Shown: positions 1-64,000 of the stretch, piece after piece
How positions within the stretch are numbered: the stretch's first letter is position 1
How the letters are laid out: the number at the start of each line of letters is the position of its first letter
NCBI GenBank assembly: GCA_016780385.1
Contig: JADHLY010000003.1
Span: 27,574-91,573 of the forward strand
Length of the DNA stretch: 64,000 nucleotides
Direction: 5' to 3'
Origin: Flavobacteriales bacterium
Lineage (GTDB): Bacteria > Bacteroidota > Bacteroidia > Flavobacteriales_D > Sanyastnellaceae
Position numbers and translations under genes: made by a program
Notes under the pieces: model-generated
Told to the model about the DNA's origin: nothing
Databases searched by the model: none
The model's input: only the letters and a program-made list of their open reading frames with translations

Positions 1-1251
1 GAAGACTACGACCGTGGTGTTGAAGCCATCCGCGACATTCTAAAGGGCAACATCAAAGACCTCGTTCGCACATACGACACAGCCATGCGCGAGGCGGCAG
101 AGCGCTTTGCATTTGAAGCTGCAGAAGACTTCAAGCGCCGCAAGGGGGCCCTCAAAAAATTCCAAGCCAAAAGCACCGTTGTCAATCCCAGCATCCACGA
201 CGTCGAGGTGTATTCCGTTGTGAGCGACCCCGCAGCTGGGTACGTCAACTTCATGAAGGTCATGGATGGCAGCATCGTTCACGGACAAACCATAGAGCTC
301 CGCAAAAGGCTCGAGGAAAGCGACCAAGACCTGCTCGAATATGGGATTTTGGAATTCCGCCGCAGGTTTGACCTGCACAGCCCAGAGATCTATACCAACC
401 TCGATGTGCGGCCCATTCTTGGCGACGTGAAATGGCACGTGCCCCAGCGCGGCGACAAAAAGCGGTTGATTGAGCTTTCCGAGCGCAATGCCAAGTACAC
501 CATGCTCGACAAGCGCAAGCAACAAGAGCAAGTGGACCCAGAGGCGGCACAAAACCGCATCATGGAGACCCTCCAAAAAGACCTCCACCTCAAAGAGCTT
601 CCGGTACACATCGAGTGCTTTGACAACTCCAACATCCAAGGCACCAACCCCGCATCGGCGTGTGTGGTGTTCAAGAAAGCCAAGCCCGCCAAAGCCGACT
701 ACAGAAAGTTCAACATCAAGACCGTCGAGGGACCCGACGACTTTGCATCCATGGCTGAAGTGGTGCACCGCCGATACAAGAGGCTCCGGGACGAAGGCGA
801 AGCACTGCCGCAACTGATCATCGTAGATGGTGGAAAAGGGCAGTTGTCCAGTGCCGTCGGTGCTTTGGAAGACTTAGGGCTCATGGGAAAGGTGGCCATC
901 ATCGGCATCGCGAAGCGTTTGGAGGAACTCTACTTTCCAGGAGACAGCATACCCCTGCACCTCGACAAGCGATCTGAATCATTGAAACTGATTCAACGCA
1001 TGCGCGACGAAGCCCACCGCTTCTCGCTGGAACACCACAGGAAGCGCAGGAGCGCCGCTGCTTTGCGCAGCGAATTGGACGACATCCCAGGCATAGGGCC
1101 CGCCACCCGCCACAAGCTGCTCGCTGCATTTGGCACAGTCGATGGAATCAAAGCCGCAAAAGAATCTGAGTTGCTTCGTGTCACCTCACTCAAGGTCATC
1201 CAAGCCATGCGCTCACACTGGTCAGAAGACACTGGCCAAGCATCAGAGTAA
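1..1251 (+). CDS. uvrC: Excinuclease ABC subunit C (UvrC), C-terminal part, truncated by window start
   Basis: Frame open from base 1; UvrC endonuclease core (HIECFDNSNIQGTNPASACVVF, IIVDGGKGQLSSA) and C-terminal HhH (DIPGIGPATRHKLL). Confidence 0.96.
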   Translation, partial: EDYDRGVEAIRDILKGNIKDLVRTYDTAMREAAERFAFEAAEDFKRRKGALKKFQAKSTVVNPSIHDVEVYSVVSDPAAGYVNFMKVMDGSIVHGQTIELRKRLEESDQDLLEYGILEFRRRFDLHSPEIYTNLDVRPILGDVKWHVPQRGDKKRLIELSERNAKYTMLDKRKQQEQVDPEAAQNRIMETLQKDLHLKELPVHIECFDNSNIQGTNPASACVVFKKAKPAKADYRKFNIKTVEGPDDFASMAEVVHRRYKRLRDEGEALPQLIIVDGGKGQLSSAVGALEDLGLMGKVAIIGIAKRLEELYFPGDSIPLHLDKRSESLKLIQRMRDEAHRFSLEHHRKRRSAAALRSELDDIPGIGPATRHKLLAAFGTVDGIKAAKESELLRVTSLKVIQAMRSHWSEDTGQASE

Positions 1252-1261
1252 GGAACCCTTG

Positions 1262-2374
1262 TCAGTGGGGGTTCGAAAACGCCGGATTGGACAGGAAGTC
1301 AGAGTCTGTCAGGGTGTGCAAAAACGCGATGAGGTCAGAGCGGTCTTGGCTGTCCAAGCCCAACCCGTAGTCCACGTTGTATTGCATCATCGGGTCCATG
1401 GAGGTGCTGGCCACTGCCCCGTGGTCATAATGGTCAATCACCTCATCGATGTTGGCAAAGCGGCCATCGTGCATGTAAGGGGCCGAGACCATGACATTGC
1501 GCAATGAGGGGGTTTTGAATTTGCCACGGTCTGCATCTTCTCCTGTCACGGCCATATAACCGATGTCCTCCATGTCCTCGTCGGCATCCAGCCCGTTGTT
1601 GCCAAACTGGTGACTGGCAAAGTCCAGACCACTGTGGCAATGGGCGCAGTCAGCACCACTAACCTCAGGGTTGAATGGGTCGAATTCATCGAAGAACAAC
1701 TGCCTCCCTCGCTCCTCGCTCTCTGTCAATGACGTCTCCCCCAGCAGCCATTGGTCGTACTTGCTGTTGTTGGACACCATGGTCAGCAAGAATTGCTCCA
1801 GGGCTTTGGCCATCCTCTCAGCGTTGATTTCGTCGGTCCCAAAAGCCCGGGTAAAGGCATGGCGATACTGCTCCAAGGCACTCAACTCGACGGTCAAGCT
1901 CTCCAGGTCTTCGTCCATTTCCAAGCCGTCCTCAACGGGATCAAGCACCTGTTCTCTCAGGGTTGCTGCACGGCCATCCCAGAAAAATCCATGGCCGTGG
2001 TTTTCATCGTGGTGAAGGTGCCAAGCCAGGTTCGAAAGGACCATGCTGTGTCGGGGCCCTTCAATGCCCTGAATGCCCGCACTAAAAACAGCCGCATCCG
2101 AGAAGTTGCGCTGCTGGGCGTGGCAGTCTGCACAGGCTTGGGTGTTGTCACCCGACATCCGCTTCTCGTGAAACAACATCCTGCCCAACTGCACCCCGGC
2201 TTCTGTGAGCGGGTTGTCCTCAGGCCATTGTGGTTCCGGAAAATGCCGAATGTCCAGATTGAATGGTGTTGGGTCCAAGACCACAGGCTCAATGGGGTCT
2301 AACACAGGGTCAGGGTTGCACCCCATCCACAACCCCACAAAGGCCGAAAAAAAGAAGAGACTTCTGCGTGTCAT
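1262..2374 (-). CDS. Diheme cytochrome c peroxidase / MauG-MbnH family protein
   Basis: Two CxxCH heme motifs (CADCH, CAHCH), TPSLRNVMVSAPYMHDGRF motif, lipoprotein-like N-terminus; ATGA overlap with the upstream MbnP-like gene. Confidence 0.9.
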   Translation of the reverse strand: MTRRSLFFFSAFVGLWMGCNPDPVLDPIEPVVLDPTPFNLDIRHFPEPQWPEDNPLTEAGVQLGRMLFHEKRMSGDNTQACADCHAQQRNFSDAAVFSAGIQGIEGPRHSMVLSNLAWHLHHDENHGHGFFWDGRAATLREQVLDPVEDGLEMDEDLESLTVELSALEQYRHAFTRAFGTDEINAERMAKALEQFLLTMVSNNSKYDQWLLGETSLTESEERGRQLFFDEFDPFNPEVSGADCAHCHSGLDFASHQFGNNGLDADEDMEDIGYMAVTGEDADRGKFKTPSLRNVMVSAPYMHDGRFANIDEVIDHYDHGAVASTSMDPMMQYNVDYGLGLDSQDRSDLIAFLHTLTDSDFLSNPAFSNPH

Positions 2375-3324
2375 CCCTGCACCCAGCGCCGGGTAAAACG
2401 ACCACCTTGGCCTGAAACCGTGATCAAAAATGCCCCTGCAGGAACGTCTTTGAGATCATAGGTCCGCGTTCCAGAAGGGATATTGGTTTGGCCCAAAGAG
2501 CGGCCCAACAAATCCAAAAGCTCCACTTGGACCACCGAGCCAAGAGGTGCGTCAAATTGAATGCGCGCACCGCCGTCCAAAGGCATCAGGTTAAACCCAA
2601 AATCCTGAGGCACGGTGGCCTCAACATTGCTCGCCCCAGGCAAGCGAAATACATGGTCAACAGTATTGTTACAGACCAAGACCGCTTCTCCGCTTTCTCC
2701 GTGGTTGATCAGGCCTGCTGACACAGAAAGGTCTTGGTAGAAGCCCAACACATCGGCTTCAACATCCAACACCAAAGTTCCGTCCTCCATGCTGGCCAAA
2801 ACCTCCATCTCTCCTGGGAAATGATTGTTGTCGCCCAATGCATGGATTTCGTGGGTGATGATGCCATTGATGCCTGCTCCGCCTTCCAATGCAACAAAGC
2901 GATAGCCCGCAGACCATCCCCAGTGCATGCTCGGCACCTGCGGCGCCAATGGGTGATCAGATGGCCAGGCAGCAGGGTCGGCGTGGTTGTTGTTGGGGTC
3001 AATACCCACACTAAACTTCAAGGATTCCACATTGGAAACCCCGTCAACCTCACCCAGAGCGTGGGCCACATCCTCGAAGGCGTCGGCCAACACGTAGGCA
3101 CCCTCGATGGGCGTCTCCATTCCTCCGTCGTGGACGAGGGTGAACATGCTGAGGTAATACTCTAAACGATTGATCTCGACCGCTTCACCCAAGATGGTGA
3201 CGACTTCCGCGTCCGCATTGAAATCCAACTGACCCACTTTGTGGTCAATGCGCAATTCAACAGGCGTTTGTGCCTGAACAAAGCCGGCAATGGCAACGAA
3301 AAAGAAAAAGAGTGCAGCCCGCAT
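2371..3324 (-). CDS. MbnP-like copper-binding family protein with C-terminal T9SS type A sorting domain
   Basis: Signal peptide; MHWGWSAGYRFVALEG motif typical of MbnP; C-terminus LLDLLGRSLGQ...YDLKDVPAGAFLITVSGQGGRFTRRWV resembles a T9SS CTD. Confidence 0.82.
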   Translation of the reverse strand: MRAALFFFFVAIAGFVQAQTPVELRIDHKVGQLDFNADAEVVTILGEAVEINRLEYYLSMFTLVHDGGMETPIEGAYVLADAFEDVAHALGEVDGVSNVESLKFSVGIDPNNNHADPAAWPSDHPLAPQVPSMHWGWSAGYRFVALEGGAGINGIITHEIHALGDNNHFPGEMEVLASMEDGTLVLDVEADVLGFYQDLSVSAGLINHGESGEAVLVCNNTVDHVFRLPGASNVEATVPQDFGFNLMPLDGGARIQFDAPLGSVVQVELLDLLGRSLGQTNIPSGTRTYDLKDVPAGAFLITVSGQGGRFTRRWVQG

Positions 3325-3375
3325 AGTCTGACAGAGTTATAGAGTCCAAGGTGAAAATACGAAAATTCCTGCGCA

Positions 3376-3383
3376 TAGCTTTG
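3376..3383 (+). promoter_or_regulatory. Candidate -7 box TAGCTTTG, 4 nt before thiL ATG
   Basis: Matches Bacteroidota -7 consensus TAnnTTTG; spacing would place the TSS at or near the start codon. Confidence 0.5.
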
Positions 3384-3387
3384 TGCC

Positions 3388-4434
3388 ATGGACGCGGAAC
3401 GCACAGAAATAGGTACCATCGGCGAATTTGGCCTTATTGCTGAACTCACCAAGGACATCAAGCTTCAACATCCGCGCACGGTCCTTGGTGTAGGGGATGA
3501 TGCCGCGATCGTGGCCCCACCTGCTTCGGGGAAGCAAACCGTGGTCAGCACCGATTTGCTGTGCGAAGGGATTCATTTCGACCTGATGTATGCCCCGCTC
3601 AAGCACTTGGGCTACAAAGCCATTGTGGTCAACCTGAGCGATTTGTGTGCCATGAATGCACTGCCGACCCATGTGGTGGTCGGCCTCGCCCTCTCTAACC
3701 GATTTAGCGTTGAAGCCGCCAAGGAGTTGTACGCCGGCATGAAGCTCGCTTGTGAGCGCTACAAGGTGGATTTGATCGGCGGAGACACCACCAGCTCAAA
3801 GTCTGGTCTGATGATTTCTGTGACCGCTTTCGGGGAGGTAGAAAAGGACAAGGCAACCCTCCGGAATGGTGCAAAGGCAGGGGATCTCGTGTTGGTGAGC
3901 GGAGAACTTGGGGGGGCCTTCATGGGCCTTCAGGTGCTCGAACGTGAAAAACACGTGTTTCAAGAGGCGCCAGGTGCACAACCCGATTTGACGGGCTTTG
4001 ACGGATTGCTCGAGCGCCAGCTCAAGCCCGAAGCACGCGTAGACGTCGTCGAAGAACTGGCCAAGCTTGAAGTCGTTCCAACATCCATGATCGACATCTC
4101 AGACGGTCTCGCATCCGAAGCCCTGCACATTGCATCGGCATCGGGATGTGGCGTTCGTTTGCACGAGGACAAAATTCCCATGGGCGAAAAGATGTACGAG
4201 ACGGCCCGGGCATTCAATTTGGACCCCACCCTGTGCACCCTCAGCGGTGGCGAGGACTACGAATTGCTCTTCACAGTGCCGCAAGACCGTTTCGAACACT
4301 TCAAAAACCACCCCATGTTCTCCATTGTAGGCTACATGACGGACGACCCTAACGAGCGCACCCTCATCACGCGCAACGGGATGGAGACCGAACTCAAGGC
4401 GCAAGGCTGGGACGGCTTCAAAGAGGAAGAATAA
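3388..4434 (+). CDS. thiL: Thiamine-monophosphate kinase
   Basis: ThiL motifs GVGDDAAIV, STDLLCEGIHFDL, GGDTTSSK, ISDGLASE. Confidence 0.95.
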   Translation: MDAERTEIGTIGEFGLIAELTKDIKLQHPRTVLGVGDDAAIVAPPASGKQTVVSTDLLCEGIHFDLMYAPLKHLGYKAIVVNLSDLCAMNALPTHVVVGLALSNRFSVEAAKELYAGMKLACERYKVDLIGGDTTSSKSGLMISVTAFGEVEKDKATLRNGAKAGDLVLVSGELGGAFMGLQVLEREKHVFQEAPGAQPDLTGFDGLLERQLKPEARVDVVEELAKLEVVPTSMIDISDGLASEALHIASASGCGVRLHEDKIPMGEKMYETARAFNLDPTLCTLSGGEDYELLFTVPQDRFEHFKNHPMFSIVGYMTDDPNERTLITRNGMETELKAQGWDGFKEEE

Positions 4435-4470
4435 CCCTCCTTATGCCCTTTGGCGAACTTTGACGTTCGT

Positions 4471-4491
4471 TATTTGGACTGCGTCCAAATA
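4471..4491. promoter_or_regulatory. Perfect dyad TATTTGGAC-TGC-GTCCAAATA, candidate operator of the suf operon
   Basis: 9-bp perfect inverted repeat with 3-nt centre, located just upstream of a TAnnTTTG box. Confidence 0.55.
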
Positions 4492-4498
4492 GCCTCAT

Positions 4499-4506
4499 TA
4501 CCTTTG
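4499..4506 (+). promoter_or_regulatory. Candidate -7 box TACCTTTG of the suf operon
   Basis: TTTG (4473-4476) - 22 nt - TACCTTTG, Bacteroidota promoter layout. Confidence 0.5.
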
Positions 4507-4548
4507 CGCACCATACCCTGAAAGGGGGATTTTTATTAGGACCAACGG

Positions 4549-4875
4549 ATGATCACTGTCCACGAAAATGCACGCGACCAGGTGCGACGCCTGATGGCTG
4601 AAGATGGCTCCCCCGAAGGCAGCTTCGTGAGGGTAGGCGTTAAAGGGGGCGGTTGTAGTGGCCTCATGTACGAATTGACTTTCGACCATGAGCTCAAAGA
4701 AGGGGACCAAACCTTCGAAGACAATGGCGTGAAAGTCGTGGTCGATCGCAAAAGCTTTTTGTACCTCGTCGGCACGGAACTCCAGTACTCTGGGGGGCTG
4801 AACGGCAAGGGTTTTGTGTTTCACAATCCGAACGCCAACAGAACTTGTGGCTGCGGAGAGAGTTTCTCCATTTGA
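4549..4875 (+). CDS. sufA: HesB/IscA/SufA-type Fe-S cluster assembly protein
   Basis: [16 protein letters not shown] and C-terminal [12 protein letters not shown] cysteine motifs; first gene of suf cluster. Confidence 0.93.
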
Positions 4876-4891
4876 GGCAACAACCGACCGA

Positions 4892-6340
4892 ATGAGCGCC
4901 GCAGAGGAAAACCCGCTTTTGGATGAGTTCACCCGCAAGGAGTATGAATTCGGCTTCACGACGGACATCGATGCAGATACACTTGCACCGGGGCTCAATG
5001 AAGAGGTCATCCGCATCATCAGCAAGAAAAAGAACGAGCCAGAGTGGATGCTCAATTGGAGGCTGGAGGCCTTTAGCGTCTGGCAAACCATGGAAGAACC
5101 GGAATGGGCACATGTTCAGTACAAGAAGCCCGACTACCAGGCCATCAGCTATTACAGCGCGCCCAAATCCAAGGCACCCCTGGGTTCCCTCGATGAAGTC
5201 GATCCGGAGTTGCGGGCGACCATGGACAAGCTCGGCATCTCCATGGAGGAGCAGAAACGCCTTTCTGGCGTCGCTGTGGACTTCGTGATGGACAGTGTCT
5301 CCGTCGCCACCTCTTTCAAGGACAAGTTGGCCGAACTCGGCATCATCTTCTGTTCCATGAGTGAGGCCATTCAGGAACACCCCGAGCTGGTGAAGCAACA
5401 CCTCGGTACTGTAGTGCCGGTCAAGGACAATTTCTTCTCCGCGCTCAACGCTGCGGTCTTCACCGACGGGTCTTTCTGCTACATCCCCAAGGGCGCTAGG
5501 TGCCCCATGGAATTGTCGACCTACTTCCGCATCAACGAAGCGGGAACCGGTCAATTCGAGCGCACACTCGTGGTCGCCGAAGCGGGCAGCTATGTGAGCT
5601 ACCTCGAAGGCTGCACGGCACCGCAGCGCGATGAAAACCAACTGCACGCAGCGGTGGTAGAGCTGATCGCCAAGGACGACGCCGAAATCAAATACAGCAC
5701 GGTCCAGAATTGGTACCCCGGTGACGCCGAAGGCAAAGGAGGCGTCTTCAACTTCGTCACCAAGCGTGGCATCTGTGAAGCCCGCGCGAAAATCAGCTGG
5801 ACCCAAGTTGAAACGGGTTCTGCCGTCACCTGGAAATACCCCAGCTGCATCCTGAAAGGCGATGGCAGCGTGGGCGAATTCTATTCCGTGGCTGTCACCA
5901 ACAACGCACAGCAGGCCGATACCGGTACCAAGATGATCCACCTCGGTGCCAACACGCATTCGACCATCATATCCAAGGGGATTTCCGCCGGAAACAGCCA
6001 AAACAGCTACCGCGGCCTCGTCCAAATCGGACCCCGCGCCCGCAATGCCCGGAACTTTTCGCAGTGTGACTCGCTCTTGATGACCGACACAAGCGGTGCC
6101 CACACGTTCCCGTACATCGAGACGAAGAACCCCACCGCCCACGTCGAACACGAAGCGACCACGTCCCGCATCGGAGAAGACCAAATCTTTTACTGCCTTC
6201 AACGCGGCCTCACCGAGGAGCAAGCCATCGGACTGATTGTCAATGGCTACGCCAAAGAAGTCCTCAACAAACTGCCCATGGAGTTCGCCGTGGAAGCCCG
6301 CAAATTGCTCGCCATCTCCCTCGAAGGGAGCGTGGGTTGA
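4892..6340 (+). CDS. sufB: Fe-S cluster assembly protein SufB
   Basis: SufB family signature ([34 protein letters not shown]); ATG at 4892 chosen over upstream in-frame start. Confidence 0.97.
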
Positions 6341-6361
6341 ATACGCCATCCCGATCCAACC

Positions 6362-7123
6362 ATGCTCAAGATCGAAAACCTCCACGCCCGCATCGGCGAT
6401 ACCGAAATCCTCAAGGGCCTGACCCTCAGCCTTGGGACAGGAGAAGTGCACGCCATCATGGGACCCAATGGCTCCGGAAAGAGCACCTTGGCGAGCATCC
6501 TCGCCGGGCGTGAAGACTATGAAGTCACGGCAGGCAGCATCACTTTTGACGGGGTCGACCTGCTCGAACTCGATGCCACAGAACGCGCTGTTGCTGGCAT
6601 CTTCCTCGCCTTTCAATACCCGGTGGAAATCCCCGGTGTGTCCAACATCAACTTCCTGCGGACCGCCCTGAATAGCATCCGCGAACAGCGCGAAGAAGCC
6701 CCCATCTCCGGCAAGGATTTCCTCGCCAAGGTCAAGGCTTGTGCCCAACTGGTCGAACTTGACGGCAAGCTGCGGGACCGCTCGGTCAACGAAGGCTTCA
6801 GCGGCGGTGAAAAGAAGCGCAACGAAGTCTTCCAAATGGCCATGCTCGAGCCGCGCCTCGCCGTGCTCGACGAAACGGACAGTGGACTGGATATCGATGC
6901 CTTGCGCATTGTCTCCCACGGCGTCAACAGCATGCGCTCCGCAGACCGCAGCTTCCTGGTCATCACGCACTATCAGCGCCTGTTGGACCACATCGTGCCC
7001 GACCATGTGCACGTGCTTGCCGGTGGCCGCATTGTGCACAGCGGAGGCAAGGAACTCGCCCTCGAACTCGAAGAGAAGGGGTACGATTGGATTGTCGACG
7101 CGCAAGCCACCGAACAGGCATGA
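6362..7123 (+). CDS. sufC: Fe-S cluster assembly ATPase SufC
   Basis: Walker A GPNGSGKST, FSGGEKKRNEV, LDETDSGLD. Confidence 0.97.
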   Translation: MLKIENLHARIGDTEILKGLTLSLGTGEVHAIMGPNGSGKSTLASILAGREDYEVTAGSITFDGVDLLELDATERAVAGIFLAFQYPVEIPGVSNINFLRTALNSIREQREEAPISGKDFLAKVKACAQLVELDGKLRDRSVNEGFSGGEKKRNEVFQMAMLEPRLAVLDETDSGLDIDALRIVSHGVNSMRSADRSFLVITHYQRLLDHIVPDHVHVLAGGRIVHSGGKELALELEEKGYDWIVDAQATEQA

Positions 7124-8397
7124 GCGAAGTGGCCACACCTTCCAAGCACGCGGTACTCGCCACCCGCATTACCGATGCGTGCTCGGCGCATGGTGTCGTG
7201 GGAGAAGGGAATCCACAGGCCATCGCGGCACTGGAGGCCTTGCCCTACCCGACCACCCGACAAGAGCGCTGGAAATACACCCGCGTCACCCGTCTCTTGG
7301 ACATCGCGCCACAGGCCACTCCTGCAGGCACCCTCCCGGAACCCGTGCTGGCCGGACTCGATGCCCACACCCTCACATTTGTAGCGGGCCAATACATGGG
7401 CGACGACATCCTCGACGAAGGGCCTGAAGGCTGCTTTGTGGGCCCTCGCTCTGTGGCGCTCGAGCGATACCCCCAACGGGTCCTCGAGGGCTCAACCGAT
7501 GGGTTTGCCACTACCGAATGGTTTGCCGCCTTGCAGTCTGCCGCTCCGCAAGACGGCGGTTGTGTCATTGTTCCCGCCGGTCATCGGTTGGAACGGCCTG
7601 TTGTGCTCCGCCATCACATGCCCAGCGGAATCGGCGTTGCCCAGCCTGAGCACCTCTTCCTGATCGGAGACGGCGCCACAGCAGAAGGCATCATCTGGTC
7701 AGACAGCGCCACTGACGCGGCCGGACTCCTGAACGGCGCCATCACAGCCAAAGTGGGCGACATGGCTGATTTCTCCCTCGAAATCGTGCAGGATGAGCCT
7801 GGTGAATTGCACCACATTGGTCACCACCACTTCACGCAAGGGGCCAATAGCAAGCTCACCGTTCGCACCGCGACAGCCAATGCCCATTGGCTCCGCAACG
7901 ACCTGCACATCGTCCAAGACGGTGTTCACGCAGACAGCACCTTCCACGGATGCTACCTGCCCAACGGTCAACAGTTTGTGGATCATCACACCCGCATCGA
8001 TCACGCCCACCCGGACGGCCGTTCCAACGAGCTCTACAAAGGCCTTGCGGCAGACCGGTCCACTGCGGTCTTCAATGGCAAGATCATGGTCCACAAGGAT
8101 GCCCAGCGCATCGAAGCCTACCAGAGCAACCGCAACCTCTTATTGGGAGAGCAAGCGGCCATGTACGCCAAGCCTGAATTGGAAATTTACGCGGACGATG
8201 TTCGGTGCAGCCACGGTTGTACCACAGGACAATTCGACCGCGAAGCCCTGTTCTATCTGCGCTCGCGCGGCATGACAGAAACCGCAGCACACAATTTGCT
8301 CGTACAAGCGTTCCTCGCCGAAGTCCTCGACGGCTTCCGCGAAGAAATCCGCGACTACGTGCACGACGTGTACGCCCGCAGGCTGGGCTGGAGCTGA
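7120..8397 (+). CDS. sufD: Fe-S cluster assembly protein SufD
   Basis: SufBD family (KIMVHKDAQRIEAYQSNRNLLL, ADDVRCSHGCTTGQFD); ATGA overlap with sufC. Confidence 0.95.
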   Translation: MSEVATPSKHAVLATRITDACSAHGVVGEGNPQAIAALEALPYPTTRQERWKYTRVTRLLDIAPQATPAGTLPEPVLAGLDAHTLTFVAGQYMGDDILDEGPEGCFVGPRSVALERYPQRVLEGSTDGFATTEWFAALQSAAPQDGGCVIVPAGHRLERPVVLRHHMPSGIGVAQPEHLFLIGDGATAEGIIWSDSATDAAGLLNGAITAKVGDMADFSLEIVQDEPGELHHIGHHHFTQGANSKLTVRTATANAHWLRNDLHIVQDGVHADSTFHGCYLPNGQQFVDHHTRIDHAHPDGRSNELYKGLAADRSTAVFNGKIMVHKDAQRIEAYQSNRNLLLGEQAAMYAKPELEIYADDVRCSHGCTTGQFDREALFYLRSRGMTETAAHNLLVQAFLAEVLDGFREEIRDYVHDVYARRLGWS

Positions 8398-9140
8398 TGG
8401 AAAACCTGCGCTTAGACAAACTGCTCGTCGAGCGGGGAATGGCCACAAGCCGGCCACGCGCAGAACAACTCATCGTCGAACACGGCGTCAAGGTCAACGG
8501 CCAAACAGTCCACAAACCCGGCAAAAAAGTAGCCGCCGATGCCGCCTTGGAGCCGCTGGGAGCAGAGCTGCAATGGGTGTCGCGGGGGGCGCTGAAGCTC
8601 GTTGCCGCTTTGGATGCATTTGGGCTCGACCCCACTGGCTGCACCGTGCTGGACCTCGGCGCCTCCACTGGCGGCTTTACCGAGGTTTGCTTGCACCGTG
8701 GTGCGGTGCAGGTCCACGCTGTGGATGTAGGGAGCGGTCAATTGGCCGACAAACTGCGCAGCGATGAACGGGTCCACAACCTCGAACAGGTTCACCTCAA
8801 AGATTTGACCGCCGGGCAGCTGCAACCCCGGCCCGATGTTGTGGTCATGGACCTCTCCTTCATTTCGCTATCACACGTTTGGCCCCGACTCACCGAATGG
8901 GTAGCGCCCAAAGGATGGGGCGTTGCGCTCATCAAACCCCAGTTCGAGGTCGGGCCCGCCCATTTGGGCAGAAATGGCATCGTCCGAGACGACAAAGTGC
9001 GCTTAAAAGCGCGCGCGCGCTGTGTGGCCGAAGCAGAAGATGCCGGGCTCCACTGCTCACCCCCCATTGATTCGCCGATTGAAGGCGGAAGTGGCAACCG
9101 TGAATTCCTCCTTCACTTCACATGGGGACACCGCGGCTGA
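8397..9140 (+). CDS. tlyA: TlyA family RNA methyltransferase (S4 domain + FtsJ-like)
   Basis: S4 domain LRLDKLLVERGMATSRPRAEQLI; VLDLGASTGGFTEVCLHRGA; TGATG overlap with sufD. Confidence 0.92.
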   Translation: MENLRLDKLLVERGMATSRPRAEQLIVEHGVKVNGQTVHKPGKKVAADAALEPLGAELQWVSRGALKLVAALDAFGLDPTGCTVLDLGASTGGFTEVCLHRGAVQVHAVDVGSGQLADKLRSDERVHNLEQVHLKDLTAGQLQPRPDVVVMDLSFISLSHVWPRLTEWVAPKGWGVALIKPQFEVGPAHLGRNGIVRDDKVRLKARARCVAEAEDAGLHCSPPIDSPIEGGSGNREFLLHFTWGHRG

Positions 9141-9168
9141 ACCTTTACTTCGTACAGCGGTTCCCCGA

Positions 9169-10404
9169 ATGATGGCCAACTCTTCCCTGCCCGATCGCAT
9201 CCGACGCGACTTTCCAATCCTCGAACGCGAGGTGCATGGGAAACCCTTGGTCTATCTCGACAACGCCGCGAGCGCGCAGAAACCCCTGGCAGTCATCGAA
9301 GGGCAGCGCGAATACCTGTCAAACTATCACGCCAACATCCACCGTGGCGCCCACCAACTCGCCCAATTGGCGACAGAGGCCTTTGAAGGGGGGCGGCGAA
9401 AAGTGGCCGAGCACATCGGTGCGCCAAACGCAGCAGAGGTCATCTTCACTGCGGGTTCCACCGATGCCGTCAACCTCGTGGCCCAGTCCTGGGGACGCGC
9501 AAACCTCTCCCAAGGGGATGTGGTGCTGGTCACGCGCATGGAGCACCATGCCAACATCGTGCCCTGGCAAATGATCTGTGAGGCCGTAGGGGCCAAGGTT
9601 GAACCTGTCAATGTGCACGAAGACGGCACATTGGACCTCGGTGATTTCCATGCCGCCCTCGAACGGTTTTCTCCGAAGATGGTCGCCTTTGTGCATGCCT
9701 CCAACACCCTCGGCACCATCAACCCGGTTGCGGACCTCTGCCGTGCCGCTTCGGACGCCGGCGCCTTGACCTTGGTCGATGGCTCGCAGGCGCTACCGCA
9801 TTTGACCATCGATGTCAAGGCCATCGGCTGCGACTTCTATGTCGCCACTGCGCACAAGGCGTATGGCCCGACCGGAATTGGATTCCTTTGGGGACGAAGG
9901 GCCATCCTCGAGGCCATGCCACCCTGGCGGGGAGGCGGCGAAATGATCCAAAGCGTGTCTTTTGACGGCACCACCTACAACACTTTGCCGCACAAGTTCG
10001 AGGCCGGCACCCCGCATATCTCAGGAGGCATCGCCTTCGGTTTGGCCATCGATTGGATGCGCGGGGTGGGTGTAGAAACCATTGCTGCCCACGAACGCAG
10101 CCTCGTCGCCTACGCCCACAACGCCCTCGAAACCCTGAAGGGCGTGCGCATCATCGGCACAGCCCCGGAAAAAGTCGGCGTCGTATCCTTGGTAGTCGAT
10201 GGCATCCACCCCTACGACCTCGGCACCCTGATGGATGGCCAAGGCGTGGCGGTGCGCACAGGCCACCACTGCACGGAACCCTTGATGCACCACCTCGGCC
10301 TTGAATCCGGTACCCTCCGCATGTCCTTCGCGGCCTACACCACTCCCCGAGAAATCGATGTCGCTGCCGCCGCTTTGGCACGGGCACTCGCCATGCTCCG
10401 TTGA
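9169..10404 (+). CDS. sufS: Cysteine desulfurase SufS
   Basis: Class V aminotransferase; VYLDNAASAQKP, ATAHKAYGPTGIGFLWG, VRTGHHCTEPL. Confidence 0.96.
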   Translation: MMANSSLPDRIRRDFPILEREVHGKPLVYLDNAASAQKPLAVIEGQREYLSNYHANIHRGAHQLAQLATEAFEGGRRKVAEHIGAPNAAEVIFTAGSTDAVNLVAQSWGRANLSQGDVVLVTRMEHHANIVPWQMICEAVGAKVEPVNVHEDGTLDLGDFHAALERFSPKMVAFVHASNTLGTINPVADLCRAASDAGALTLVDGSQALPHLTIDVKAIGCDFYVATAHKAYGPTGIGFLWGRRAILEAMPPWRGGGEMIQSVSFDGTTYNTLPHKFEAGTPHISGGIAFGLAIDWMRGVGVETIAAHERSLVAYAHNALETLKGVRIIGTAPEKVGVVSLVVDGIHPYDLGTLMDGQGVAVRTGHHCTEPLMHHLGLESGTLRMSFAAYTTPREIDVAAAALARALAMLR

Positions 10405-10418
10405 ACCACCCGAACACC

Positions 10419-10859
10419 ATGGCCGAAAACCACCCTTTGATCGAAGCCCGCCAGCAAGAAGTGATCGCAGACTTCGCCGTGTTTGACGACTGGATGGACA
10501 AGTATGAGCACCTCATCGAATTGGGCAAGGACATTCCCACCATTGATGAGGCCCGAAAAACAGACAGTCACCTCATCAAAGGGTGTCAGTCCCGCGTATG
10601 GCTTGCCGCAGATTCGGCCGCGGATGGCAACGTCCATTTCACGGCGGACAGCGATGCCATTATCACCAAAGGATTGGTAGGCCTCATGGTGCAGGTGCTT
10701 TCGGATGCGCCCGCACGGGCCATCGCTGAAGCTGACCTGCATTTTCTCGACGCCATTGGCCTCCACCAGCACCTCTCTCCCACCCGTTCCAACGGCCTGG
10801 CCAGCATGGTCCAACAAATGCGCCTCTACGCCGCCGCCCTCGCAGCGCGCCAGGCTTAA
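10419..10859 (+). CDS. sufE: SufE family sulfur acceptor
   Basis: IELGKDIP...LIKGCQSRVWL motif. Confidence 0.94.
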   Translation: MAENHPLIEARQQEVIADFAVFDDWMDKYEHLIELGKDIPTIDEARKTDSHLIKGCQSRVWLAADSAADGNVHFTADSDAIITKGLVGLMVQVLSDAPARAIAEADLHFLDAIGLHQHLSPTRSNGLASMVQQMRLYAAALAARQA

Positions 10860-10864
10860 CTTCA
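10857..10864 (+). promoter_or_regulatory. Candidate -7 box TAACTTCA, 4 nt before sufT ATG (uses sufE stop codon TAA)
   Basis: TAnnTTCN at same spacing as other start-proximal boxes in this window. Confidence 0.3.
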
Positions 10865-10868
10865 CACC

Positions 10869-11180
10869 ATGCCCACTCAGCAAGACGTCATCACGGTCCT
10901 CAAGACCATCTTCGACCCCGAAATTCCGGTGGACATCTACGAACTGGGGCTCATCTACGAGGTCAAGTTTTCCGACGCTGAAGGCGGTCAGAAGGTGGAC
11001 ATCCAAATGACCCTGACTTCACCCAATTGTCCAGTCGCGGAGTCCCTTCCTGCGGATGTGAAGCAGAAAGTAGCCTCCATGGAAGGCGTGGCGGATGCCG
11101 ACGTTGAGATTGTATTCGAACCCGCCTGGACGCAAGACATGATGAGCGAGGAAGCCAAACTTGAACTCGGATTCCTGTGA
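10869..11180 (+). CDS. sufT: SufT / MIP18 (DUF59) family Fe-S assembly protein
   Basis: FDPEIPVDIYELGLIYEV, TSPNCPVAESLP. Confidence 0.94.
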   Translation: MPTQQDVITVLKTIFDPEIPVDIYELGLIYEVKFSDAEGGQKVDIQMTLTSPNCPVAESLPADVKQKVASMEGVADADVEIVFEPAWTQDMMSEEAKLELGFL

Positions 11181-12376
11181 TCGAAGGCGTTCCCCACAGT
11201 GAGACTTTTGACCCTGGCGAAGGCCGTGGCCTTGCCATCCTCGGCTCCACGGGGTCCATCGGCACCCAAGCCCTCGATGTCGTACGCGCCCAACCCGGAC
11301 GTTTCCGCGTAGAAGTGCTCACGGCGGGCCGCAACGCGGACCTGCTCATCGCTCAAGCCTTGGAGTTCAAGCCCAACGCGGTCGCCATCGCCGATGAGGC
11401 GCAAGGGCAGAAAGTCCGGGATGCCCTTTGGGAACACGACATCAAGGCCTACGCCGGCCAAGATGCCATCGCGCAACTCGTCGAAATGGACGGCATTGAC
11501 ATTGTGTTGACCGCCCTGGTTGGCTTTGCCGGTTTGCGCCCAACGATGAACGCCATCGCCGCTGGCAAACACATCGCCCTCGCCAACAAAGAAACCCTCG
11601 TGGTCGCTGGTGAAATCGTGATGGCTGCCGCCGACAAGAAAGGCGTCGACATCTTGCCCGTAGACAGCGAGCACAGTGCAATTTTCCAATGCTTGGCCGG
11701 GGAGTTCCACAACCCCATCGAAAAGCTCATCCTCACCGCGTCAGGCGGTCCATTCCGGGGCAGAAAGCGCGACGAGCTCGCCGCTGTTACCCGCGAACAA
11801 GCACTGAAACACCCCAATTGGGACATGGGGGCTAAAATCACCATCGATTCGGCCTCCCTCATGAACAAAGGGCTAGAGGTCATCGAAGCCCGTTGGTTGT
11901 TCGACGTGAAGGCCGCCGACATCGAGGTCGTGGTCCATCCGCAAAGCATCATACACAGCGGAGTGCAGTTTGAGGACGGCAGCATCAAGGTGCAAATGGG
12001 CCTTCCCGATATGAAGTTGCCCATCCAATACGCGCTCGGATATCCCCAGCGCCTGTCCAATGACTTTCCGCGGTTCAGCTTCGCCGAATATGCGAGCCTA
12101 ACCTTCGAGCAGCCCGACCTAGCAACATTTAGAAACCTCCAGTTGGCCTACGACGCTTTGGACAGCGGAGGAAGTGCCCCTTGCGTGCTCAACGCCGCAA
12201 ACGAAGTCGCCGTGGCCGCCTTTCTCAACAACGAAGTAGGCTTCCTTGAAATGAGTGATGTCGTGGCACACGCGCTCAATACCGTGGAGCACGTGGCGAA
12301 ACCAGACCTGGAAGCGCTCTTTGCCCTCGACCAGGCTGCGCGCGACGCCGCGAACGACCGCGTCAGACGGTCATAA
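11177..12376 (+). CDS. dxr: 1-deoxy-D-xylulose 5-phosphate reductoisomerase
   Basis: GSTGSIGTQALDV, LANKETLVVAGE, LTASGGPFR, SASLMNKGLEVIEA. Confidence 0.97.
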   Translation: MIEGVPHSETFDPGEGRGLAILGSTGSIGTQALDVVRAQPGRFRVEVLTAGRNADLLIAQALEFKPNAVAIADEAQGQKVRDALWEHDIKAYAGQDAIAQLVEMDGIDIVLTALVGFAGLRPTMNAIAAGKHIALANKETLVVAGEIVMAAADKKGVDILPVDSEHSAIFQCLAGEFHNPIEKLILTASGGPFRGRKRDELAAVTREQALKHPNWDMGAKITIDSASLMNKGLEVIEARWLFDVKAADIEVVVHPQSIIHSGVQFEDGSIKVQMGLPDMKLPIQYALGYPQRLSNDFPRFSFAEYASLTFEQPDLATFRNLQLAYDALDSGGSAPCVLNAANEVAVAAFLNNEVGFLEMSDVVAHALNTVEHVAKPDLEALFALDQAARDAANDRVRRS

Positions 12377-12926
12377 TGTCCTCCTCCTTGGAGGAGATGC
12401 GCGCATCCACCTGCTTGGTAAAATCGTCCGTAAGGGACTGCACATTGGATTCGCCGGCCTTGATGGCATCCTCGCTCGCCCCATCGTCTTTCGTCGCCTT
12501 AATGGCATCATTGGCGTCTTTGCGCGCATTCCGGATGGACACCTTGGCGTTTTCTCCCACAGACTTCGCCTGCTTGGCAAGCTCCCTGCGGCGCTCCTCA
12601 GTCAACATTGGCACCGAAATGATCAGCACTTCACCATTGTTCATCGGGTTCAGTCCGAGGTTGGCGTTGGTGATCGCCGCAGCAATCGGGTCCAACATCG
12701 ACTTCTCATAGGCCTGCACGGTCAGCGTCCGGGGGTCTGTGGTGGAGACATTGCCCACCTGATTCAGCGGTGTCAACGAGCCGTAATAATCCACCTTCAC
12801 GCTTTCCAACATGCTCGGATGTGCCTTTCCGGCGCGGATCTTCCGAAGCTCAGTATCGAGGCGCTCCATGGCCTTCTGCATGTCTTCTTTTGCCGAATCA
12901 AAGGCGAGGTCAATCATTTCACTCAT
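12363..12926 (-). CDS. frr: Ribosome recycling factor
   Basis: RRF family; GKAHPSMLESVKVDYYGSLTPLNQVGNV. Confidence 0.97.
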   Translation of the reverse strand: MSEMIDLAFDSAKEDMQKAMERLDTELRKIRAGKAHPSMLESVKVDYYGSLTPLNQVGNVSTTDPRTLTVQAYEKSMLDPIAAAITNANLGLNPMNNGEVLIISVPMLTEERRRELAKQAKSVGENAKVSIRNARKDANDAIKATKDDGASEDAIKAGESNVQSLTDDFTKQVDARISSKEEDIMTV

Positions 12927-12936
12927 GGGAATCCTA

Positions 12937-13644
12937 TCAGACGGTTACAATGGTACCAACCTCTTCACCCTGCACGATGCGGGACAGGTTGCCAGCTTGG
13001 TTAATGTCAAATACAATGATGGGCAACTTGTTTTCATTACACAAGGTGAAGGCCGTCATGTCCATCACCTTCAAGCCGCGTTTGAATACCTCATCAAAGG
13101 TCAACGTGCTAAACCGCTCCGCTGAAGGGTCCTTTTCTGGGTCTGCCGTATAGATGCCATCCACTCGGGTGCCCTTCAAAATCACATCGGCCTCGATTTC
13201 AATGGCCCGAAGCGATGCCGCGCTGTCTGTGGTAAAAAACGGATTGCCTGTACCCGCACCAAAAATGACCACCCGGCCTTTCTCCAAGTGCCGCATGGCC
13301 CTGCGACGGATCACAGGCTCTGCGATGGCCTTCATCTCGATGGCGCTTTGCAGGCGCGTATCCACGCCAATGTGCTCGAGCGCACTCTGCAGCGCCATGG
13401 CGTTGATCATGGTCGCCAACATGCCCATGTAGTCGCCTTGCGTGCGCTCCATTCCGCCCTCGGCAGCCTGAACTCCGCGAAAAATATTGCCGCCTCCAAT
13501 CACAATCGCGCATTCCACGCCTTGCTTCACGAGGGCCTCAACTTCCCTCGCATAGAGCGCAAGTTGTTGATTATCAATTCCAAACTGCTTCTCGCCCATG
13601 AGGGCCTCACCACTCAGCTTCAGGAGGACACGCCGGTATTTCAT
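12937..13644 (-). CDS. pyrH: UMP kinase
   Basis: [38 protein letters not shown]. Confidence 0.97.
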
Positions 13645-13680
13645 CGGACGTGAATATCCGACGATTCCGCGACCCTCCCC

Positions 13681-13715
13681 AAAAGAAAACGGGCCACCCT
13701 TTCGAGCAGCCCGTT
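13681..13715 (-). terminator. Rho-independent terminator downstream of tsf
   Basis: Stem AACGGGC...GCCCGTT followed by TTCTTTT on the minus strand. Confidence 0.75.
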
Positions 13716-13738
13716 CATTCGTTTGATTTGATGGAGAA

Positions 13739-14566
13739 TCAGTCGAGGCTAACCCGGCTGAAACCCGTGATGATGCGGTCTGCACCAGCAGCTTCCTTGA
13801 CGTAGTCAGCCACACTTTTCTTGTTGTCCTTGATGAAGGCCTGGTGAACCAAGGTCACCTCCTTGAACCACTTCTTGAGGCGGCCCTTAGCGATGTTGGC
13901 AGCCATCTCTTCTGGCTTGCCTTCCTTGATGGCCAACTCCTTACCGATCTCCAATTCCTTGTCGATGGAGGCTTGGTCAATCGAAGTCTCGTCCAATGCG
14001 ATCGGCGACATGGCTGCAGCTTGCATCGCTACGTCCTTGCCCACTTGTCCATCCACGGCACCATTGAAGGCGACGAGGGTTGACAAACGGTTACCAGGGT
14101 GGATGTATGCCACTACTGCATCACCTTCGACCTGCTCATAGCAGTTGATTTCGATGCGCTCACCGAGGCGGCCCATCTGGTTGGTGATTTCCTCACCCAC
14201 GGAGACACCTGAAGGGTGCGCTTGCCCGAGCAAAGCGTCCTTGTCGGCCGCACCAGATGTGACAGCAATGTCGAGGATGCTCTGAGCAAAAGACACGTAG
14301 TCCGAGTTCTTCGCAACGAAATCCGTCTCGCAGTTCAAGGAAATGATACAACCGCGGTTGCCCGCTTCGTTGGTCGCGGCCAGGACAGCGCCTTCACCGA
14401 TTTCATTGTCACCGCGCTTGGCAGCGATTTTCTGGCCCTTCTTACGAAGGATCTCGATGGCCTTATCAAAGTCGCCTTCGGCTTCGGTCAAGGCCTTTTT
14501 GCAATCCATCATGCCGGCTCCGGTTTGCTTGCGGAGCTTGTTGACTTCAGCTGCAGTAATGCTCAT
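13739..14566 (-). CDS. tsf: Translation elongation factor Ts
   Basis: [37 protein letters not shown]. Confidence 0.97.
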
Positions 14567-14649
14567 AATGTTGGTGGTTTTGCGCAGTGAACCAAATCAG
14601 CTTGCGCGAGGGGTTTCAAGGGGTATGAAGAAATCAAAAAAGGTATCGC

Positions 14650-15600
14650 TCAAGCTTCCTTATCGCCTTCCTCCTCAGCAGCGGGTGCTTCCTCAGCGGC
14701 AGGCGCTTCCTCAGCAGCAGGGGCTTCCTCAGCAGCAGGGGCTTCCTCAGCGGCAGGCGCTTCCTCAGCAGCAGGGGCTTCCTCAGCGGCAGGGGCTTCC
14801 TCAGCAGCAGGGGCTTCCTCAGCGGCAGGCGCTTCCTCAGCAGCAGGGGCTTCCTCAGCGGCAGGCGCTTCCTCAGTAGCCGCTTCCTCGGCAGCAGGAG
14901 CATCCTTATCGGCACCGCGCTCAGCAAGGCCTTCCTTCACCCCCTCAACAATGGCGTCCACGACAGCCTTGATGGACTTGCTCGCGTCGTCGTTTGCTGG
15001 AATGGGGAAGTCAACAGGACGGGGGTCGCTGTTCGTATCCACCATGGCGATCACAGGGATGCCGAGCTTCTTGGCTTCTGCCAAAGCGATGTGCTCCTTC
15101 ACCACGTCCACGATGAAAACGGCAGCAGGGATGCGGTTCATGTCCGAGATTGAACCGAGGTTCTTCTCGAGCTTGGCACGCTGACGGCTGACCTGCAAGC
15201 GCTCACGCTTAGACATGGTGCTCAGCGTACCGTCGGCCTCCATTTTGTCGATCTGCGTCATTTTGCGGATCGCCTTACGGATGGTGGCGAAGTTGGTCAA
15301 CATACCACCTGACCAGCGCTCCGTGACGTACGGCATGTTCACAGACTCAGCAGCCTCGGTGACAATGTCCTTGGCCTGCTTCTTCGTCGCAACGAAGAGG
15401 ATGCGCTTGCCGCTCTTGGCAATCTGCCGGGCAGCAGCAGCGGCCTCGTCAACGAGGACCACCGTCTTGTGCAAGTCGATGATGTGAATGCCCTTCTTCT
15501 CCGTGAAGATGTAAGGGGCCATATGGGGGTTCCACTTGCGCTTGAGGTGGCCGAAGTGGGATCCTGCTTGAAGCAGTTGGTCGAAATTGGTGCGTGCCAT
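14650..15600 (-). CDS. rpsB: 30S ribosomal protein S2 with long acidic (EAPAAE)n C-terminal tail
   Basis: S2 core ([45 protein letters not shown]) followed by repeated EAPAAE. Confidence 0.97.
14671..14880. repeat. Tandem 18-bp coding repeat (about 11 units) in the 3' end of rpsB
   Basis: Unit (A/G)GCAGG(G/C)GCTTCCTCAGC(A/G) repeated in register; encodes EAPAAE. Confidence 0.95.
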
Positions 15601-15702
15601 GATGCTACGTTCCTGGGGTTAAGCAACAGCGAGGTAGCTTCGGATGAAGGTCCCCGCTGTTTGGATGCTAGCTGTATATGCTGAATTGGGGTAAGCTGGA
15701 AA

Positions 15703-16089
15703 TCAGCGCTTGGAGAACTGGAACTTCTTCCGCGCTTTCTTCTGGCCGAACTTCTTCCGCTCAACCATACGTGGGTCACGTGTAGTGAGACCTTCGGCCT
15801 TCAGGGTGGGCTTCAACTCTTCGTTCAGTTCAATCAGCGCCTTGGAAATCGCCAGGCGCAGGGCCTCGGCTTGTCCCGTGATGCCGCCGCCGTCAAGGTT
15901 GGCCTTGATGTCGAACTGGTCGAGGGTTTCGGTCAGCATAAAGGGCTGCTTGACCTTGTACTGAAGCGTAGGAAGCGGGAAGTACTCCGTGAGGTCCCGC
16001 TTGTTGATGGTCACCTTGCCGGTGCCCTGTGTCATATAGACGCGGGCGATGGCATTCTTACGGCGACCTGAGGTATTGATCGTCTGCAT
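15703..16089 (-). CDS. rpsI: 30S ribosomal protein S9
   Basis: GRRKNAIARVYMTQGTGKVTIN ... DPRMVERKKFGQKKARKKFQFSKR. Confidence 0.97.
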   Translation of the reverse strand: MQTINTSGRRKNAIARVYMTQGTGKVTINKRDLTEYFPLPTLQYKVKQPFMLTETLDQFDIKANLDGGGITGQAEALRLAISKALIELNEELKPTLKAEGLTTRDPRMVERKKFGQKKARKKFQFSKR

Positions 16090-16094
16090 GCGAA

Positions 16095-16544
16095 TCAGGA
16101 GGGAATGGCGTGAGCGGTGGGCTGCTGTGCCTCGTGGCTGTGCTCAGCACCAACGTATACGTGTAGGTTCTTATAGATGGCGCTACCGAGGCGGTTTTTG
16201 GGAAGCATGCCGCGTACAGCGTGCTCCACAAGGCGCTCAGGCGTGCGCTCGCGCACTTCGTTGGCCGTGCGGCGGTACTGACCACCGGGGTAACCAGAGA
16301 AGCGGATGTACTCCTTGTCTTCCCACTTGTTGCCCGTCAACTCGACCTTCTCGGCGTTGATGACGATGACATAGTCACCACAATCAGCGTGAGGGGTGAA
16401 GTTCACTTTGTGCTTTCCGCGCAGCAAGCGCGCGATTTCAGAACAAAGACGGCCCAGACGTTGCCCTTCGGCATCGACCAGCAACCATTTCTTGTCGGCG
16501 TTCTCCTTATTGACGGAGACGGTTTTGTAGCTCAACGTATCCAC
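16095..16544 (-). CDS. rplM: 50S ribosomal protein L13
   Basis: L13 family (KWLLVDAEGQRLGRL, LRGKHKVNFTPHADCGDYVIVINAEK); GTG start at 16544 likely. Confidence 0.95.
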   Translation of the reverse strand: MDTLSYKTVSVNKENADKKWLLVDAEGQRLGRLCSEIARLLRGKHKVNFTPHADCGDYVIVINAEKVELTGNKWEDKEYIRFSGYPGGQYRRTANEVRERTPERLVEHAVRGMLPKNRLGSAIYKNLHVYVGAEHSHEAQQPTAHAIPS

Positions 16545-16564
16545 TGCGCTTCGAGTTGATAAAC

Positions 16565-16583
16565 CCCGGAAAATTCGGGGTGC
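16565..16583 (-). promoter_or_regulatory. Hairpin in rplM 5' leader (ACCCCG-AATTTTC-CGGGGT on the minus strand)
   Basis: 6-bp perfect arms; TATATTCG box directly upstream. Confidence 0.4.
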
Positions 16584-16741
16584 GAATATAGTGGCAATTC
16601 CGATGGGGTACAAACCCCTGAGCAAGAGTGTTTCCCATGGGACAAAGTGGATGACAAAAGTGGTGGCTTTTGACCCCGTTCACAGCACATGGAAAACATC
16701 CCCCTCGACTTGGGCCAAGAGCATCGTAAAATTGAACCTTC

Positions 16742-17368
16742 ATGACGGCATACGAAAGACACCCTCCACACCCGGTAGGCGGCACCATCGAAGTCATAGC
16801 TGGCCCTATGTTTTCAGGCAAGACTGAAGAACTGCTTCGCCGGCTTCGCAGGGCCACCCTGGCAAAACAGGCCGTCACGCTGTTCAAGCCTGAGCGCGAC
16901 AACCGCCATGGCACCACCGATGTGGTCAGCCATGACGCACGCCGACAGCCCGCTCAAGCCGTGAAGGATGCCGCGGCATTGGAGGCCATGGTTGACCAGA
17001 TGATTGCCAGTCAAAACATGCCCGACGTGGTGGGCGTTGACGAAGTCCAGTTCTTCGGAGAAGACATCGTCGCTGTCTGCAACCGCATGGCTGATTCGGG
17101 CATCCGGGTCATCACTGCCGGCCTAGACCTGGACTACCTCGGGCGCCCCTTTGGGTGCATGCCCCTGCTGCTGGCACACGCTGAATATGTGACCAAGCTG
17201 CACGCCATTTGCTCCATCACCGGCCGGCCCGCTCATTTCTCCCACAGGGTGGAAGGCGGCAATGAAGACGTCCAAATCGGAGGGGCCGAATCCTATCAGG
17301 CCCTCTCGCGCGAACCTTATAACGATGTCGTGGTCCGGTCGCACCACCGGGTCACCACCTCCGAATGA
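16742..17368 (+). CDS. tdk: Thymidine kinase
   Basis: GPMFSGKTEELLRRLRRA, DEVQFF. Confidence 0.95.
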   Translation: MTAYERHPPHPVGGTIEVIAGPMFSGKTEELLRRLRRATLAKQAVTLFKPERDNRHGTTDVVSHDARRQPAQAVKDAAALEAMVDQMIASQNMPDVVGVDEVQFFGEDIVAVCNRMADSGIRVITAGLDLDYLGRPFGCMPLLLAHAEYVTKLHAICSITGRPAHFSHRVEGGNEDVQIGGAESYQALSREPYNDVVVRSHHRVTTSE

Positions 17369-19887
17369 AAATCGGCCCGGCCCTCTGGGAAGAATTGGCC
17401 GACACCCTCGGCGGCTCCGTCATCGGTCACCCCGACGGCAAGCCGGCCGACTTTGAATACCTCGCCACGGACAGCCGAACCTTGCATGCAGGGTCTGTCG
17501 CGCTCGAGCACACCGTTTTCATCGCGTTGCGCGGCCCGCGACACGATGGTCATGCCCACATCCACTCCGCCGCGCAGCAAGGCGTCAAAGGGTTCATCGT
17601 CGCACAAGATTGGACAGGGCCTTTGCCAGAAGGCCACATCCTGCGCGTACCCGATACCCTCGCGGCCTTGCAAGCTTTAGGGGCAGCAGCCCGGAAAGCC
17701 AGGACCGGCCAAGTCGTGGGCATCACCGGGTCCAACGGCAAGACCACAGTCAAAGAATGGGCCCGCGCATTGGCCCCTGCCTCACTCCATATATCCCGCA
17801 GCCCAGGCAGCTGGAACAGCCAAGTCGGGGTCCCTTTGGCCCTGTGGGGCTTGGACGACCATGCGGATCTCCACCTCGTGGAAGCCGGCATTTCACTGCC
17901 CGGAGAAATGGACGCCCTCGCATCCATCATCCACCCCGACATCGGGGTCATGACGCATTTCGGCGATGCACACGACGCACACTTTGCAAGCCGGGCGGAT
18001 AAGGCGCGAGAAAAAGCCCGCCTGTTTTCAGGCTGCTCCTCCATCATCCTGGGCACCCATGACCCCGACATACTGAAGGCCCTGCAAGACATTCAAGCAG
18101 ACGCCCGTTGCGTGCATTGGGCGTGGCCCGAAGACCCTCGCCCCGGCCTCGGCACGCTGGCGTTGGACATCACCGATGTGGCACTCGGGGCCGACCGTTC
18201 ACGGATGGCGGGTTCATGGCGCGGCCACGCCTTCGATTGGACGCTGCCTTTTACCGAAAAAGCGCACCTGGCCAACGCCCTAACGTCCGCACTGCTCATC
18301 TTGGAAATCACCGGCGACCTCGAAGGCGTCACTGCGCGGTTGGCCCACCTCCAACCGCTGGGAATGCGGCTCGAACACCTGTCCGGAACCGGCGGTGGCA
18401 CCATCATCAACGATACATGGAACCACGACCTGGACGGACTGTCCACAGCACTCGAAGCTCTTGAACGGCTGGGAGGCCGACGCAAGAAAGCCGTGGTTCT
18501 GTCGGACATCGTTCCATTCGACCGCAACGACGAGGTCCAAATGGCCCGTTTGCGACACACCCTGGCCCACCGGGAAGTAGACCTGTGGATAGCCGTAGGT
18601 CCCCAACTTTCGCTGGGCATCCCCGGCATTGACCCCGATGCCATCCAACCATTTGCCACCACGGAAGCACTGCTCGACAGCACGACTTTGGACGGGCTTC
18701 AAGGCTGGAACGTCTTGGTCAAAGGCGCCCGGCCCTTTGCTTTTGAGCGCGTGGCCCGCGCATTGGAAGCCAACCCGCACACCACAGTTTTCGACCTCGA
18801 TCTCGGACGCCTTGCCCACAACCTCCAGCTGCACCGTGACCAAATCGGGCGCCCCATCATGGGCATGGTGAAGGCCTTTGCCTACGGCGCAGGGGACGCC
18901 GTCGCTGTAGAACTCGATCGCCTGGGTATCGAACGCCTGGCCGTCGCGTTTGCCGAGGAAGGCATCGCCCTCCGCAAGGCGGGGGTGCGTTGTCCCATCA
19001 TGGTCCTCAATGCGGACCCCCAGCGCTTTACCGACTTGTTGGCGTGGCACTTAGAGCCCGAAGTCCACAACCTGGACACCCTCAAACAATGGGGGCGCAC
19101 CTTGCATTCCGCAGCGACTTCCGACGGCCAGTCCCTCGGAGTTCACCTCAAAGTAGAGACCGGCATGCACCGGCTCGGGTTGGGAATGGAAGAGGCCGCC
19201 ACCGCGGGGAGCCAATGTGCAGCAATGGGCATTCCCATCATCAGCGTCTACAGCCACCTTTCCGCTGCCGACAACCCTGCTGCCGACCACCACACGCAGC
19301 AGCAGATTGACCAATATGTCGCTGCCTGCAATGACATCCGAAAGGGATGGGAAACTGCCGGCGGCGGGCCGCTCAGCTTCATCCAACACCTCGCCAATAC
19401 AGCCGGGGCCTCACGGTTCCCTCAAGCCCGGTTCGACATGGTGCGCATCGGCCTAGGGCTCTATGGACTCGACGCCTCTAAAACCACAAAGGGGCTGCTG
19501 CCCATCGGGCGCTTTCACACGCGGATCAGCCACATCCACGACGTGTTTCCAGGCGAAGCCGTCGGCTATGGCGCCAAAGACAAGTCAGGCCACCTCAGGC
19601 GCATTGCCACCCTGCCCGTTGGATATGCCGATGGGCTGCCCCGGGCGGCTGGGATGGGCAAGGCGAGCCTGTTTGTAGGGGGTCAGAAATGCCCGACCGT
19701 CGGCCCTGTTTGCATGGACGGCTGTATGATCGACATCACAGGCTTGGAAGTCCAGGTTGGGGATTCCGTCGAGGTCTTTGGAGACCATGCCGCCATCGAA
19801 GACCTCGCGGCCGCCACGGACACCATCCCCTACGAAATCCTGTGTCGCATCCCGCAGCGCGTCAGGCGGCGGCACCTGCGCACCTGA
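17365..19887 (+). CDS. murF/alr: Bifunctional MurF ligase / alanine racemase
   Basis: N-terminal Mur ligase (GITGSNGKTTVKEW), C-terminal alanine racemase (GMVKAFAYGAG, VYSHLSAADNP, LPVGYADGLPR). Confidence 0.95.
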   Translation: MKIGPALWEELADTLGGSVIGHPDGKPADFEYLATDSRTLHAGSVALEHTVFIALRGPRHDGHAHIHSAAQQGVKGFIVAQDWTGPLPEGHILRVPDTLAALQALGAAARKARTGQVVGITGSNGKTTVKEWARALAPASLHISRSPGSWNSQVGVPLALWGLDDHADLHLVEAGISLPGEMDALASIIHPDIGVMTHFGDAHDAHFASRADKAREKARLFSGCSSIILGTHDPDILKALQDIQADARCVHWAWPEDPRPGLGTLALDITDVALGADRSRMAGSWRGHAFDWTLPFTEKAHLANALTSALLILEITGDLEGVTARLAHLQPLGMRLEHLSGTGGGTIINDTWNHDLDGLSTALEALERLGGRRKKAVVLSDIVPFDRNDEVQMARLRHTLAHREVDLWIAVGPQLSLGIPGIDPDAIQPFATTEALLDSTTLDGLQGWNVLVKGARPFAFERVARALEANPHTTVFDLDLGRLAHNLQLHRDQIGRPIMGMVKAFAYGAGDAVAVELDRLGIERLAVAFAEEGIALRKAGVRCPIMVLNADPQRFTDLLAWHLEPEVHNLDTLKQWGRTLHSAATSDGQSLGVHLKVETGMHRLGLGMEEAATAGSQCAAMGIPIISVYSHLSAADNPAADHHTQQQIDQYVAACNDIRKGWETAGGGPLSFIQHLANTAGASRFPQARFDMVRIGLGLYGLDASKTTKGLLPIGRFHTRISHIHDVFPGEAVGYGAKDKSGHLRRIATLPVGYADGLPRAAGMGKASLFVGGQKCPTVGPVCMDGCMIDITGLEVQVGDSVEVFGDHAAIEDLAAATDTIPYEILCRIPQRVRRRHLRT

Positions 19888-19896
19888 GGCCCATTG

Positions 19897-19904
19897 TAAC
19901 TTCG
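19897..19904 (+). promoter_or_regulatory. Candidate -7 box TAACTTCG, 4 nt before GTG start
   Basis: TAnnTTCG with same start-codon spacing as other boxes. Confidence 0.4.
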
Positions 19905-19908
19905 CGCC

Positions 19909-20091
19909 GTGGACCGCTCACGGAAAATCCCCATCGAAGAAGGCGACACCTACACCTCGCCCGAAGGTTTCCTTGTTTTCACAGAACAATACCACCGCAA
20001 GCGCGGGTATTGTTGTACGAGCGGTTGCAAGCACTGCCCTTACGGCTACGACAAAGGGACCGGCCGCATCCTCAACCCCAAAGGCCACTAA
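19909..20091 (+). CDS. Small DUF5522-like cysteine-rich protein
   Basis: 60 aa; GYCCTSGCKHCPYGYDKGTGRILNPKGH; GTG start. Confidence 0.75.
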   Translation: MDRSRKIPIEEGDTYTSPEGFLVFTEQYHRKRGYCCTSGCKHCPYGYDKGTGRILNPKGH

Positions 20092-20100
20092 CCGAACGCC

Positions 20101-22137
20101 ATGAACTCCACCCTTGCCTCCGATTTGACCCTGGCTGAATTTCACCGTGAAGTCGCCGCCGGACTGCCCGACGTGCTGCCGACACCCAAGCAACGCTCCA
20201 ACAAAGTGCCTCATGCACCGGTGCGCAAGGACATCTTGACCCCACAACAAAAGGAGCTGGCCTTGGCCAATGCCCTGCGCTATTTCCCGGCCGAACAGCA
20301 CGAAGTCCTCGCTCCAGAATTTGCAGAGGAACTCAAGAACTACGGACGCATCTACATGTACCGGTTCATGCCGGACTACGACATGTATGCGCGGCCCATT
20401 GATGCCTATCCCGCACAAACCGCACAAGCGGCGGGCATCATGCTCATGATCCAGAACAACCTGGACCCCGCCGTGGCGCAACACCCCGAAGAACTCATCA
20501 CTTATGGTGGCAATGGTGCCGTGTTCCAGAATTGGGCCCAATACCGGCTGGTCATGCGCTACCTCAGCGAAATGACCGAGGAGCAGACCCTCGTCATGTA
20601 CAGCGGTCACCCCCTCGGCCTGTTCCCCTCCCATCCCGGCGCCCCTCGGGTGGTCGTGACCAACGGCATGGTCATTCCCAACTACAGCGGAGCCGATGAC
20701 CTGGAGCGCATGAATGCCCTCGGCGTGAGCCAATACGGCCAGATGACCGCAGGCTCCTATATGTACATCGGCCCCCAAGGCATCGTGCATGGCACCACCA
20801 TCACCGTCCTCAACGCAGGGCGCCGTCTGGACCCCGAAAACCCCACCCTCGCCGGCAAGCTCTTCGTGACGGCGGGCCTCGGTGGCATGTCCGGCGCGCA
20901 ACCCAAGGCGGGCAACATCGCTGGCGTCGTATCGGTCACCGCTGAAGTGGACCCTGCTGCGGCCTGGAAGCGACACGAGCAAGGTTGGGTGGACCACGTT
21001 GTAGAAGACGTCGCGGAACTTGCCGAGCGGGTCCGGGCTTCTATGACAGCACAAGAAGCGGTGAGCTACGCCTACCTCGGCAACGTGGTCGACGTGTGGG
21101 AGCACTTCCACGAAGCCGGCATCCACATTCACCTCGGTTCAGACCAAACCTCCTTGCACAACCCTTGGGCGGGCGGCTACTATCCTGCTGGACTGACCTT
21201 CGAGGAGGCGCAGCACATGATGGCGGAGGACCCGAAACAATTCAGGGAGTGCGTCCAACACAGCTTGCGGCGCCATGCCGAAGCCGTCAACCGCCACACC
21301 GCCAAAGGCACCTACTTCTTTGATTACGGAAACGCCTTTTTGCTGGAGAGTTCCCGCGCTGGCGCCGACATCATGGCCGAGGATGGCGAGAACTTCCGCT
21401 ATCCCAGCTACGTCCAAGACATCATGGGGCCCATGTGCTTCGATTACGGTTTTGGGCCCTTCCGTTGGGTCTGTGGTTCGGGAGACCCTGCCGACCTGGA
21501 CACAACAGATGCCATCGCCTGCGAAGTGCTGGAAGGCATGATGGCCGAGGCTCCAATCGAAATCCGCCAGCAAATGGCCGACAACGTCCAATGGATCCGT
21601 GGCGCCAAGGCCAACAAACTTGTCGTCGGGTCTCAGGCCCGCATCCTCTACGCCGATGCCGAAGGGCGCATGCGCATCGCCAAGGCCTTCAACGAGGCCA
21701 TCGCCAGTGGTACACTTTCTGGCCCTGTGATTTTGGGCCGCGACCACCACGATGTGAGCGGCACGGATTCCCCTTATCGCGAGACCTCCAACATCTACGA
21801 TGGCTCAGCATTTACAGCGGACATGGCGGTCCAAAACTTCGTCGGTGACGCTTTCCGAGGTGCCACTTGGGTGTCCCTCCACAACGGCGGAGGCGTTGGT
21901 TGGGGAGAGGTGATCAATGGCGGGTTCGGCATGCTCCTCGACGGTACGGCCGAGGCCGAGGCCAAGCTCACTTCCATGCTGCATTGGGACGTCAACAACG
22001 GCATCGCCCGCCGAAGTTGGGCCCGCAACAAAGAAGCCCAGTTTGCCATTCGCCGCGCCATGAAAGCAGAGCCCAAACTCAAGGTCACCCTCGCACAAAA
22101 TGCAGACCCCGCGCTCATTCGGCGCGCCCTTTCCTAA
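20101..22137 (+). CDS. hutU: Urocanate hydratase
   Basis: LMIQNNLDPAVAQHPEELITYGGNGAVFQNWAQYRLVMRYL; TAGLGGMSGAQPKA. Confidence 0.95.
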   Translation: MNSTLASDLTLAEFHREVAAGLPDVLPTPKQRSNKVPHAPVRKDILTPQQKELALANALRYFPAEQHEVLAPEFAEELKNYGRIYMYRFMPDYDMYARPIDAYPAQTAQAAGIMLMIQNNLDPAVAQHPEELITYGGNGAVFQNWAQYRLVMRYLSEMTEEQTLVMYSGHPLGLFPSHPGAPRVVVTNGMVIPNYSGADDLERMNALGVSQYGQMTAGSYMYIGPQGIVHGTTITVLNAGRRLDPENPTLAGKLFVTAGLGGMSGAQPKAGNIAGVVSVTAEVDPAAAWKRHEQGWVDHVVEDVAELAERVRASMTAQEAVSYAYLGNVVDVWEHFHEAGIHIHLGSDQTSLHNPWAGGYYPAGLTFEEAQHMMAEDPKQFRECVQHSLRRHAEAVNRHTAKGTYFFDYGNAFLLESSRAGADIMAEDGENFRYPSYVQDIMGPMCFDYGFGPFRWVCGSGDPADLDTTDAIACEVLEGMMAEAPIEIRQQMADNVQWIRGAKANKLVVGSQARILYADAEGRMRIAKAFNEAIASGTLSGPVILGRDHHDVSGTDSPYRETSNIYDGSAFTADMAVQNFVGDAFRGATWVSLHNGGGVGWGEVINGGFGMLLDGTAEAEAKLTSMLHWDVNNGIARRSWARNKEAQFAIRRAMKAEPKLKVTLAQNADPALIRRALS

Positions 22138-22715
22138 TGGAACACTACCAATCCCGCTGGACGGCTGAAACCCAGTCAACAGCACCCCTTCCCCCCTTTC
22201 CTTGGGCGGGGCACCACTTCGAAGCGTGCCACTTCGAAGGACTCGACCTCAGCCATTCCGATTGGCGGGACGCCCGCTTCGAGCACTGCACTTTTCAGTC
22301 CTGTCAGCTGTCAGAAGTCCGCCTCACCAATGTGCGGTTTCACGGCGTCACCTTTGCCGACTGCACCCTCAACAAGGTGAGGTGGACCACCCTCCAGCCG
22401 TCCTTCATGTCCTTCACCTTGGACCAATGCAAGGCCCCGCTATGTGACTGGGAGGGCATGGACCTCAAGGGCATGAAACTGGAGCGGTCCGACCTGAGCG
22501 GAAACAACTTTTCGGGTGCAGACGCACGTGAAACCTCGTGGACAGAAAGCCGGCTGCGCGACGCCATCTTCCAGCGAACCGATCTGCGAGACGCCGACCT
22601 GCGCGGCGCCACAGACTGGACCATTGACCCTTCGGACAACCGCCTAAGGGGGGCGCGTTTCGACGCGGCAGACCTCAGTGGTTTGGTCAAGGGGCTGGGC
22701 ATCCGTCTCGACTGA
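22137..22715 (+). CDS. Pentapeptide repeat protein
   Basis: A(D/N)LXX-type repeats (LDLSHSDWRDARFEHCTF, DLSGNNFSGADARE, TDLRDADLRGA); TAATG overlap with hutU. Confidence 0.85.
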   Translation: MEHYQSRWTAETQSTAPLPPFPWAGHHFEACHFEGLDLSHSDWRDARFEHCTFQSCQLSEVRLTNVRFHGVTFADCTLNKVRWTTLQPSFMSFTLDQCKAPLCDWEGMDLKGMKLERSDLSGNNFSGADARETSWTESRLRDAIFQRTDLRDADLRGATDWTIDPSDNRLRGARFDAADLSGLVKGLGIRLD

Positions 22716-22813
22716 AAGACGCCCCCGTAGAAACCGCAGGAAACGTTTTAACAAGCATTTCGTTTCCCCTGTGCATTCTCCACACTATTTTTGCGGCCTT
22801 GAAAGCGCCCTCA

Positions 22814-23449
22814 ATGAGCCCCATCAACCAAGGAACCCAACAAGACAAACGCCTGTCCGAGCTGCTGGGAGGGTGTGAGCGGGCGTTTCGAAGGTTTGGG
22901 GTCAGGGCCGTCAGCATGGACGACCTCGCCTCACAACTGGGCGTTTCCAAAAAAACACTGTACCGGTACTTCAAAGACAAGGCCGACTTGGTACTGCAGG
23001 TCTTCAACCAAGCCTGCAACCGCCAATCAGAGCGCACCGAGGCCCTCGCAAAAGGCGGGCTGAACGCCATCGATGCGGTCATCGCCGTCATGGAGTATTT
23101 CCAAGGTGAACTCCGCGAAATGCACCCCAGCATGCTGTTCGACCTTCAGAAATACTACCCTGAAGCCATGAACCGCCTGCACCACCACAAGATGGAGGCC
23201 ATGCAGGGATACCTCATCCGCAACATCCAACGCGGACAATCCGAGGGCCTGTTTCGCTCTGATTTTGATGCCAAGCTGATTTCAAGGCTGCACATGGCCA
23301 TGGTGCACACCATGACCGATCCATCCACCATTGACGAATTCGGCCGGCCCTTGTCCGATTTGCAACAAGAACTGCACACCTATCACCTCAGGGGCATTGC
23401 CACCGACAAGGGATTGGAATACCTCCGTCAACGCAACAACAACCCGTGA
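22814..23449 (+). CDS. TetR/AcrR family transcriptional regulator
   Basis: HTH VSMDDLASQLGVSKKTLYRYFKDKADLV; precedes RND efflux genes; in-frame TTG at 22799 is an alternative start. Confidence 0.9.
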   Translation: MSPINQGTQQDKRLSELLGGCERAFRRFGVRAVSMDDLASQLGVSKKTLYRYFKDKADLVLQVFNQACNRQSERTEALAKGGLNAIDAVIAVMEYFQGELREMHPSMLFDLQKYYPEAMNRLHHHKMEAMQGYLIRNIQRGQSEGLFRSDFDAKLISRLHMAMVHTMTDPSTIDEFGRPLSDLQQELHTYHLRGIATDKGLEYLRQRNNNP

Positions 23450-23463
23450 ACACGTCCACCATC

Positions 23464-24876
23464 ATGCGTACACTCCCTCTGTTGGTCGCCCTGCTTTTGC
23501 AAGGCCCCATTTTCGGCCAAGCTTCCCCCAGTGGATCGGGGGTCAGGCTCACGCTCGAAGAAGCCCAGTCATTGGCGGCCACCCGGGCTTACAACGTCCG
23601 CTATGCTTCATTTGACACCCAAGAAGCGGCAAGCAGCACACGAGAAATCATCGCTTCCGGCTTTCCACAGGTGAGCGGTTCGGTCGAATACAACCGCTAC
23701 ATCGACATCCCGACGCAAGTCTCCAGCGGCGACGTCTTCGGTTTCCCTGATTACCTCAACTCCTTCTTGGGTGGTGTCGCACAAGCCACAGGCGTTCCCT
23801 TGGATGCCCCTCCTGCCGACCCCAACGCCATTCAAGAATTTCAATTCGGCGCTTCCCAAACCATGACCGCAGGGATCACCGCCACACAACTCATTTTCAG
23901 TCCGAGCTACTTCGTCGGCATCCAAGCCGCCAAGGCCTACGCCAGCGGGATGGAAGCCGCGGAATCCAAGTCCATCGCCGACGCCCGACGCGCCGCAGGT
24001 GAAGGCTATGCCGCCGCATTGGCCGCCCAAGAAAATGTCGCCATCCTCATGGCGGCTGAAGCGCTGGCCGAAGAGGCGCTGATGCAGACCCAAGCCTTGG
24101 TTCAAGAGGGGCTCGCTGAGTCCACCGATGCCGATCAGTTAGAGCTCGCCTTGTCCGAAATGGCCCAACAAAGGGCCACGGCAGAAAGCATGGCGACCGT
24201 GGCGTTGGACGCCCTCAAGTTCACCGTCGGCATGCCGGTCGAGACGACCGTGATCCTCGCCGACAGCTTTGAGACGTTGTCCAGCGCATTCGATGGCGCA
24301 TCGGTACTCGGCACTCCATTTGACGCAAACCGGTTGCCCGAAATCCAATCCCAGACCAAGAACCTCGAGCTCTCCGAACTCGGAATCCGGAACGAAAAAG
24401 CCGCCGGCATGCCCAGCATTGGCGCATTCTACACCAACCAGCGCAATGCCCAGAGAGAAGCCTTTGACTTCTTCGGCGCCGGAAGCTGGTACCCCATCCA
24501 GCTCGTTGGGGTTCAAATGAACATCCCCATTTGGTCCAGCTTTGGCGGCAAGGAGAAGGTCCTGCAGGCCGAGTTGACCCGGGACCGCGCCTCGACCGCC
24601 CTCGAGCAGATGACGCAAGCGGCCACCCTCGAATACCGAGCAGCCCGGTCCGAATACAACGCCAGCTTGGAACAACGTGTCCAAGCCCAGCGCGGGCTTG
24701 ACCTCGCCGAGCGCATCCTCGACCGCACCCGCATCCGTTTTCAAGAGGGCCTCGCCAGCAGTTTTGACCTCACACAGGCCCAAAACCAGTTGGTCAACGC
24801 CCAAGCCAACCTCGCCCAAGCCACGCTCCGCTGGTTCAACGCCCACCTCCGCCTCGAACGTTCCCTCAACGCCTGA
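23464..24876 (+). CDS. TolC family outer membrane efflux protein
   Basis: Signal peptide, LTLEEAQSLAATRAYNV, TolC-like coiled coil; operon with MFP and RND pump. Confidence 0.9.
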   Translation: MRTLPLLVALLLQGPIFGQASPSGSGVRLTLEEAQSLAATRAYNVRYASFDTQEAASSTREIIASGFPQVSGSVEYNRYIDIPTQVSSGDVFGFPDYLNSFLGGVAQATGVPLDAPPADPNAIQEFQFGASQTMTAGITATQLIFSPSYFVGIQAAKAYASGMEAAESKSIADARRAAGEGYAAALAAQENVAILMAAEALAEEALMQTQALVQEGLAESTDADQLELALSEMAQQRATAESMATVALDALKFTVGMPVETTVILADSFETLSSAFDGASVLGTPFDANRLPEIQSQTKNLELSELGIRNEKAAGMPSIGAFYTNQRNAQREAFDFFGAGSWYPIQLVGVQMNIPIWSSFGGKEKVLQAELTRDRASTALEQMTQAATLEYRAARSEYNASLEQRVQAQRGLDLAERILDRTRIRFQEGLASSFDLTQAQNQLVNAQANLAQATLRWFNAHLRLERSLNA

Positions 24877-24881
24877 TCCCC

Positions 24882-25925
24882 ATGATCCGCTCATCCCTCT
24901 TCCTCACCACTGTGCTGTTACTGGCCGCGTGTGGTGGTTCCGCGCCTGAAAGCGCCCCTGAAACATCCGGCGCCACCGCTCCGGCCACTTCCGAAGCCCG
25001 CAAGGTCACAACCCTGCAAGCTTCAATCGCCCCGTTCGACCACTTCTTTACCGTTCAAGGCAATGTGGAAACCGACCGCCTCGCCCAGGTCTTTCCCATG
25101 ACCCAAGGCACCGTGCTGCGCATCCGCGTGGAAGAGGGTCAAACCGTCCAAAAAGGACAGGTCTTAATGGACCTCGACAACGAGGCCGTGGCCCGCAACC
25201 AGGACGAATTGGACACCCGATTGACGCTCGCCAAGGACGTGCTCGCCCGACAAGAGCGCCTGTGGGAACAGGGCATCGGCACCGAGGTACAGCTGCTCGA
25301 GGCCCGCACCAACGTCAAAGCATTGGAGGAAAGCATCGCGGCCTTCACTGAGCAGGTGGATTTCGGAAAGGTGACTGCGCCTTTTGCCGGCACCGTCGAC
25401 CGCATCTTTGCCAAGGAAGGCGGCATGGCTTCTCCCATGCAGCCCGTCGCCCGGGTAATGGACCTGGACGACATGTATGTCCGCGCTAAAGTCAGCGACC
25501 ACTATGTGGGTAAGGTGGAAGCCGGTCAGCGCGTGGACATCGCCATGGCCGGCCGCGCCACCCTCACCAGCGCCATTTCCAGGGTTGGACGCTACATCGA
25601 ACCCGCCAACCGCACCTTTGAAATTGTGGTCCCCGTACCCGAAGGCTCAGAGCTCTTGCCCAATGAGTTTGCGGCACTGCACATCAACGATCTGCACCTC
25701 GACAGCGCCATTTCCTTGCCATCGAGTCTCATCCTCCAAAACCGGGAAGGGCTTGATTTTGTGTACACCATCGAAGGGGGAAAGGCCGTCCGTCAGCCCG
25801 TTCAAATTGGGCCTTCGGCTGATGAGCGCGTATTGATCCTTGAAGGCGTTTCGCCGGGCATGACCATCATCGACCGCGGCGCGGGTCAAGTTGTGGAAGG
25901 CGAAGCCGTCCAGATCATGCGCTAA
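24882..25925 (+). CDS. RND efflux periplasmic adaptor (HlyD/MFP family)
   Basis: Lipoprotein signal LLAACGGS; VRVEEGQTVQKGQVLMDLDN; FGKVTAPFAGTVDRIF. Confidence 0.92.
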   Translation: MIRSSLFLTTVLLLAACGGSAPESAPETSGATAPATSEARKVTTLQASIAPFDHFFTVQGNVETDRLAQVFPMTQGTVLRIRVEEGQTVQKGQVLMDLDNEAVARNQDELDTRLTLAKDVLARQERLWEQGIGTEVQLLEARTNVKALEESIAAFTEQVDFGKVTAPFAGTVDRIFAKEGGMASPMQPVARVMDLDDMYVRAKVSDHYVGKVEAGQRVDIAMAGRATLTSAISRVGRYIEPANRTFEIVVPVPEGSELLPNEFAALHINDLHLDSAISLPSSLILQNREGLDFVYTIEGGKAVRQPVQIGPSADERVLILEGVSPGMTIIDRGAGQVVEGEAVQIMR

Positions 25926-25965
25926 TCCCGCTGTTTTCCAAGCGACCCCCAAGCGACCCCACCCC

Positions 25966-28900
25966 ATGGATCCCAAGACACCCAAGGAATTCGGCCTGAG
26001 TACCGCCTCGATCAAAAACCGCACCACCGTGGCGGTCTTGATCGTGATCATCTTGATCTCCGGTATCTCGTCCTACATCACCGTCCCGAAGGAAAGCTTC
26101 CCAGAAGTCGTCGTTCCCGAGGTCTTTGTAGGAACCCCCTATCCCGGCAACAGCCCTGGCGACATTGAGAAACTCATCACCCGACCGATTGAGAAAGAAC
26201 TCAAGGGCATCACGGGCATCGACGAGATCATCTCTACGAGCCAGCAAGGCTACAGCTCCATCGACATCAAGTTCGACTTCTCCGTAACACCAGAAGTGGC
26301 ACTGCGAAAGGTCAAGGACAAGGTGGACATCGCCATGAGCGACCCCAGCTTTCCAGACGACCTGCCCAGCGACCCCAACATCTTCGACCTCAACTTCACC
26401 GAGCTCGTTCCGGTCATGCAGGTCAATCTTTCTGGTGACTACCCCATCGACCAACTGGAAGACTACGCCGAAATCCTGCAAGAGCGCATCGAGGACATCG
26501 AGCAAATCAACGAGGCCGAGATCCGAGGGGTGAACGCCAAAGAAATGGAGGTCGAAGTCGACCACCTTCGGGCGGAAGCCATGCTCGTCAGCTTCAACGA
26601 CATCGCCCAGGCCATCGGCCAGGAAAACCTGTCCATCTCCGGTGGCGACATCCTGATGGATGGGCGCCGGCGCACCGTGCAAGTTGTGGGTGACTTCCGC
26701 GACGCCGAAGACCTGGAGTCCATCATCGTCAAGGCAGAAGGCGGGAAGCCCGTCTACCTGCGCGATGTGGCCAAAGTGCGGTTCGTAGACCAGGAAGCCA
26801 CCAGTTTTGCCCGCGAGTGGGGCAATCCCGTAGTCTCGCTCGATGTCCGCAAACGGGCCGGCGAAAACCTCATCATCGCCTCCGACGAAATCAACCGCAT
26901 CATCACAGAGGCCAAGGCGGAGTTCTTGCCTTCAGACCTCAACGTCAGCATCACCTCGGACCAGTCAGACCAGACCCGAACCCAGGTCGACGAGCTTCAA
27001 AACAGCATCATCCTCGGCGTGCTGCTGGTGGTGGGCGTCTTGCTCTTCTTCCTCGGACTGCGCAACGCCCTCTTTGTCGGTGTCGCCATCCCGCTGTCCA
27101 TGTTCTTGAGCTTCGCCATCCTGAACGCCTTGGGCATCACCTTCAATGTGATGGTCCTCTTTGCCTTGGTGCTGGCCCTTGGCATGCTCGTGGACAATGG
27201 CATCGTGGTGGTCGAAAACATCTATCGACTGATGGATGAAGGCATGTCGCCGTTCGATGCCGCACGCTATGGCGTGGGCGAAGTGGCATGGCCCATCATC
27301 GCCTCGACGGCCACAACATTGGCGGCCTTCCTTCCACTGGCGATTTGGCCCGGCATCATCGGTGAATTCATGAAATACCTGCCGATGACCCTGATCATCG
27401 TCTTGTCCTCATCCCTCTTCATCGCGTTGGTGATCAACCCCATGTTGACGAGCCTCTACATGCGGGTGGAAGAGGCCGAAATGAACGTGCGCCGGCTGTT
27501 CATCACCACCGGCATCCTCTTCGTTGTGGGGCTGCTCTTGCTAGGCGCCGGTTGGAACACCTTGGGCAACCTCTTCGTCCTTGGCGGCATCATCGGACTG
27601 CTCAACCGATACCTCTTGACACCCGCCACGGCGTGGTTTCAAAACAAGCTGCTGCCCGCCCTAGAAAACGGTTATGAGCGTTTGCTCCGCTTCTCCCTGC
27701 GCGGCACCAAGCCTTGGCTGTTCTTCTATGGCATGATCGGCCTTTTGTTTGCGTCCCTCATGCTGTTGGGCATGTTCCCCCCCAAGGTGGAATTCTTCCC
27801 ACAGAACGAGCCGCAGTATGTCAATGTCTACATCGACATGCCCATCGGAACGGACATCGAAGAGACCAACCGGGTGACCCAAGAGGTGGAGGGCATGGTC
27901 ATGAAAGCCATCAACCGCCCGGAGTTTCTGCAGGAAGGTGAAGACGGAGAAGCCGATCAATTTCTGGTCAACTCTGTGATCGCCCAAGTGGGTGAGGGCA
28001 CCTCCGACCCCGCCGAGGGGCCACAGCTGGGGGCCACACCAAACAAGGGCCGCATCACGGTGAGTTTCCTGAAGTTCCAAGACCGCCAAGGCCTCAGGAC
28101 CACCGATGTGCTCAACGCCATCCGTGACGAGGTCAAAGGGTATCCCGACGCCCTCATTCGGGCGACCAAGAATTCCGACGGCCCCCCTCAAGGATTGCCC
28201 ATCAACCTCGAAATCACCAGCGCCGATTACGAGACCGCACTCGCTTACGCCGATGGCATGAAGCGCTTCATTGAATCCACGGGGATCCAAGGGGTGGAAG
28301 GCCTCAAGCTCGACGTCGAAAAGTCCAAACCGGAAATGCCCATTACCATCGACCGCGACAAGGCCCGTCGGTATGGATTGAGCACGCAACAAATCGGATA
28401 CGGCATCCGAAGCGCCCTGTTCGGGCGCGAAGTCAGCCGTTACAAGGACGGTGAGGACGATTACCCCATCAACCTGAGGTTCTCCGATGCCTACCGCAAC
28501 AATGCCGACGCGTTGATGAACCAAAAAATCATCTTCCGCAGTGCTTCCGACGGCCAAATCAAGGAGGTGCCCATCTCCGCGGTAGCCTCAGCAGGGCGGT
28601 CCACCACCTACAACGCCATCAAGCGGAAGGACCTCGACCGCACTGTGACCTTGTCTTCCAATGTCCTCGGCGGGTACAACGCCAACGAGGTCGTGGCCGC
28701 CATCAAGGCCGCCATGAACGACTACCCGGCTCAAGACGGTGTCCAGTGGGAGTTCACCGGACAACAAGAAGAGCAGGCCAAGGAAATGGCCTTCCTTTCC
28801 AAGGCGTTGGTCATCGCACTCTTCCTCATCTTCTTGATCATTGTCGCGCAATTCAACAGCATCTCCACGCCCTTCATCATCGGCTTCAGCGTGCTGTTTT

Positions 28901-29412
28901 CGCTTACCGGCGTGTTCCTGGGCCTTGTGGTCTTCCGCCAAGACTTCGTGATCATCATGACCATGATTGGCATCATCTCCCTGGCCGGTGTGGTGGTCAA
29001 CAACGCCATCGTACTCATCGACTACACCAACCTGCTCTTTGACCGCAAAAAGCGGGAGTTGGGGTTGGGTGAAGACGACCTCCTGCCGTTTGCTGAGATC
29101 GTCCCCTTGATCATACAAGGTGGCCGGACCCGTCTGCGTCCTGTGCTGCTGACCGCCATCACCACCGTACTTGGGCTCCTGCCCCTCGCCATTGGCATCA
29201 ACGTGGACTTCGTGAGCCTCTTGGCAGAGTATGACCCCAAGATCTACATCGGAGGAGACAACAACATCTTCTGGAAGCCCATGAGCTGGGCCATCATCTA
29301 TGGCTTGACGTTTGCCACCTTCCTCACGCTGGTGATTGTCCCCATCATGATGTGGTACTTGACCCGTGCAAACTACAAGTGGCTCAAGCGCCTGCCTGTG
29401 AATCCCTCGTGA
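25966..29412 (+). CDS. RND efflux transporter permease (AcrB family)
   Basis: Multi-TM, VLALGMLVDNGIVVVENIYR, SLAGVVVNNAIVLIDYTN. Confidence 0.95.
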   Translation: MDPKTPKEFGLSTASIKNRTTVAVLIVIILISGISSYITVPKESFPEVVVPEVFVGTPYPGNSPGDIEKLITRPIEKELKGITGIDEIISTSQQGYSSIDIKFDFSVTPEVALRKVKDKVDIAMSDPSFPDDLPSDPNIFDLNFTELVPVMQVNLSGDYPIDQLEDYAEILQERIEDIEQINEAEIRGVNAKEMEVEVDHLRAEAMLVSFNDIAQAIGQENLSISGGDILMDGRRRTVQVVGDFRDAEDLESIIVKAEGGKPVYLRDVAKVRFVDQEATSFAREWGNPVVSLDVRKRAGENLIIASDEINRIITEAKAEFLPSDLNVSITSDQSDQTRTQVDELQNSIILGVLLVVGVLLFFLGLRNALFVGVAIPLSMFLSFAILNALGITFNVMVLFALVLALGMLVDNGIVVVENIYRLMDEGMSPFDAARYGVGEVAWPIIASTATTLAAFLPLAIWPGIIGEFMKYLPMTLIIVLSSSLFIALVINPMLTSLYMRVEEAEMNVRRLFITTGILFVVGLLLLGAGWNTLGNLFVLGGIIGLLNRYLLTPATAWFQNKLLPALENGYERLLRFSLRGTKPWLFFYGMIGLLFASLMLLGMFPPKVEFFPQNEPQYVNVYIDMPIGTDIEETNRVTQEVEGMVMKAINRPEFLQEGEDGEADQFLVNSVIAQVGEGTSDPAEGPQLGATPNKGRITVSFLKFQDRQGLRTTDVLNAIRDEVKGYPDALIRATKNSDGPPQGLPINLEITSADYETALAYADGMKRFIESTGIQGVEGLKLDVEKSKPEMPITIDRDKARRYGLSTQQIGYGIRSALFGREVSRYKDGEDDYPINLRFSDAYRNNADALMNQKIIFRSASDGQIKEVPISAVASAGRSTTYNAIKRKDLDRTVTLSSNVLGGYNANEVVAAIKAAMNDYPAQDGVQWEFTGQQEEQAKEMAFLSKALVIALFLIFLIIVAQFNSISTPFIIGFSVLFSLTGVFLGLVVFRQDFVIIMTMIGIISLAGVVVNNAIVLIDYTNLLFDRKKRELGLGEDDLLPFAEIVPLIIQGGRTRLRPVLLTAITTVLGLLPLAIGINVDFVSLLAEYDPKIYIGGDNNIFWKPMSWAIIYGLTFATFLTLVIVPIMMWYLTRANYKWLKRLPVNPS

Positions 29413-29426
29413 ACCAGGGCCTTTCT

Positions 29427-30467
29427 ATGAAATACAACACCCTGCTCATCACCGGGGTCACCGGTTTTGTCGGCGGCCACATGGCCCTGGAAGCCCTGCG
29501 CCAAGGCCACACCGTGCGCGGCACGTTGCGGTCCCTCGGCCGCGCTGATTCTGTGCGGGACATACTGGCTTCACAGCTCGGTGAACAAGCTGAGGAGGCC
29601 CTGCAGCGCCTCACTTTTCACGAAGCCGACTTGCTCTCACCCGAAGGGTGGCGGGATGCGGCTTCCGGCTGTGACGCCGCATTGCATGTCGCATCTCCCT
29701 TTCCATTGGGCGTTCCCAAGGACGAGCAAGACATCATCGGGCCCGCTCGACAAGGACTCAAGCATGTCTTTGAAGCCTGTGCTGCAGAAGGCGTGAATCG
29801 GTTGGTGCAGACCTCATCCACCGTGGCCATCGCATACGGCCATGGTCGGGAAAACACCAACTTCACGGAAAAGGACTGGACCCAACTCGATGGGGGCATG
29901 ATCACAGCCTACATCAAGAGCAAAACACTGGCCGAGCAAGACCTGTGGATGATGGCCAAGCAACAGCCGGCGATGTCCGTCTCTGCCGTCAACCCCGGCT
30001 TCATTTTCGGTCCCATCCTCAACGGAAAGGATGCAGGAACCAGTGGCGACGTCATCCTCAAAATGATGCGCGGTGAATTTCCCGGCGTCCCCCACTTGGG
30101 GTACCCGACCGTCGACGTGCGCGATGTTGTGAGCCTACACTTTTTGGTGCTCAACGACGACAAGGCCGCCGGCGAGCGGTTTGCCGCCACCGCCAGCACC
30201 CTGCCCTTTCGCGATTTGGCGAAGGCCCTCAAGCGCGCATTCCCCAAAGAGGGCCGCAAAGTGGGCACCCTGGCCATGCCCAACTTCTTGCTGCGGTTCT
30301 TTGCTTTGTTCGACCCTTCAGTGCGCGTGGTCCTCGCCGAATTGGGCTACATGGCCAACGTCTCCTCCGACAAGGCGCGCAAACGATACGGCTGGAAACC
30401 CCGGTCAGCTGAGGATGCCGGTGTTGCCACGGCCCACAGTCTCATCGATCTGGGATATCTGGACTGA
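29427..30467 (+). CDS. NAD-dependent epimerase/dehydratase family (dihydroflavonol-4-reductase-like)
   Basis: Rossmann motif TGVTGFVGGHMALEAL; VQTSSTVAIAYG; YIKSK catalytic region. Confidence 0.88.
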   Translation: MKYNTLLITGVTGFVGGHMALEALRQGHTVRGTLRSLGRADSVRDILASQLGEQAEEALQRLTFHEADLLSPEGWRDAASGCDAALHVASPFPLGVPKDEQDIIGPARQGLKHVFEACAAEGVNRLVQTSSTVAIAYGHGRENTNFTEKDWTQLDGGMITAYIKSKTLAEQDLWMMAKQQPAMSVSAVNPGFIFGPILNGKDAGTSGDVILKMMRGEFPGVPHLGYPTVDVRDVVSLHFLVLNDDKAAGERFAATASTLPFRDLAKALKRAFPKEGRKVGTLAMPNFLLRFFALFDPSVRVVLAELGYMANVSSDKARKRYGWKPRSAEDAGVATAHSLIDLGYLD

Positions 30468-30497
30468 TTCCCTCAGGACCGCTCTAAATTCGCAACT

Positions 30498-30511
30498 CCG
30501 GAACCTTCCGG
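30498..30511. promoter_or_regulatory. Dyad CCGGAA-CC-TTCCGG between promoter-like TAAATTCG and purF-like ATG
   Basis: Perfect 6-bp arms in the 5' leader. Confidence 0.35.
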
Positions 30512-30517
30512 CACCCG

Positions 30518-32419
30518 ATGAGCGACCTTCTCCAACACGAGTGTGGCATAGCCCTTCTCCGGCTCAAAAAGCCCCTGCAGTATTACATCGACCAGTACGG
30601 GACGGCCTTTTACGGCCTGAACAAGATGTACCTCCTGATGGAGAAACAGCGCAACCGGGGACAAGACGGCGTTGGCTTGGCCAATGTGAAGCTGTCCGTT
30701 CCGCCAGGGCACCGTTACCTCAGCCGTTCGCGTTCCGTCGCCAGGCAGCCCATCGAGGACCTGTTTTCTCAGGTCATGAGCCGGTTTGCTGAGACCCGCG
30801 AGCACCAGCCCGAAAAGCTCAAGGATGCCGCTTGGTTGCAAAAGGAGTTCGCCTTTACCGGTGAAGTCTTCCTCGGCCACTTGCGCTATGGCACTTATGG
30901 CCGCAATACCATAGAGCGCGTGCACCCCTTCTTGCGCCAAAACAACTGGCGCAGCCGCACCTTGGCGCTTGCCGGCAACTTCAACCTGACCAACGTCGAC
31001 GAACTGTTCGACGTCCTTGTGGGCCTCGGCCAACACCCCAAAGAGAAAGCAGATACGGTCACCATCCTCGAAAAAGTGGGGCACTTCCTCGATGAAGAGG
31101 TAGAAGCCCGCTTCCGCGACTTCAAGGAGCAGGGCCATGAAAACCACGAAATCAGCGACCTCATCGCCCAAAACCTCAACGTCGGCCACGTGCTGGAGAA
31201 GGCTTCAGAAGCATGGGATGGTGGTTACGTCATGGGCGGCATCATCGGCACTGGTGACGCCTTTATTGCCCGCGACCCAAATGGGATTCGACCCTGTTTC
31301 TGGTATGAAGACGATGAGGTCATTGTGGCGGCATCTGAGCGTCCGGTCATCCAAACGGCCTTCAACACCACAACGGATCAGGTCAAGGAACTCCAACCCG
31401 GTGAAGCCCTGCTGATTTCCAAGAACGGAAATGCGTCCATCAAGCAGGTCCGCGCTGCTGCGGAACGCACCCCTTGTAGCTTCGAACGCATCTACTTTTC
31501 CCGCGGAAACGATGCCGACATCTACAAGGAACGCGTGGCCCTCGGAGAGTCCCTCGTACCCAAAGTGCTCGAAGCAGTGGAGCACGACCTCGATGCCTCC
31601 GTCTTCAGTTTCATCCCCAACACCGCGGAAACCTCCTTTTATGGGCTGGTCAAAGGGCTGGAAAGCCATCTGAATCAGAGCAAAATCCAGCGCATCCTCG
31701 GTTTGGGCGCCAACCCATCTCCGGATGATGTGCGCGACATCTTGGAGGAACGCCCACGGGTCGACAAGGTCACCCTCAAGGACGCCAAGCTGCGCACCTT
31801 CATCGCCGATGATGGGGCCCGTGACGACCTGGTCACACACGCCTACGACATCACATACGGCACCGTGAAGCGCGGGGTGGATCAGCTCGTTGTCATCGAT
31901 GACAGCATCGTCAGGGGCACCACCCTCAAGCGCAGCATCTTGCGCATCCTCGACCGTCTGGGACCCAAACGCATCGTCGTCGCCAGCAGCGCACCACAGA
32001 TTCGCTATCCCGATTGCTACGGCATAGACATGGCGAAAATGGGAGACTTCATCGCCTTCCAAGCCGCCATTGCCCTGCACAAGGAACGCGGAAACGAAGC
32101 GCTGATCGAGCGGGTTTATGAAGACTGCAAGGCCGAACTAGAGAAGCCCTTTTCAGAGCAACTCAACAAGGTCAAGCCCATCTACGATCAACTGTCAGAG
32201 GAAGAGACCTCCAACAAGATTTCCGAGCTCCTAACCCCCAGCAACATCCAAGCTGAAGTCCGCATCATCTACCAAAGCGTAGAAGGGCTTCACGCCGCCA
32301 TTCCCGAGCACAAAGGCGACTGGTATTTCACCGGGGACTTCCCCACACCGGGCGGCAACCGAGTGGCCAACCGCGCCTTTGTATTCTGGAAAGAAGGGCG
32401 ATCAGAACGCGCTTACTGA
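30518..32419 (+). CDS. Amidophosphoribosyltransferase-like protein (class II glutamine amidotransferase + PRTase)
   Basis: HECGIALLRL Ntn cysteine, MEKQRNRGQDGVGLA, VVIDDSIVRGTTLKRSI PRPP motif. Confidence 0.88.
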   Translation: MSDLLQHECGIALLRLKKPLQYYIDQYGTAFYGLNKMYLLMEKQRNRGQDGVGLANVKLSVPPGHRYLSRSRSVARQPIEDLFSQVMSRFAETREHQPEKLKDAAWLQKEFAFTGEVFLGHLRYGTYGRNTIERVHPFLRQNNWRSRTLALAGNFNLTNVDELFDVLVGLGQHPKEKADTVTILEKVGHFLDEEVEARFRDFKEQGHENHEISDLIAQNLNVGHVLEKASEAWDGGYVMGGIIGTGDAFIARDPNGIRPCFWYEDDEVIVAASERPVIQTAFNTTTDQVKELQPGEALLISKNGNASIKQVRAAAERTPCSFERIYFSRGNDADIYKERVALGESLVPKVLEAVEHDLDASVFSFIPNTAETSFYGLVKGLESHLNQSKIQRILGLGANPSPDDVRDILEERPRVDKVTLKDAKLRTFIADDGARDDLVTHAYDITYGTVKRGVDQLVVIDDSIVRGTTLKRSILRILDRLGPKRIVVASSAPQIRYPDCYGIDMAKMGDFIAFQAAIALHKERGNEALIERVYEDCKAELEKPFSEQLNKVKPIYDQLSEEETSNKISELLTPSNIQAEVRIIYQSVEGLHAAIPEHKGDWYFTGDFPTPGGNRVANRAFVFWKEGRSERAY

Positions 32420-32441
32420 GCCGGTTCTCAGCAGCTCGGGC

Positions 32442-33125
32442 TCAACCCCGGTGCAAACCACACTCTTTGGAAGACTGCTCCCACCACCACCTTCCAGCAC
32501 GCGCGTTCTCGTGGGGAAGAACGGGACGCGTACAGGGCGCACAACCTATGCTGGGGTAACCCATTTTGTAAAGGGGGTTCACAGGAACGCCCGTCGCTGA
32601 CACCACGGCATCGAGCGTTGCATCATCCCACTCCAACAGAGGGTGAACCTTCACGATGTCCCAATTGGCGTCATGCTCTCGTTTCTCCATGGACGCCCTG
32701 TTTGGGCTTTGAGCGCGGCGCAAACCCGTCAACCAGGCGCCTTTTCCGGAAAGCGCCTTGCGCAACGGTTGGATTTTGCGGACCGAACAGCACTGCTTTC
32801 GGGCATCCACACCCTCATAGATGCGCTCGAGTTCTCCCAAGCCTGTGACCGCTTCTTCATCTGGTTTCAAGGACCGAACCTTCAGCCCAAAGTGCGCCTC
32901 GGACTGCTTCCATGTCTCGACCGTGGCGGGAAACAAAAAGCCGGTATCCAAGGAAACCACGTCCACTTCGGCCCCGCTCTCTGCCACAGCCCATGTGAGC
33001 ACTTGGTCCTCCTTGCTGAAGGACGTGGTCAACACCACACCTCCTGCATCAGTTTGCGCCGCCACCTCCGCTTCAATGTCGCGCACCAGCGCGTCCAAAA
33101 CGGTGACCCTTCGAGACAATACCAT
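32442..33125 (-). CDS. cysH: Assimilatory (P)APS reductase, Fe-S type
   Basis: CCSVRKIQPL and CAPC cysteine pairs plus C-terminal KECGLHRG signature. Confidence 0.93.
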   Translation of the reverse strand: MVLSRRVTVLDALVRDIEAEVAAQTDAGGVVLTTSFSKEDQVLTWAVAESGAEVDVVSLDTGFLFPATVETWKQSEAHFGLKVRSLKPDEEAVTGLGELERIYEGVDARKQCCSVRKIQPLRKALSGKGAWLTGLRRAQSPNRASMEKREHDANWDIVKVHPLLEWDDATLDAVVSATGVPVNPLYKMGYPSIGCAPCTRPVLPHENARAGRWWWEQSSKECGLHRG

Positions 33126-33129
33126 GCCA

Positions 33130-33137
33130 CGAATATA
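33130..33137 (-). promoter_or_regulatory. Candidate -7 box TATATTCG, 4 nt before cysH ATG
   Basis: Minus-strand sequence TATATTCG-TGGC-ATG. Confidence 0.5.
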
Positions 33138-33147
33138 GGACTTCGCA

Positions 33148-33169
33148 CACTTATCCTACAAGTTAAGTG
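33148..33169. promoter_or_regulatory. Dyad CACTTA-N10-TAAGTG over the cysH promoter; candidate operator
   Basis: Perfect 6-bp arms, overlapping the Rrf2 stop codon and the predicted -33 region. Confidence 0.4.
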
Positions 33170-33597
33170 GGATATAAAAGGTCTGCCAACGTTCGGTGCT
33201 CCAAGACCCCCAATTGTGCGTCGCGTACATCCGACATCATCCGGTGCAAACCGCAATCCTCTTCGACGCAATCTTCACAACGTTCGTAGTAATGCAGGCT
33301 CACGCAGGCCAACGGCGCGATAGGACCATCCATCATGCGCATCACCGCGGCCATTTTAATCTCATCGGCAGGCCGCCTGAGCGAATGGCCGCCCATAGGT
33401 CCCCTGCGGCTCTTGACCACTCCACCAGACCGAAGCTCAACCAAAATCTGCTCGAGAAACTTCACGCTCATGGGTGCCTGCTCCGAAATTTCTCGGGCAC
33501 TCAACCACTCCTTGCCCTCGCCCTCGGCAGTGGCCTGTTGTCTGCGCGCCAACACGGTCAATGCCCGAAACGCGTATTGTGCCTTCTTCGTCAGCAC
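33163..33597 (-). CDS. Rrf2 family transcriptional regulator
   Basis: Winged HTH (YAFRALTVLA, LSAREISEQAPMSVKFLEQILVELRSGGVVKSRRGPMGGHSL), cysteine cluster CVSLHYYERCEDCVEEDCGLH; GTG start. Confidence 0.9.
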   Translation of the reverse strand: MLTKKAQYAFRALTVLARRQQATAEGEGKEWLSAREISEQAPMSVKFLEQILVELRSGGVVKSRRGPMGGHSLRRPADEIKMAAVMRMMDGPIAPLACVSLHYYERCEDCVEEDCGLHRMMSDVRDAQLGVLEHRTLADLLYPT

Positions 33598-33601
33598 AGC
33601 C

Positions 33602-34606
33602 TCAGTGCATCAAGACACGAGACACGGAGCCCACCTCCTCGCCCTTGGGATCCAGCGGATGCAGGAGCACCATGCCGCGGCCCCATTCAGCCGTCGAAAT
33701 TCGAGTGCCCATTGGCCCCTCTGAATCGCCTTCAGCTAGCACTTTTCCGTCCATGGAGATGGCCCGGTATCCCCAATTCTCAGGCAGCTTCCACGTCAAT
33801 GTTTCGCCTGCTTTTGCCGGGTTCGGATAAGGCGTCTGCAGGGCCGAGGGCTGCACAGACGGCACGTCAGCAATAGGGTCTGAATACCAGGCCACATCCG
33901 TCAGCTCGAGCAAAGTCAGCCCCGAGTTGTCCGTCACAATCAACTCTTCATGAAAGAACACAGCCAACGATGAATCGGGGACGAAGTACATCACCTGGTT
34001 CAGGTACCAATTGGCGGTATCGCCATCATACGTCTCCGTGTAGTTCTGCGCATAATTTCCCCTGAGCACCTCATCAAACGCAGTGCCATCCGGCGTCACC
34101 ATTGAGCCCCAAGCATCAATTTCAAATGACAATGAACCCACCAAGGAATACGGCTGGCCCAATAAAATCTGATCGGCTGCAAACGTATCGGTGTGCACCC
34201 CACCAAACTCAAGAGGATAGGTCATCTGCGTCAACGGGTCGTCAAAGGAAAGGGCGATGCCCGAAGCACTGTTCGCATTGCCTTGAACTGTAAATGCGCC
34301 ATCCTGATATCCCCAGAAGGACAATTGATCTCCGGTACCACTCACCCAATCTGCACCCTCAAACAATGCGGCGAAGGGAGAAGATTCTGCTGGCGCCAGG
34401 TTATACAGGGCGATTGAACTGCCCGTTACATCACTGAAGTCCCAGGATTGTGGTTCCGCACTTGCAGCCGTAGGGGCGATATAAGCGCCTGCCACAACAT
34501 CCGCGGAGTAACCACTGCCCGTTGGCTCACTCCAAGAAAGCACAGGCTGCGCAACCGCAGCCAAAGCCAAAGACGTACTTAAAATCAGAAGGAAGGCCTG
34601 TTTCAT
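33602..34606 (-). CDS. Secreted protein with C-terminal T9SS-type sorting domain, function unknown
   Basis: Signal peptide; C-terminal QTPYPNPAKAGETLTWKLP... typical of T9SS CTD. Confidence 0.75.
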   Translation of the reverse strand: MKQAFLLILSTSLALAAVAQPVLSWSEPTGSGYSADVVAGAYIAPTAASAEPQSWDFSDVTGSSIALYNLAPAESSPFAALFEGADWVSGTGDQLSFWGYQDGAFTVQGNANSASGIALSFDDPLTQMTYPLEFGGVHTDTFAADQILLGQPYSLVGSLSFEIDAWGSMVTPDGTAFDEVLRGNYAQNYTETYDGDTANWYLNQVMYFVPDSSLAVFFHEELIVTDNSGLTLLELTDVAWYSDPIADVPSVQPSALQTPYPNPAKAGETLTWKLPENWGYRAISMDGKVLAEGDSEGPMGTRISTAEWGRGMVLLHPLDPKGEEVGSVSRVLMH

Positions 34607-34610
34607 AAGC

Positions 34611-34618
34611 GAAATTTA
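34611..34618 (-). promoter_or_regulatory. Candidate -7 box TAAATTTC, 4 nt before ATG
   Basis: Minus-strand TAAATTTC-GCTT-ATG. Confidence 0.4.
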
Positions 34619-34640
34619 CTCGCTTGAGGCCTCTTATTTG

Positions 34641-34721
34641 TACCCGGAGTGGGAATCGAACCCACACTCCAAAGGAACGCGAGTTTGAGTCGCGCGCGTC
34701 TACCAATTCCGCCATCCGGGC
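34641..34721 (-). tRNA. tRNA-Leu (anticodon CAA)
   Basis: Minus strand GCCCGGATGGCGGAATTGGTAGACGC...CGCGACTCAAACTCGCG...GGTTCGATTCCCACTCCGGGTA; no encoded CCA. Confidence 0.93.
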
Positions 34722-34738
34722 AAAGGAGGACCGCGAAT

Positions 34739-36259
34739 TTAGCCCAACTCTTCCGAAACCAAGGGCAAAGTCACACGGAACGTTGTGCCAACCCCCTCTT
34801 CGCTGCGCAGAACCACGATTTGCCCACCGTGATATTCCCGGACAATGCGCCTTACCAAACTGAGTCCCAACCCCCAGCCTCGGGTCTTTGTGCTGAAGCC
34901 AGGATCGAATACCTGACGCTGCACCCGGCGGGGCATGCCCCTGCCCGTGTCCTCTACATCCAACACCACCGCCCCAGACTCTTCGCGCAATGACAAGGAG
35001 AGTCGTCCCGACCCCTCCATCGCGTCTACCGCATTTTTCGTGAGGTTTTCGAGCACCCACCCAAACAAGGCCGGGTTAAAGGCCGCCCGCAGCGGCACCT
35101 CACCTACAGCAATATCGAATTCAACCGCCCTGGGCATCCGGCGCTTCAAATACGCCATGGTCTCCTTCACAAAAGACCCGATATCATCCGGCGCCAATTC
35201 AGGCTCCGAACCAATTTTGGAGAACCGGTCTGTGACCGTCCGCAGACGATCAATGTCCTTGCCCAATTCCTCGAGCACCGCTTCATCGACATCCTCACTC
35301 CTCAACACCTCGACCCAAGCCATCAGCGCGGACAAAGGCGTCCCCAATTGGTGAGCTGTCTCTTTGGCCATGCCCACCCAAACCCGGTTTTGCTCGGAAC
35401 GCCGGAACGCACTGAACGTCGAATACGCCAGCAACAAAAAACCGCCGATGATCAACAGCTGAACCACAGGGAAATAGCGCAACTGCTTGAGGACAATCGA
35501 CTCATCGTAGAGGATCCAACGCCTGCCAGCATCGGGCAAATCCAACAAAATTGGGGGGTTGACCTCAGCCAAACGCCGAATCAAAGCCGCCGTATCCGAG
35601 AGTTCCTTTGGTGCGAACCGGTCCGCCCGCAAAATGTGGGTCAACGTGGAGTCGGCAAGCAGCACAGGAATAGAAGCCGAGTTCAAGACCGTTTCCGAAA
35701 TAAACGAGTGGATGATGTCGTCCATCACCGTCTGTAAGTCGCGAAAACGGTTGCTCTGGTCGTAAAACAAGGTTGAGCCTTGTTCGAATTCAATCACCGA
35801 TCCGCGGGCGGCCATGGCGTCGCGCAAAGAATCGAGCTGCCGGGGACTGCGCATCGAAGGCGCCACATGGATGTCCGCAGTCAAGACGCTGTCCTTGTAA
35901 ACCAGGACAGGAATGGTGCGGTTAGCTTGGATGAACCGGGTGATGAAGGTCAAATCAATGGGGGCGCCCGGATCCGCTTCCTGAATGATGCGGTAAGCCT
36001 CACCAATCAGGTCGGCTTTGTCGCGCTCCTCTCGGCGCAATGAGGCAAAAAGCTCCTCCGTATATCCGACCAGTTCTGCCCGCTGCACAATCGCTTCAGA
36101 CCACAATTCCACTTTGCGCTGCTCTTCCACGCGCAACGTGCGCGCAATGTGACCGCTCGACCAAAGGGTCAATCCCACAATAATGGTTGCTCCCACCAAC
36201 AGGAGGGCCCTTGAATATTGCTTGTTATTGATGCGCACAGCGTTTGGACGACTTCCCAA
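34739..36259 (-). CDS. Sensor histidine kinase (two-component)
   Basis: H-box KETAHQLGTPLSALMAW, N box ENLTKNAVDAMEG, G boxes DTGRGMP, GWGLGLSLV; GTG at about 36238 is an alternative start. Confidence 0.9.
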   Translation of the reverse strand: MGSRPNAVRINNKQYSRALLLVGATIIVGLTLWSSGHIARTLRVEEQRKVELWSEAIVQRAELVGYTEELFASLRREERDKADLIGEAYRIIQEADPGAPIDLTFITRFIQANRTIPVLVYKDSVLTADIHVAPSMRSPRQLDSLRDAMAARGSVIEFEQGSTLFYDQSNRFRDLQTVMDDIIHSFISETVLNSASIPVLLADSTLTHILRADRFAPKELSDTAALIRRLAEVNPPILLDLPDAGRRWILYDESIVLKQLRYFPVVQLLIIGGFLLLAYSTFSAFRRSEQNRVWVGMAKETAHQLGTPLSALMAWVEVLRSEDVDEAVLEELGKDIDRLRTVTDRFSKIGSEPELAPDDIGSFVKETMAYLKRRMPRAVEFDIAVGEVPLRAAFNPALFGWVLENLTKNAVDAMEGSGRLSLSLREESGAVVLDVEDTGRGMPRRVQRQVFDPGFSTKTRGWGLGLSLVRRIVREYHGGQIVVLRSEEGVGTTFRVTLPLVSEELG

Positions 36260-36340
36260 CGGGAGATGTTGGGCCGAAGGTATCCGGGAACACGCCCTTT
36301 TTGTGGGCGATCACCGCAAGAATTAAACCCCGCTTAAATG

Positions 36341-36366
36341 AAAACGCCGGCCTCAGCCGACGTTTT
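36341..36366. terminator. Bidirectional terminator-like hairpin AAAACGCCGGC-CTCA-GCCGACGTTTT
   Basis: Near-perfect inverted repeat flanked by A/T runs. Confidence 0.5.
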
Positions 36367-36501
36367 ATTGACCACAAGTAAGAAACAAGGTCAGATTTGG
36401 TTAAGCCTTCGCAACAAGTTCAACTGTTTCAACGAAGGCCTCTAAGATAGTAAATATTAACGTTCGGCTGATAACAAATTAAGTTCGTCTAGAAATCACC
36501 C

Positions 36502-39189
36502 CTAAAAGTCATCGTCGTCATCCTCAAAATTCAACGTCGGCTTCTGTTTTGGCGAATCAGCATCCCGCACTGTGTCCGCACCCATGGACAATTGTGAGGC
36601 CCTTGGAACAGAGTCCGCCGCTGCACCATCCTCTCCATTGACGCCAAAAACGCCTTTCAACCGGTCCAAGGCCCCCTTGCGTTCGGTCTGCCTGTGTGAT
36701 TTGTGAGCGTCCCGGTCGTAACCGAATTCCGGTGCTTCCAAGGTGCCTCCGATGGCCAGAAAAAACCGGTGGCCCAATCCATCGTCTGCGGTGGTTCCAA
36801 ACTCTTCCTGGTCCGATTTCAAATCGCGCAAGGCAAAGTCCAAGGTGTAATCCATGCCGCCATCCAAACGCTGCCATCCCGCGATACCGATGTCCATGGC
36901 ATCCGACATCACCTCGGTTTCTTCCAAGGTGAATACACCCCGCTCAAGCGCGACCTGTGTCGCAATGGGCCCAAAGCGCACCCGCTTCAACCGCCGACTC
37001 AGGTCGTCTGTATCGGCCAACAACCTGTACTTCGCCTCAGACTTCAGCGTTTCTGGAATGCGCTGAAGCAATTCAAAATCGCGCAACTCTCCCTCTTCGA
37101 TCCGGACTTCAAGCGCGGTCTCCCAAGTCAGCTCGGGGCTCTTGTTAAAATGGTAATCCAGCGTGCCATCCGCCCACAGCCTTCCCCCAACATGAGAAGG
37201 CAGCAATGTGCTCTGCCCCAGCCCCCCCGTTCCTTCCAACAGTGCAGACAATGAAACCCCCAGCATACCGCCATTCAAGTGAATGGCGCGCGCATCCCAA
37301 CGGCCTTGAACCGCAGCGTTGCCCCCGAACATCGCTGACTTCGCCTGCTCAAATGTCCCCCGGGCGGCTTTCCAATCGTACGTGCCTGACGCCTCCGTTT
37401 GACGCGCGTGGAGCGCATCCCAACTCCATTCATCCAAAGACACCTTCCAATTCAACTTGGGCCAATCGCCCCCTGCGAACTGCCCTTGGGCTTCGTCGCT
37501 GATGAAGGCCTTCAACAAGGCCGCAACATCAACGCGTTCGACCTGCAGGTCAAGCTCAATTGCGTCATCCTTGCTTTTCTGATTCAAGTGAATCACCCCC
37601 CCTTGAACCCCAGGGCCTGAAAAGGATGCCACATCCGCGATCAACTTGTCCGGCGCAGCTGAAATGCGGGCAGCATCCACACTCCAGCTGCCCCCACCTT
37701 CCGGAGATGAACCCGGCATGGTGCACACCACATCAGAGAGCGAAATGTCCACTTCCCCAGAATTCCATTGCCATGTCCCTTGGCCAGACCGCCTCAACCC
37801 CACATCAACGACCGACTGAATCACCCCATCGGGGCCTACACCCCATCCTTCTGGCACATCCCACCAAGGCTTGATCATTTGCAACAGTTCTTCAAGGCGG
37901 GCAATCTGCCGCGCCTCAAGGTCCAGCTCATCGCCCGACGGCGTGGAAGACCACCCTCCCGACAGCTGCATTTCTCCACCTGCAGCGCGGCCCTTCAATG
38001 ATGATCCCTCAACCCTCCAACCACTGCCCATTGAATACACCACAGCTTCGCCACCACTCAAGTTTGCCTGCGTGCCTTGCCAATTCACGGACATGTCCCT
38101 TGGCGCGATGCGCACCGCCCAACTTCCCGACCACTTGGAATCGCCCGGGCCTGCCCACAGCAGCCCAGTGACAGGACGGCCTACGACCACATCCAGGTCC
38201 ACTTCTCCTGAAATTTTGGGCTTGTTCTCTCCCAATTGGTCTTGCAACATCCCCGGCAAAACCCCCATGGCCGCCTCGCTTTCTGTGCCCTTCAAGGACA
38301 AAGCCAATTCAAATCCCGACCTGCTGTAAATGCCCGCCTCGAAGTCCACGCCACCCACAGGTCCCACAGCCCGGCCTCCATTCATCTGCACCACCAATTC
38401 CGATCCCGTCATGGCGATGTCAAGTCGCGCAGACAATCCCAAGTTTTGCATCCATTGCTCACCCGCAGCCTCAAGGTCTGCTCCCTCCAGCTCAATGGGA
38501 CCCGTGACCTTCCACGCCCCGTCGGCATCCGACTCACCCGCCAAGTTTGCCTTACGGCAGAGCGCCTTCCAGGCCACAGGCTGACTCGCGCCATCCGCCA
38601 TCCATTGGCCTTCCACTGTCACCTCTTCCAGCACCAAAGACCGCACGCTCCAATCCACACCATCGCCACCGCCCATGTCCTCGGCCGCCCAAAAACGCCA
38701 CCCTTCACGGCCGTCGGCATGGCGCCGGACGCGAATGTGACCTTGGCGCAATTGCACCTGTTCGACTTCAAAACGGCCAAACAACAGCGGCATCCAAGCA
38801 AAAACGACACCCACCTGCCCCAACTGCAAAAAAGGCTGTCCGCGGTCCACTGCGTCTTCCACTGCAACATCACGCAGCGTCACCTCCACATCGGGCCAAC
38901 TCTTCAAGACGGTCAAGTCGACAGATCCAATCTGCACATCTGTCTTCAAATGGGGCTGAATGGCCGCTAAAACGCGCTGTTCCAACCCTTGAGCCTGGTA
39001 CCACACCGCCGACGTCAACCCCACGAGAACCACAACAATGGAACACACCACCCATACCCTCCGGTAGCGGGACTTTGGTGGTTGAGCGTCCTGGGACGCT
39101 TCGTCTGTGGAATCGAATGCTGAACTCAATCGTCGTAGCGCTTTCGCAAGGATGAAAATAGGGGGCCGTCCTGCGGTACACATCCCCAC
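36502..39189 (-). CDS. AsmA-like C-terminal domain protein (large membrane-anchored)
   Basis: N-terminal TM VWVVCSIVVVLVGLTSAVWY then AsmA-like domain IGSVDLTVLKSWPDVEVTLRDVAVED; start uncertain. Confidence 0.75.
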   Translation of the reverse strand: MGMCTAGRPPIFILAKALRRLSSAFDSTDEASQDAQPPKSRYRRVWVVCSIVVVLVGLTSAVWYQAQGLEQRVLAAIQPHLKTDVQIGSVDLTVLKSWPDVEVTLRDVAVEDAVDRGQPFLQLGQVGVVFAWMPLLFGRFEVEQVQLRQGHIRVRRHADGREGWRFWAAEDMGGGDGVDWSVRSLVLEEVTVEGQWMADGASQPVAWKALCRKANLAGESDADGAWKVTGPIELEGADLEAAGEQWMQNLGLSARLDIAMTGSELVVQMNGGRAVGPVGGVDFEAGIYSRSGFELALSLKGTESEAAMGVLPGMLQDQLGENKPKISGEVDLDVVVGRPVTGLLWAGPGDSKWSGSWAVRIAPRDMSVNWQGTQANLSGGEAVVYSMGSGWRVEGSSLKGRAAGGEMQLSGGWSSTPSGDELDLEARQIARLEELLQMIKPWWDVPEGWGVGPDGVIQSVVDVGLRRSGQGTWQWNSGEVDISLSDVVCTMPGSSPEGGGSWSVDAARISAAPDKLIADVASFSGPGVQGGVIHLNQKSKDDAIELDLQVERVDVAALLKAFISDEAQGQFAGGDWPKLNWKVSLDEWSWDALHARQTEASGTYDWKAARGTFEQAKSAMFGGNAAVQGRWDARAIHLNGGMLGVSLSALLEGTGGLGQSTLLPSHVGGRLWADGTLDYHFNKSPELTWETALEVRIEEGELRDFELLQRIPETLKSEAKYRLLADTDDLSRRLKRVRFGPIATQVALERGVFTLEETEVMSDAMDIGIAGWQRLDGGMDYTLDFALRDLKSDQEEFGTTADDGLGHRFFLAIGGTLEAPEFGYDRDAHKSHRQTERKGALDRLKGVFGVNGEDGAAADSVPRASQLSMGADTVRDADSPKQKPTLNFEDDDDDF

Positions 39190-39265
39190 GTTGAACCAAC
39201 GTGAACAGTGGCGGTTTGATTATCACGGGACTTTCCCAAATTGTTCCTTTCAAACCCAACACCCC

Positions 39266-40021
39266 ATGGACAAGCGCACCTTTCTCAAGGTTGGATCCCT
39301 CGCAGGAGCCGGCATTGTAGCCACCCCCTTGGTTTCCTCCCTGCTCGGTTGTGGCAGCGCCCCATCTTCAGGCGAGGCGCCCCATGCCGCACCCAGTGAA
39401 GGGTTCACCCTGCCCGAACTCGGTTTTGCCCTCGAAGCATTGGAGCCCGCTGTAGACCGCATGACCATGCGCATCCACCACGGCAAGCACCACGCAGGCT
39501 ATGTTCGGAAGCTCAATGCGGCCTTGACCAATCATGCCCTTTCCGGACAATCCCTTGAAGCTGTACTCGCTTCCATTCAGGCTTCTGATACAGGCCTGAG
39601 AAACAACGGGGGTGGACACTTCAACCATGCGCTGTTCTGGAACATCCTGACGCCAAGCCCGAATCCGCAGGACCATGTTCCTTCAGGAATACTTGCCGAG
39701 CGCATCACCGCCAACTTCGGGAGTCAAGAAGCCATGCTGACTGAGCTCGCACAGGCGGCCAGCACCCGTTTCGGATCAGGTTGGGGCTGGCTTGTGCAAG
39801 ACACCCATCAACCCGACCGATTGTTTGTCGCTTCGACGCCCAACCAAGACAACCCGCTGATGACCGGAATCGTGGATGCCGAGATTCAAGGACGCCCCAT
39901 TCTGGGCATTGACGTCTGGGAGCACGCGTATTATTTGAACTACCAAAACCGGCGCACAGACTATGTCGCGGCCATCTTGGACCGTGTCAATTGGTCTGCC
40001 GTGGCCGGCCTTATGGCCTGA
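39266..40021 (+). CDS. Fe/Mn superoxide dismutase with N-terminal lipoprotein signal
   Basis: HHGKHHAGYVRKLNAALTNH, GGGHFNHALFWNIL, DVWEHAYYLNYQNRR; N-terminus KRTFLKVGSLAGAGIVATPLVSSLLGC. Confidence 0.93.
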   Translation: MDKRTFLKVGSLAGAGIVATPLVSSLLGCGSAPSSGEAPHAAPSEGFTLPELGFALEALEPAVDRMTMRIHHGKHHAGYVRKLNAALTNHALSGQSLEAVLASIQASDTGLRNNGGGHFNHALFWNILTPSPNPQDHVPSGILAERITANFGSQEAMLTELAQAASTRFGSGWGWLVQDTHQPDRLFVASTPNQDNPLMTGIVDAEIQGRPILGIDVWEHAYYLNYQNRRTDYVAAILDRVNWSAVAGLMA

Positions 40022-40553
40022 CCTCTCCGCCCTTGGGTAAGGGGACGCCATTGTCTCCCTCTTCGTACAGGCGCTCCTTCAATATCACCTTGAATTCTTT
40101 GGCCGTCGGACTCAACACATGGTACCGATAGCTGGGTTTGCTCGCTGATTTCTCCGACTCAGGCGTTACCGACAACAAGGTGGACATGCGCTTCAGGAAA
40201 ACGTCGTGATCCTCGAAATAACCGAGGTACATGCTGTCCTTGGTCTTACGGACAGGAAACACCTCCCAACGGCCGGTCTCCACTACAGGCTGACTCAAAA
40301 TGATGTGCCCCGCCATGCGCCGCAGCAAAAAGTCCTCACCATTGACCAAGACTTCATCCCCCATTTTCAAGGTGTCCTTTCCAAACTCCCAGCGCTCCCC
40401 GTCTTCAATGATCACCCCCCGCATCGCTTTGGGAATGTTGGGGAGGTTCATCCTGCCCGGGGGCATGGGCTCGTTGAATTGAACTTTAGGTGTGCAGGAA
40501 AACAGTGCCAAGGTGACCAGGAGGACGGTCCATGGAAATCGAGATACGCTCAT
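40011..40553 (-). CDS. Putative lipoprotein of unknown function
   Basis: Lipoprotein signal LLVTLALFSC; start at 40553 abuts the uppP stop. Confidence 0.65.
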   Translation of the reverse strand: MSVSRFPWTVLLVTLALFSCTPKVQFNEPMPPGRMNLPNIPKAMRGVIIEDGERWEFGKDTLKMGDEVLVNGEDFLLRRMAGHIILSQPVVETGRWEVFPVRKTKDSMYLGYFEDHDVFLKRMSTLLSVTPESEKSASKPSYRYHVLSPTAKEFKVILKERLYEEGDNGVPLPKGGEVRP

Positions 40554-41353
40554 CAGAGAATTGAAAGTGCCACCGCCAAAATGCCCATGGCTGCGCAGTA
40601 AACGGCAAAACCCTTGAATCCATTTCGCTTGACCAGATTGATCATCGTTTGACAGGCCCAAAGGCCACTGAGGAAAGCAGCCAGTGCTGCCGCACCCAGC
40701 GCGAGACCAGAAACAGAGGACAACAAAGCCGGCTCCTCCATCAGATCCAACACCTCCAATGCAGTCGCCCCCAAAATCGGAGGCAACACCATCAAGAAGC
40801 TGAACCGCGCCGCTTCACTGCGGTTGATGCCCAATAACAACGCCGCAGAAATGGTAGCCCCGCTTCTGCTGATGCCCGGAAGCACCGCCACAGCCTGGGC
40901 ACAACCGATCAACAGCACTGCGATCCATCCCAAGCGGCCGCCTTCATGCCCCCTCGTCTGGGCCCAATACAGCATGGCTGCAGTCGCCATCAATGCCATG
41001 CCCACCGCTCCGATATGCCCGTCCAAACGGGCCTCCAAGACGTCCATGAAAAACACGTACACCACGGCCAATGGCAGCATGGAGAACAGAACATATCCTG
41101 CAAACGTGCGCGCCACTAATCCGCTCTTGGAGCGCTGAGGCAATCCCATCAATAAATCTCGAATGTCCTTCCTGAACACAACCAAAGTGCTCAAGGCTGT
41201 CGCCCCATGCACGACCACACTAAAGGCCAAACCAGCATCGTTAATGCCCAGCAATGCTTTGCCCAATTCGAGGTGGCCAGAACTGCTCACCGGCAAAAAC
41301 TCCGTGAGCCCTTGGACCACACCCAACAGGATGGCCTCCCAAATTTCCATCAA
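40553..41353 (-). CDS. uppP: Undecaprenyl-diphosphatase
   Basis: GVVQGLTEFLPVSSSGHL, PGISRSGATISAALLLG. Confidence 0.96.
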   Translation of the reverse strand: MMEIWEAILLGVVQGLTEFLPVSSSGHLELGKALLGINDAGLAFSVVVHGATALSTLVVFRKDIRDLLMGLPQRSKSGLVARTFAGYVLFSMLPLAVVYVFFMDVLEARLDGHIGAVGMALMATAAMLYWAQTRGHEGGRLGWIAVLLIGCAQAVAVLPGISRSGATISAALLLGINRSEAARFSFLMVLPPILGATALEVLDLMEEPALLSSVSGLALGAAALAAFLSGLWACQTMINLVKRNGFKGFAVYCAAMGILAVALSIL

Positions 41354-41631
41354 GCCTTGGCCCCTTCAGCAGGAAAGCGCTTCAGTATGCTGTAAAAAAT
41401 GACGCCGTATCCCGCGAGCACGGTCAGCGGTGCAATGGTAATTCTGCGGGCACTGAATATGGCTTCCGAAAACTCATTGGGGTCCTCCACACCGCCCCCA
41501 CTCATCAAGAGATAACCGACGATCAGCAGGGCAATGCCCAGCAAAAAGAAAATGTAATTGCGGCGCTCAAAAGGAAACGCGTTGCGCCCATCGTTGAGGC
41601 TCTGATTCTGCTGTGCGGAGGGCGTGCTCAT
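41350..41631 (-). CDS. DUF3098 family membrane protein
   Basis: FPFERRNYIFFLLGIALLIVGYLLMSGGG ... PEEF-like region and second TM. Confidence 0.8.
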   Translation of the reverse strand: MSTPSAQQNQSLNDGRNAFPFERRNYIFFLLGIALLIVGYLLMSGGGVEDPNEFSEAIFSARRITIAPLTVLAGYGVIFYSILKRFPAEGAKA

Positions 41632-41683
41632 GTCAGCGAAAATAAGCGGTGAATTCAGGATGAATGTGTGGCCCGTCCACAAC

Positions 41684-42571
41684 TCATACAAGTTTGTCCA
41701 GACGCGCCCCAAAATAACGGCCCACAGCCCACCGCGCACTCAAGCCGGTCAGCACCAGCCCCACGGCAAGTTGGCACAGCAAGACGGCGCCCAACTCTTG
41801 TACACCCCAAGGGCCCAAGACCCCCGGCAAAACTTCGCGCACAGCGATCAATGCGGCAACGACCCCGGCATACGCCAAGAGCGCCCCCACCGCCCCATAC
41901 CCCATCGCTTCTGCGATGAAGGGACGGCGAATGCGGTGCTGCGGTGCACCCACCAGTTCCATACTGCGAATCAAGAACCGCCGACCGAAAACGCTCAATC
42001 GCACGACATTCATGATTTGGGCCACCACAATGGCCATCAATACGAGCACCAATGCCAAGCCTGGGTACGTCCAGTCCTTGAAACCGCGGTCCAATCGTTC
42101 GAGCAACACCTTGGGATACTCCACCCTGGACACGCCAGGTTTCACCGCCCACTCCGCGGCTTTTGCCTCCAATCCCGCCAGCCCCATTCCTTCCATCCAC
42201 GATGGAGAAAGGGCCACCTCCAAGACTGCAGGCAAAGGCGAAGCGCCCAAAAAATCCATGAACGGCTCGCCCAATTCTGACTCCAACTCCTGAGCAGCAG
42301 AATCCGGATCAACATATACGACCTCCGAGACAGCGTTGTCCCCCTTCATCTGCTCCAACCACTGGTTGACCCCCGCTTGATCAGCGGGCACCTCACTCAA
42401 CACGACGTCCACCCGCATGGAGGACATCCACTCTGCCCTCAAGTCCTGCACCATCAAGGCACCTGCCACCAAGGCACCCAACAAAGCCAACGTCAAGGAG
42501 ACGCCAAGCGATGTCGACAGTGCCGAGAAATCGTGGGCCTTGCTGCGGCTCGGTTTGCGGTTGCTGCTCAT
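41684..42571 (-). CDS. ftsX: Cell division ABC-type protein FtsX
   Basis: FtsX family topology; VVLSEVPADQAGVNQWLEQMKGDNAVSEVVYVDPDSAAQEL; RSMELVGAPQHRIRRPFIAEAMGYG. Confidence 0.88.
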   Translation of the reverse strand: MSSNRKPSRSKAHDFSALSTSLGVSLTLALLGALVAGALMVQDLRAEWMSSMRVDVVLSEVPADQAGVNQWLEQMKGDNAVSEVVYVDPDSAAQELESELGEPFMDFLGASPLPAVLEVALSPSWMEGMGLAGLEAKAAEWAVKPGVSRVEYPKVLLERLDRGFKDWTYPGLALVLVLMAIVVAQIMNVVRLSVFGRRFLIRSMELVGAPQHRIRRPFIAEAMGYGAVGALLAYAGVVAALIAVREVLPGVLGPWGVQELGAVLLCQLAVGLVLTGLSARWAVGRYFGARLDKLV

Positions 42572-42621
42572 GTTATGATGGGGACCAGGTCGAAGTTAAT
42601 CCGACAGGCGGAGGCACAAGG

Positions 42622-43056
42622 TTAACCCTCTTCGCGGGCCATGAGCTGCACCGTGAAGTGCAAGTCAATGCCGGCCAATGGGTGATTGAAATCCACTTCG
42701 ACTTCCTCTTCGCCCACGTGCACCACAACACCATGCACCTCATCGCCTTCGTCATCGCGCATCACGACCACCTCACCTTCGGCCATGACACTCTCATCGA
42801 ACCCCTCGTCGTCCACAAACTGCTCCTTGGGCAACACCGCAAAAGCGCCTTCCATTTCAGGACCATACGCCTTGTCGAAAGGAACCAACAGCTCAAACCG
42901 GTCGCCAACCTGGGCTGCACCGACCGCCTGTTCCAATTCGTCGAGGACTTCTTCGCCACCCGCAGTAAATGAAAACGGCTCCTCTGGTACTGTGGCCTCA
43001 ATGATTTCGCCTTCCGGCCCATCGGCCCGCAACGTGTAGTGAATGATGTATTTCAT
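42622..43056 (-). CDS. FKBP-type peptidyl-prolyl isomerase (SlyD-like)
   Basis: PFSFTAGGEEVLDELEQAVGAAQVGDRFELLVPFDKAYG; DFNHPLAGIDLHFTVQL. Confidence 0.92.
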   Translation of the reverse strand: MKYIIHYTLRADGPEGEIIEATVPEEPFSFTAGGEEVLDELEQAVGAAQVGDRFELLVPFDKAYGPEMEGAFAVLPKEQFVDDEGFDESVMAEGEVVVMRDDEGDEVHGVVVHVGEEEVEVDFNHPLAGIDLHFTVQLMAREEG

Positions 43057-43062
43057 GCCGGG

Positions 43063-44151
43063 CTATGGTTTGATGGGGGCAAAGGAACGCACGGTGGCCT
43101 CGAGCTCCCTGAGATATTCTCGTTTTCCGAAATAAGGGGCGTAGACATAACCGTCTACCGTCACCAATTGGCCGCGGGCATCGTCGACCCAGGCAATTGA
43201 AGTCCAAGGGCCGCCCATGAAGTCGCCCTCCATGCGCCACAACCCGCGCATCGTTGCGGCAAATCCGCCGCGAAATGACACCTCCTCATACAGTGGAGGA
43301 AGCCGGTATTCTGTGGTCATATAGCTGCCCTCGTTGGCCGAGGAAATCCGCGCCATCAATAAAGAATCACGGCGCGCCAACATGCGCTCCATGGAGAAGT
43401 CCGCGGGACCAGAATACGGCGTTCTGTGCACCACAATGCCCATCTGTACGTCGTGGTTCCGCCCCCCTTTCATTCGCGTCAGAGAGCGTTCCAGCCAGCA
43501 AAATCCCCCCGTGCTCTCCACCATCCTGATGTCCCTCGGCAACACCGCAGTCAGTCCATGCTGCTCGCGCAGCTCTCCCTCCACTTGGCGGTTCCGGTCC
43601 AAGGCCACAACCTCTCCGTAGCGCTTCGTCTCTTCTTGTTCCAACATGTCAGCCAGCATGAGCCCTCCTTCGGGGCTGTTCAATGCCGCGATTGCACCGG
43701 CCACATTGCGGCCTGTGACCTCCGCATAAATCTGGCCCTTTGCGTAACGGTTGCGGAACACCGTCATCTTGGGCTCCTGCGTGTCAATTCGGTCCGCGAT
43801 ATCGAAGACCACCAGATTGCGGTGTGGCTTCCAAAAGCGATCAAACTCCTCCGGATCGAGGCGGATCACATCGAAGCGGGGCTCGTATTGAGGCAAGACG
43901 CGCACGGGGTTGCCAAACAAACTGTCCACCACTTCCCCGATGCCCCGGTTCCACATGGCCTCCGAAACCACCATCACCACTTCACCGCTGGGCCCGAGCT
44001 TGCCCGGCAACAGCGCATAACGCTCGGCCTTTGTTTGAGGCGGCGCCTCCGTGTTGCACCCCGCCAGGACGACCGCCACCAACACCCCGAGCAAGGGCAT
44101 CCAAACACCAAAAGCCCGAAAGGCCCGCTTCAATTCACCTGGGGTCTGCAT
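43063..44151 (-). CDS. DUF4837 family lipoprotein
   Basis: Lipobox LAGC; Bacteroidota family features GGFCWLERS, W-rich middle; family by recognition. Confidence 0.7.
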   Translation of the reverse strand: MQTPGELKRAFRAFGVWMPLLGVLVAVVLAGCNTEAPPQTKAERYALLPGKLGPSGEVVMVVSEAMWNRGIGEVVDSLFGNPVRVLPQYEPRFDVIRLDPEEFDRFWKPHRNLVVFDIADRIDTQEPKMTVFRNRYAKGQIYAEVTGRNVAGAIAALNSPEGGLMLADMLEQEETKRYGEVVALDRNRQVEGELREQHGLTAVLPRDIRMVESTGGFCWLERSLTRMKGGRNHDVQMGIVVHRTPYSGPADFSMERMLARRDSLLMARISSANEGSYMTTEYRLPPLYEEVSFRGGFAATMRGLWRMEGDFMGGPWTSIAWVDDARGQLVTVDGYVYAPYFGKREYLRELEATVRSFAPIKP

Positions 44152-45364
44152 GGATGTACAGTTTTTGTCCTGCCCGAATCATGTCTCCCCTCAATCCATT
44201 CCAAGCGCGCAATTCGCGCACGCTCACACCGTGCTTCTCGGCAATCGTGCCCAAGACGTCGCCCGACCTGACCCGATATACCGTCACCTCGGGCTCAAAG
44301 CTGACCTCAGGGGTCCGTTGTGCCTCCCACTCCAAAGCCACCGCCAAGGAGTCCATGAAGACACCAACGCATTCGGTGGGCAACACCAATGGCCAACCTC
44401 CGTCCACCGCGCCAGGCACCACAGCCTTGCGGTATTGGGGGTTGAGTTGGGCCACTTCTTCGACCGGACGGCCTGTGGCCTTGGCCAACTGATCAAACCT
44501 GACGTTCTGCCTGAGCATCACCGTATCCAACGCAAAACGCGGCACCAATGGTGCACTGGGCACCAAGCCCGCATCCACCGGATGCTCAAAGAGGTACACC
44601 AATGCAATCACCGACGGGACGTATTTGGCCGTCTCTCGCGGCAAAAACCGCCGCACCTTCCAAAAATCCCGAGAGCCAGAACGGCGGATGGCCTTGTTGA
44701 CGTTGCCCGGCCCGGCATTGTATGCGGCCAGGGCAAGGTGCCAATCTCCGTCGTACATGTCGTGCAATCGCCCCAAAAACCGGCACGCTGCTTCCGTTGC
44801 CGCGTATGGGTCGCGGCGCTCATCCACCCAACTGTTGATCTCCAAATCTTGACTGCGCCCTGTGGCGTACATGAATTGCCACAGTCCAGTGGCCCCTGCA
44901 CCGCTCCGGGCCAAGGGGTTGAGTCCGCTTTCCAAGACGGGTAAGTACTTGAGCTCGAGCGGCAGATTGTGCCGGTCCAATGCCGCTTCAAAAAGTGGAA
45001 AATAATGCGCCGCCCGGCCCATCATCTTGCCGAGAAACCTCGGGCGGTTTCGCATCATGAATACGATGCGGTCCAACACTGCGCCATTGGGCCGCAGGTC
45101 CATCGGAGACCGGCGGTCTAGGTCCATCAACGCCGCAACCACGGCTGCGGTATCCAGGTCGCTCGACAGAGAGCGGCTCGACGTTCCAGCATACCATACC
45201 GCACTGTCTGTACTGACGCAATGGGCTTCAGCACACCATTGCAGCCAAAGCGAATCTGCACGGTCCGCCAGCAGCATTCCTGCTCCAGTGCTGTCCAATG
45301 ACAAAGTGTCCGGTTCAATTGCGGCCGCATTCAACGGCCCGATCCACAAGGCCATTAAGACCAT
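44135..45364 (-). CDS. Lytic transglycosylase with LysM domain (MltD-like)
   Basis: SLT motifs LPVLESGLNPLARSGAGATGLWQFM, LAAYNAGPGNVNKAI; LysM YRVRSGDVLGTIAEKHGVSV. Confidence 0.93.
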   Translation of the reverse strand: MVLMALWIGPLNAAAIEPDTLSLDSTGAGMLLADRADSLWLQWCAEAHCVSTDSAVWYAGTSSRSLSSDLDTAAVVAALMDLDRRSPMDLRPNGAVLDRIVFMMRNRPRFLGKMMGRAAHYFPLFEAALDRHNLPLELKYLPVLESGLNPLARSGAGATGLWQFMYATGRSQDLEINSWVDERRDPYAATEAACRFLGRLHDMYDGDWHLALAAYNAGPGNVNKAIRRSGSRDFWKVRRFLPRETAKYVPSVIALVYLFEHPVDAGLVPSAPLVPRFALDTVMLRQNVRFDQLAKATGRPVEEVAQLNPQYRKAVVPGAVDGGWPLVLPTECVGVFMDSLAVALEWEAQRTPEVSFEPEVTVYRVRSGDVLGTIAEKHGVSVRELRAWNGLRGDMIRAGQKLYIHADPR

Positions 45365-45389
45365 GGGCCGACACTTCAAAAGGGTTAAA

Positions 45390-45560
45390 TCACCCTTTGT
45401 CGTCCTCATTCTGCCCTTTGCCGTCTTCCTGTGTGGCATCCTTAAATTCCTTGACCCCGCGGCCTAGGCCGCGCATGAGCTCAGGAATCTTACGGCCTCC
45501 GAAAAGCAGCAAGACAACGAGGACAATCAGAATGACTTGTGTAGGTCCAATGGCTCCCAT
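45390..45560 (-). CDS. tatA: Twin-arginine translocase TatA/TatE
   Basis: [32 protein letters not shown]. Confidence 0.93.
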
Positions 45561-45663
45561 CCTGTGGATTTTGGGACCAAGTTCGGCGAAAACCCGACAT
45601 CTCTTGCACGTGAAAAAGTCGAGGAGCGTTAAAAAGCCGATCACGACGCGGCCAATTCCCGGT

Positions 45664-46545
45664 TCACATGCAGGAAACGTTGTCAATCAACCGGACCCCA
45701 CCGAGGCGCACGGCAGCAAATACCCGCATCTCTTCCTGATGCAACGGGCCGGACTCCAACGTATCTGCCCTCGCTACAGAAAGGTATTCCACTTCAAACC
45801 CGGCCGCCTCCAAGGACTTCTTGGCCGCCTCCACCACAGCGGGTCGGGTGTCTGCCGCCACGCGCAAAAGCGCATCGTGTAGCTGCGGCGCCAGCATCCT
45901 CAGCTCCGCCGACAACCGCTGGTTTCGCGAGCTCATGGCCAGTCCATCCTGCTCCCTGCGGGTGGGCACAGCGACCACCTCCAAACTTTCAAACTCCAAT
46001 GCCACCAATTGCCGGATCACGGCCAGTTGCTGCCAGTCTTTTTCTCCAAAAAAGGCCCAATGCGGCTGGGTGAGCTCAAACAAAGTGCGCACCACACCGA
46101 CGACACCATCGAAGTGGCCCGGACGCATCTCACCTTCCAACGAAGCGGTCAAGGTCCCATAATCCACAGGCTCGGCAACAAGCGGAACACCGCCTGGATA
46201 CATCTCCTCAAGCGTTGGGAACACCACTGCATCAGCACCTGCTTCTGACAAGAGTTGAACGTCCTCATCCGGCGTCATCGGATATGTGGCAAAATCTTGT
46301 TCTTCGTTGAATTGAGTGGGGTTGATGAAAATGCTGACCACCACCTCTGTGGGCTCCCCAACGATGCTGTCGGCCAGTGCTCGTGCGGTCCGAACAAGGT
46401 CCGCATGTCCTTGGTGCAAGGCCCCCATGGTCGGCACAAACAGGACCTTAGCCCCATCGCTGTAGCGCAACTGAATGTCCGTCCGCCAATCGCTGAACCT
46501 CTCGAACTTCAGGGTCTTTTTACCCCTTTTCACCCCCAAATCCAT
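45664..46545 (-). CDS. panC: Pantoate--beta-alanine ligase
   Basis: [44 protein letters not shown]. Confidence 0.95.
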
Positions 46546-46636
46546 CCTTGTATTCAAGCCAAAACAACGTGGCAACAAACAGTGCCAATGAGTGTCAACA
46601 CTTACGAAATCAACGGCCTGAAAGTAGCGTCAATCC

Positions 46637-46667
46637 TTGAAAAACCGCCATTTCTGGCTTATATTTG
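46637..46667 (+). promoter_or_regulatory. Promoter TTG-N20-TATATTTG
   Basis: Consensus Bacteroidota -33/-7 arrangement upstream of the GT5-domain gene. Confidence 0.65.
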
Positions 46668-46703
46668 AGTCAAGCCTGTAATTATTTCCGGAAACCGAGA
46701 TTC

Positions 46704-47534
46704 ATGAGCAAGACCCGCATTCTTTACGTTAGTCAAGCAATTCAACCGTTCCTTCCGGAAAGCCCAATCAGCAAGGCAAGCCGGCATATTCCTCAGGGAA
46801 TCCATGAGCGGGGCCGCGAAATCCGCGTATTCATGCCTCGCTTTGGCGTCATCAACGAGCGCCGTCACCAGCTTCATGAGGTCATCCGTCTTAGCGGCAT
46901 GAACCTCAACGTCAACGACACTGATCACCCCCTGATCATCAAGGTCGCCTCCATCCCTACGGCACGGATGCAGGTATACTTCATCGACAACGAGCACTAC
47001 TTCAAGAAGAAAGTGACCTGGTTTGATGCCAAGGACAAACTGGTCCCTGACAACGACGAGCGCGCCATCTTCTTCGCCCGCGGAGTTTTGGAGACGGTGC
47101 GCAAATTGAGCTGGGCGCCGGATATCATCCATTGCCACGGCTGGATGGCTTCGCTGGTTCCCCTCTACTGCAAGCAGATGTTCAATGGCGATGCTCACTT
47201 CGAGAACACCAAAATCGTCACAAGCCTGTACGATGAGGGCTTCAGTGGCACCTTGAACGGTAGCCTCCACGAAAAAATCACGTACGACGGCATCACTGCT
47301 GACGCTGTCACAGACATTCAGTTGCCCACCTTTGACGCCCTCAACAAATTGGCCATCGCACATTCCGATGCCATCGTTGCAGGATCAGAAGAGCTTACCC
47401 CCGATACACAGGCCGCATTTAGCGGTGCTGATGTGCCCACCATGAACTACATGGAGGCTGAACTGGGGGCCGCAGAAATGGCCACTTTCTACGACAGTAT
47501 TCTGGAGGGAAAGGAGGAGGCCGTTGAGGAATAA
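46704..47534 (+). CDS. Lone starch/glycogen synthase N-terminal-like (GT5) domain protein
   Basis: Overall similarity to GT5 N-terminal domain (VFMPRFGVINERRHQLHEV, WAPDIIHCHGWMASLVPLY); no C-terminal GT1 domain. Confidence 0.8.
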   Translation: MSKTRILYVSQAIQPFLPESPISKASRHIPQGIHERGREIRVFMPRFGVINERRHQLHEVIRLSGMNLNVNDTDHPLIIKVASIPTARMQVYFIDNEHYFKKKVTWFDAKDKLVPDNDERAIFFARGVLETVRKLSWAPDIIHCHGWMASLVPLYCKQMFNGDAHFENTKIVTSLYDEGFSGTLNGSLHEKITYDGITADAVTDIQLPTFDALNKLAIAHSDAIVAGSEELTPDTQAAFSGADVPTMNYMEAELGAAEMATFYDSILEGKEEAVEE

Positions 47535-47538
47535 GACG

Positions 47539-47593
47539 CGATACGCAACCGTATCGAACCGAAGGACCGACCCATACGGGGAGGACGGTCCTT
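47539..47593. other. Two consecutive hairpins (CGATAC-N6-GTATCG; AAGGACCG-N16-CGGTCCTT)
   Basis: Perfect inverted repeats in the intergenic region after the GT5 gene. Confidence 0.5.
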
Positions 47594-47654
47594 GACGGCC
47601 TTCGCATACCCCTTTTTCTGTACGACCTTGGCGGCCCGAAACCCATCCTCTCGC

Positions 47655-48932
47655 ATGCGGACAACTGGCATTGCCCTCTTCTTAACATTTTCGTTGCTGG
47701 TCGCGGTGACCACTGGTTGTCGCAAACCCGACGGAAACATTGGATTGGCCCTGCAGCCAGAGGAAGAGCTGCTCGCCCTCACCACGGACACCTTGCCCTT
47801 GTCCATTGCAATGGTACCCGTCGACTCCTTGAGGACAGACAAGCGCAGCCGACTGTTGTTGGGAAGCACCATCGACCCCGTCAGCGGCTTGACTGAAGCT
47901 TGGTTCTCGACCGAACTGCGCTTGTCCCAAACCTCCATTGACTTTGGAGAAAATCCCGTGTGCGACAGTGTCGTGTTTACACTGAAGCACAACGCTCCTT
48001 CGTATGGGCTCATCATGGACCAGCAAATCAAGGTGGAACAACTCACCGACACCCTGGTCTTCGACACAGCCTACTACGCCAACAACAGACAGCAAACCAC
48101 AGGAATCAACCTCGTCGACGCCACACGACAACCGGTGCAAATGCACCCCAGTAACCCGTTGCTAATCGGCTCCGACACCTTGAGCGCACAAGTCCGCATC
48201 ATGCTGCAAACCAGTTTTGGACAGAGCATTCTAAACGCCGATACCACCGTTTTTTCCAGCAATGTCGAATGGCGCAAATGGTTCAAGGGCCTCAGGGTGC
48301 GCTCCCAATCTGGTGGAGGCGGCATCGTCAGCCTTGAACCCAATGTTGGGGTCTCATACCTGCGCATCCATTACCACAACACCACCGACACTACGAGCTA
48401 CGACCTCTTGATCAACAGCAACTCAACCAGGGTCACCCATTTCCGCCATGTCTGGCCAGAACCATACGCCGACTTGAATGACAGCAATGTGGTAGAGGGG
48501 ACAGATCAGGTGGTGCTGTTGGGATGTGCCGGCTCCTATCTCCGGATCAACCTGTCTGGATTGGACACCCTCGATTTGCCTGAGGGCGCAGTGATCAACC
48601 GGGCCCAAATCACCCTTCCTGTGGACATGAGCCCGACCAAGCTCAGTAGGCCCTCCTTCCTCACCGCTTTTCTCAAGAACGAAGGAGGGGGCATCGAACT
48701 CACCCCGGAGGCCACCTCTCCAGGCGTGGCCTACAACGGAGCGTTTGACCCTGAACTGGAGGCTTACGTAATCAACATGCCCGTGTATGCGCAGCGCAGG
48801 CTGAACGGAGAGGACAACCGGCCCTACGTCTACCTCTACTCCGAACTCTCTTCTGTGGCACTCGAGCAGGTGGTGTTTAACACCCCCTTGGCCGCCACTC
48901 CGGCCCAGCTTGTCGTCACATGGTCTCAATGA
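47655..48932 (+). CDS. DUF4270 family lipoprotein
   Basis: Lipobox VAVTTGC; PLSIAMVPVDSLRTDKRSRLLLGSTIDPVSG. Confidence 0.8.
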   Translation: MRTTGIALFLTFSLLVAVTTGCRKPDGNIGLALQPEEELLALTTDTLPLSIAMVPVDSLRTDKRSRLLLGSTIDPVSGLTEAWFSTELRLSQTSIDFGENPVCDSVVFTLKHNAPSYGLIMDQQIKVEQLTDTLVFDTAYYANNRQQTTGINLVDATRQPVQMHPSNPLLIGSDTLSAQVRIMLQTSFGQSILNADTTVFSSNVEWRKWFKGLRVRSQSGGGGIVSLEPNVGVSYLRIHYHNTTDTTSYDLLINSNSTRVTHFRHVWPEPYADLNDSNVVEGTDQVVLLGCAGSYLRINLSGLDTLDLPEGAVINRAQITLPVDMSPTKLSRPSFLTAFLKNEGGGIELTPEATSPGVAYNGAFDPELEAYVINMPVYAQRRLNGEDNRPYVYLYSELSSVALEQVVFNTPLAATPAQLVVTWSQ

Positions 48933-48955
48933 CCCACCTGAACCGCAAAGGAGCG

Positions 48956-48963
48956 TAACTTTA
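48956..48963 (+). promoter_or_regulatory. Candidate -7 box TAACTTTA, 4 nt before glmS ATG
   Basis: TAACTTTA-TATC-ATG. Confidence 0.4.
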
Positions 48964-48967
48964 TATC

Positions 48968-50815
48968 ATGTGCGGAATCGTAGGATACTTGGGCAATCAG
49001 GACGCCTTTCCCATCCTGATCAAAGGACTAAAACGCCTCGAATACCGTGGCTATGACAGCGCAGGTGTCGCGGTGCTTTCCGAAAATGGTCAGCTCGAGT
49101 ACCACCGCCGCAAGGGAAAGGTGGACGACCTGCTTCAGCACATGGAAGGCAAGGTGCCCGACGGCAACATGGGCATCGGCCACACGCGATGGGCCACGCA
49201 CGGGCCACCCAACGATGTCAATGCCCACCCTCACCTCAGCGGAGATGGAGAACTCGCGCTCATCCACAACGGCATCATCGAGAACTACCATGCCCTCAAA
49301 GAGACATTGGTAGCACGTGGTCATACGTTTTACAGTGACACCGATACCGAAGTCCTGGTGCATCTGATTGAGGAAATCATGAAGAGCAGCGAGGGGCTCG
49401 ACCTCTTTGAGGCCACACGTGTCGCACTCAATGAAGTCGTGGGCGCCTATGCCATTGCTGTCGTAGATACGCGACGGCCGCATGAACTGGTCCTCGCCAG
49501 AAAATCTAGCCCGCTCGTGATAGGGATTGGGGATGGGGAGTTCTACATCGCCTCTGATGCAAAGCCTATCATTGAGTACACCAAGAATGTGGTCTACCTC
49601 GATGACGAAGAGGTCGCCCGAGTGTCATTGAGCAGTGGGTTGAAAATCCGCACCATCGCCAACCACAAGGTCACACCGGTCATCACGGAGTTGGAGATGG
49701 CCATGGAGTCCATCGAAAAAGGCGGCTACGAGCACTTCATGCTCAAGGAGATCCACGAGCAGCCCCGCTCCATCGCAGATTGCCTCCGCGGCCGCCTCAG
49801 GCTCGGCCACGAAACCATTCGCATGGCCGGCATCGACGACCACGAAGAAATGTGGGCCGAGGCCAAAAGGCTCATCATTGTGGCGTGTGGCACCAGCTGG
49901 CACGCCGGGTTGATCGCGGAGTACATGCTGGAGGATTTCGCGCGCATTCCCGTCGAAGTGGAGTACGCCAGTGAGTTCCGCTACCGGAACCCCGTCATCG
50001 GCAAGGGGGACATCCTCATCGCCATCAGCCAATCTGGTGAGACCGCCGACACCTTGGCCGCCATTCGCATGGCCAAGGAAAAGGGCGCCCACGTGTTTGG
50101 CATCTGCAATGTGGTAGGATCCAGTATTTCGCGCGAATCACACAGTGGAGCGTACACACACGCCGGCCCAGAGATTGGTGTGGCATCGACGAAAGCGTTT
50201 ACCGCGCAACTCGCTGTCCTGGCCCTCGTCGCCATGCGTGTGGGCAGGTTGAGGGGCGCGCTCGACCAACTGCGCTTCAACCGCCTTTTGGTCGAACTCG
50301 ATGCCATCCCAGAAAAGGTGGAGGCCTTGATGAAAAGCGAGTCGAAAATCGAAGCCCTTGCGGAGTTGTACAAAGACCGTCCCAACGCTTTGTTTCTGGG
50401 AAGGGGATACAACTTTCCCGTCGCCCTTGAAGGGGCATTGAAGCTGAAAGAAATCAGTTACATCCACGCTGAAGGATACCCTGCTGCGGAGATGAAACAC
50501 GGGCCCATCGCGCTGATTGACGAAAACATGCCCGTCTTTGTCGTCGCCACAAAAGATGCCCACTACGACAAGGTGGTGTCCAACATTCAGGAGGTCAAGG
50601 CCAGGGGCGGCCAGGTCATTGCCATCGTCACCCGCGGAGATACCGAAGTGGCCACCATGGCAGAGCACGTAATCGAGGTGCACAACAGTGATGATGCATT
50701 CGTCCCCATGCTGAGCACCATTCCGTTGCAATTGCTCAGCTACCACATCGCTGTAAAGCTTGAGCGCAATGTGGATCAGCCGCGCAACCTTGCCAAAAGC
50801 GTAACGGTCGAATAA
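48968..50815 (+). CDS. glmS: Glucosamine--fructose-6-phosphate aminotransferase (isomerizing)
   Basis: MCGIVGYLGNQDAFPILIKGLKRLEYRGYDSAGVA; SIS domains; C-terminal DQPRNLAKSVTVE. Confidence 0.98.
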   Translation: MCGIVGYLGNQDAFPILIKGLKRLEYRGYDSAGVAVLSENGQLEYHRRKGKVDDLLQHMEGKVPDGNMGIGHTRWATHGPPNDVNAHPHLSGDGELALIHNGIIENYHALKETLVARGHTFYSDTDTEVLVHLIEEIMKSSEGLDLFEATRVALNEVVGAYAIAVVDTRRPHELVLARKSSPLVIGIGDGEFYIASDAKPIIEYTKNVVYLDDEEVARVSLSSGLKIRTIANHKVTPVITELEMAMESIEKGGYEHFMLKEIHEQPRSIADCLRGRLRLGHETIRMAGIDDHEEMWAEAKRLIIVACGTSWHAGLIAEYMLEDFARIPVEVEYASEFRYRNPVIGKGDILIAISQSGETADTLAAIRMAKEKGAHVFGICNVVGSSISRESHSGAYTHAGPEIGVASTKAFTAQLAVLALVAMRVGRLRGALDQLRFNRLLVELDAIPEKVEALMKSESKIEALAELYKDRPNALFLGRGYNFPVALEGALKLKEISYIHAEGYPAAEMKHGPIALIDENMPVFVVATKDAHYDKVVSNIQEVKARGGQVIAIVTRGDTEVATMAEHVIEVHNSDDAFVPMLSTIPLQLLSYHIAVKLERNVDQPRNLAKSVTVE

Positions 50816-50842
50816 GAACGGGCCCAGCGGACCGCTTTGGGG

Positions 50843-52306
50843 TCAGGTACGCCACCCATTTTCGGCGAGTGCCTCAAACCGATCGAGCATCGCGTCCAAG
50901 TCGGACAATTCAGTGAGCGGGTTCATCAGGGTACACCTCAACCACACCCGACCACCAAATCGGGTCTGCACCACGTATTGAGGACCTTGCTCCAAATGCG
51001 CCTGTCGCAACTTCTTTGTGAAATCATTGGCCTCCTCCTCACCCATGGTTCCCGTTGGCACCAACCGGAAGCAGACAATGTTGGCCTGGGGTGACATGGC
51101 CAGTTCCCATCCCCGGTTTTGTCGCGCTCGAACCCGTTCGGCCAAAGCCTGACCCAGCTCAAACAAACGGTCCACAAGCACCCCCCAGATTTCCGGTCCG
51201 TATTCCTCCAAAACCGCCGCCACACGCGTAGACAACATCCGCTTGGTGCACTCAAACGTGCGCTTGCCAAAATTCCACCACTCCGGGTCCTCCGCATCAC
51301 TCCACAGGTATTCGGCAGACTGGGTAAACGGCAAAAAGCCCATCTCATGCTGGCGGTAAAACAAGCCAGTGCACAATGCGGGCACCCCCATGATCTTGTG
51401 AAAGTCCATGGCCACACTGTCCGCCCTGTCCATGCCAGCAACCAAGTGTGCGTGCTTCTTACTGAATGCCGCAGGCGCCCCGTGCGCCCCATCCACATGA
51501 AACCAGATGCCCCGCTGCTCCGCAAAGTCCGCAATCATCTCCAAGTCGTCGTATGCCCCTGAACTCGTGGTACACGCACTGCCCACAACGGCCACCACCC
51601 GCCTGCCTTTTTCGACCATCGCGTCAAACGCTTGATCAAGGCCCTTGCGGGTCATGCTGTGCGCAGCATCGGTAGGCACCAACCCAACACCTTCGCGTCC
51701 CCAACCCATAGTCCTCACCGCACGATCCACACAATAATGAGCCTGATCTGAGACCAAGATTCCCCCCTTTCCATCGTCTCCACGTTCCCACACATCCTCT
51801 GCCTCACCACCCGCAGACCTGCGCGCCGCTAGCAAAGCCACCAAATTGGCCAAAGTGCCTCCGTGACACATGACACCACCACATCCTTCAGGCAGCCCCA
51901 ACATCTGACCGATTTTGGCCATCAAGACCTCCTCCATGGCGGAGTTTGTCGGGCCCATCTCGTAAATCGCCCCTCCGTTGTTCAGGACATCCGTCACCAA
52001 CCCTACCAATCCGCCCTCGGGAAATGGCACCGCCACCTGATGGCCCATATACCTGGGGTCGTGCAGTGAATTGGAACGCTCCATCACCTCTTTGAGCAGC
52101 GGAACCAAGCCTTCAGGACGTTCCAATCGATCAGACCAATGCACCATCTCAGCCTCTGGGTTTGTCCAAGGCATAGAACGCGCACGTTCCTGAGACTGGG
52201 CCATTTTGAGGTGTTCAACCACATCTCGCAAGACCTCTTCTCCCAACTGCGCAAAGCGATCAGGGTCATAAGCCCGCTTCAATAGAGGGTGCAACGGCTC
52301 CAACAT
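50843..52306 (-). CDS. Pyridoxal-dependent decarboxylase (group II, aromatic-L-amino-acid/diaminobutyrate type)
   Basis: FHVDGAHGAPAAFSKKH, DSVAMDFHKIMGVP PLP-lysine motif. Confidence 0.9.
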   Translation of the reverse strand: MLEPLHPLLKRAYDPDRFAQLGEEVLRDVVEHLKMAQSQERARSMPWTNPEAEMVHWSDRLERPEGLVPLLKEVMERSNSLHDPRYMGHQVAVPFPEGGLVGLVTDVLNNGGAIYEMGPTNSAMEEVLMAKIGQMLGLPEGCGGVMCHGGTLANLVALLAARRSAGGEAEDVWERGDDGKGGILVSDQAHYCVDRAVRTMGWGREGVGLVPTDAAHSMTRKGLDQAFDAMVEKGRRVVAVVGSACTTSSGAYDDLEMIADFAEQRGIWFHVDGAHGAPAAFSKKHAHLVAGMDRADSVAMDFHKIMGVPALCTGLFYRQHEMGFLPFTQSAEYLWSDAEDPEWWNFGKRTFECTKRMLSTRVAAVLEEYGPEIWGVLVDRLFELGQALAERVRARQNRGWELAMSPQANIVCFRLVPTGTMGEEEANDFTKKLRQAHLEQGPQYVVQTRFGGRVWLRCTLMNPLTELSDLDAMLDRFEALAENGWRT

Positions 52307-52472
52307 GTCACAAAAATCCGGATATCACGCACTAATTGACACATGCTCCAACAAATTATTTACCTGATTCACAGGGTGTCAACAACACACTATGTGGAAA
52401 AAGCGTGGATATGTTCATTTGCATGAAGAGAATTGCTTTTCTTGCGCCCGAAATCCATTCTGAACCTACAAG

Positions 52473-53417
52473 ATGAAGCACATCCTGTCTGCCCTCGCCC
52501 TGGTTGCCCTGTTCGCAGTCACGGCCAACGCCCAGAAGCAATTCGGTGGCGAGCACAACATTGAACTTCAGTTCACCCCTCTCGGTGACTCGCCCATTGA
52601 TGGTACCACCATCAAGTACCGGAACTTCACAGACGAAGAGTCTGCGTTCCGTCTGAGCCTCACCTTCAACAGCGCCAACGAGAAGTCCATCGGCTTCCGT
52701 CAGTTCGATTTCAACGGTGTAGGCCGCCCAACACCTTACTTCTCCATCATGCCTGATGGAACGGTAGTCGCTGGTGGTATTCCTGCCATCGCTGGTGCAT
52801 ACGTCACTTCCGGTGATGACGAGATCCCAAGCCCAGATCTCTACGATACATACAGCACCTCTTCTTTCATGATTGCTCCCGGTTACGAGAAGCACTTCGA
52901 TGCCGGCGGTGACCGCTTGAGCCCGTACATCGGATTCGAGATCGGATACGGAATCACCAACTCCTCAATGGAGCAGGAGTTCTGGAGCGCCGACGACGAG
53001 AACCAGGTCGGTGACCAGGACCAGTACATCGTCTGGACACAGACCCTGAGCCAGAGCGCCAGCATGTTCAAGCTCGGCCTCGTGACCGGTTTTGACGCCT
53101 ACCTCACCGATTACCTCTACATGGGTGCTGAAGCCGGACTCGGTTTCATGAGCTCAAAGGTGAACGACATGGAGATTGCTGCTACGGACAATGTGGCCTA
53201 CAACCTGTTCTGGGGCACCCAGAATGCTGTAGACCCCAGCGACCTGACCGAGATGCCCGCTCCCATCCAGGGCAGCGTGGACCTCGCCGGTCACGCTTAC
53301 AGCGGACAGCACCCTGCCAACATCAACGACCGTCCTTTCTGGACCGGTAACCAGCAGGGCGGAAGCCTCGGAACCCAGTTCCAGGCTCAGCTCCGTATTG
53401 GATACCTCTTCCAGTAA
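52473..53417 (+). CDS. Secreted/outer-membrane beta-barrel-like protein
   Basis: Signal peptide MKHILSALALVALFAVTANAQ; alternating amphipathic strands; strong terminator downstream. Confidence 0.65.
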   Translation: MKHILSALALVALFAVTANAQKQFGGEHNIELQFTPLGDSPIDGTTIKYRNFTDEESAFRLSLTFNSANEKSIGFRQFDFNGVGRPTPYFSIMPDGTVVAGGIPAIAGAYVTSGDDEIPSPDLYDTYSTSSFMIAPGYEKHFDAGGDRLSPYIGFEIGYGITNSSMEQEFWSADDENQVGDQDQYIVWTQTLSQSASMFKLGLVTGFDAYLTDYLYMGAEAGLGFMSSKVNDMEIAATDNVAYNLFWGTQNAVDPSDLTEMPAPIQGSVDLAGHAYSGQHPANINDRPFWTGNQQGGSLGTQFQAQLRIGYLFQ

Positions 53418-53436
53418 TCGGAAATCAACCCCATTC

Positions 53437-53471
53437 AAAAAGCCCTGCCCTCACCGGCGGGGCTTTTCTTT
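53437..53471 (+). terminator. Rho-independent terminator after the outer-membrane protein gene
   Basis: AAAAGCCCTGCC-CTCACC-GGCGGGGCTTTTCTTTT. Confidence 0.85.
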
Positions 53472-53505
53472 TGTCCCATCCACAGTTCAGAAGCAACTTG
53501 ACCGC

Positions 53506-54285
53506 ATGAAGCTGAGCATCGCATTGGAACACGACCAGTACCGTTGGACAGCCACTGGGGCTCCCGTGGACCTCAGTATTCCCGTCAACCCTCACAGCGG
53601 CTTGCCCCGCGCTTGGTACAAGGGTCCCGCCACCGTTGAACCGGTCAGAACGGATGGCTGGGTCGGTTCTGTGGCTGAAGGCGGCGCTGTCAATTTTCGC
53701 GACATCACCTTCAATCCGCACGCCCACGGTACACACACAGAGACCAGGGAACACATCCACGATGCCTTCCAACCCGTCGATGCTCGCGCCCGGGCTGCGG
53801 CATTGCCCTTTCTGCTTCCCGCTTATTTGATTCATGCCATGCCGGAGCACCGAGGCGAAGACTGGGTCGTGCCTTGCGCCGCCTTGGACAAAGTCGACGG
53901 GGCACTGGCTCAACTCAAGCCCCTTGCCCTCGTGTTGAAATGCACGAATTCCGATGTCCTGCGCGATTGGAGTGACACCAACCCTCCTTATTTGGAGGAG
54001 GGGTTCGCCGAGCGGTTGTGCCAATTGGGCATCGACCACCTGCTCATCGATTTGCCGAGTGTAGACAAGGAAATTGATGGGGGGGCCTTACGGGCCCACA
54101 ACGCCTTCTTTGGCAGCGCCGCATCCCCACGCCCGAACGCGACCATTTCAGAGCTTCTGTGCGTGCCTGAGGGGCTCCAAGAGGGCCCTGGGCTGTTGGC
54201 CATGCAGGTGGCGCCTTTCGTCAATGACGCCGCCCCCTCTCGCCCCTTGTGGTTAGCCGCTGAAGTTTCATCCAGCGCAGACTAA
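53506..54285 (+). CDS. Cyclase family protein (kynurenine formamidase-like)
   Basis: VDLSIPVNP, NPHAHGTHTETREHI metal-binding-like motif, DHLLIDLPSVDKEIDGG. Confidence 0.85.
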   Translation: MKLSIALEHDQYRWTATGAPVDLSIPVNPHSGLPRAWYKGPATVEPVRTDGWVGSVAEGGAVNFRDITFNPHAHGTHTETREHIHDAFQPVDARARAAALPFLLPAYLIHAMPEHRGEDWVVPCAALDKVDGALAQLKPLALVLKCTNSDVLRDWSDTNPPYLEEGFAERLCQLGIDHLLIDLPSVDKEIDGGALRAHNAFFGSAASPRPNATISELLCVPEGLQEGPGLLAMQVAPFVNDAAPSRPLWLAAEVSSSAD

Positions 54286-54395
54286 CCCCAGCCAGTCACA
54301 TAGCCAACACTCCTCTTTACAACAGGGCCTCACCACGCAAAGGCGGGTTGGACGCAGTCACCCTGCGCGTATTAACCGCTGCCTAAAACCCAAGG

Positions 54396-55898
54396 TCAAG
54401 AGGAAAGCCTCATGACAAATGAAGTGCCCTGTCCTGGGCTTGTGTTGCATTTCACATCGATTGAGTGCCGGTCAGCAATGGCCTTCACAATGGCCAAACC
54501 AAGGCCAGAACCCCCACCGCGCGTGGTAAACCGCGGCTCGAACATGCGCGCAACCACTTCATCGGACATGCCTGGACCCGAATCCCTAACAATCAACTCT
54601 ATAGGATTCTGCGTCACCACAATCTCGATTTGTCCATCGCCTTCGCCGATCGCTTGCTGTGCATTGATCACCAGATTTTGGACCATTCGACCGAACTGAT
54701 CTTCATCACACACCACCTCCACATCATCTGTCATGATCAATGTGGGGCCCACCTGCGGCTTTTCATGCAGTCGGACCACGTTTTCGAGAATGCGCCTCAA
54801 GGAGTGTGGCTTCATCTCGCCTTGGGGCAAGCGGGCCAAGGTGCTGAATTCGTCCGCGATCCTCGCCAAAAGGTCTATCTGTCCTTGCAAGACATCAGAA
54901 AGCTCGGAAACCCGCTGTTGCACATCCCTCAAGTCCGCGTTTTCATCCAAAGCCCTGCGCTCCAACTGCTGCACCCCAAGCTTCATGGGCGTCAATGGAT
55001 TCTTGATTTCATGCGCCACCTGCATCGCCATCTCTCTCCACGCACTCTCCCGCTCGGACTTGGCCAATGCCGCAGCTGAACGGCGCACATTGTCCGCCAT
55101 CTGATTGTAACGTTTGACCAGCAAGGCGATCTCGTCCCCTTCGCCTGCAGCATAGCGGAGTGGTTCAAACCCCACATCTGCCGATACATCCATGCGCTCC
55201 ATCATCGCGCCGAGCCGGGAAAGCGGACGCGAAATCGAACGGGCCAGCAAAAAGGCCAATGCGGCGGCGGCGGCAAACACCAAACCAAAAACGCCACTCA
55301 GAATCCGCAAAAGGTCCATCCGGCTTTGCGCCTCCAAACTTCGAGACGCGTAGCGCAAAGCCACCAGGGCCACGGGACGACCCGCTTTGTTCAATTGGTA
55401 CCAATACGCAATGAAATCACCATTGCCCACTGGCACCTCCAGCCTTGTCGCTCCCTGCGCAAGGTCAATCAAGACCTCTGGGTCGGCCTCTACGGGAAAT
55501 CCCCGTGACTCGGGATGATCAAATGAAGAGGTCACAAACAGCCCCCCGTCCAATCGGTATACCGCAAGCGGCAAACCGTGCACCTCTTCGATTTCGACGA
55601 TTCTATTGGCGAACGCACCTGGCATCGCCGTCCAGCTGAGTGATGTCGCCTCAACGGTGTCTCCCACCGCGCCCCTCAACGCAAAACCCAAACTGCGGGC
55701 CACCGCCTCTTCCTTACGCAGCAAGCGAGCCGCATTGTAGTCTTCGTCCAGTCGCGCAAAACCGATGAAAGTCGCAGCCCCTGTCAGGAGAAAGCCCAAC
55801 AGCACCACGCCCAACATGGCGAAGAACAATCGTTGTCGTAAGGAAAGTCGAATCAAGTCTGTGGGGTCATCCTTCAAGTGCTTCCGCACCGCCCACAA
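54396..55898 (-). CDS. Sensor histidine kinase (HAMP, NtrY-like)
   Basis: HAMP SRPLSRLGAMMERMDVSADVGFEP; H-box MQVAHEIKNPLTPMKLGVQQL; DSGPGMSDEV, GGSGLGLAIVKAI. Confidence 0.92.
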   Translation of the reverse strand: MWAVRKHLKDDPTDLIRLSLRQRLFFAMLGVVLLGFLLTGAATFIGFARLDEDYNAARLLRKEEAVARSLGFALRGAVGDTVEATSLSWTAMPGAFANRIVEIEEVHGLPLAVYRLDGGLFVTSSFDHPESRGFPVEADPEVLIDLAQGATRLEVPVGNGDFIAYWYQLNKAGRPVALVALRYASRSLEAQSRMDLLRILSGVFGLVFAAAAALAFLLARSISRPLSRLGAMMERMDVSADVGFEPLRYAAGEGDEIALLVKRYNQMADNVRRSAAALAKSERESAWREMAMQVAHEIKNPLTPMKLGVQQLERRALDENADLRDVQQRVSELSDVLQGQIDLLARIADEFSTLARLPQGEMKPHSLRRILENVVRLHEKPQVGPTLIMTDDVEVVCDEDQFGRMVQNLVINAQQAIGEGDGQIEIVVTQNPIELIVRDSGPGMSDEVVARMFEPRFTTRGGGSGLGLAIVKAIADRHSIDVKCNTSPGQGTSFVMRLSS

Positions 55899-56748
55899 TC
55901 TCGAGAATTTCTGCCGTAATGGCTGCCTGACGCGCTTTGTTGTAGCTCAACTTCAGGTCACGCAGGAGCTCGCCCGCGTTTTCAGTCGCCTTGTGCATGG
56001 CCGTCATCCGCGCACCGTGCTCTGATGCGTGACTGTCCAATAGCGCCTTGTACAACTGCACTTTCAAGGTGTTCGGCACAATGTTCGCCGCAATTTCCTC
56101 GCGGCTCGGCTCGAAGATGTAGTCCCCCTCCTTCGTGGCCTCATCGCCTGCTGCTGTCTGTTGCTCAATGGGCAACATCTGCTCGCACTGTACGTCTTGT
56201 ACCGCGGCGTTGATGAAGCGGTTGTACAGCAATTCCACTCGGTCGTATGACCCTGAGGAGAAAGCCTCCATGATCACTTCCGCGATGTCCGCAGTATGCG
56301 CGAAATCGAGATTGTCGAAGATGGCATGCGGCTCGTTGCCCAATGTCAGCGTCGTGAAATTGCCGGTCTTGCGGAAAACATCTCCCGCCTTCTTGCCCAG
56401 GCACAACACGTGTACTTCGGCTTCCTCCAATGCAGCGACACGCTGGTGCGCCAACTTGATCACGTTGTTGTTGAAGGGGCCGCACAAACCGCGGTTTGAG
56501 GTAATGGCCACCAACAGCACTTTCTTGACCTCACGCTCCTCGGCATACGGGTTCTCCGAGGCGTCAAGCGAACCACTGACATTGACCAGAATCTCCTGAA
56601 GCTTCTCAGCATAGGGGCGCATCTGCGTGATGGCATCCTGTGCACGGCGCAACTTCGCCGCAGACACCACCTTCATGGCCTGCGTGATCTGTCGGGTACT
56701 TCCGACAGAGGCGATGCGATTGCGTACTTCCTTGAGACCTCCAGCCAT
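55867..56748 (-). CDS. atpG: F1 ATP synthase gamma subunit
   Basis: MAGGLKEVRNRIASVGSTRQITQAMKVVSAAKLRRAQ; ITSNRGLCG. Confidence 0.97.
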   Translation of the reverse strand: MAGGLKEVRNRIASVGSTRQITQAMKVVSAAKLRRAQDAITQMRPYAEKLQEILVNVSGSLDASENPYAEEREVKKVLLVAITSNRGLCGPFNNNVIKLAHQRVAALEEAEVHVLCLGKKAGDVFRKTGNFTTLTLGNEPHAIFDNLDFAHTADIAEVIMEAFSSGSYDRVELLYNRFINAAVQDVQCEQMLPIEQQTAAGDEATKEGDYIFEPSREEIAANIVPNTLKVQLYKALLDSHASEHGARMTAMHKATENAGELLRDLKLSYNKARQAAITAEILEIVGGAEALEG

Positions 56749-56760
56749 CGTTCAGTGTGT

Positions 56761-58344
56761 TCAGGCGCCCGCAAATTGCTTGCTCACCTCACTCGCGGCT
56801 TCTGACATGACCTTCTGGGCCTCATCGGAATACTTGCCGGTCTTCAGCTCAGCCATGGTGTCCCCATGCTTGGAGCGGAGGTAATCGAGGTAGGCCGTTT
56901 CAAACTCCTTGACCTTGTCCACCGGAACCGTCTTCAACAAGTTCTTCGTACCCGCATAGATGATGGCCGTCTGCTCTTCCACAGGCATGGGAGAGTTGAG
57001 GTTCTGCTTCAGAATCTCCACGTTGCGCATGCCCTTGTCGAGCACCGCCTTGGTGGCGTCGTCGAGGTCCGAGCCAAACTTGGCGAATGCCTCGAGCTCG
57101 CGATACTGTGCCTGGTCCAACTTCAGTGTACCGGACACTTTCTTCATCGACTTGATCTGAGCAGATCCACCCACTCGGCTCACGGAAATACCCACGTTGA
57201 TCGCGGGGCGCACGCCGGAAAGGAAGAGGCTGCTCTCCAAGAAAATCTGTCCGTCCGTGATGGAAATCACGTTGGTCGGGATGTAAGCCGATACGTCACC
57301 GGCCTGCGTTTCAATGATGGGCAAAGCGGTCAATGAACCCCCTCCCTTCACCATGTGGCGAATGCTTTCGGGCAAATCGTTCATGTCCTTGGCGATGCCA
57401 TCGTCGGCAATCACCTTGGCTGCACGCTCCAGCAAACGGCTGTGCAAATAGAAGACATCACCAGGGTAAGCCTCACGGCCCGGAGGACGGCGCAACAACA
57501 GCGACACCTCACGGTAAGCCACAGCCTGCTTGGAAAGGTCATCATACACGACCAATGCAGGGTTACCGGTATCCCGGAAGAACTCACCGATGGCCGCCCC
57601 TGTGAACGGCGCATAGAATTGAAGTGGCGCGGGGTCCGCTGCCGTAGCCGCTACCACAACCGTGTAGGCCATGGCACCCGCTTCCTCCAAGGTCTGGACG
57701 ATGCCGGCAACAGTCGAACCCTTCTGACCAATGGCCACATAGATGCAGAACACAGGCTCGCCTGCGTCATAAAATTCTTTTTGGTTGATGATCGTGTCGA
57801 TCGCCACCGTGGTCTTACCCGTCTGGCGGTCACCGATGATCAACTCCCGCTGGCCACGGCCAATCGGAATCATGGAGTCCACAGCCTTGATGCCCGTCTG
57901 AAGGGGCTCATTTACTGGCTGGCGGTAAATCACACCGGGCGCCTTGCGCTCCAGTGGCATCTCGAACAGATCACCGTCAATGTGACCTTTTCCGTCAATC
58001 GGCTCGCCAAGGGTGTTGACCACACGGCCCAGCATGCCACGTCCCACCTTGACAGATGCGATGCGGTTCAGGCGCTTGACCGATGAACCCTCCTTCAGCT
58101 CTCCAGAAGGCTCCAGCAATACAGCACCCACATTGTCCTCCTCGAGGTTCAATGCGATGCCACGCACACCATTCTCGAACTCGATGAGTTCACCAGCCTG
58201 CACATTGCTAAGGCCATAAATACGTGCGATCCCGTCTCCGACCTGGAGGACGGTTCCGACCTCTTGGAGGTCAGCTGCGGTCTGATTGCCGGCCAACTGC
58301 TCTCGCAGGATGGCTGATACTTCGGCGGGTTTGATCTGGGACAT
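56761..58344 (-). CDS. atpA: F1 ATP synthase alpha subunit
   Basis: [69 protein letters not shown]. Confidence 0.98.
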
Positions 58345-58359
58345 GAGGTTGAAATACGC

Positions 58360-58914
58360 TCAGTAAGCCGGTTCGTATGGGTTGTTGGTGAGGTTGCGGT
58401 GCATCGTCCTCAAAGACTGGTGCAACGTGGCGTCGATCATCCGGTCACCGACCCGCAGCTTGAAGCCGCCAATCAGCGTGGGATCCACTTTCTCAGTCAG
58501 CTCCACCCCTCCCTGGTGGACCTTGCCGATCAATGCATTGATTTCTGCGCGGCGGGCGTCGTCGAGGGCGACTGCGGTCGTGACTTCTGCCAAGACCACA
58601 TTCTTCTCTTCGCGCACCAACGCCACAAAAGCCTGGGCCATATCACCCAAAATTCCTGCCCGACCCTTCTGAGCAAGCTGCTTCAGAAAGGATACAGTCA
58701 GTGGTTGGGCGGCAGCAAACACAGCGCTCACGATGGCCCCCTTCTTTTCAGGACGCACGACCGGGCTGGCCAAAACGGCCGTCAACTCCCGGTTTTCCTT
58801 CACCACTTCGATGATGGCGCGCATATCCTGCTCTACAGCGTCCACTGCATTCTGCTCCTTACAGAGCGAAAACAGGGACTTGCCATATCGACGGGCTACG
58901 GAGCTGGCTGACAT
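58360..58914 (-). CDS. atpH: F1 ATP synthase delta subunit
   Basis: RRYGKSLFSLCKEQN; VDPTLIGGFKLRVGDRMIDATLHQSLRTM. Confidence 0.95.
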   Translation of the reverse strand: MSASSVARRYGKSLFSLCKEQNAVDAVEQDMRAIIEVVKENRELTAVLASPVVRPEKKGAIVSAVFAAAQPLTVSFLKQLAQKGRAGILGDMAQAFVALVREEKNVVLAEVTTAVALDDARRAEINALIGKVHQGGVELTEKVDPTLIGGFKLRVGDRMIDATLHQSLRTMHRNLTNNPYEPAY

Positions 58915-58918
58915 GTGT

Positions 58919-59416
58919 TCAGTTCAGTTTGGAGTCTGAGATCATGCGGCCGATGAGCTCTTGCTGAGCGGCATCTTCCTTGAGCTCCTGGCGCACCAGT
59001 TTCTCAGCGATTTCAAGGCTCAACTTCGCCACTTCGGCTTTCAAGTCGGCGACGGCTGCAGCGCGCTCACCATCGATGGCCTGCTTGGCCTGGTCGATCA
59101 TGCGCTGGCCTTCGTCCTTGGCCAACTGCTTGGCATCGGCCACGAGCTTGTCTGCCATGTCCCGAGCGTCACGCAACATGCCGTCGCGCTCTGCCCGAGC
59201 CTCTTGGAGAAGCCGCTCGTTGTCCGATTGGAGATTCTCGATCTCTGCCCGCGCCTCCTTGGCCTTGTTCAGGGCGCCGTCAATTTCCTCCTCGCGCTCT
59301 TTCAAGCCTTGAAGGATCGGGCCCCAAGCCATGCGCCGCATCAAGACCAACACCACCAAAAAGGAGATGGTTGACCAAAAGACGGTACCGTAAACGGTAT
59401 TCAGAAACGCTTCCAT
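58919..59416 (-). CDS. atpF: F0 ATP synthase b subunit
   Basis: MEAFLNTVYGTVFWSTISFLVVLVLMRRMAW then long coiled coil. Confidence 0.95.
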   Translation of the reverse strand: MEAFLNTVYGTVFWSTISFLVVLVLMRRMAWGPILQGLKEREEEIDGALNKAKEARAEIENLQSDNERLLQEARAERDGMLRDARDMADKLVADAKQLAKDEGQRMIDQAKQAIDGERAAAVADLKAEVAKLSLEIAEKLVRQELKEDAAQQELIGRMISDSKLN

Positions 59417-59438
59417 GGAACTGAGGCTGTAGCCTGGT

Positions 59439-59714
<276 letters not shown>

Positions 59715-60845
59715 TCAATGGTGGGCCTCTTGGGTCGCGTCACCGAAGTAAAGCGCCGCCAAAAGGGTGAAAACGTATGCCTGCAAAAACGCCACAAGCA
59801 ATTCAATGAAGTACATGAAAATCATGAACGCCACTGAGAAAATTCCAGTTCCGATTCCGGCGGCCAGGTTGGCTCCGTAATCGCTGATGATGAAGATCAA
59901 AAAGGACAGTGCCAGAATGATGATGTGGCCCGCACCGATGTTGGCCGTCAAACGGATCATCAAAACCGCGGGCTTGAGCAAAATGCCAACCACCTCAACG
60001 GGCACCAAAATAAGTTTGATGGGAAGAGGAACCCCTGGGGGCCATAAGATGTGTCCCCAGTAGTGCCGATTGCCTGACACCGTCGTGATGATGAAGACAA
60101 ACGTGGCCAAAATCAATGTGACCCCTACCGTGCCCGTGACATTGAATGCCCCGATAAAAGGAACAAGACCCAAGAGGTTGCACAGGAAAATGAAGAAGAA
60201 TGTGGTCAGCAAAAACGGCAGGTACCGATCGGCCTTTTTCGCGCCGATGCTGGGAACGGCCACCTCGTCGCGGATAAACAGAATGAGGGGCTCGAGTGCG
60301 TTTTGCAAGCCTTTCGGAGCCTGGCCCTTTCTCTTCTTGTATGCCGAACCCACTCGGGGGAAGATGAGCAGCATCAAGAAAATCACGATGAACATGCCCA
60401 ATACGCTCTTGCTAATGGACAGGTCGTATGCGTGCACGTGCGCTCCAGCATCGTTGTGGACATGCAAGGCCCCGTTGCCATCCAAGGAGTAGGTCAGGCC
60501 CGTTTCATGGCAGTGGTATTGACCACTTCCGCCGTGCGATGCGTGATCTTCATGCGCCCCCTCCATGCCGTGATCCGACATGTCTACATGGTCTTCTCCG
60601 TGGTGCAACAGGTGTGCGCTGGAAAAAATACTCACCCCGTACTCAGGAGAATAGGAAATGACGGGAAGGGGAATGTGAAGGGCAGAAGGACCTTCACCCC
60701 AAAGGTGAATGTCGTGGGCGTCTGCGATGTGGTGAATGATGAACTCGCCCGGATCAGGGTTCTCACCGTTTCCCGCAGAAGCCAGGACACTTCCAATCAA
60801 GCCAAAGCTCAACAGAAGAGACATGATCTTCATTGAAAAGCGCAT
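59715..60845 (-). CDS. atpB: F0 ATP synthase a subunit with signal peptide and His-rich N-terminal extension
   Basis: C-terminal a-subunit helices (LKPAVLMIRLTANIGAGHIIIL; LELLVAFLQAYVFTLLAALYFGDA); N-terminal HHIADAHDIHLWGEG...HLLHHGEDHVDMSDHGMEGAHEDHASHGG. Confidence 0.95.
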   Translation of the reverse strand: MRFSMKIMSLLLSFGLIGSVLASAGNGENPDPGEFIIHHIADAHDIHLWGEGPSALHIPLPVISYSPEYGVSIFSSAHLLHHGEDHVDMSDHGMEGAHEDHASHGGSGQYHCHETGLTYSLDGNGALHVHNDAGAHVHAYDLSISKSVLGMFIVIFLMLLIFPRVGSAYKKRKGQAPKGLQNALEPLILFIRDEVAVPSIGAKKADRYLPFLLTTFFFIFLCNLLGLVPFIGAFNVTGTVGVTLILATFVFIITTVSGNRHYWGHILWPPGVPLPIKLILVPVEVVGILLKPAVLMIRLTANIGAGHIIILALSFLIFIISDYGANLAAGIGTGIFSVAFMIFMYFIELLVAFLQAYVFTLLAALYFGDATQEAHH

Positions 60846-60898
60846 GATGCCGTTGTTTGGCCGGGTTATATAGAACATCGCCGCAGCGAATTTGGGTG

Positions 60899-60906
60899 CG
60901 AAGATA
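60899..60906 (-). promoter_or_regulatory. Candidate -7 box TATCTTCG upstream of atpB
   Basis: TAnnTTCG variant on minus strand, about 50 nt upstream of the ATG. Confidence 0.3.
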
Positions 60907-60958
60907 GCCACCGCAATCCTTCCCCGCTTGCCTTTTCGCATCTGAGAACACAGAACTA

Positions 60959-61339
60959 TCAAACGCCGTCCGTTGGCGGCACAGAATGGCGCATGGATTC
61001 CGCTACAAGAATGGCGGTAAATGCGGCATACAGCAGGTAAGTCGCAATGGCAAAGTTCTTGGGGTCGGGGAATTCAGCCACGATGTACATCAAAATTCCC
61101 GTCAGCACGATCATCATTTTGATGAGCGTAGCCCCCATCACATTGCGCACCAATGCCCCTGAGCTCGCCCCCTCCTTTGGCCTGAGCATGCGCTCCAGCA
61201 CCACCGTAATGAGAGAAAATAGGACCACCACCACCTGCAGAGGCATCCTCACAGCGTCCGTCAACAAGGGCTCACCCAAGGTGCTCACCAGAATGAAACC
61301 AGCCAGTGTCGTCAGGCCATTCAGTATGTGAAATTTCAT
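60959..61339 (-). CDS. Small 4-TM membrane protein in the atp operon (possibly ATP synthase subunit I-like)
   Basis: 126 aa hydrophobic protein between atpZ-like gene and atpB. Confidence 0.65.
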   Translation of the reverse strand: MKFHILNGLTTLAGFILVSTLGEPLLTDAVRMPLQVVVVLFSLITVVLERMLRPKEGASSGALVRNVMGATLIKMMIVLTGILMYIVAEFPDPKNFAIATYLLYAAFTAILVAESMRHSVPPTDGV

Positions 61340-61560
61340 CGCTTGAGGTCTTTGAGGACAATGGTCATGGAGGCGGCCAGGCCCAGCATGGCGCACAATG
61401 CCGTCGCCCACTGGACTTCGTGTTGTGCTGAGGCGTCCCAGCGGCTGCCCAACCAAGCGCCACCACCTATGCCTGTAGCGAGGGTGACAGCCAGGCCCAT
61501 GTGGCGCATGACCCCTCTACCGCCGTCAGGCTGATTGCTGGAGATATCGCTCTTGGGCAT
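61336..61560 (-). CDS. AtpZ/AtpI family protein
   Basis: Two-TM small protein GLAVTLATGIGGGAWLGSRWD...ALCAMLGLAASMTIVLKDLKR at operon head. Confidence 0.75.
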   Translation of the reverse strand: MPKSDISSNQPDGGRGVMRHMGLAVTLATGIGGGAWLGSRWDASAQHEVQWATALCAMLGLAASMTIVLKDLKR

Positions 61561-61957
61561 CTTCCGCGCTGGTGGCCTGCTCCTGAGGGGAAACTTGCAA
61601 ATCGCCTTCACCATCCAGCCGGCAGGTTCCGACAATCTGCGCCCCAGCTTCGACCGCCATGCGGCCGTATTGGATTTCACCATCCACCCGGCTTGATGCC
61701 TTGAGGCTCAACAATCCGGCCACACGCAACTCCCCGAGGACAAGGCCCTCAGATTCACAGTCCATGCAGTCTACACGGCCTTCAACGCGGCCCGACTGAC
61801 CGATGACCAAACGACCGGCGGTATGAATATCTCCTTTGAAAGAGCCGTCAATGCGAATGCTGCCTTCACTGCGAATGCTCCCCTCCATATGGGTGCCGTC
61901 CACAATGCGATTGATGCCTTGTTCGAGGGATACTTCGTTGGTCCGCTGTCGTGCCAT
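61526..61957 (-). CDS. Bactofilin (polymer-forming cytoskeletal protein)
   Basis: IRIDGSFKGDIHTAGRLVIGQSGRVEGRVDCMDCESEGLVLGELRVAGLLSLKASSRVDGEI beta-helix repeats. Confidence 0.92.
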   Translation of the reverse strand: MARQRTNEVSLEQGINRIVDGTHMEGSIRSEGSIRIDGSFKGDIHTAGRLVIGQSGRVEGRVDCMDCESEGLVLGELRVAGLLSLKASSRVDGEIQYGRMAVEAGAQIVGTCRLDGEGDLQVSPQEQATSAEDAQERYLQQSA

Positions 61958-61992
61958 GGTGATTCTGGTCCTGTGGTCGTTTCCGCCCACTT

Positions 61993-63999
61993 TCACTCCC
62001 TAAGGTAGTATTGGTCGAAGAACATCAGGTACGCGTCCACGTTTTTGCCCTTAAAGAGCTCCACATAGTTCTCGGTGTGGATCATGAAGGTCTTGTAGCC
62101 ACTCGTGTTGAAGTCGATCATCGACTCTCTGTTGCCGGTCAACACCCGGTAGTAATCCATCGCCCTGTCCTTGCGCACGAATTGCTTGACCAACACCAAC
62201 TGGTTCTCCCGGTCGAGCAAATTGCTGGTGACCTTGAGGTTGGCGCTCCCAAAAAACTGGCGGTTGAAGTCCGACAGCGCCGCCTTGGTGCCCTCAGCAT
62301 CACCATCCCGCACCGGGATGATCACCCCGAGGTAGTGTTCCAACACGGGCTTATCGGTGAAATTCCCCATGTCCGGCATGGTGGGCACGGCATCTGACTT
62401 CTTCTTCTCCTTCTTTTCGGTGGCACCGAGCCCTTCCAGAATCTCCCCGGCGGCCATGCCTTGTTCAGTGGAGTCACAACCCGCGACCACCTCCTTCAAC
62501 GCCTCGATGTAGTTGTCACGGCTCCTTGCCCGGCCGTCCAACCATCCGATGCACTGCGCCTTCAAAAAGCGGTACCGGCACTCCTGGGTGTGGTTGGGCA
62601 CGGTATCCAACGTCGCATTGATTTCAGACAAGATGGCCTGGTAGTCCTTCTGTGCATAATAGCGGATCAGGTGGGCCTCATAAGCCGCCAATTCATCCAA
62701 CCGCCGCTGCTCCTCGAAGTCCACGAAGTCGGGATCCTCCACCAACTGGGCCCACTCACTGTCAGGATAGCGCAATGAAATCTGATCGGCCCAATACTGA
62801 GAGTTACAAGTACCACAGAAAGGGTTGGTGTAGTTCTCTGTCTCCTCCAAGAACAGGTACGTCCGATAAAGCTGGTAGTGGGCCAACGGATGTTCCATAC
62901 TCTCTTCATACCGGTCCAAAAGGTCGACCCAAGACTCAATGGCATTGTCTGTATCGTCCAGCTTTTCCTTGTAGATCACGCCGCTTTGGTACACTGCTGT
63001 CGCCGTCTCAACATCAGCTGCGGCCCGCTGCACGGTATCACACGGCAAGCCCTCCATCAGCTCCTCAGGTGTAGGAAGTTCACCGCCTGACCCCAACATA
63101 TCGACAGAAGTCTCGTCCTGCACCACATCATCGATGGTACCAAAACCCGCCGCCATTTTCCTGCTGCGCCGCCAATCGTCTTCCAATTCACGGTCTCCCC
63201 AGCGGTCCTGAAAGAACGACTGACCCGCTGTGCGCAACCGGGGGTTGTACGGCCAAAAAGCGGTCGCGCTACCCGGACCATTCAAACTCGCCAGAGCGGC
63301 TTCCTCAGCCAAGCGCGCCGCTTCTTCCTCCGCTTCTTCCTGGGCCACACGCAAATCCTCGATGATGTCCTCCAAACGGGCATAGCGCTCGTCCTCATCA
63401 AGGTCGCACAGCGCCCTCAGGCTGTCGTTCCTCACGATGACCATCAATTGCTCCACGAGTTCCGTGAGGCTTTTGGCGTTGTTGCGGACTTCGACATACC
63501 GAGGGTGGTCCTCGTCCATGTTGGCCAGCGTGCTGTCATAGTAAGCCTGTGCCAACTCGTAATCCCGGTCCTCCAGGTGAAGGTCCGCCAGCGCCAAGAA
63601 ACTCTTCATGCGCGGACGGCGGTTCCCAGAGTCTTCGGCCAGGGCATCCCGCAAAAATTCCATCCCCTCTTCCCGGTTGAGTTCCTCCAATTCTATTTGC
63701 GCCAAGGCGTAGTACACCTGGTCGCGGTACTCTTCGTTCTTGTCGTCCTCCAACATGTCGAAAAACAGCTCCCGAATTTCCTCGCTGCGTCCCCCCCGGC
63801 GGTCATACGCCAAAGCCTGCTGCATGCGGGCTTGAAACTCCATTTCATAGGGTGTGCGGAGCTTCACCACATCCTCGAACAGATCAATCGCCTGCTGGTT
63901 GCGGCCATAGCGCTGTTTCAATTGGGCCAACACAAACAAGGGCCTGGCGCGGTCCCGCTTCTTTTTGATCAACGGAATGGCGCGCTCGATGGACGCCAT
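61993..63999 (-). CDS. TPR-rich protein, likely PorW/SprE-type T9SS component; N-terminus outside the window
   Basis: TPR repeats (ALADLHLEDRDYELAQAYYDSTL), C-terminal Bacteroidota-type domain; upstream of bactofilin. Confidence 0.7.
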   Translation of the reverse strand: MASIERAIPLIKKKRDRARPLFVLAQLKQRYGRNQQAIDLFEDVVKLRTPYEMEFQARMQQALAYDRRGGRSEEIRELFFDMLEDDKNEEYRDQVYYALAQIELEELNREEGMEFLRDALAEDSGNRRPRMKSFLALADLHLEDRDYELAQAYYDSTLANMDEDHPRYVEVRNNAKSLTELVEQLMVIVRNDSLRALCDLDEDERYARLEDIIEDLRVAQEEAEEEAARLAEEAALASLNGPGSATAFWPYNPRLRTAGQSFFQDRWGDRELEDDWRRSRKMAAGFGTIDDVVQDETSVDMLGSGGELPTPEELMEGLPCDTVQRAAADVETATAVYQSGVIYKEKLDDTDNAIESWVDLLDRYEESMEHPLAHYQLYRTYLFLEETENYTNPFCGTCNSQYWADQISLRYPDSEWAQLVEDPDFVDFEEQRRLDELAAYEAHLIRYYAQKDYQAILSEINATLDTVPNHTQECRYRFLKAQCIGWLDGRARSRDNYIEALKEVVAGCDSTEQGMAAGEILEGLGATEKKEKKKSDAVPTMPDMGNFTDKPVLEHYLGVIIPVRDGDAEGTKAALSDFNRQFFGSANLKVTSNLLDRENQLVLVKQFVRKDRAMDYYRVLTGNRESMIDFNTSGYKTFMIHTENYVELFKGKNVDAYLMFFDQYYLRE

Positions 64000-64000
64000 G

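Follow-up and report, generated by a model that had tools for sequence, protein, structure and literature searches.

The question raised by this locus is whether a pair of MbnP- and MbnH-like genes could place a copper site made from an oxidised tryptophan on the bacterial surface by way of the T9SS. Within the window, which is the whole 64,000-nucleotide stretch of Flavobacteriales DNA analysed here, the open reading frames reveal two minus-strand genes, 2371..3324 (317 aa) and 1262..2374 (370 aa), that share an ATGA, an overlap already described in an earlier note on this DNA. The pair is flanked by the 3′ end of a plus-strand gene at 1..1251, which we take to be uvrC, and by a divergent plus-strand gene at 3388, presumably thiL; no copper gene or copper transporter was seen adjoining it. 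A search of the genome of the window, an 84%-complete assembly, did not find the methanobactin gene MbnB, which is consistent with the earlier remark that no methanobactin precursor lies nearby. The interpretation of the genes as an MbnP/MbnH-type pair, already proposed in that note, is supported by the results below, and the pair is one old, widespread branch of the known MbnP/MbnH pair. The upstream gene shows the following features:

2371..3324, minus strand: T9SS-tailed MbnP-family protein, 317 aa (PF20243 at 80.8 bits; top structural matches to MbnP 7l6g)
3271..3324, minus strand: Sec signal peptide of type I, residues 1-18 (MRAALFFFFVAIAGFVQA), without a lipobox Cys, from the sequence and the first helix of the model (2-14); cleavage site predicted
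2725..3267, minus strand: MbnP domain, residues 20-200, as matched by PF20243
2914..2928, minus strand: M133-H134-W135-G136-W137, the WxW motif, with W135 as predicted kynurenine precursor (W135 in 142/142 relatives; aligned with GMAWNWQAG of 7l6g)
2842..2844, minus strand: H161, a His conserved family-wide (140/142 relatives) and a candidate copper ligand
2374..2595, minus strand: T9SS type A C-terminal sorting domain, about residues 244-317 (TIGR04183 at residues 253-315; Foldseek match to 8qb1)

The MbnP identity of this protein, whose stretch MHWGWSAGYRFVALEG occupies residues 133-148, was confirmed by PF20243 (cut-off of 27, E=1.6e-22). However, TIGR04052, the equivalog model of MbnP with WxW, gave 35.4 bits for a cut-off of 140, so that the HMM check suggested in the earlier note had a mixed outcome: the Pfam models of MbnP and CCP_MauG were matched, but the NCBIfam equivalog cut-offs of both MbnP and MbnH were missed. 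All 25 tailed relatives tested match TIGR04052 at E 0.01 or better. An AlphaFold2 model obtained from an alignment of 25 tailed relatives (mean pLDDT 86.9) has the MbnP fold, the top six matches of a Foldseek search against the whole PDB being the six chains of MbnP 7l6g (E 1e-7 to 3e-6), with moderate TM-scores of 0.41-0.46 that are explained, at least partly, by the extra tail domain and the signal peptide of the query. The identity between both proteins is about 20%, and as a single-sequence query the window protein found no match in the PDB; 7l6g was reached by a profile search, in which GMAWNWQAGRRF of 7l6g was aligned with SMHWGWSAGYRF of the window protein.

The first Trp of the WxW motif in the MbnP of Methylosinus trichosporium OB3b is the one converted to kynurenine, in agreement with the name of the NCBIfam model and with the papers on CorA and MopE, and W135 is therefore its counterpart in the window, given the alignment with 7l6g. 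Among the same 142 MbnP domains, taken from the order and beyond, W137 is conserved in 138, and both M133 and the WxW motif are kept in all 53 tailed MbnPs. The Trp of AAWPSDHPL, which the earlier note had put forward as the one to examine, was discarded as the modified residue, because the WxW Trp is the one that aligns with 7l6g and is invariant family-wide. The loss of the modified Trp and of the copper ligands, which the note had named as grounds to abandon its reading, did not occur, as both the WxW motif and the invariant His are kept. By analogy with the known pair, W135 would be oxidised to kynurenine and the protein would bind copper, with H161 as a candidate ligand.

The sorting domain proposed in the earlier note was recovered with TIGR04183, the NCBIfam model of T9SS type A tails (27.2 bits, cut-off of 23), and by the fold, as the tail of the model matches the C-terminal T9SS domain of mirolase (8qb1, TM-score by target of 0.67-0.69). 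The Pfam tail model PF18962 stayed below its cut-off (13.7 of 27), and an unrelated Bacteroides DUF3244 structure, 4g5a, also appeared among the Foldseek matches. In the genome of the window, full-length SprA (2359 bits) and PorU (1091 bits) indicate that the translocon and the sortase are present, together with 42 matches to TIGR04183. A surface location of the window MbnP can thus be proposed by analogy with other T9SS cargo. The downstream gene, in turn, encodes:

1262..2374, minus strand: MbnH/MauG-type dihaem enzyme, 370 aa, placed in the beta clade (beta lineage; TIGR04039 at 231 bits)
2318..2320, minus strand: C19, probable lipidation Cys (LWMGC), from the sequence; a lipobox is seen in 31/33 beta enzymes encoded next to tailed MbnPs
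2120..2134, minus strand: first haem motif CADCH, residues 81-85, from the sequence
1979..1981, minus strand: W132, inter-haem Trp (FFWDGR), aligned with a W of 6e1c
1634..1648, minus strand: second haem motif CAHCH, residues 243-247, from the sequence
1427..1429, minus strand: Y316, aligned with the axial-ligand Tyr294 of MauG (phmmer alignment to 3rn1; Tyr in 106/106 beta enzymes with a letter there)

Membership of the CCP/MauG family (CCP_MauG, E=1.2e-51), as the earlier note had recognised from both haem motifs, is clear. The best-scoring model is TIGR04039, named 'MbnH family di-heme enzyme', at 231.4 bits for a cut-off of 362.85, and the enzyme is therefore not an equivalog, whereas the MauG equivalog model comes second with 168 of 444 bits. 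In the PDB, MbnH 6e1c reached 177 bits (E=5.5e-51) and the best peroxidase 125 bits. Classical dihaem peroxidases have a Met at the site aligned with Tyr294 of MauG; the Tyr found there in the window suggests that Y316 would be the sixth ligand of the second haem, as in MauG and MbnH and not as in CCP. The ordinary CCP that the note had named as a threat to its reading is thus ruled out by the model scores, the PDB scores and Tyr316. The lipobox, detected with a simple pattern of our own, makes lipidation at C19 plausible. Acidic residues after the lipobox Cys are a feature of Bacteroidota surface lipoproteins and often occur at that place in the beta enzymes beside tailed MbnPs, the window enzyme being weakly acidic there.

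Taken together, the sequences point to a pair of MbnP/MbnH type whose MbnP is probably a T9SS cargo carrying a surface copper site formed via kynurenine. The pathway would start with the export of MbnP by Sec through its type I signal peptide and its folding in the periplasm, where the co-translated MbnH-like enzyme, probably an outer-membrane lipoprotein, would oxidise W135 to kynurenine by means of its MauG-type haems. The kynurenine, together with H161 and perhaps M133 or H134, would then form a Cu(I) site. Directed by its C-terminal domain, the finished MbnP would pass through SprA, and PorU would remove the tail and anchor the protein on the cell surface. Finally, the surface MbnP would bind copper for its uptake or buffering. 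Of this scheme, sequence and fold establish the gene pair, its domains, the tail, the conserved residues and the secretion genes, whereas lipidation, Trp oxidation, copper binding, the succession of events, the surface location and the part played in acquiring copper are extrapolated from homologues.

Genes of MbnH type are also found elsewhere in this genome. Contig 67 (L060:6892-10066) encodes a second MbnP/MbnH pair, formed by a lipoprotein MbnP (LLVTGC) and an MbnH, directly after which comes the gene for a transporter of Nramp type (50.8 bits, cut-off of 50). On contig 13 (L114:1354-3449), an MbnH/MauG-like gene of a third kind overlaps the gene for a T9SS-tailed thioredoxin/AhpC-type protein. 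Comparison of loci revealed that the enzymes next to MbnP fall into two separate, ancient and well supported lineages, alpha and beta, and that in the 41 loci where two dihaem genes follow MbnP there is always one of each (41/41), in the order alpha-beta in 38 and reversed in 3. The inter-haem Trp is present in 106/107 beta and in 1/58 alpha enzymes; the Arg305 site has Arg in all 107 beta and Ser in 53/58 alpha enzymes, and the axial Tyr site of alpha contains 47 Tyr and 11 Phe. The window enzyme is a beta (441.8 bits, vs 281.1 for alpha). The alpha of the same genome maps to contig 10 (L115:4274-6060), and its neighbour codes for a secreted protein of 238 aa (PDYDGNGFISVPDLTGFLTAWEM...) that neither Pfam nor NCBIfam recognises. 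In 11/11 close relatives checked, among them the three without beta beside MbnP described below, an alpha-type gene likewise lies apart from MbnP, and in 10/11 (L256-L264, L269) it adjoins the gene for the same secreted protein. A MauG-type enzyme may thus have a new substrate in this family. No convincing similarity was found between the alpha partner in L051 and that in L115.

The preferred reading assigns the oxidation of W135 to the adjacent beta enzyme, and its main difficulty, at least for a strict view of one substrate and one enzyme, comes from the loss of beta in three close relatives. In L041, L042 and L043 the adjacent MbnH is gone and the tailed MbnP is kept with its WGW; the end of uvrC lies 9-36 bases past the MbnP stop, a clean loss of the gene between mbnP and uvrC around 6000-7000. 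The three genomes retain alpha, and in two of them a lipoprotein MbnP pair, MbnH included, is kept as well. The third, G127, lacks a second MbnP, and TIGR04039 still matches two of its genes, alpha and one like that on contig 13. The adjacent enzyme may therefore be dispensable, or another one may act in trans. Alpha in trans is thus a live alternative, and it is unlikely, yet conceivable, that beta is not the modifier of the tailed MbnP, or not the sole one, and that an alpha encoded elsewhere, or both enzymes, would carry out the oxidation. The constant pairing of alpha with beta in two-enzyme loci and the existence of tailed MbnP loci with either alpha only (13) or beta only (15) point in the same direction as the beta losses, but the inter-haem Trp is nearly always missing from alpha, the close relatives of the window have alpha fixed next to another secreted protein, and beta is still translationally coupled to MbnP in the window itself. 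A wider scheme, which is possible but only tentatively held, would be that of a Bacteroidota two-enzyme MbnP system, in which two ancient MauG-like enzymes differing in their inter-haem Trp would divide the steps, or the substrates, between them in the service of an MbnP, either lipid-anchored or, in one clade, exported by T9SS, with alpha having re-paired with a new secreted family in the close relatives of the window. If true, MauG-type modification would extend to a substrate not recognised before, the secreted partner of alpha. The alpha/beta pairs offer a natural test of the role of the inter-haem Trp in MauG-type chemistry.

With regard to the copper site at the surface, the protein may have its Trp oxidised and be displayed with the MbnP fold for a job other than copper acquisition, such as redox sensing, peroxide defence or the binding of another metal. 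The lack of a methanobactin gene in the genome searched, of a copper transporter adjoining the window pair, and the Nramp-type gene after the contig-67 lipoprotein pair, which belongs to a family of divalent metal carriers, would fit such a role. However, the WxW motif and the conserved His are fully kept, and the Trp-oxidised, surface-associated relatives CorA and MopE bind copper, so that this possibility is regarded as improbable and copper acquisition as the favoured role.

The T9SS route of the preferred reading can be followed across the MbnP family. MbnP loci were gathered across the order and in named genomes, and 142 were sorted by what follows the MbnP domain: 110-124 residues in 53 and 27-41 in the other 89, with none between, figures to be taken as counts and not as frequencies, since length or resemblance to the window protein guided part of the choice of tailed loci, and near-identical genomes present in two collections account for some rows. 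A tree of the MbnP domain alone grouped the tailed proteins in a single clade (53/53; FastTree 96, IQ-TREE 98), with members from Saprospiraceae, Chitinophagales, Crocinitomix, Kapabacteria and Ignavibacteria records. Lipoboxes are frequent outside this clade and no true one is found inside, the few pattern matches there corresponding to over-long starts or to a chance Cys in the signal peptide without the lipobox position. TIGR04183 was matched by 18/25 tailed MbnPs and by none of 30 untailed or tail-trimmed ones. These sequences indicate that the T9SS tail replaced the lipid anchor once, in one clade. An MbnH-type gene lies directly downstream in 46 of the 53 tailed loci. PF20243 itself was found in 110/120 genomes sampled from the order, and a phylum-wide profile search gave at least 13/396, a lower bound because five candidates were scored per genome. 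It is very improbable that the C-terminal domain is a generic beta-sandwich instead of a working T9SS signal, leaving MbnP in the periplasm, as might be argued from the low PF18962 score, the 7/25 tailed relatives below E 0.01 for TIGR04183 and the match to 4g5a, given that the curated TIGR04183 cut-off is passed, the tail coincides with lipobox loss in one clade, the fold matches 8qb1, and full-length SprA, PorU and many such tails occur in the genome.

Several neighbours of MbnP genes deserve mention on their own. About 12 tailed MbnP genes are immediately preceded by a gene for a small Cys-rich protein (L152:2214-2777, L073:2552-3016, L132:4004-4426, L075:3871-4266), and that of L152 passes the NCBIfam model HYC_CC_PP (NF047658), a protein for which there is no match in the genome of the window. 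At L047:5217-12683, a small Cys-rich protein is followed by a tailed MbnP, a pair of MbnH, another Cys-rich protein, a protein of 763 aa resembling a TonB-dependent receptor and a lipoprotein MbnP, in a cluster that looks like a metal uptake locus. Where the MbnP is untailed and soluble (L178:1421-2965, L063:4630-6045), the genes upstream often encode an ECF sigma factor and a Metal_resist-like protein, and the one downstream a YHYH protein with a T9SS tail.

Among known systems, the MbnP/MbnH of M. trichosporium OB3b (7l6g, 6e1c) shares with the window pair the MbnP fold, the WxW motif, the adjacent MauG-like dihaem enzyme and the positions of the Tyr and of the inter-haem Trp, whereas the window MbnP differs in its low identity, its T9SS tail, the missed equivalog cut-offs and the lack of methanobactin genes in the genome searched; it has a single Cys, and 7l6g is named a four-Cys-motif protein. 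MauG, also a dihaem enzyme that modifies Trp residues of another protein, has its axial Tyr294 aligned with Y316, but acts on a different substrate and its equivalog model scores low for the window enzyme. Bacterial dihaem cytochrome c peroxidases (e.g. 1iqc) belong to the same superfamily and share the two CXXCH motifs and the inter-haem Trp, but they score below MbnH and the window has a Tyr at the Tyr294 site. With type A cargo of the T9SS, the window MbnP has in common the C-terminal sorting domain, the Sec signal peptide and the presence of SprA and PorU, the difference being that the cargo is an MbnP. With PF20243, TIGR04052, TIGR04039 and TIGR04183, the window proteins would be named by automatic annotation, and the presence of MbnP/MbnH pairs well outside the producers of methanobactin was already pointed out in 2013 (PMC3621798). 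No paper combining T9SS with MbnP, MauG or copper was found in the open literature, most subscription papers being outside the search. Direct functional parallels are CorA/CorB of Methylomicrobium album BG8 and MopE/SACCP of Methylococcus capsulatus Bath, each paired with a MauG-like dihaem protein, CorA and MopE being surface-associated or secreted copper proteins with a kynurenine made from Trp (PMC3912023). CorA, which adjoins the MauG-like CorB, is surface-associated and binds Cu(I) by two His near Kyn62, in a site formed by Kyn62, H64, H114 and water (PMC3912023). No sequence match to CorA or MopE was found for the window protein; CorA has Kyn62-x-His64 (W-x-H) where the window has W-x-W, and there is no T9SS in the CorA/MopE systems. 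A clade of MbnPs sent by the T9SS would tie the pair to the cell exterior, and hence to metal capture, in a large phylum. In any case, since CorA and MopE are already surface kynurenine copper proteins, what is new here is not surface copper binding but export by the T9SS and the single event in which a tail took the place of the lipid anchor.
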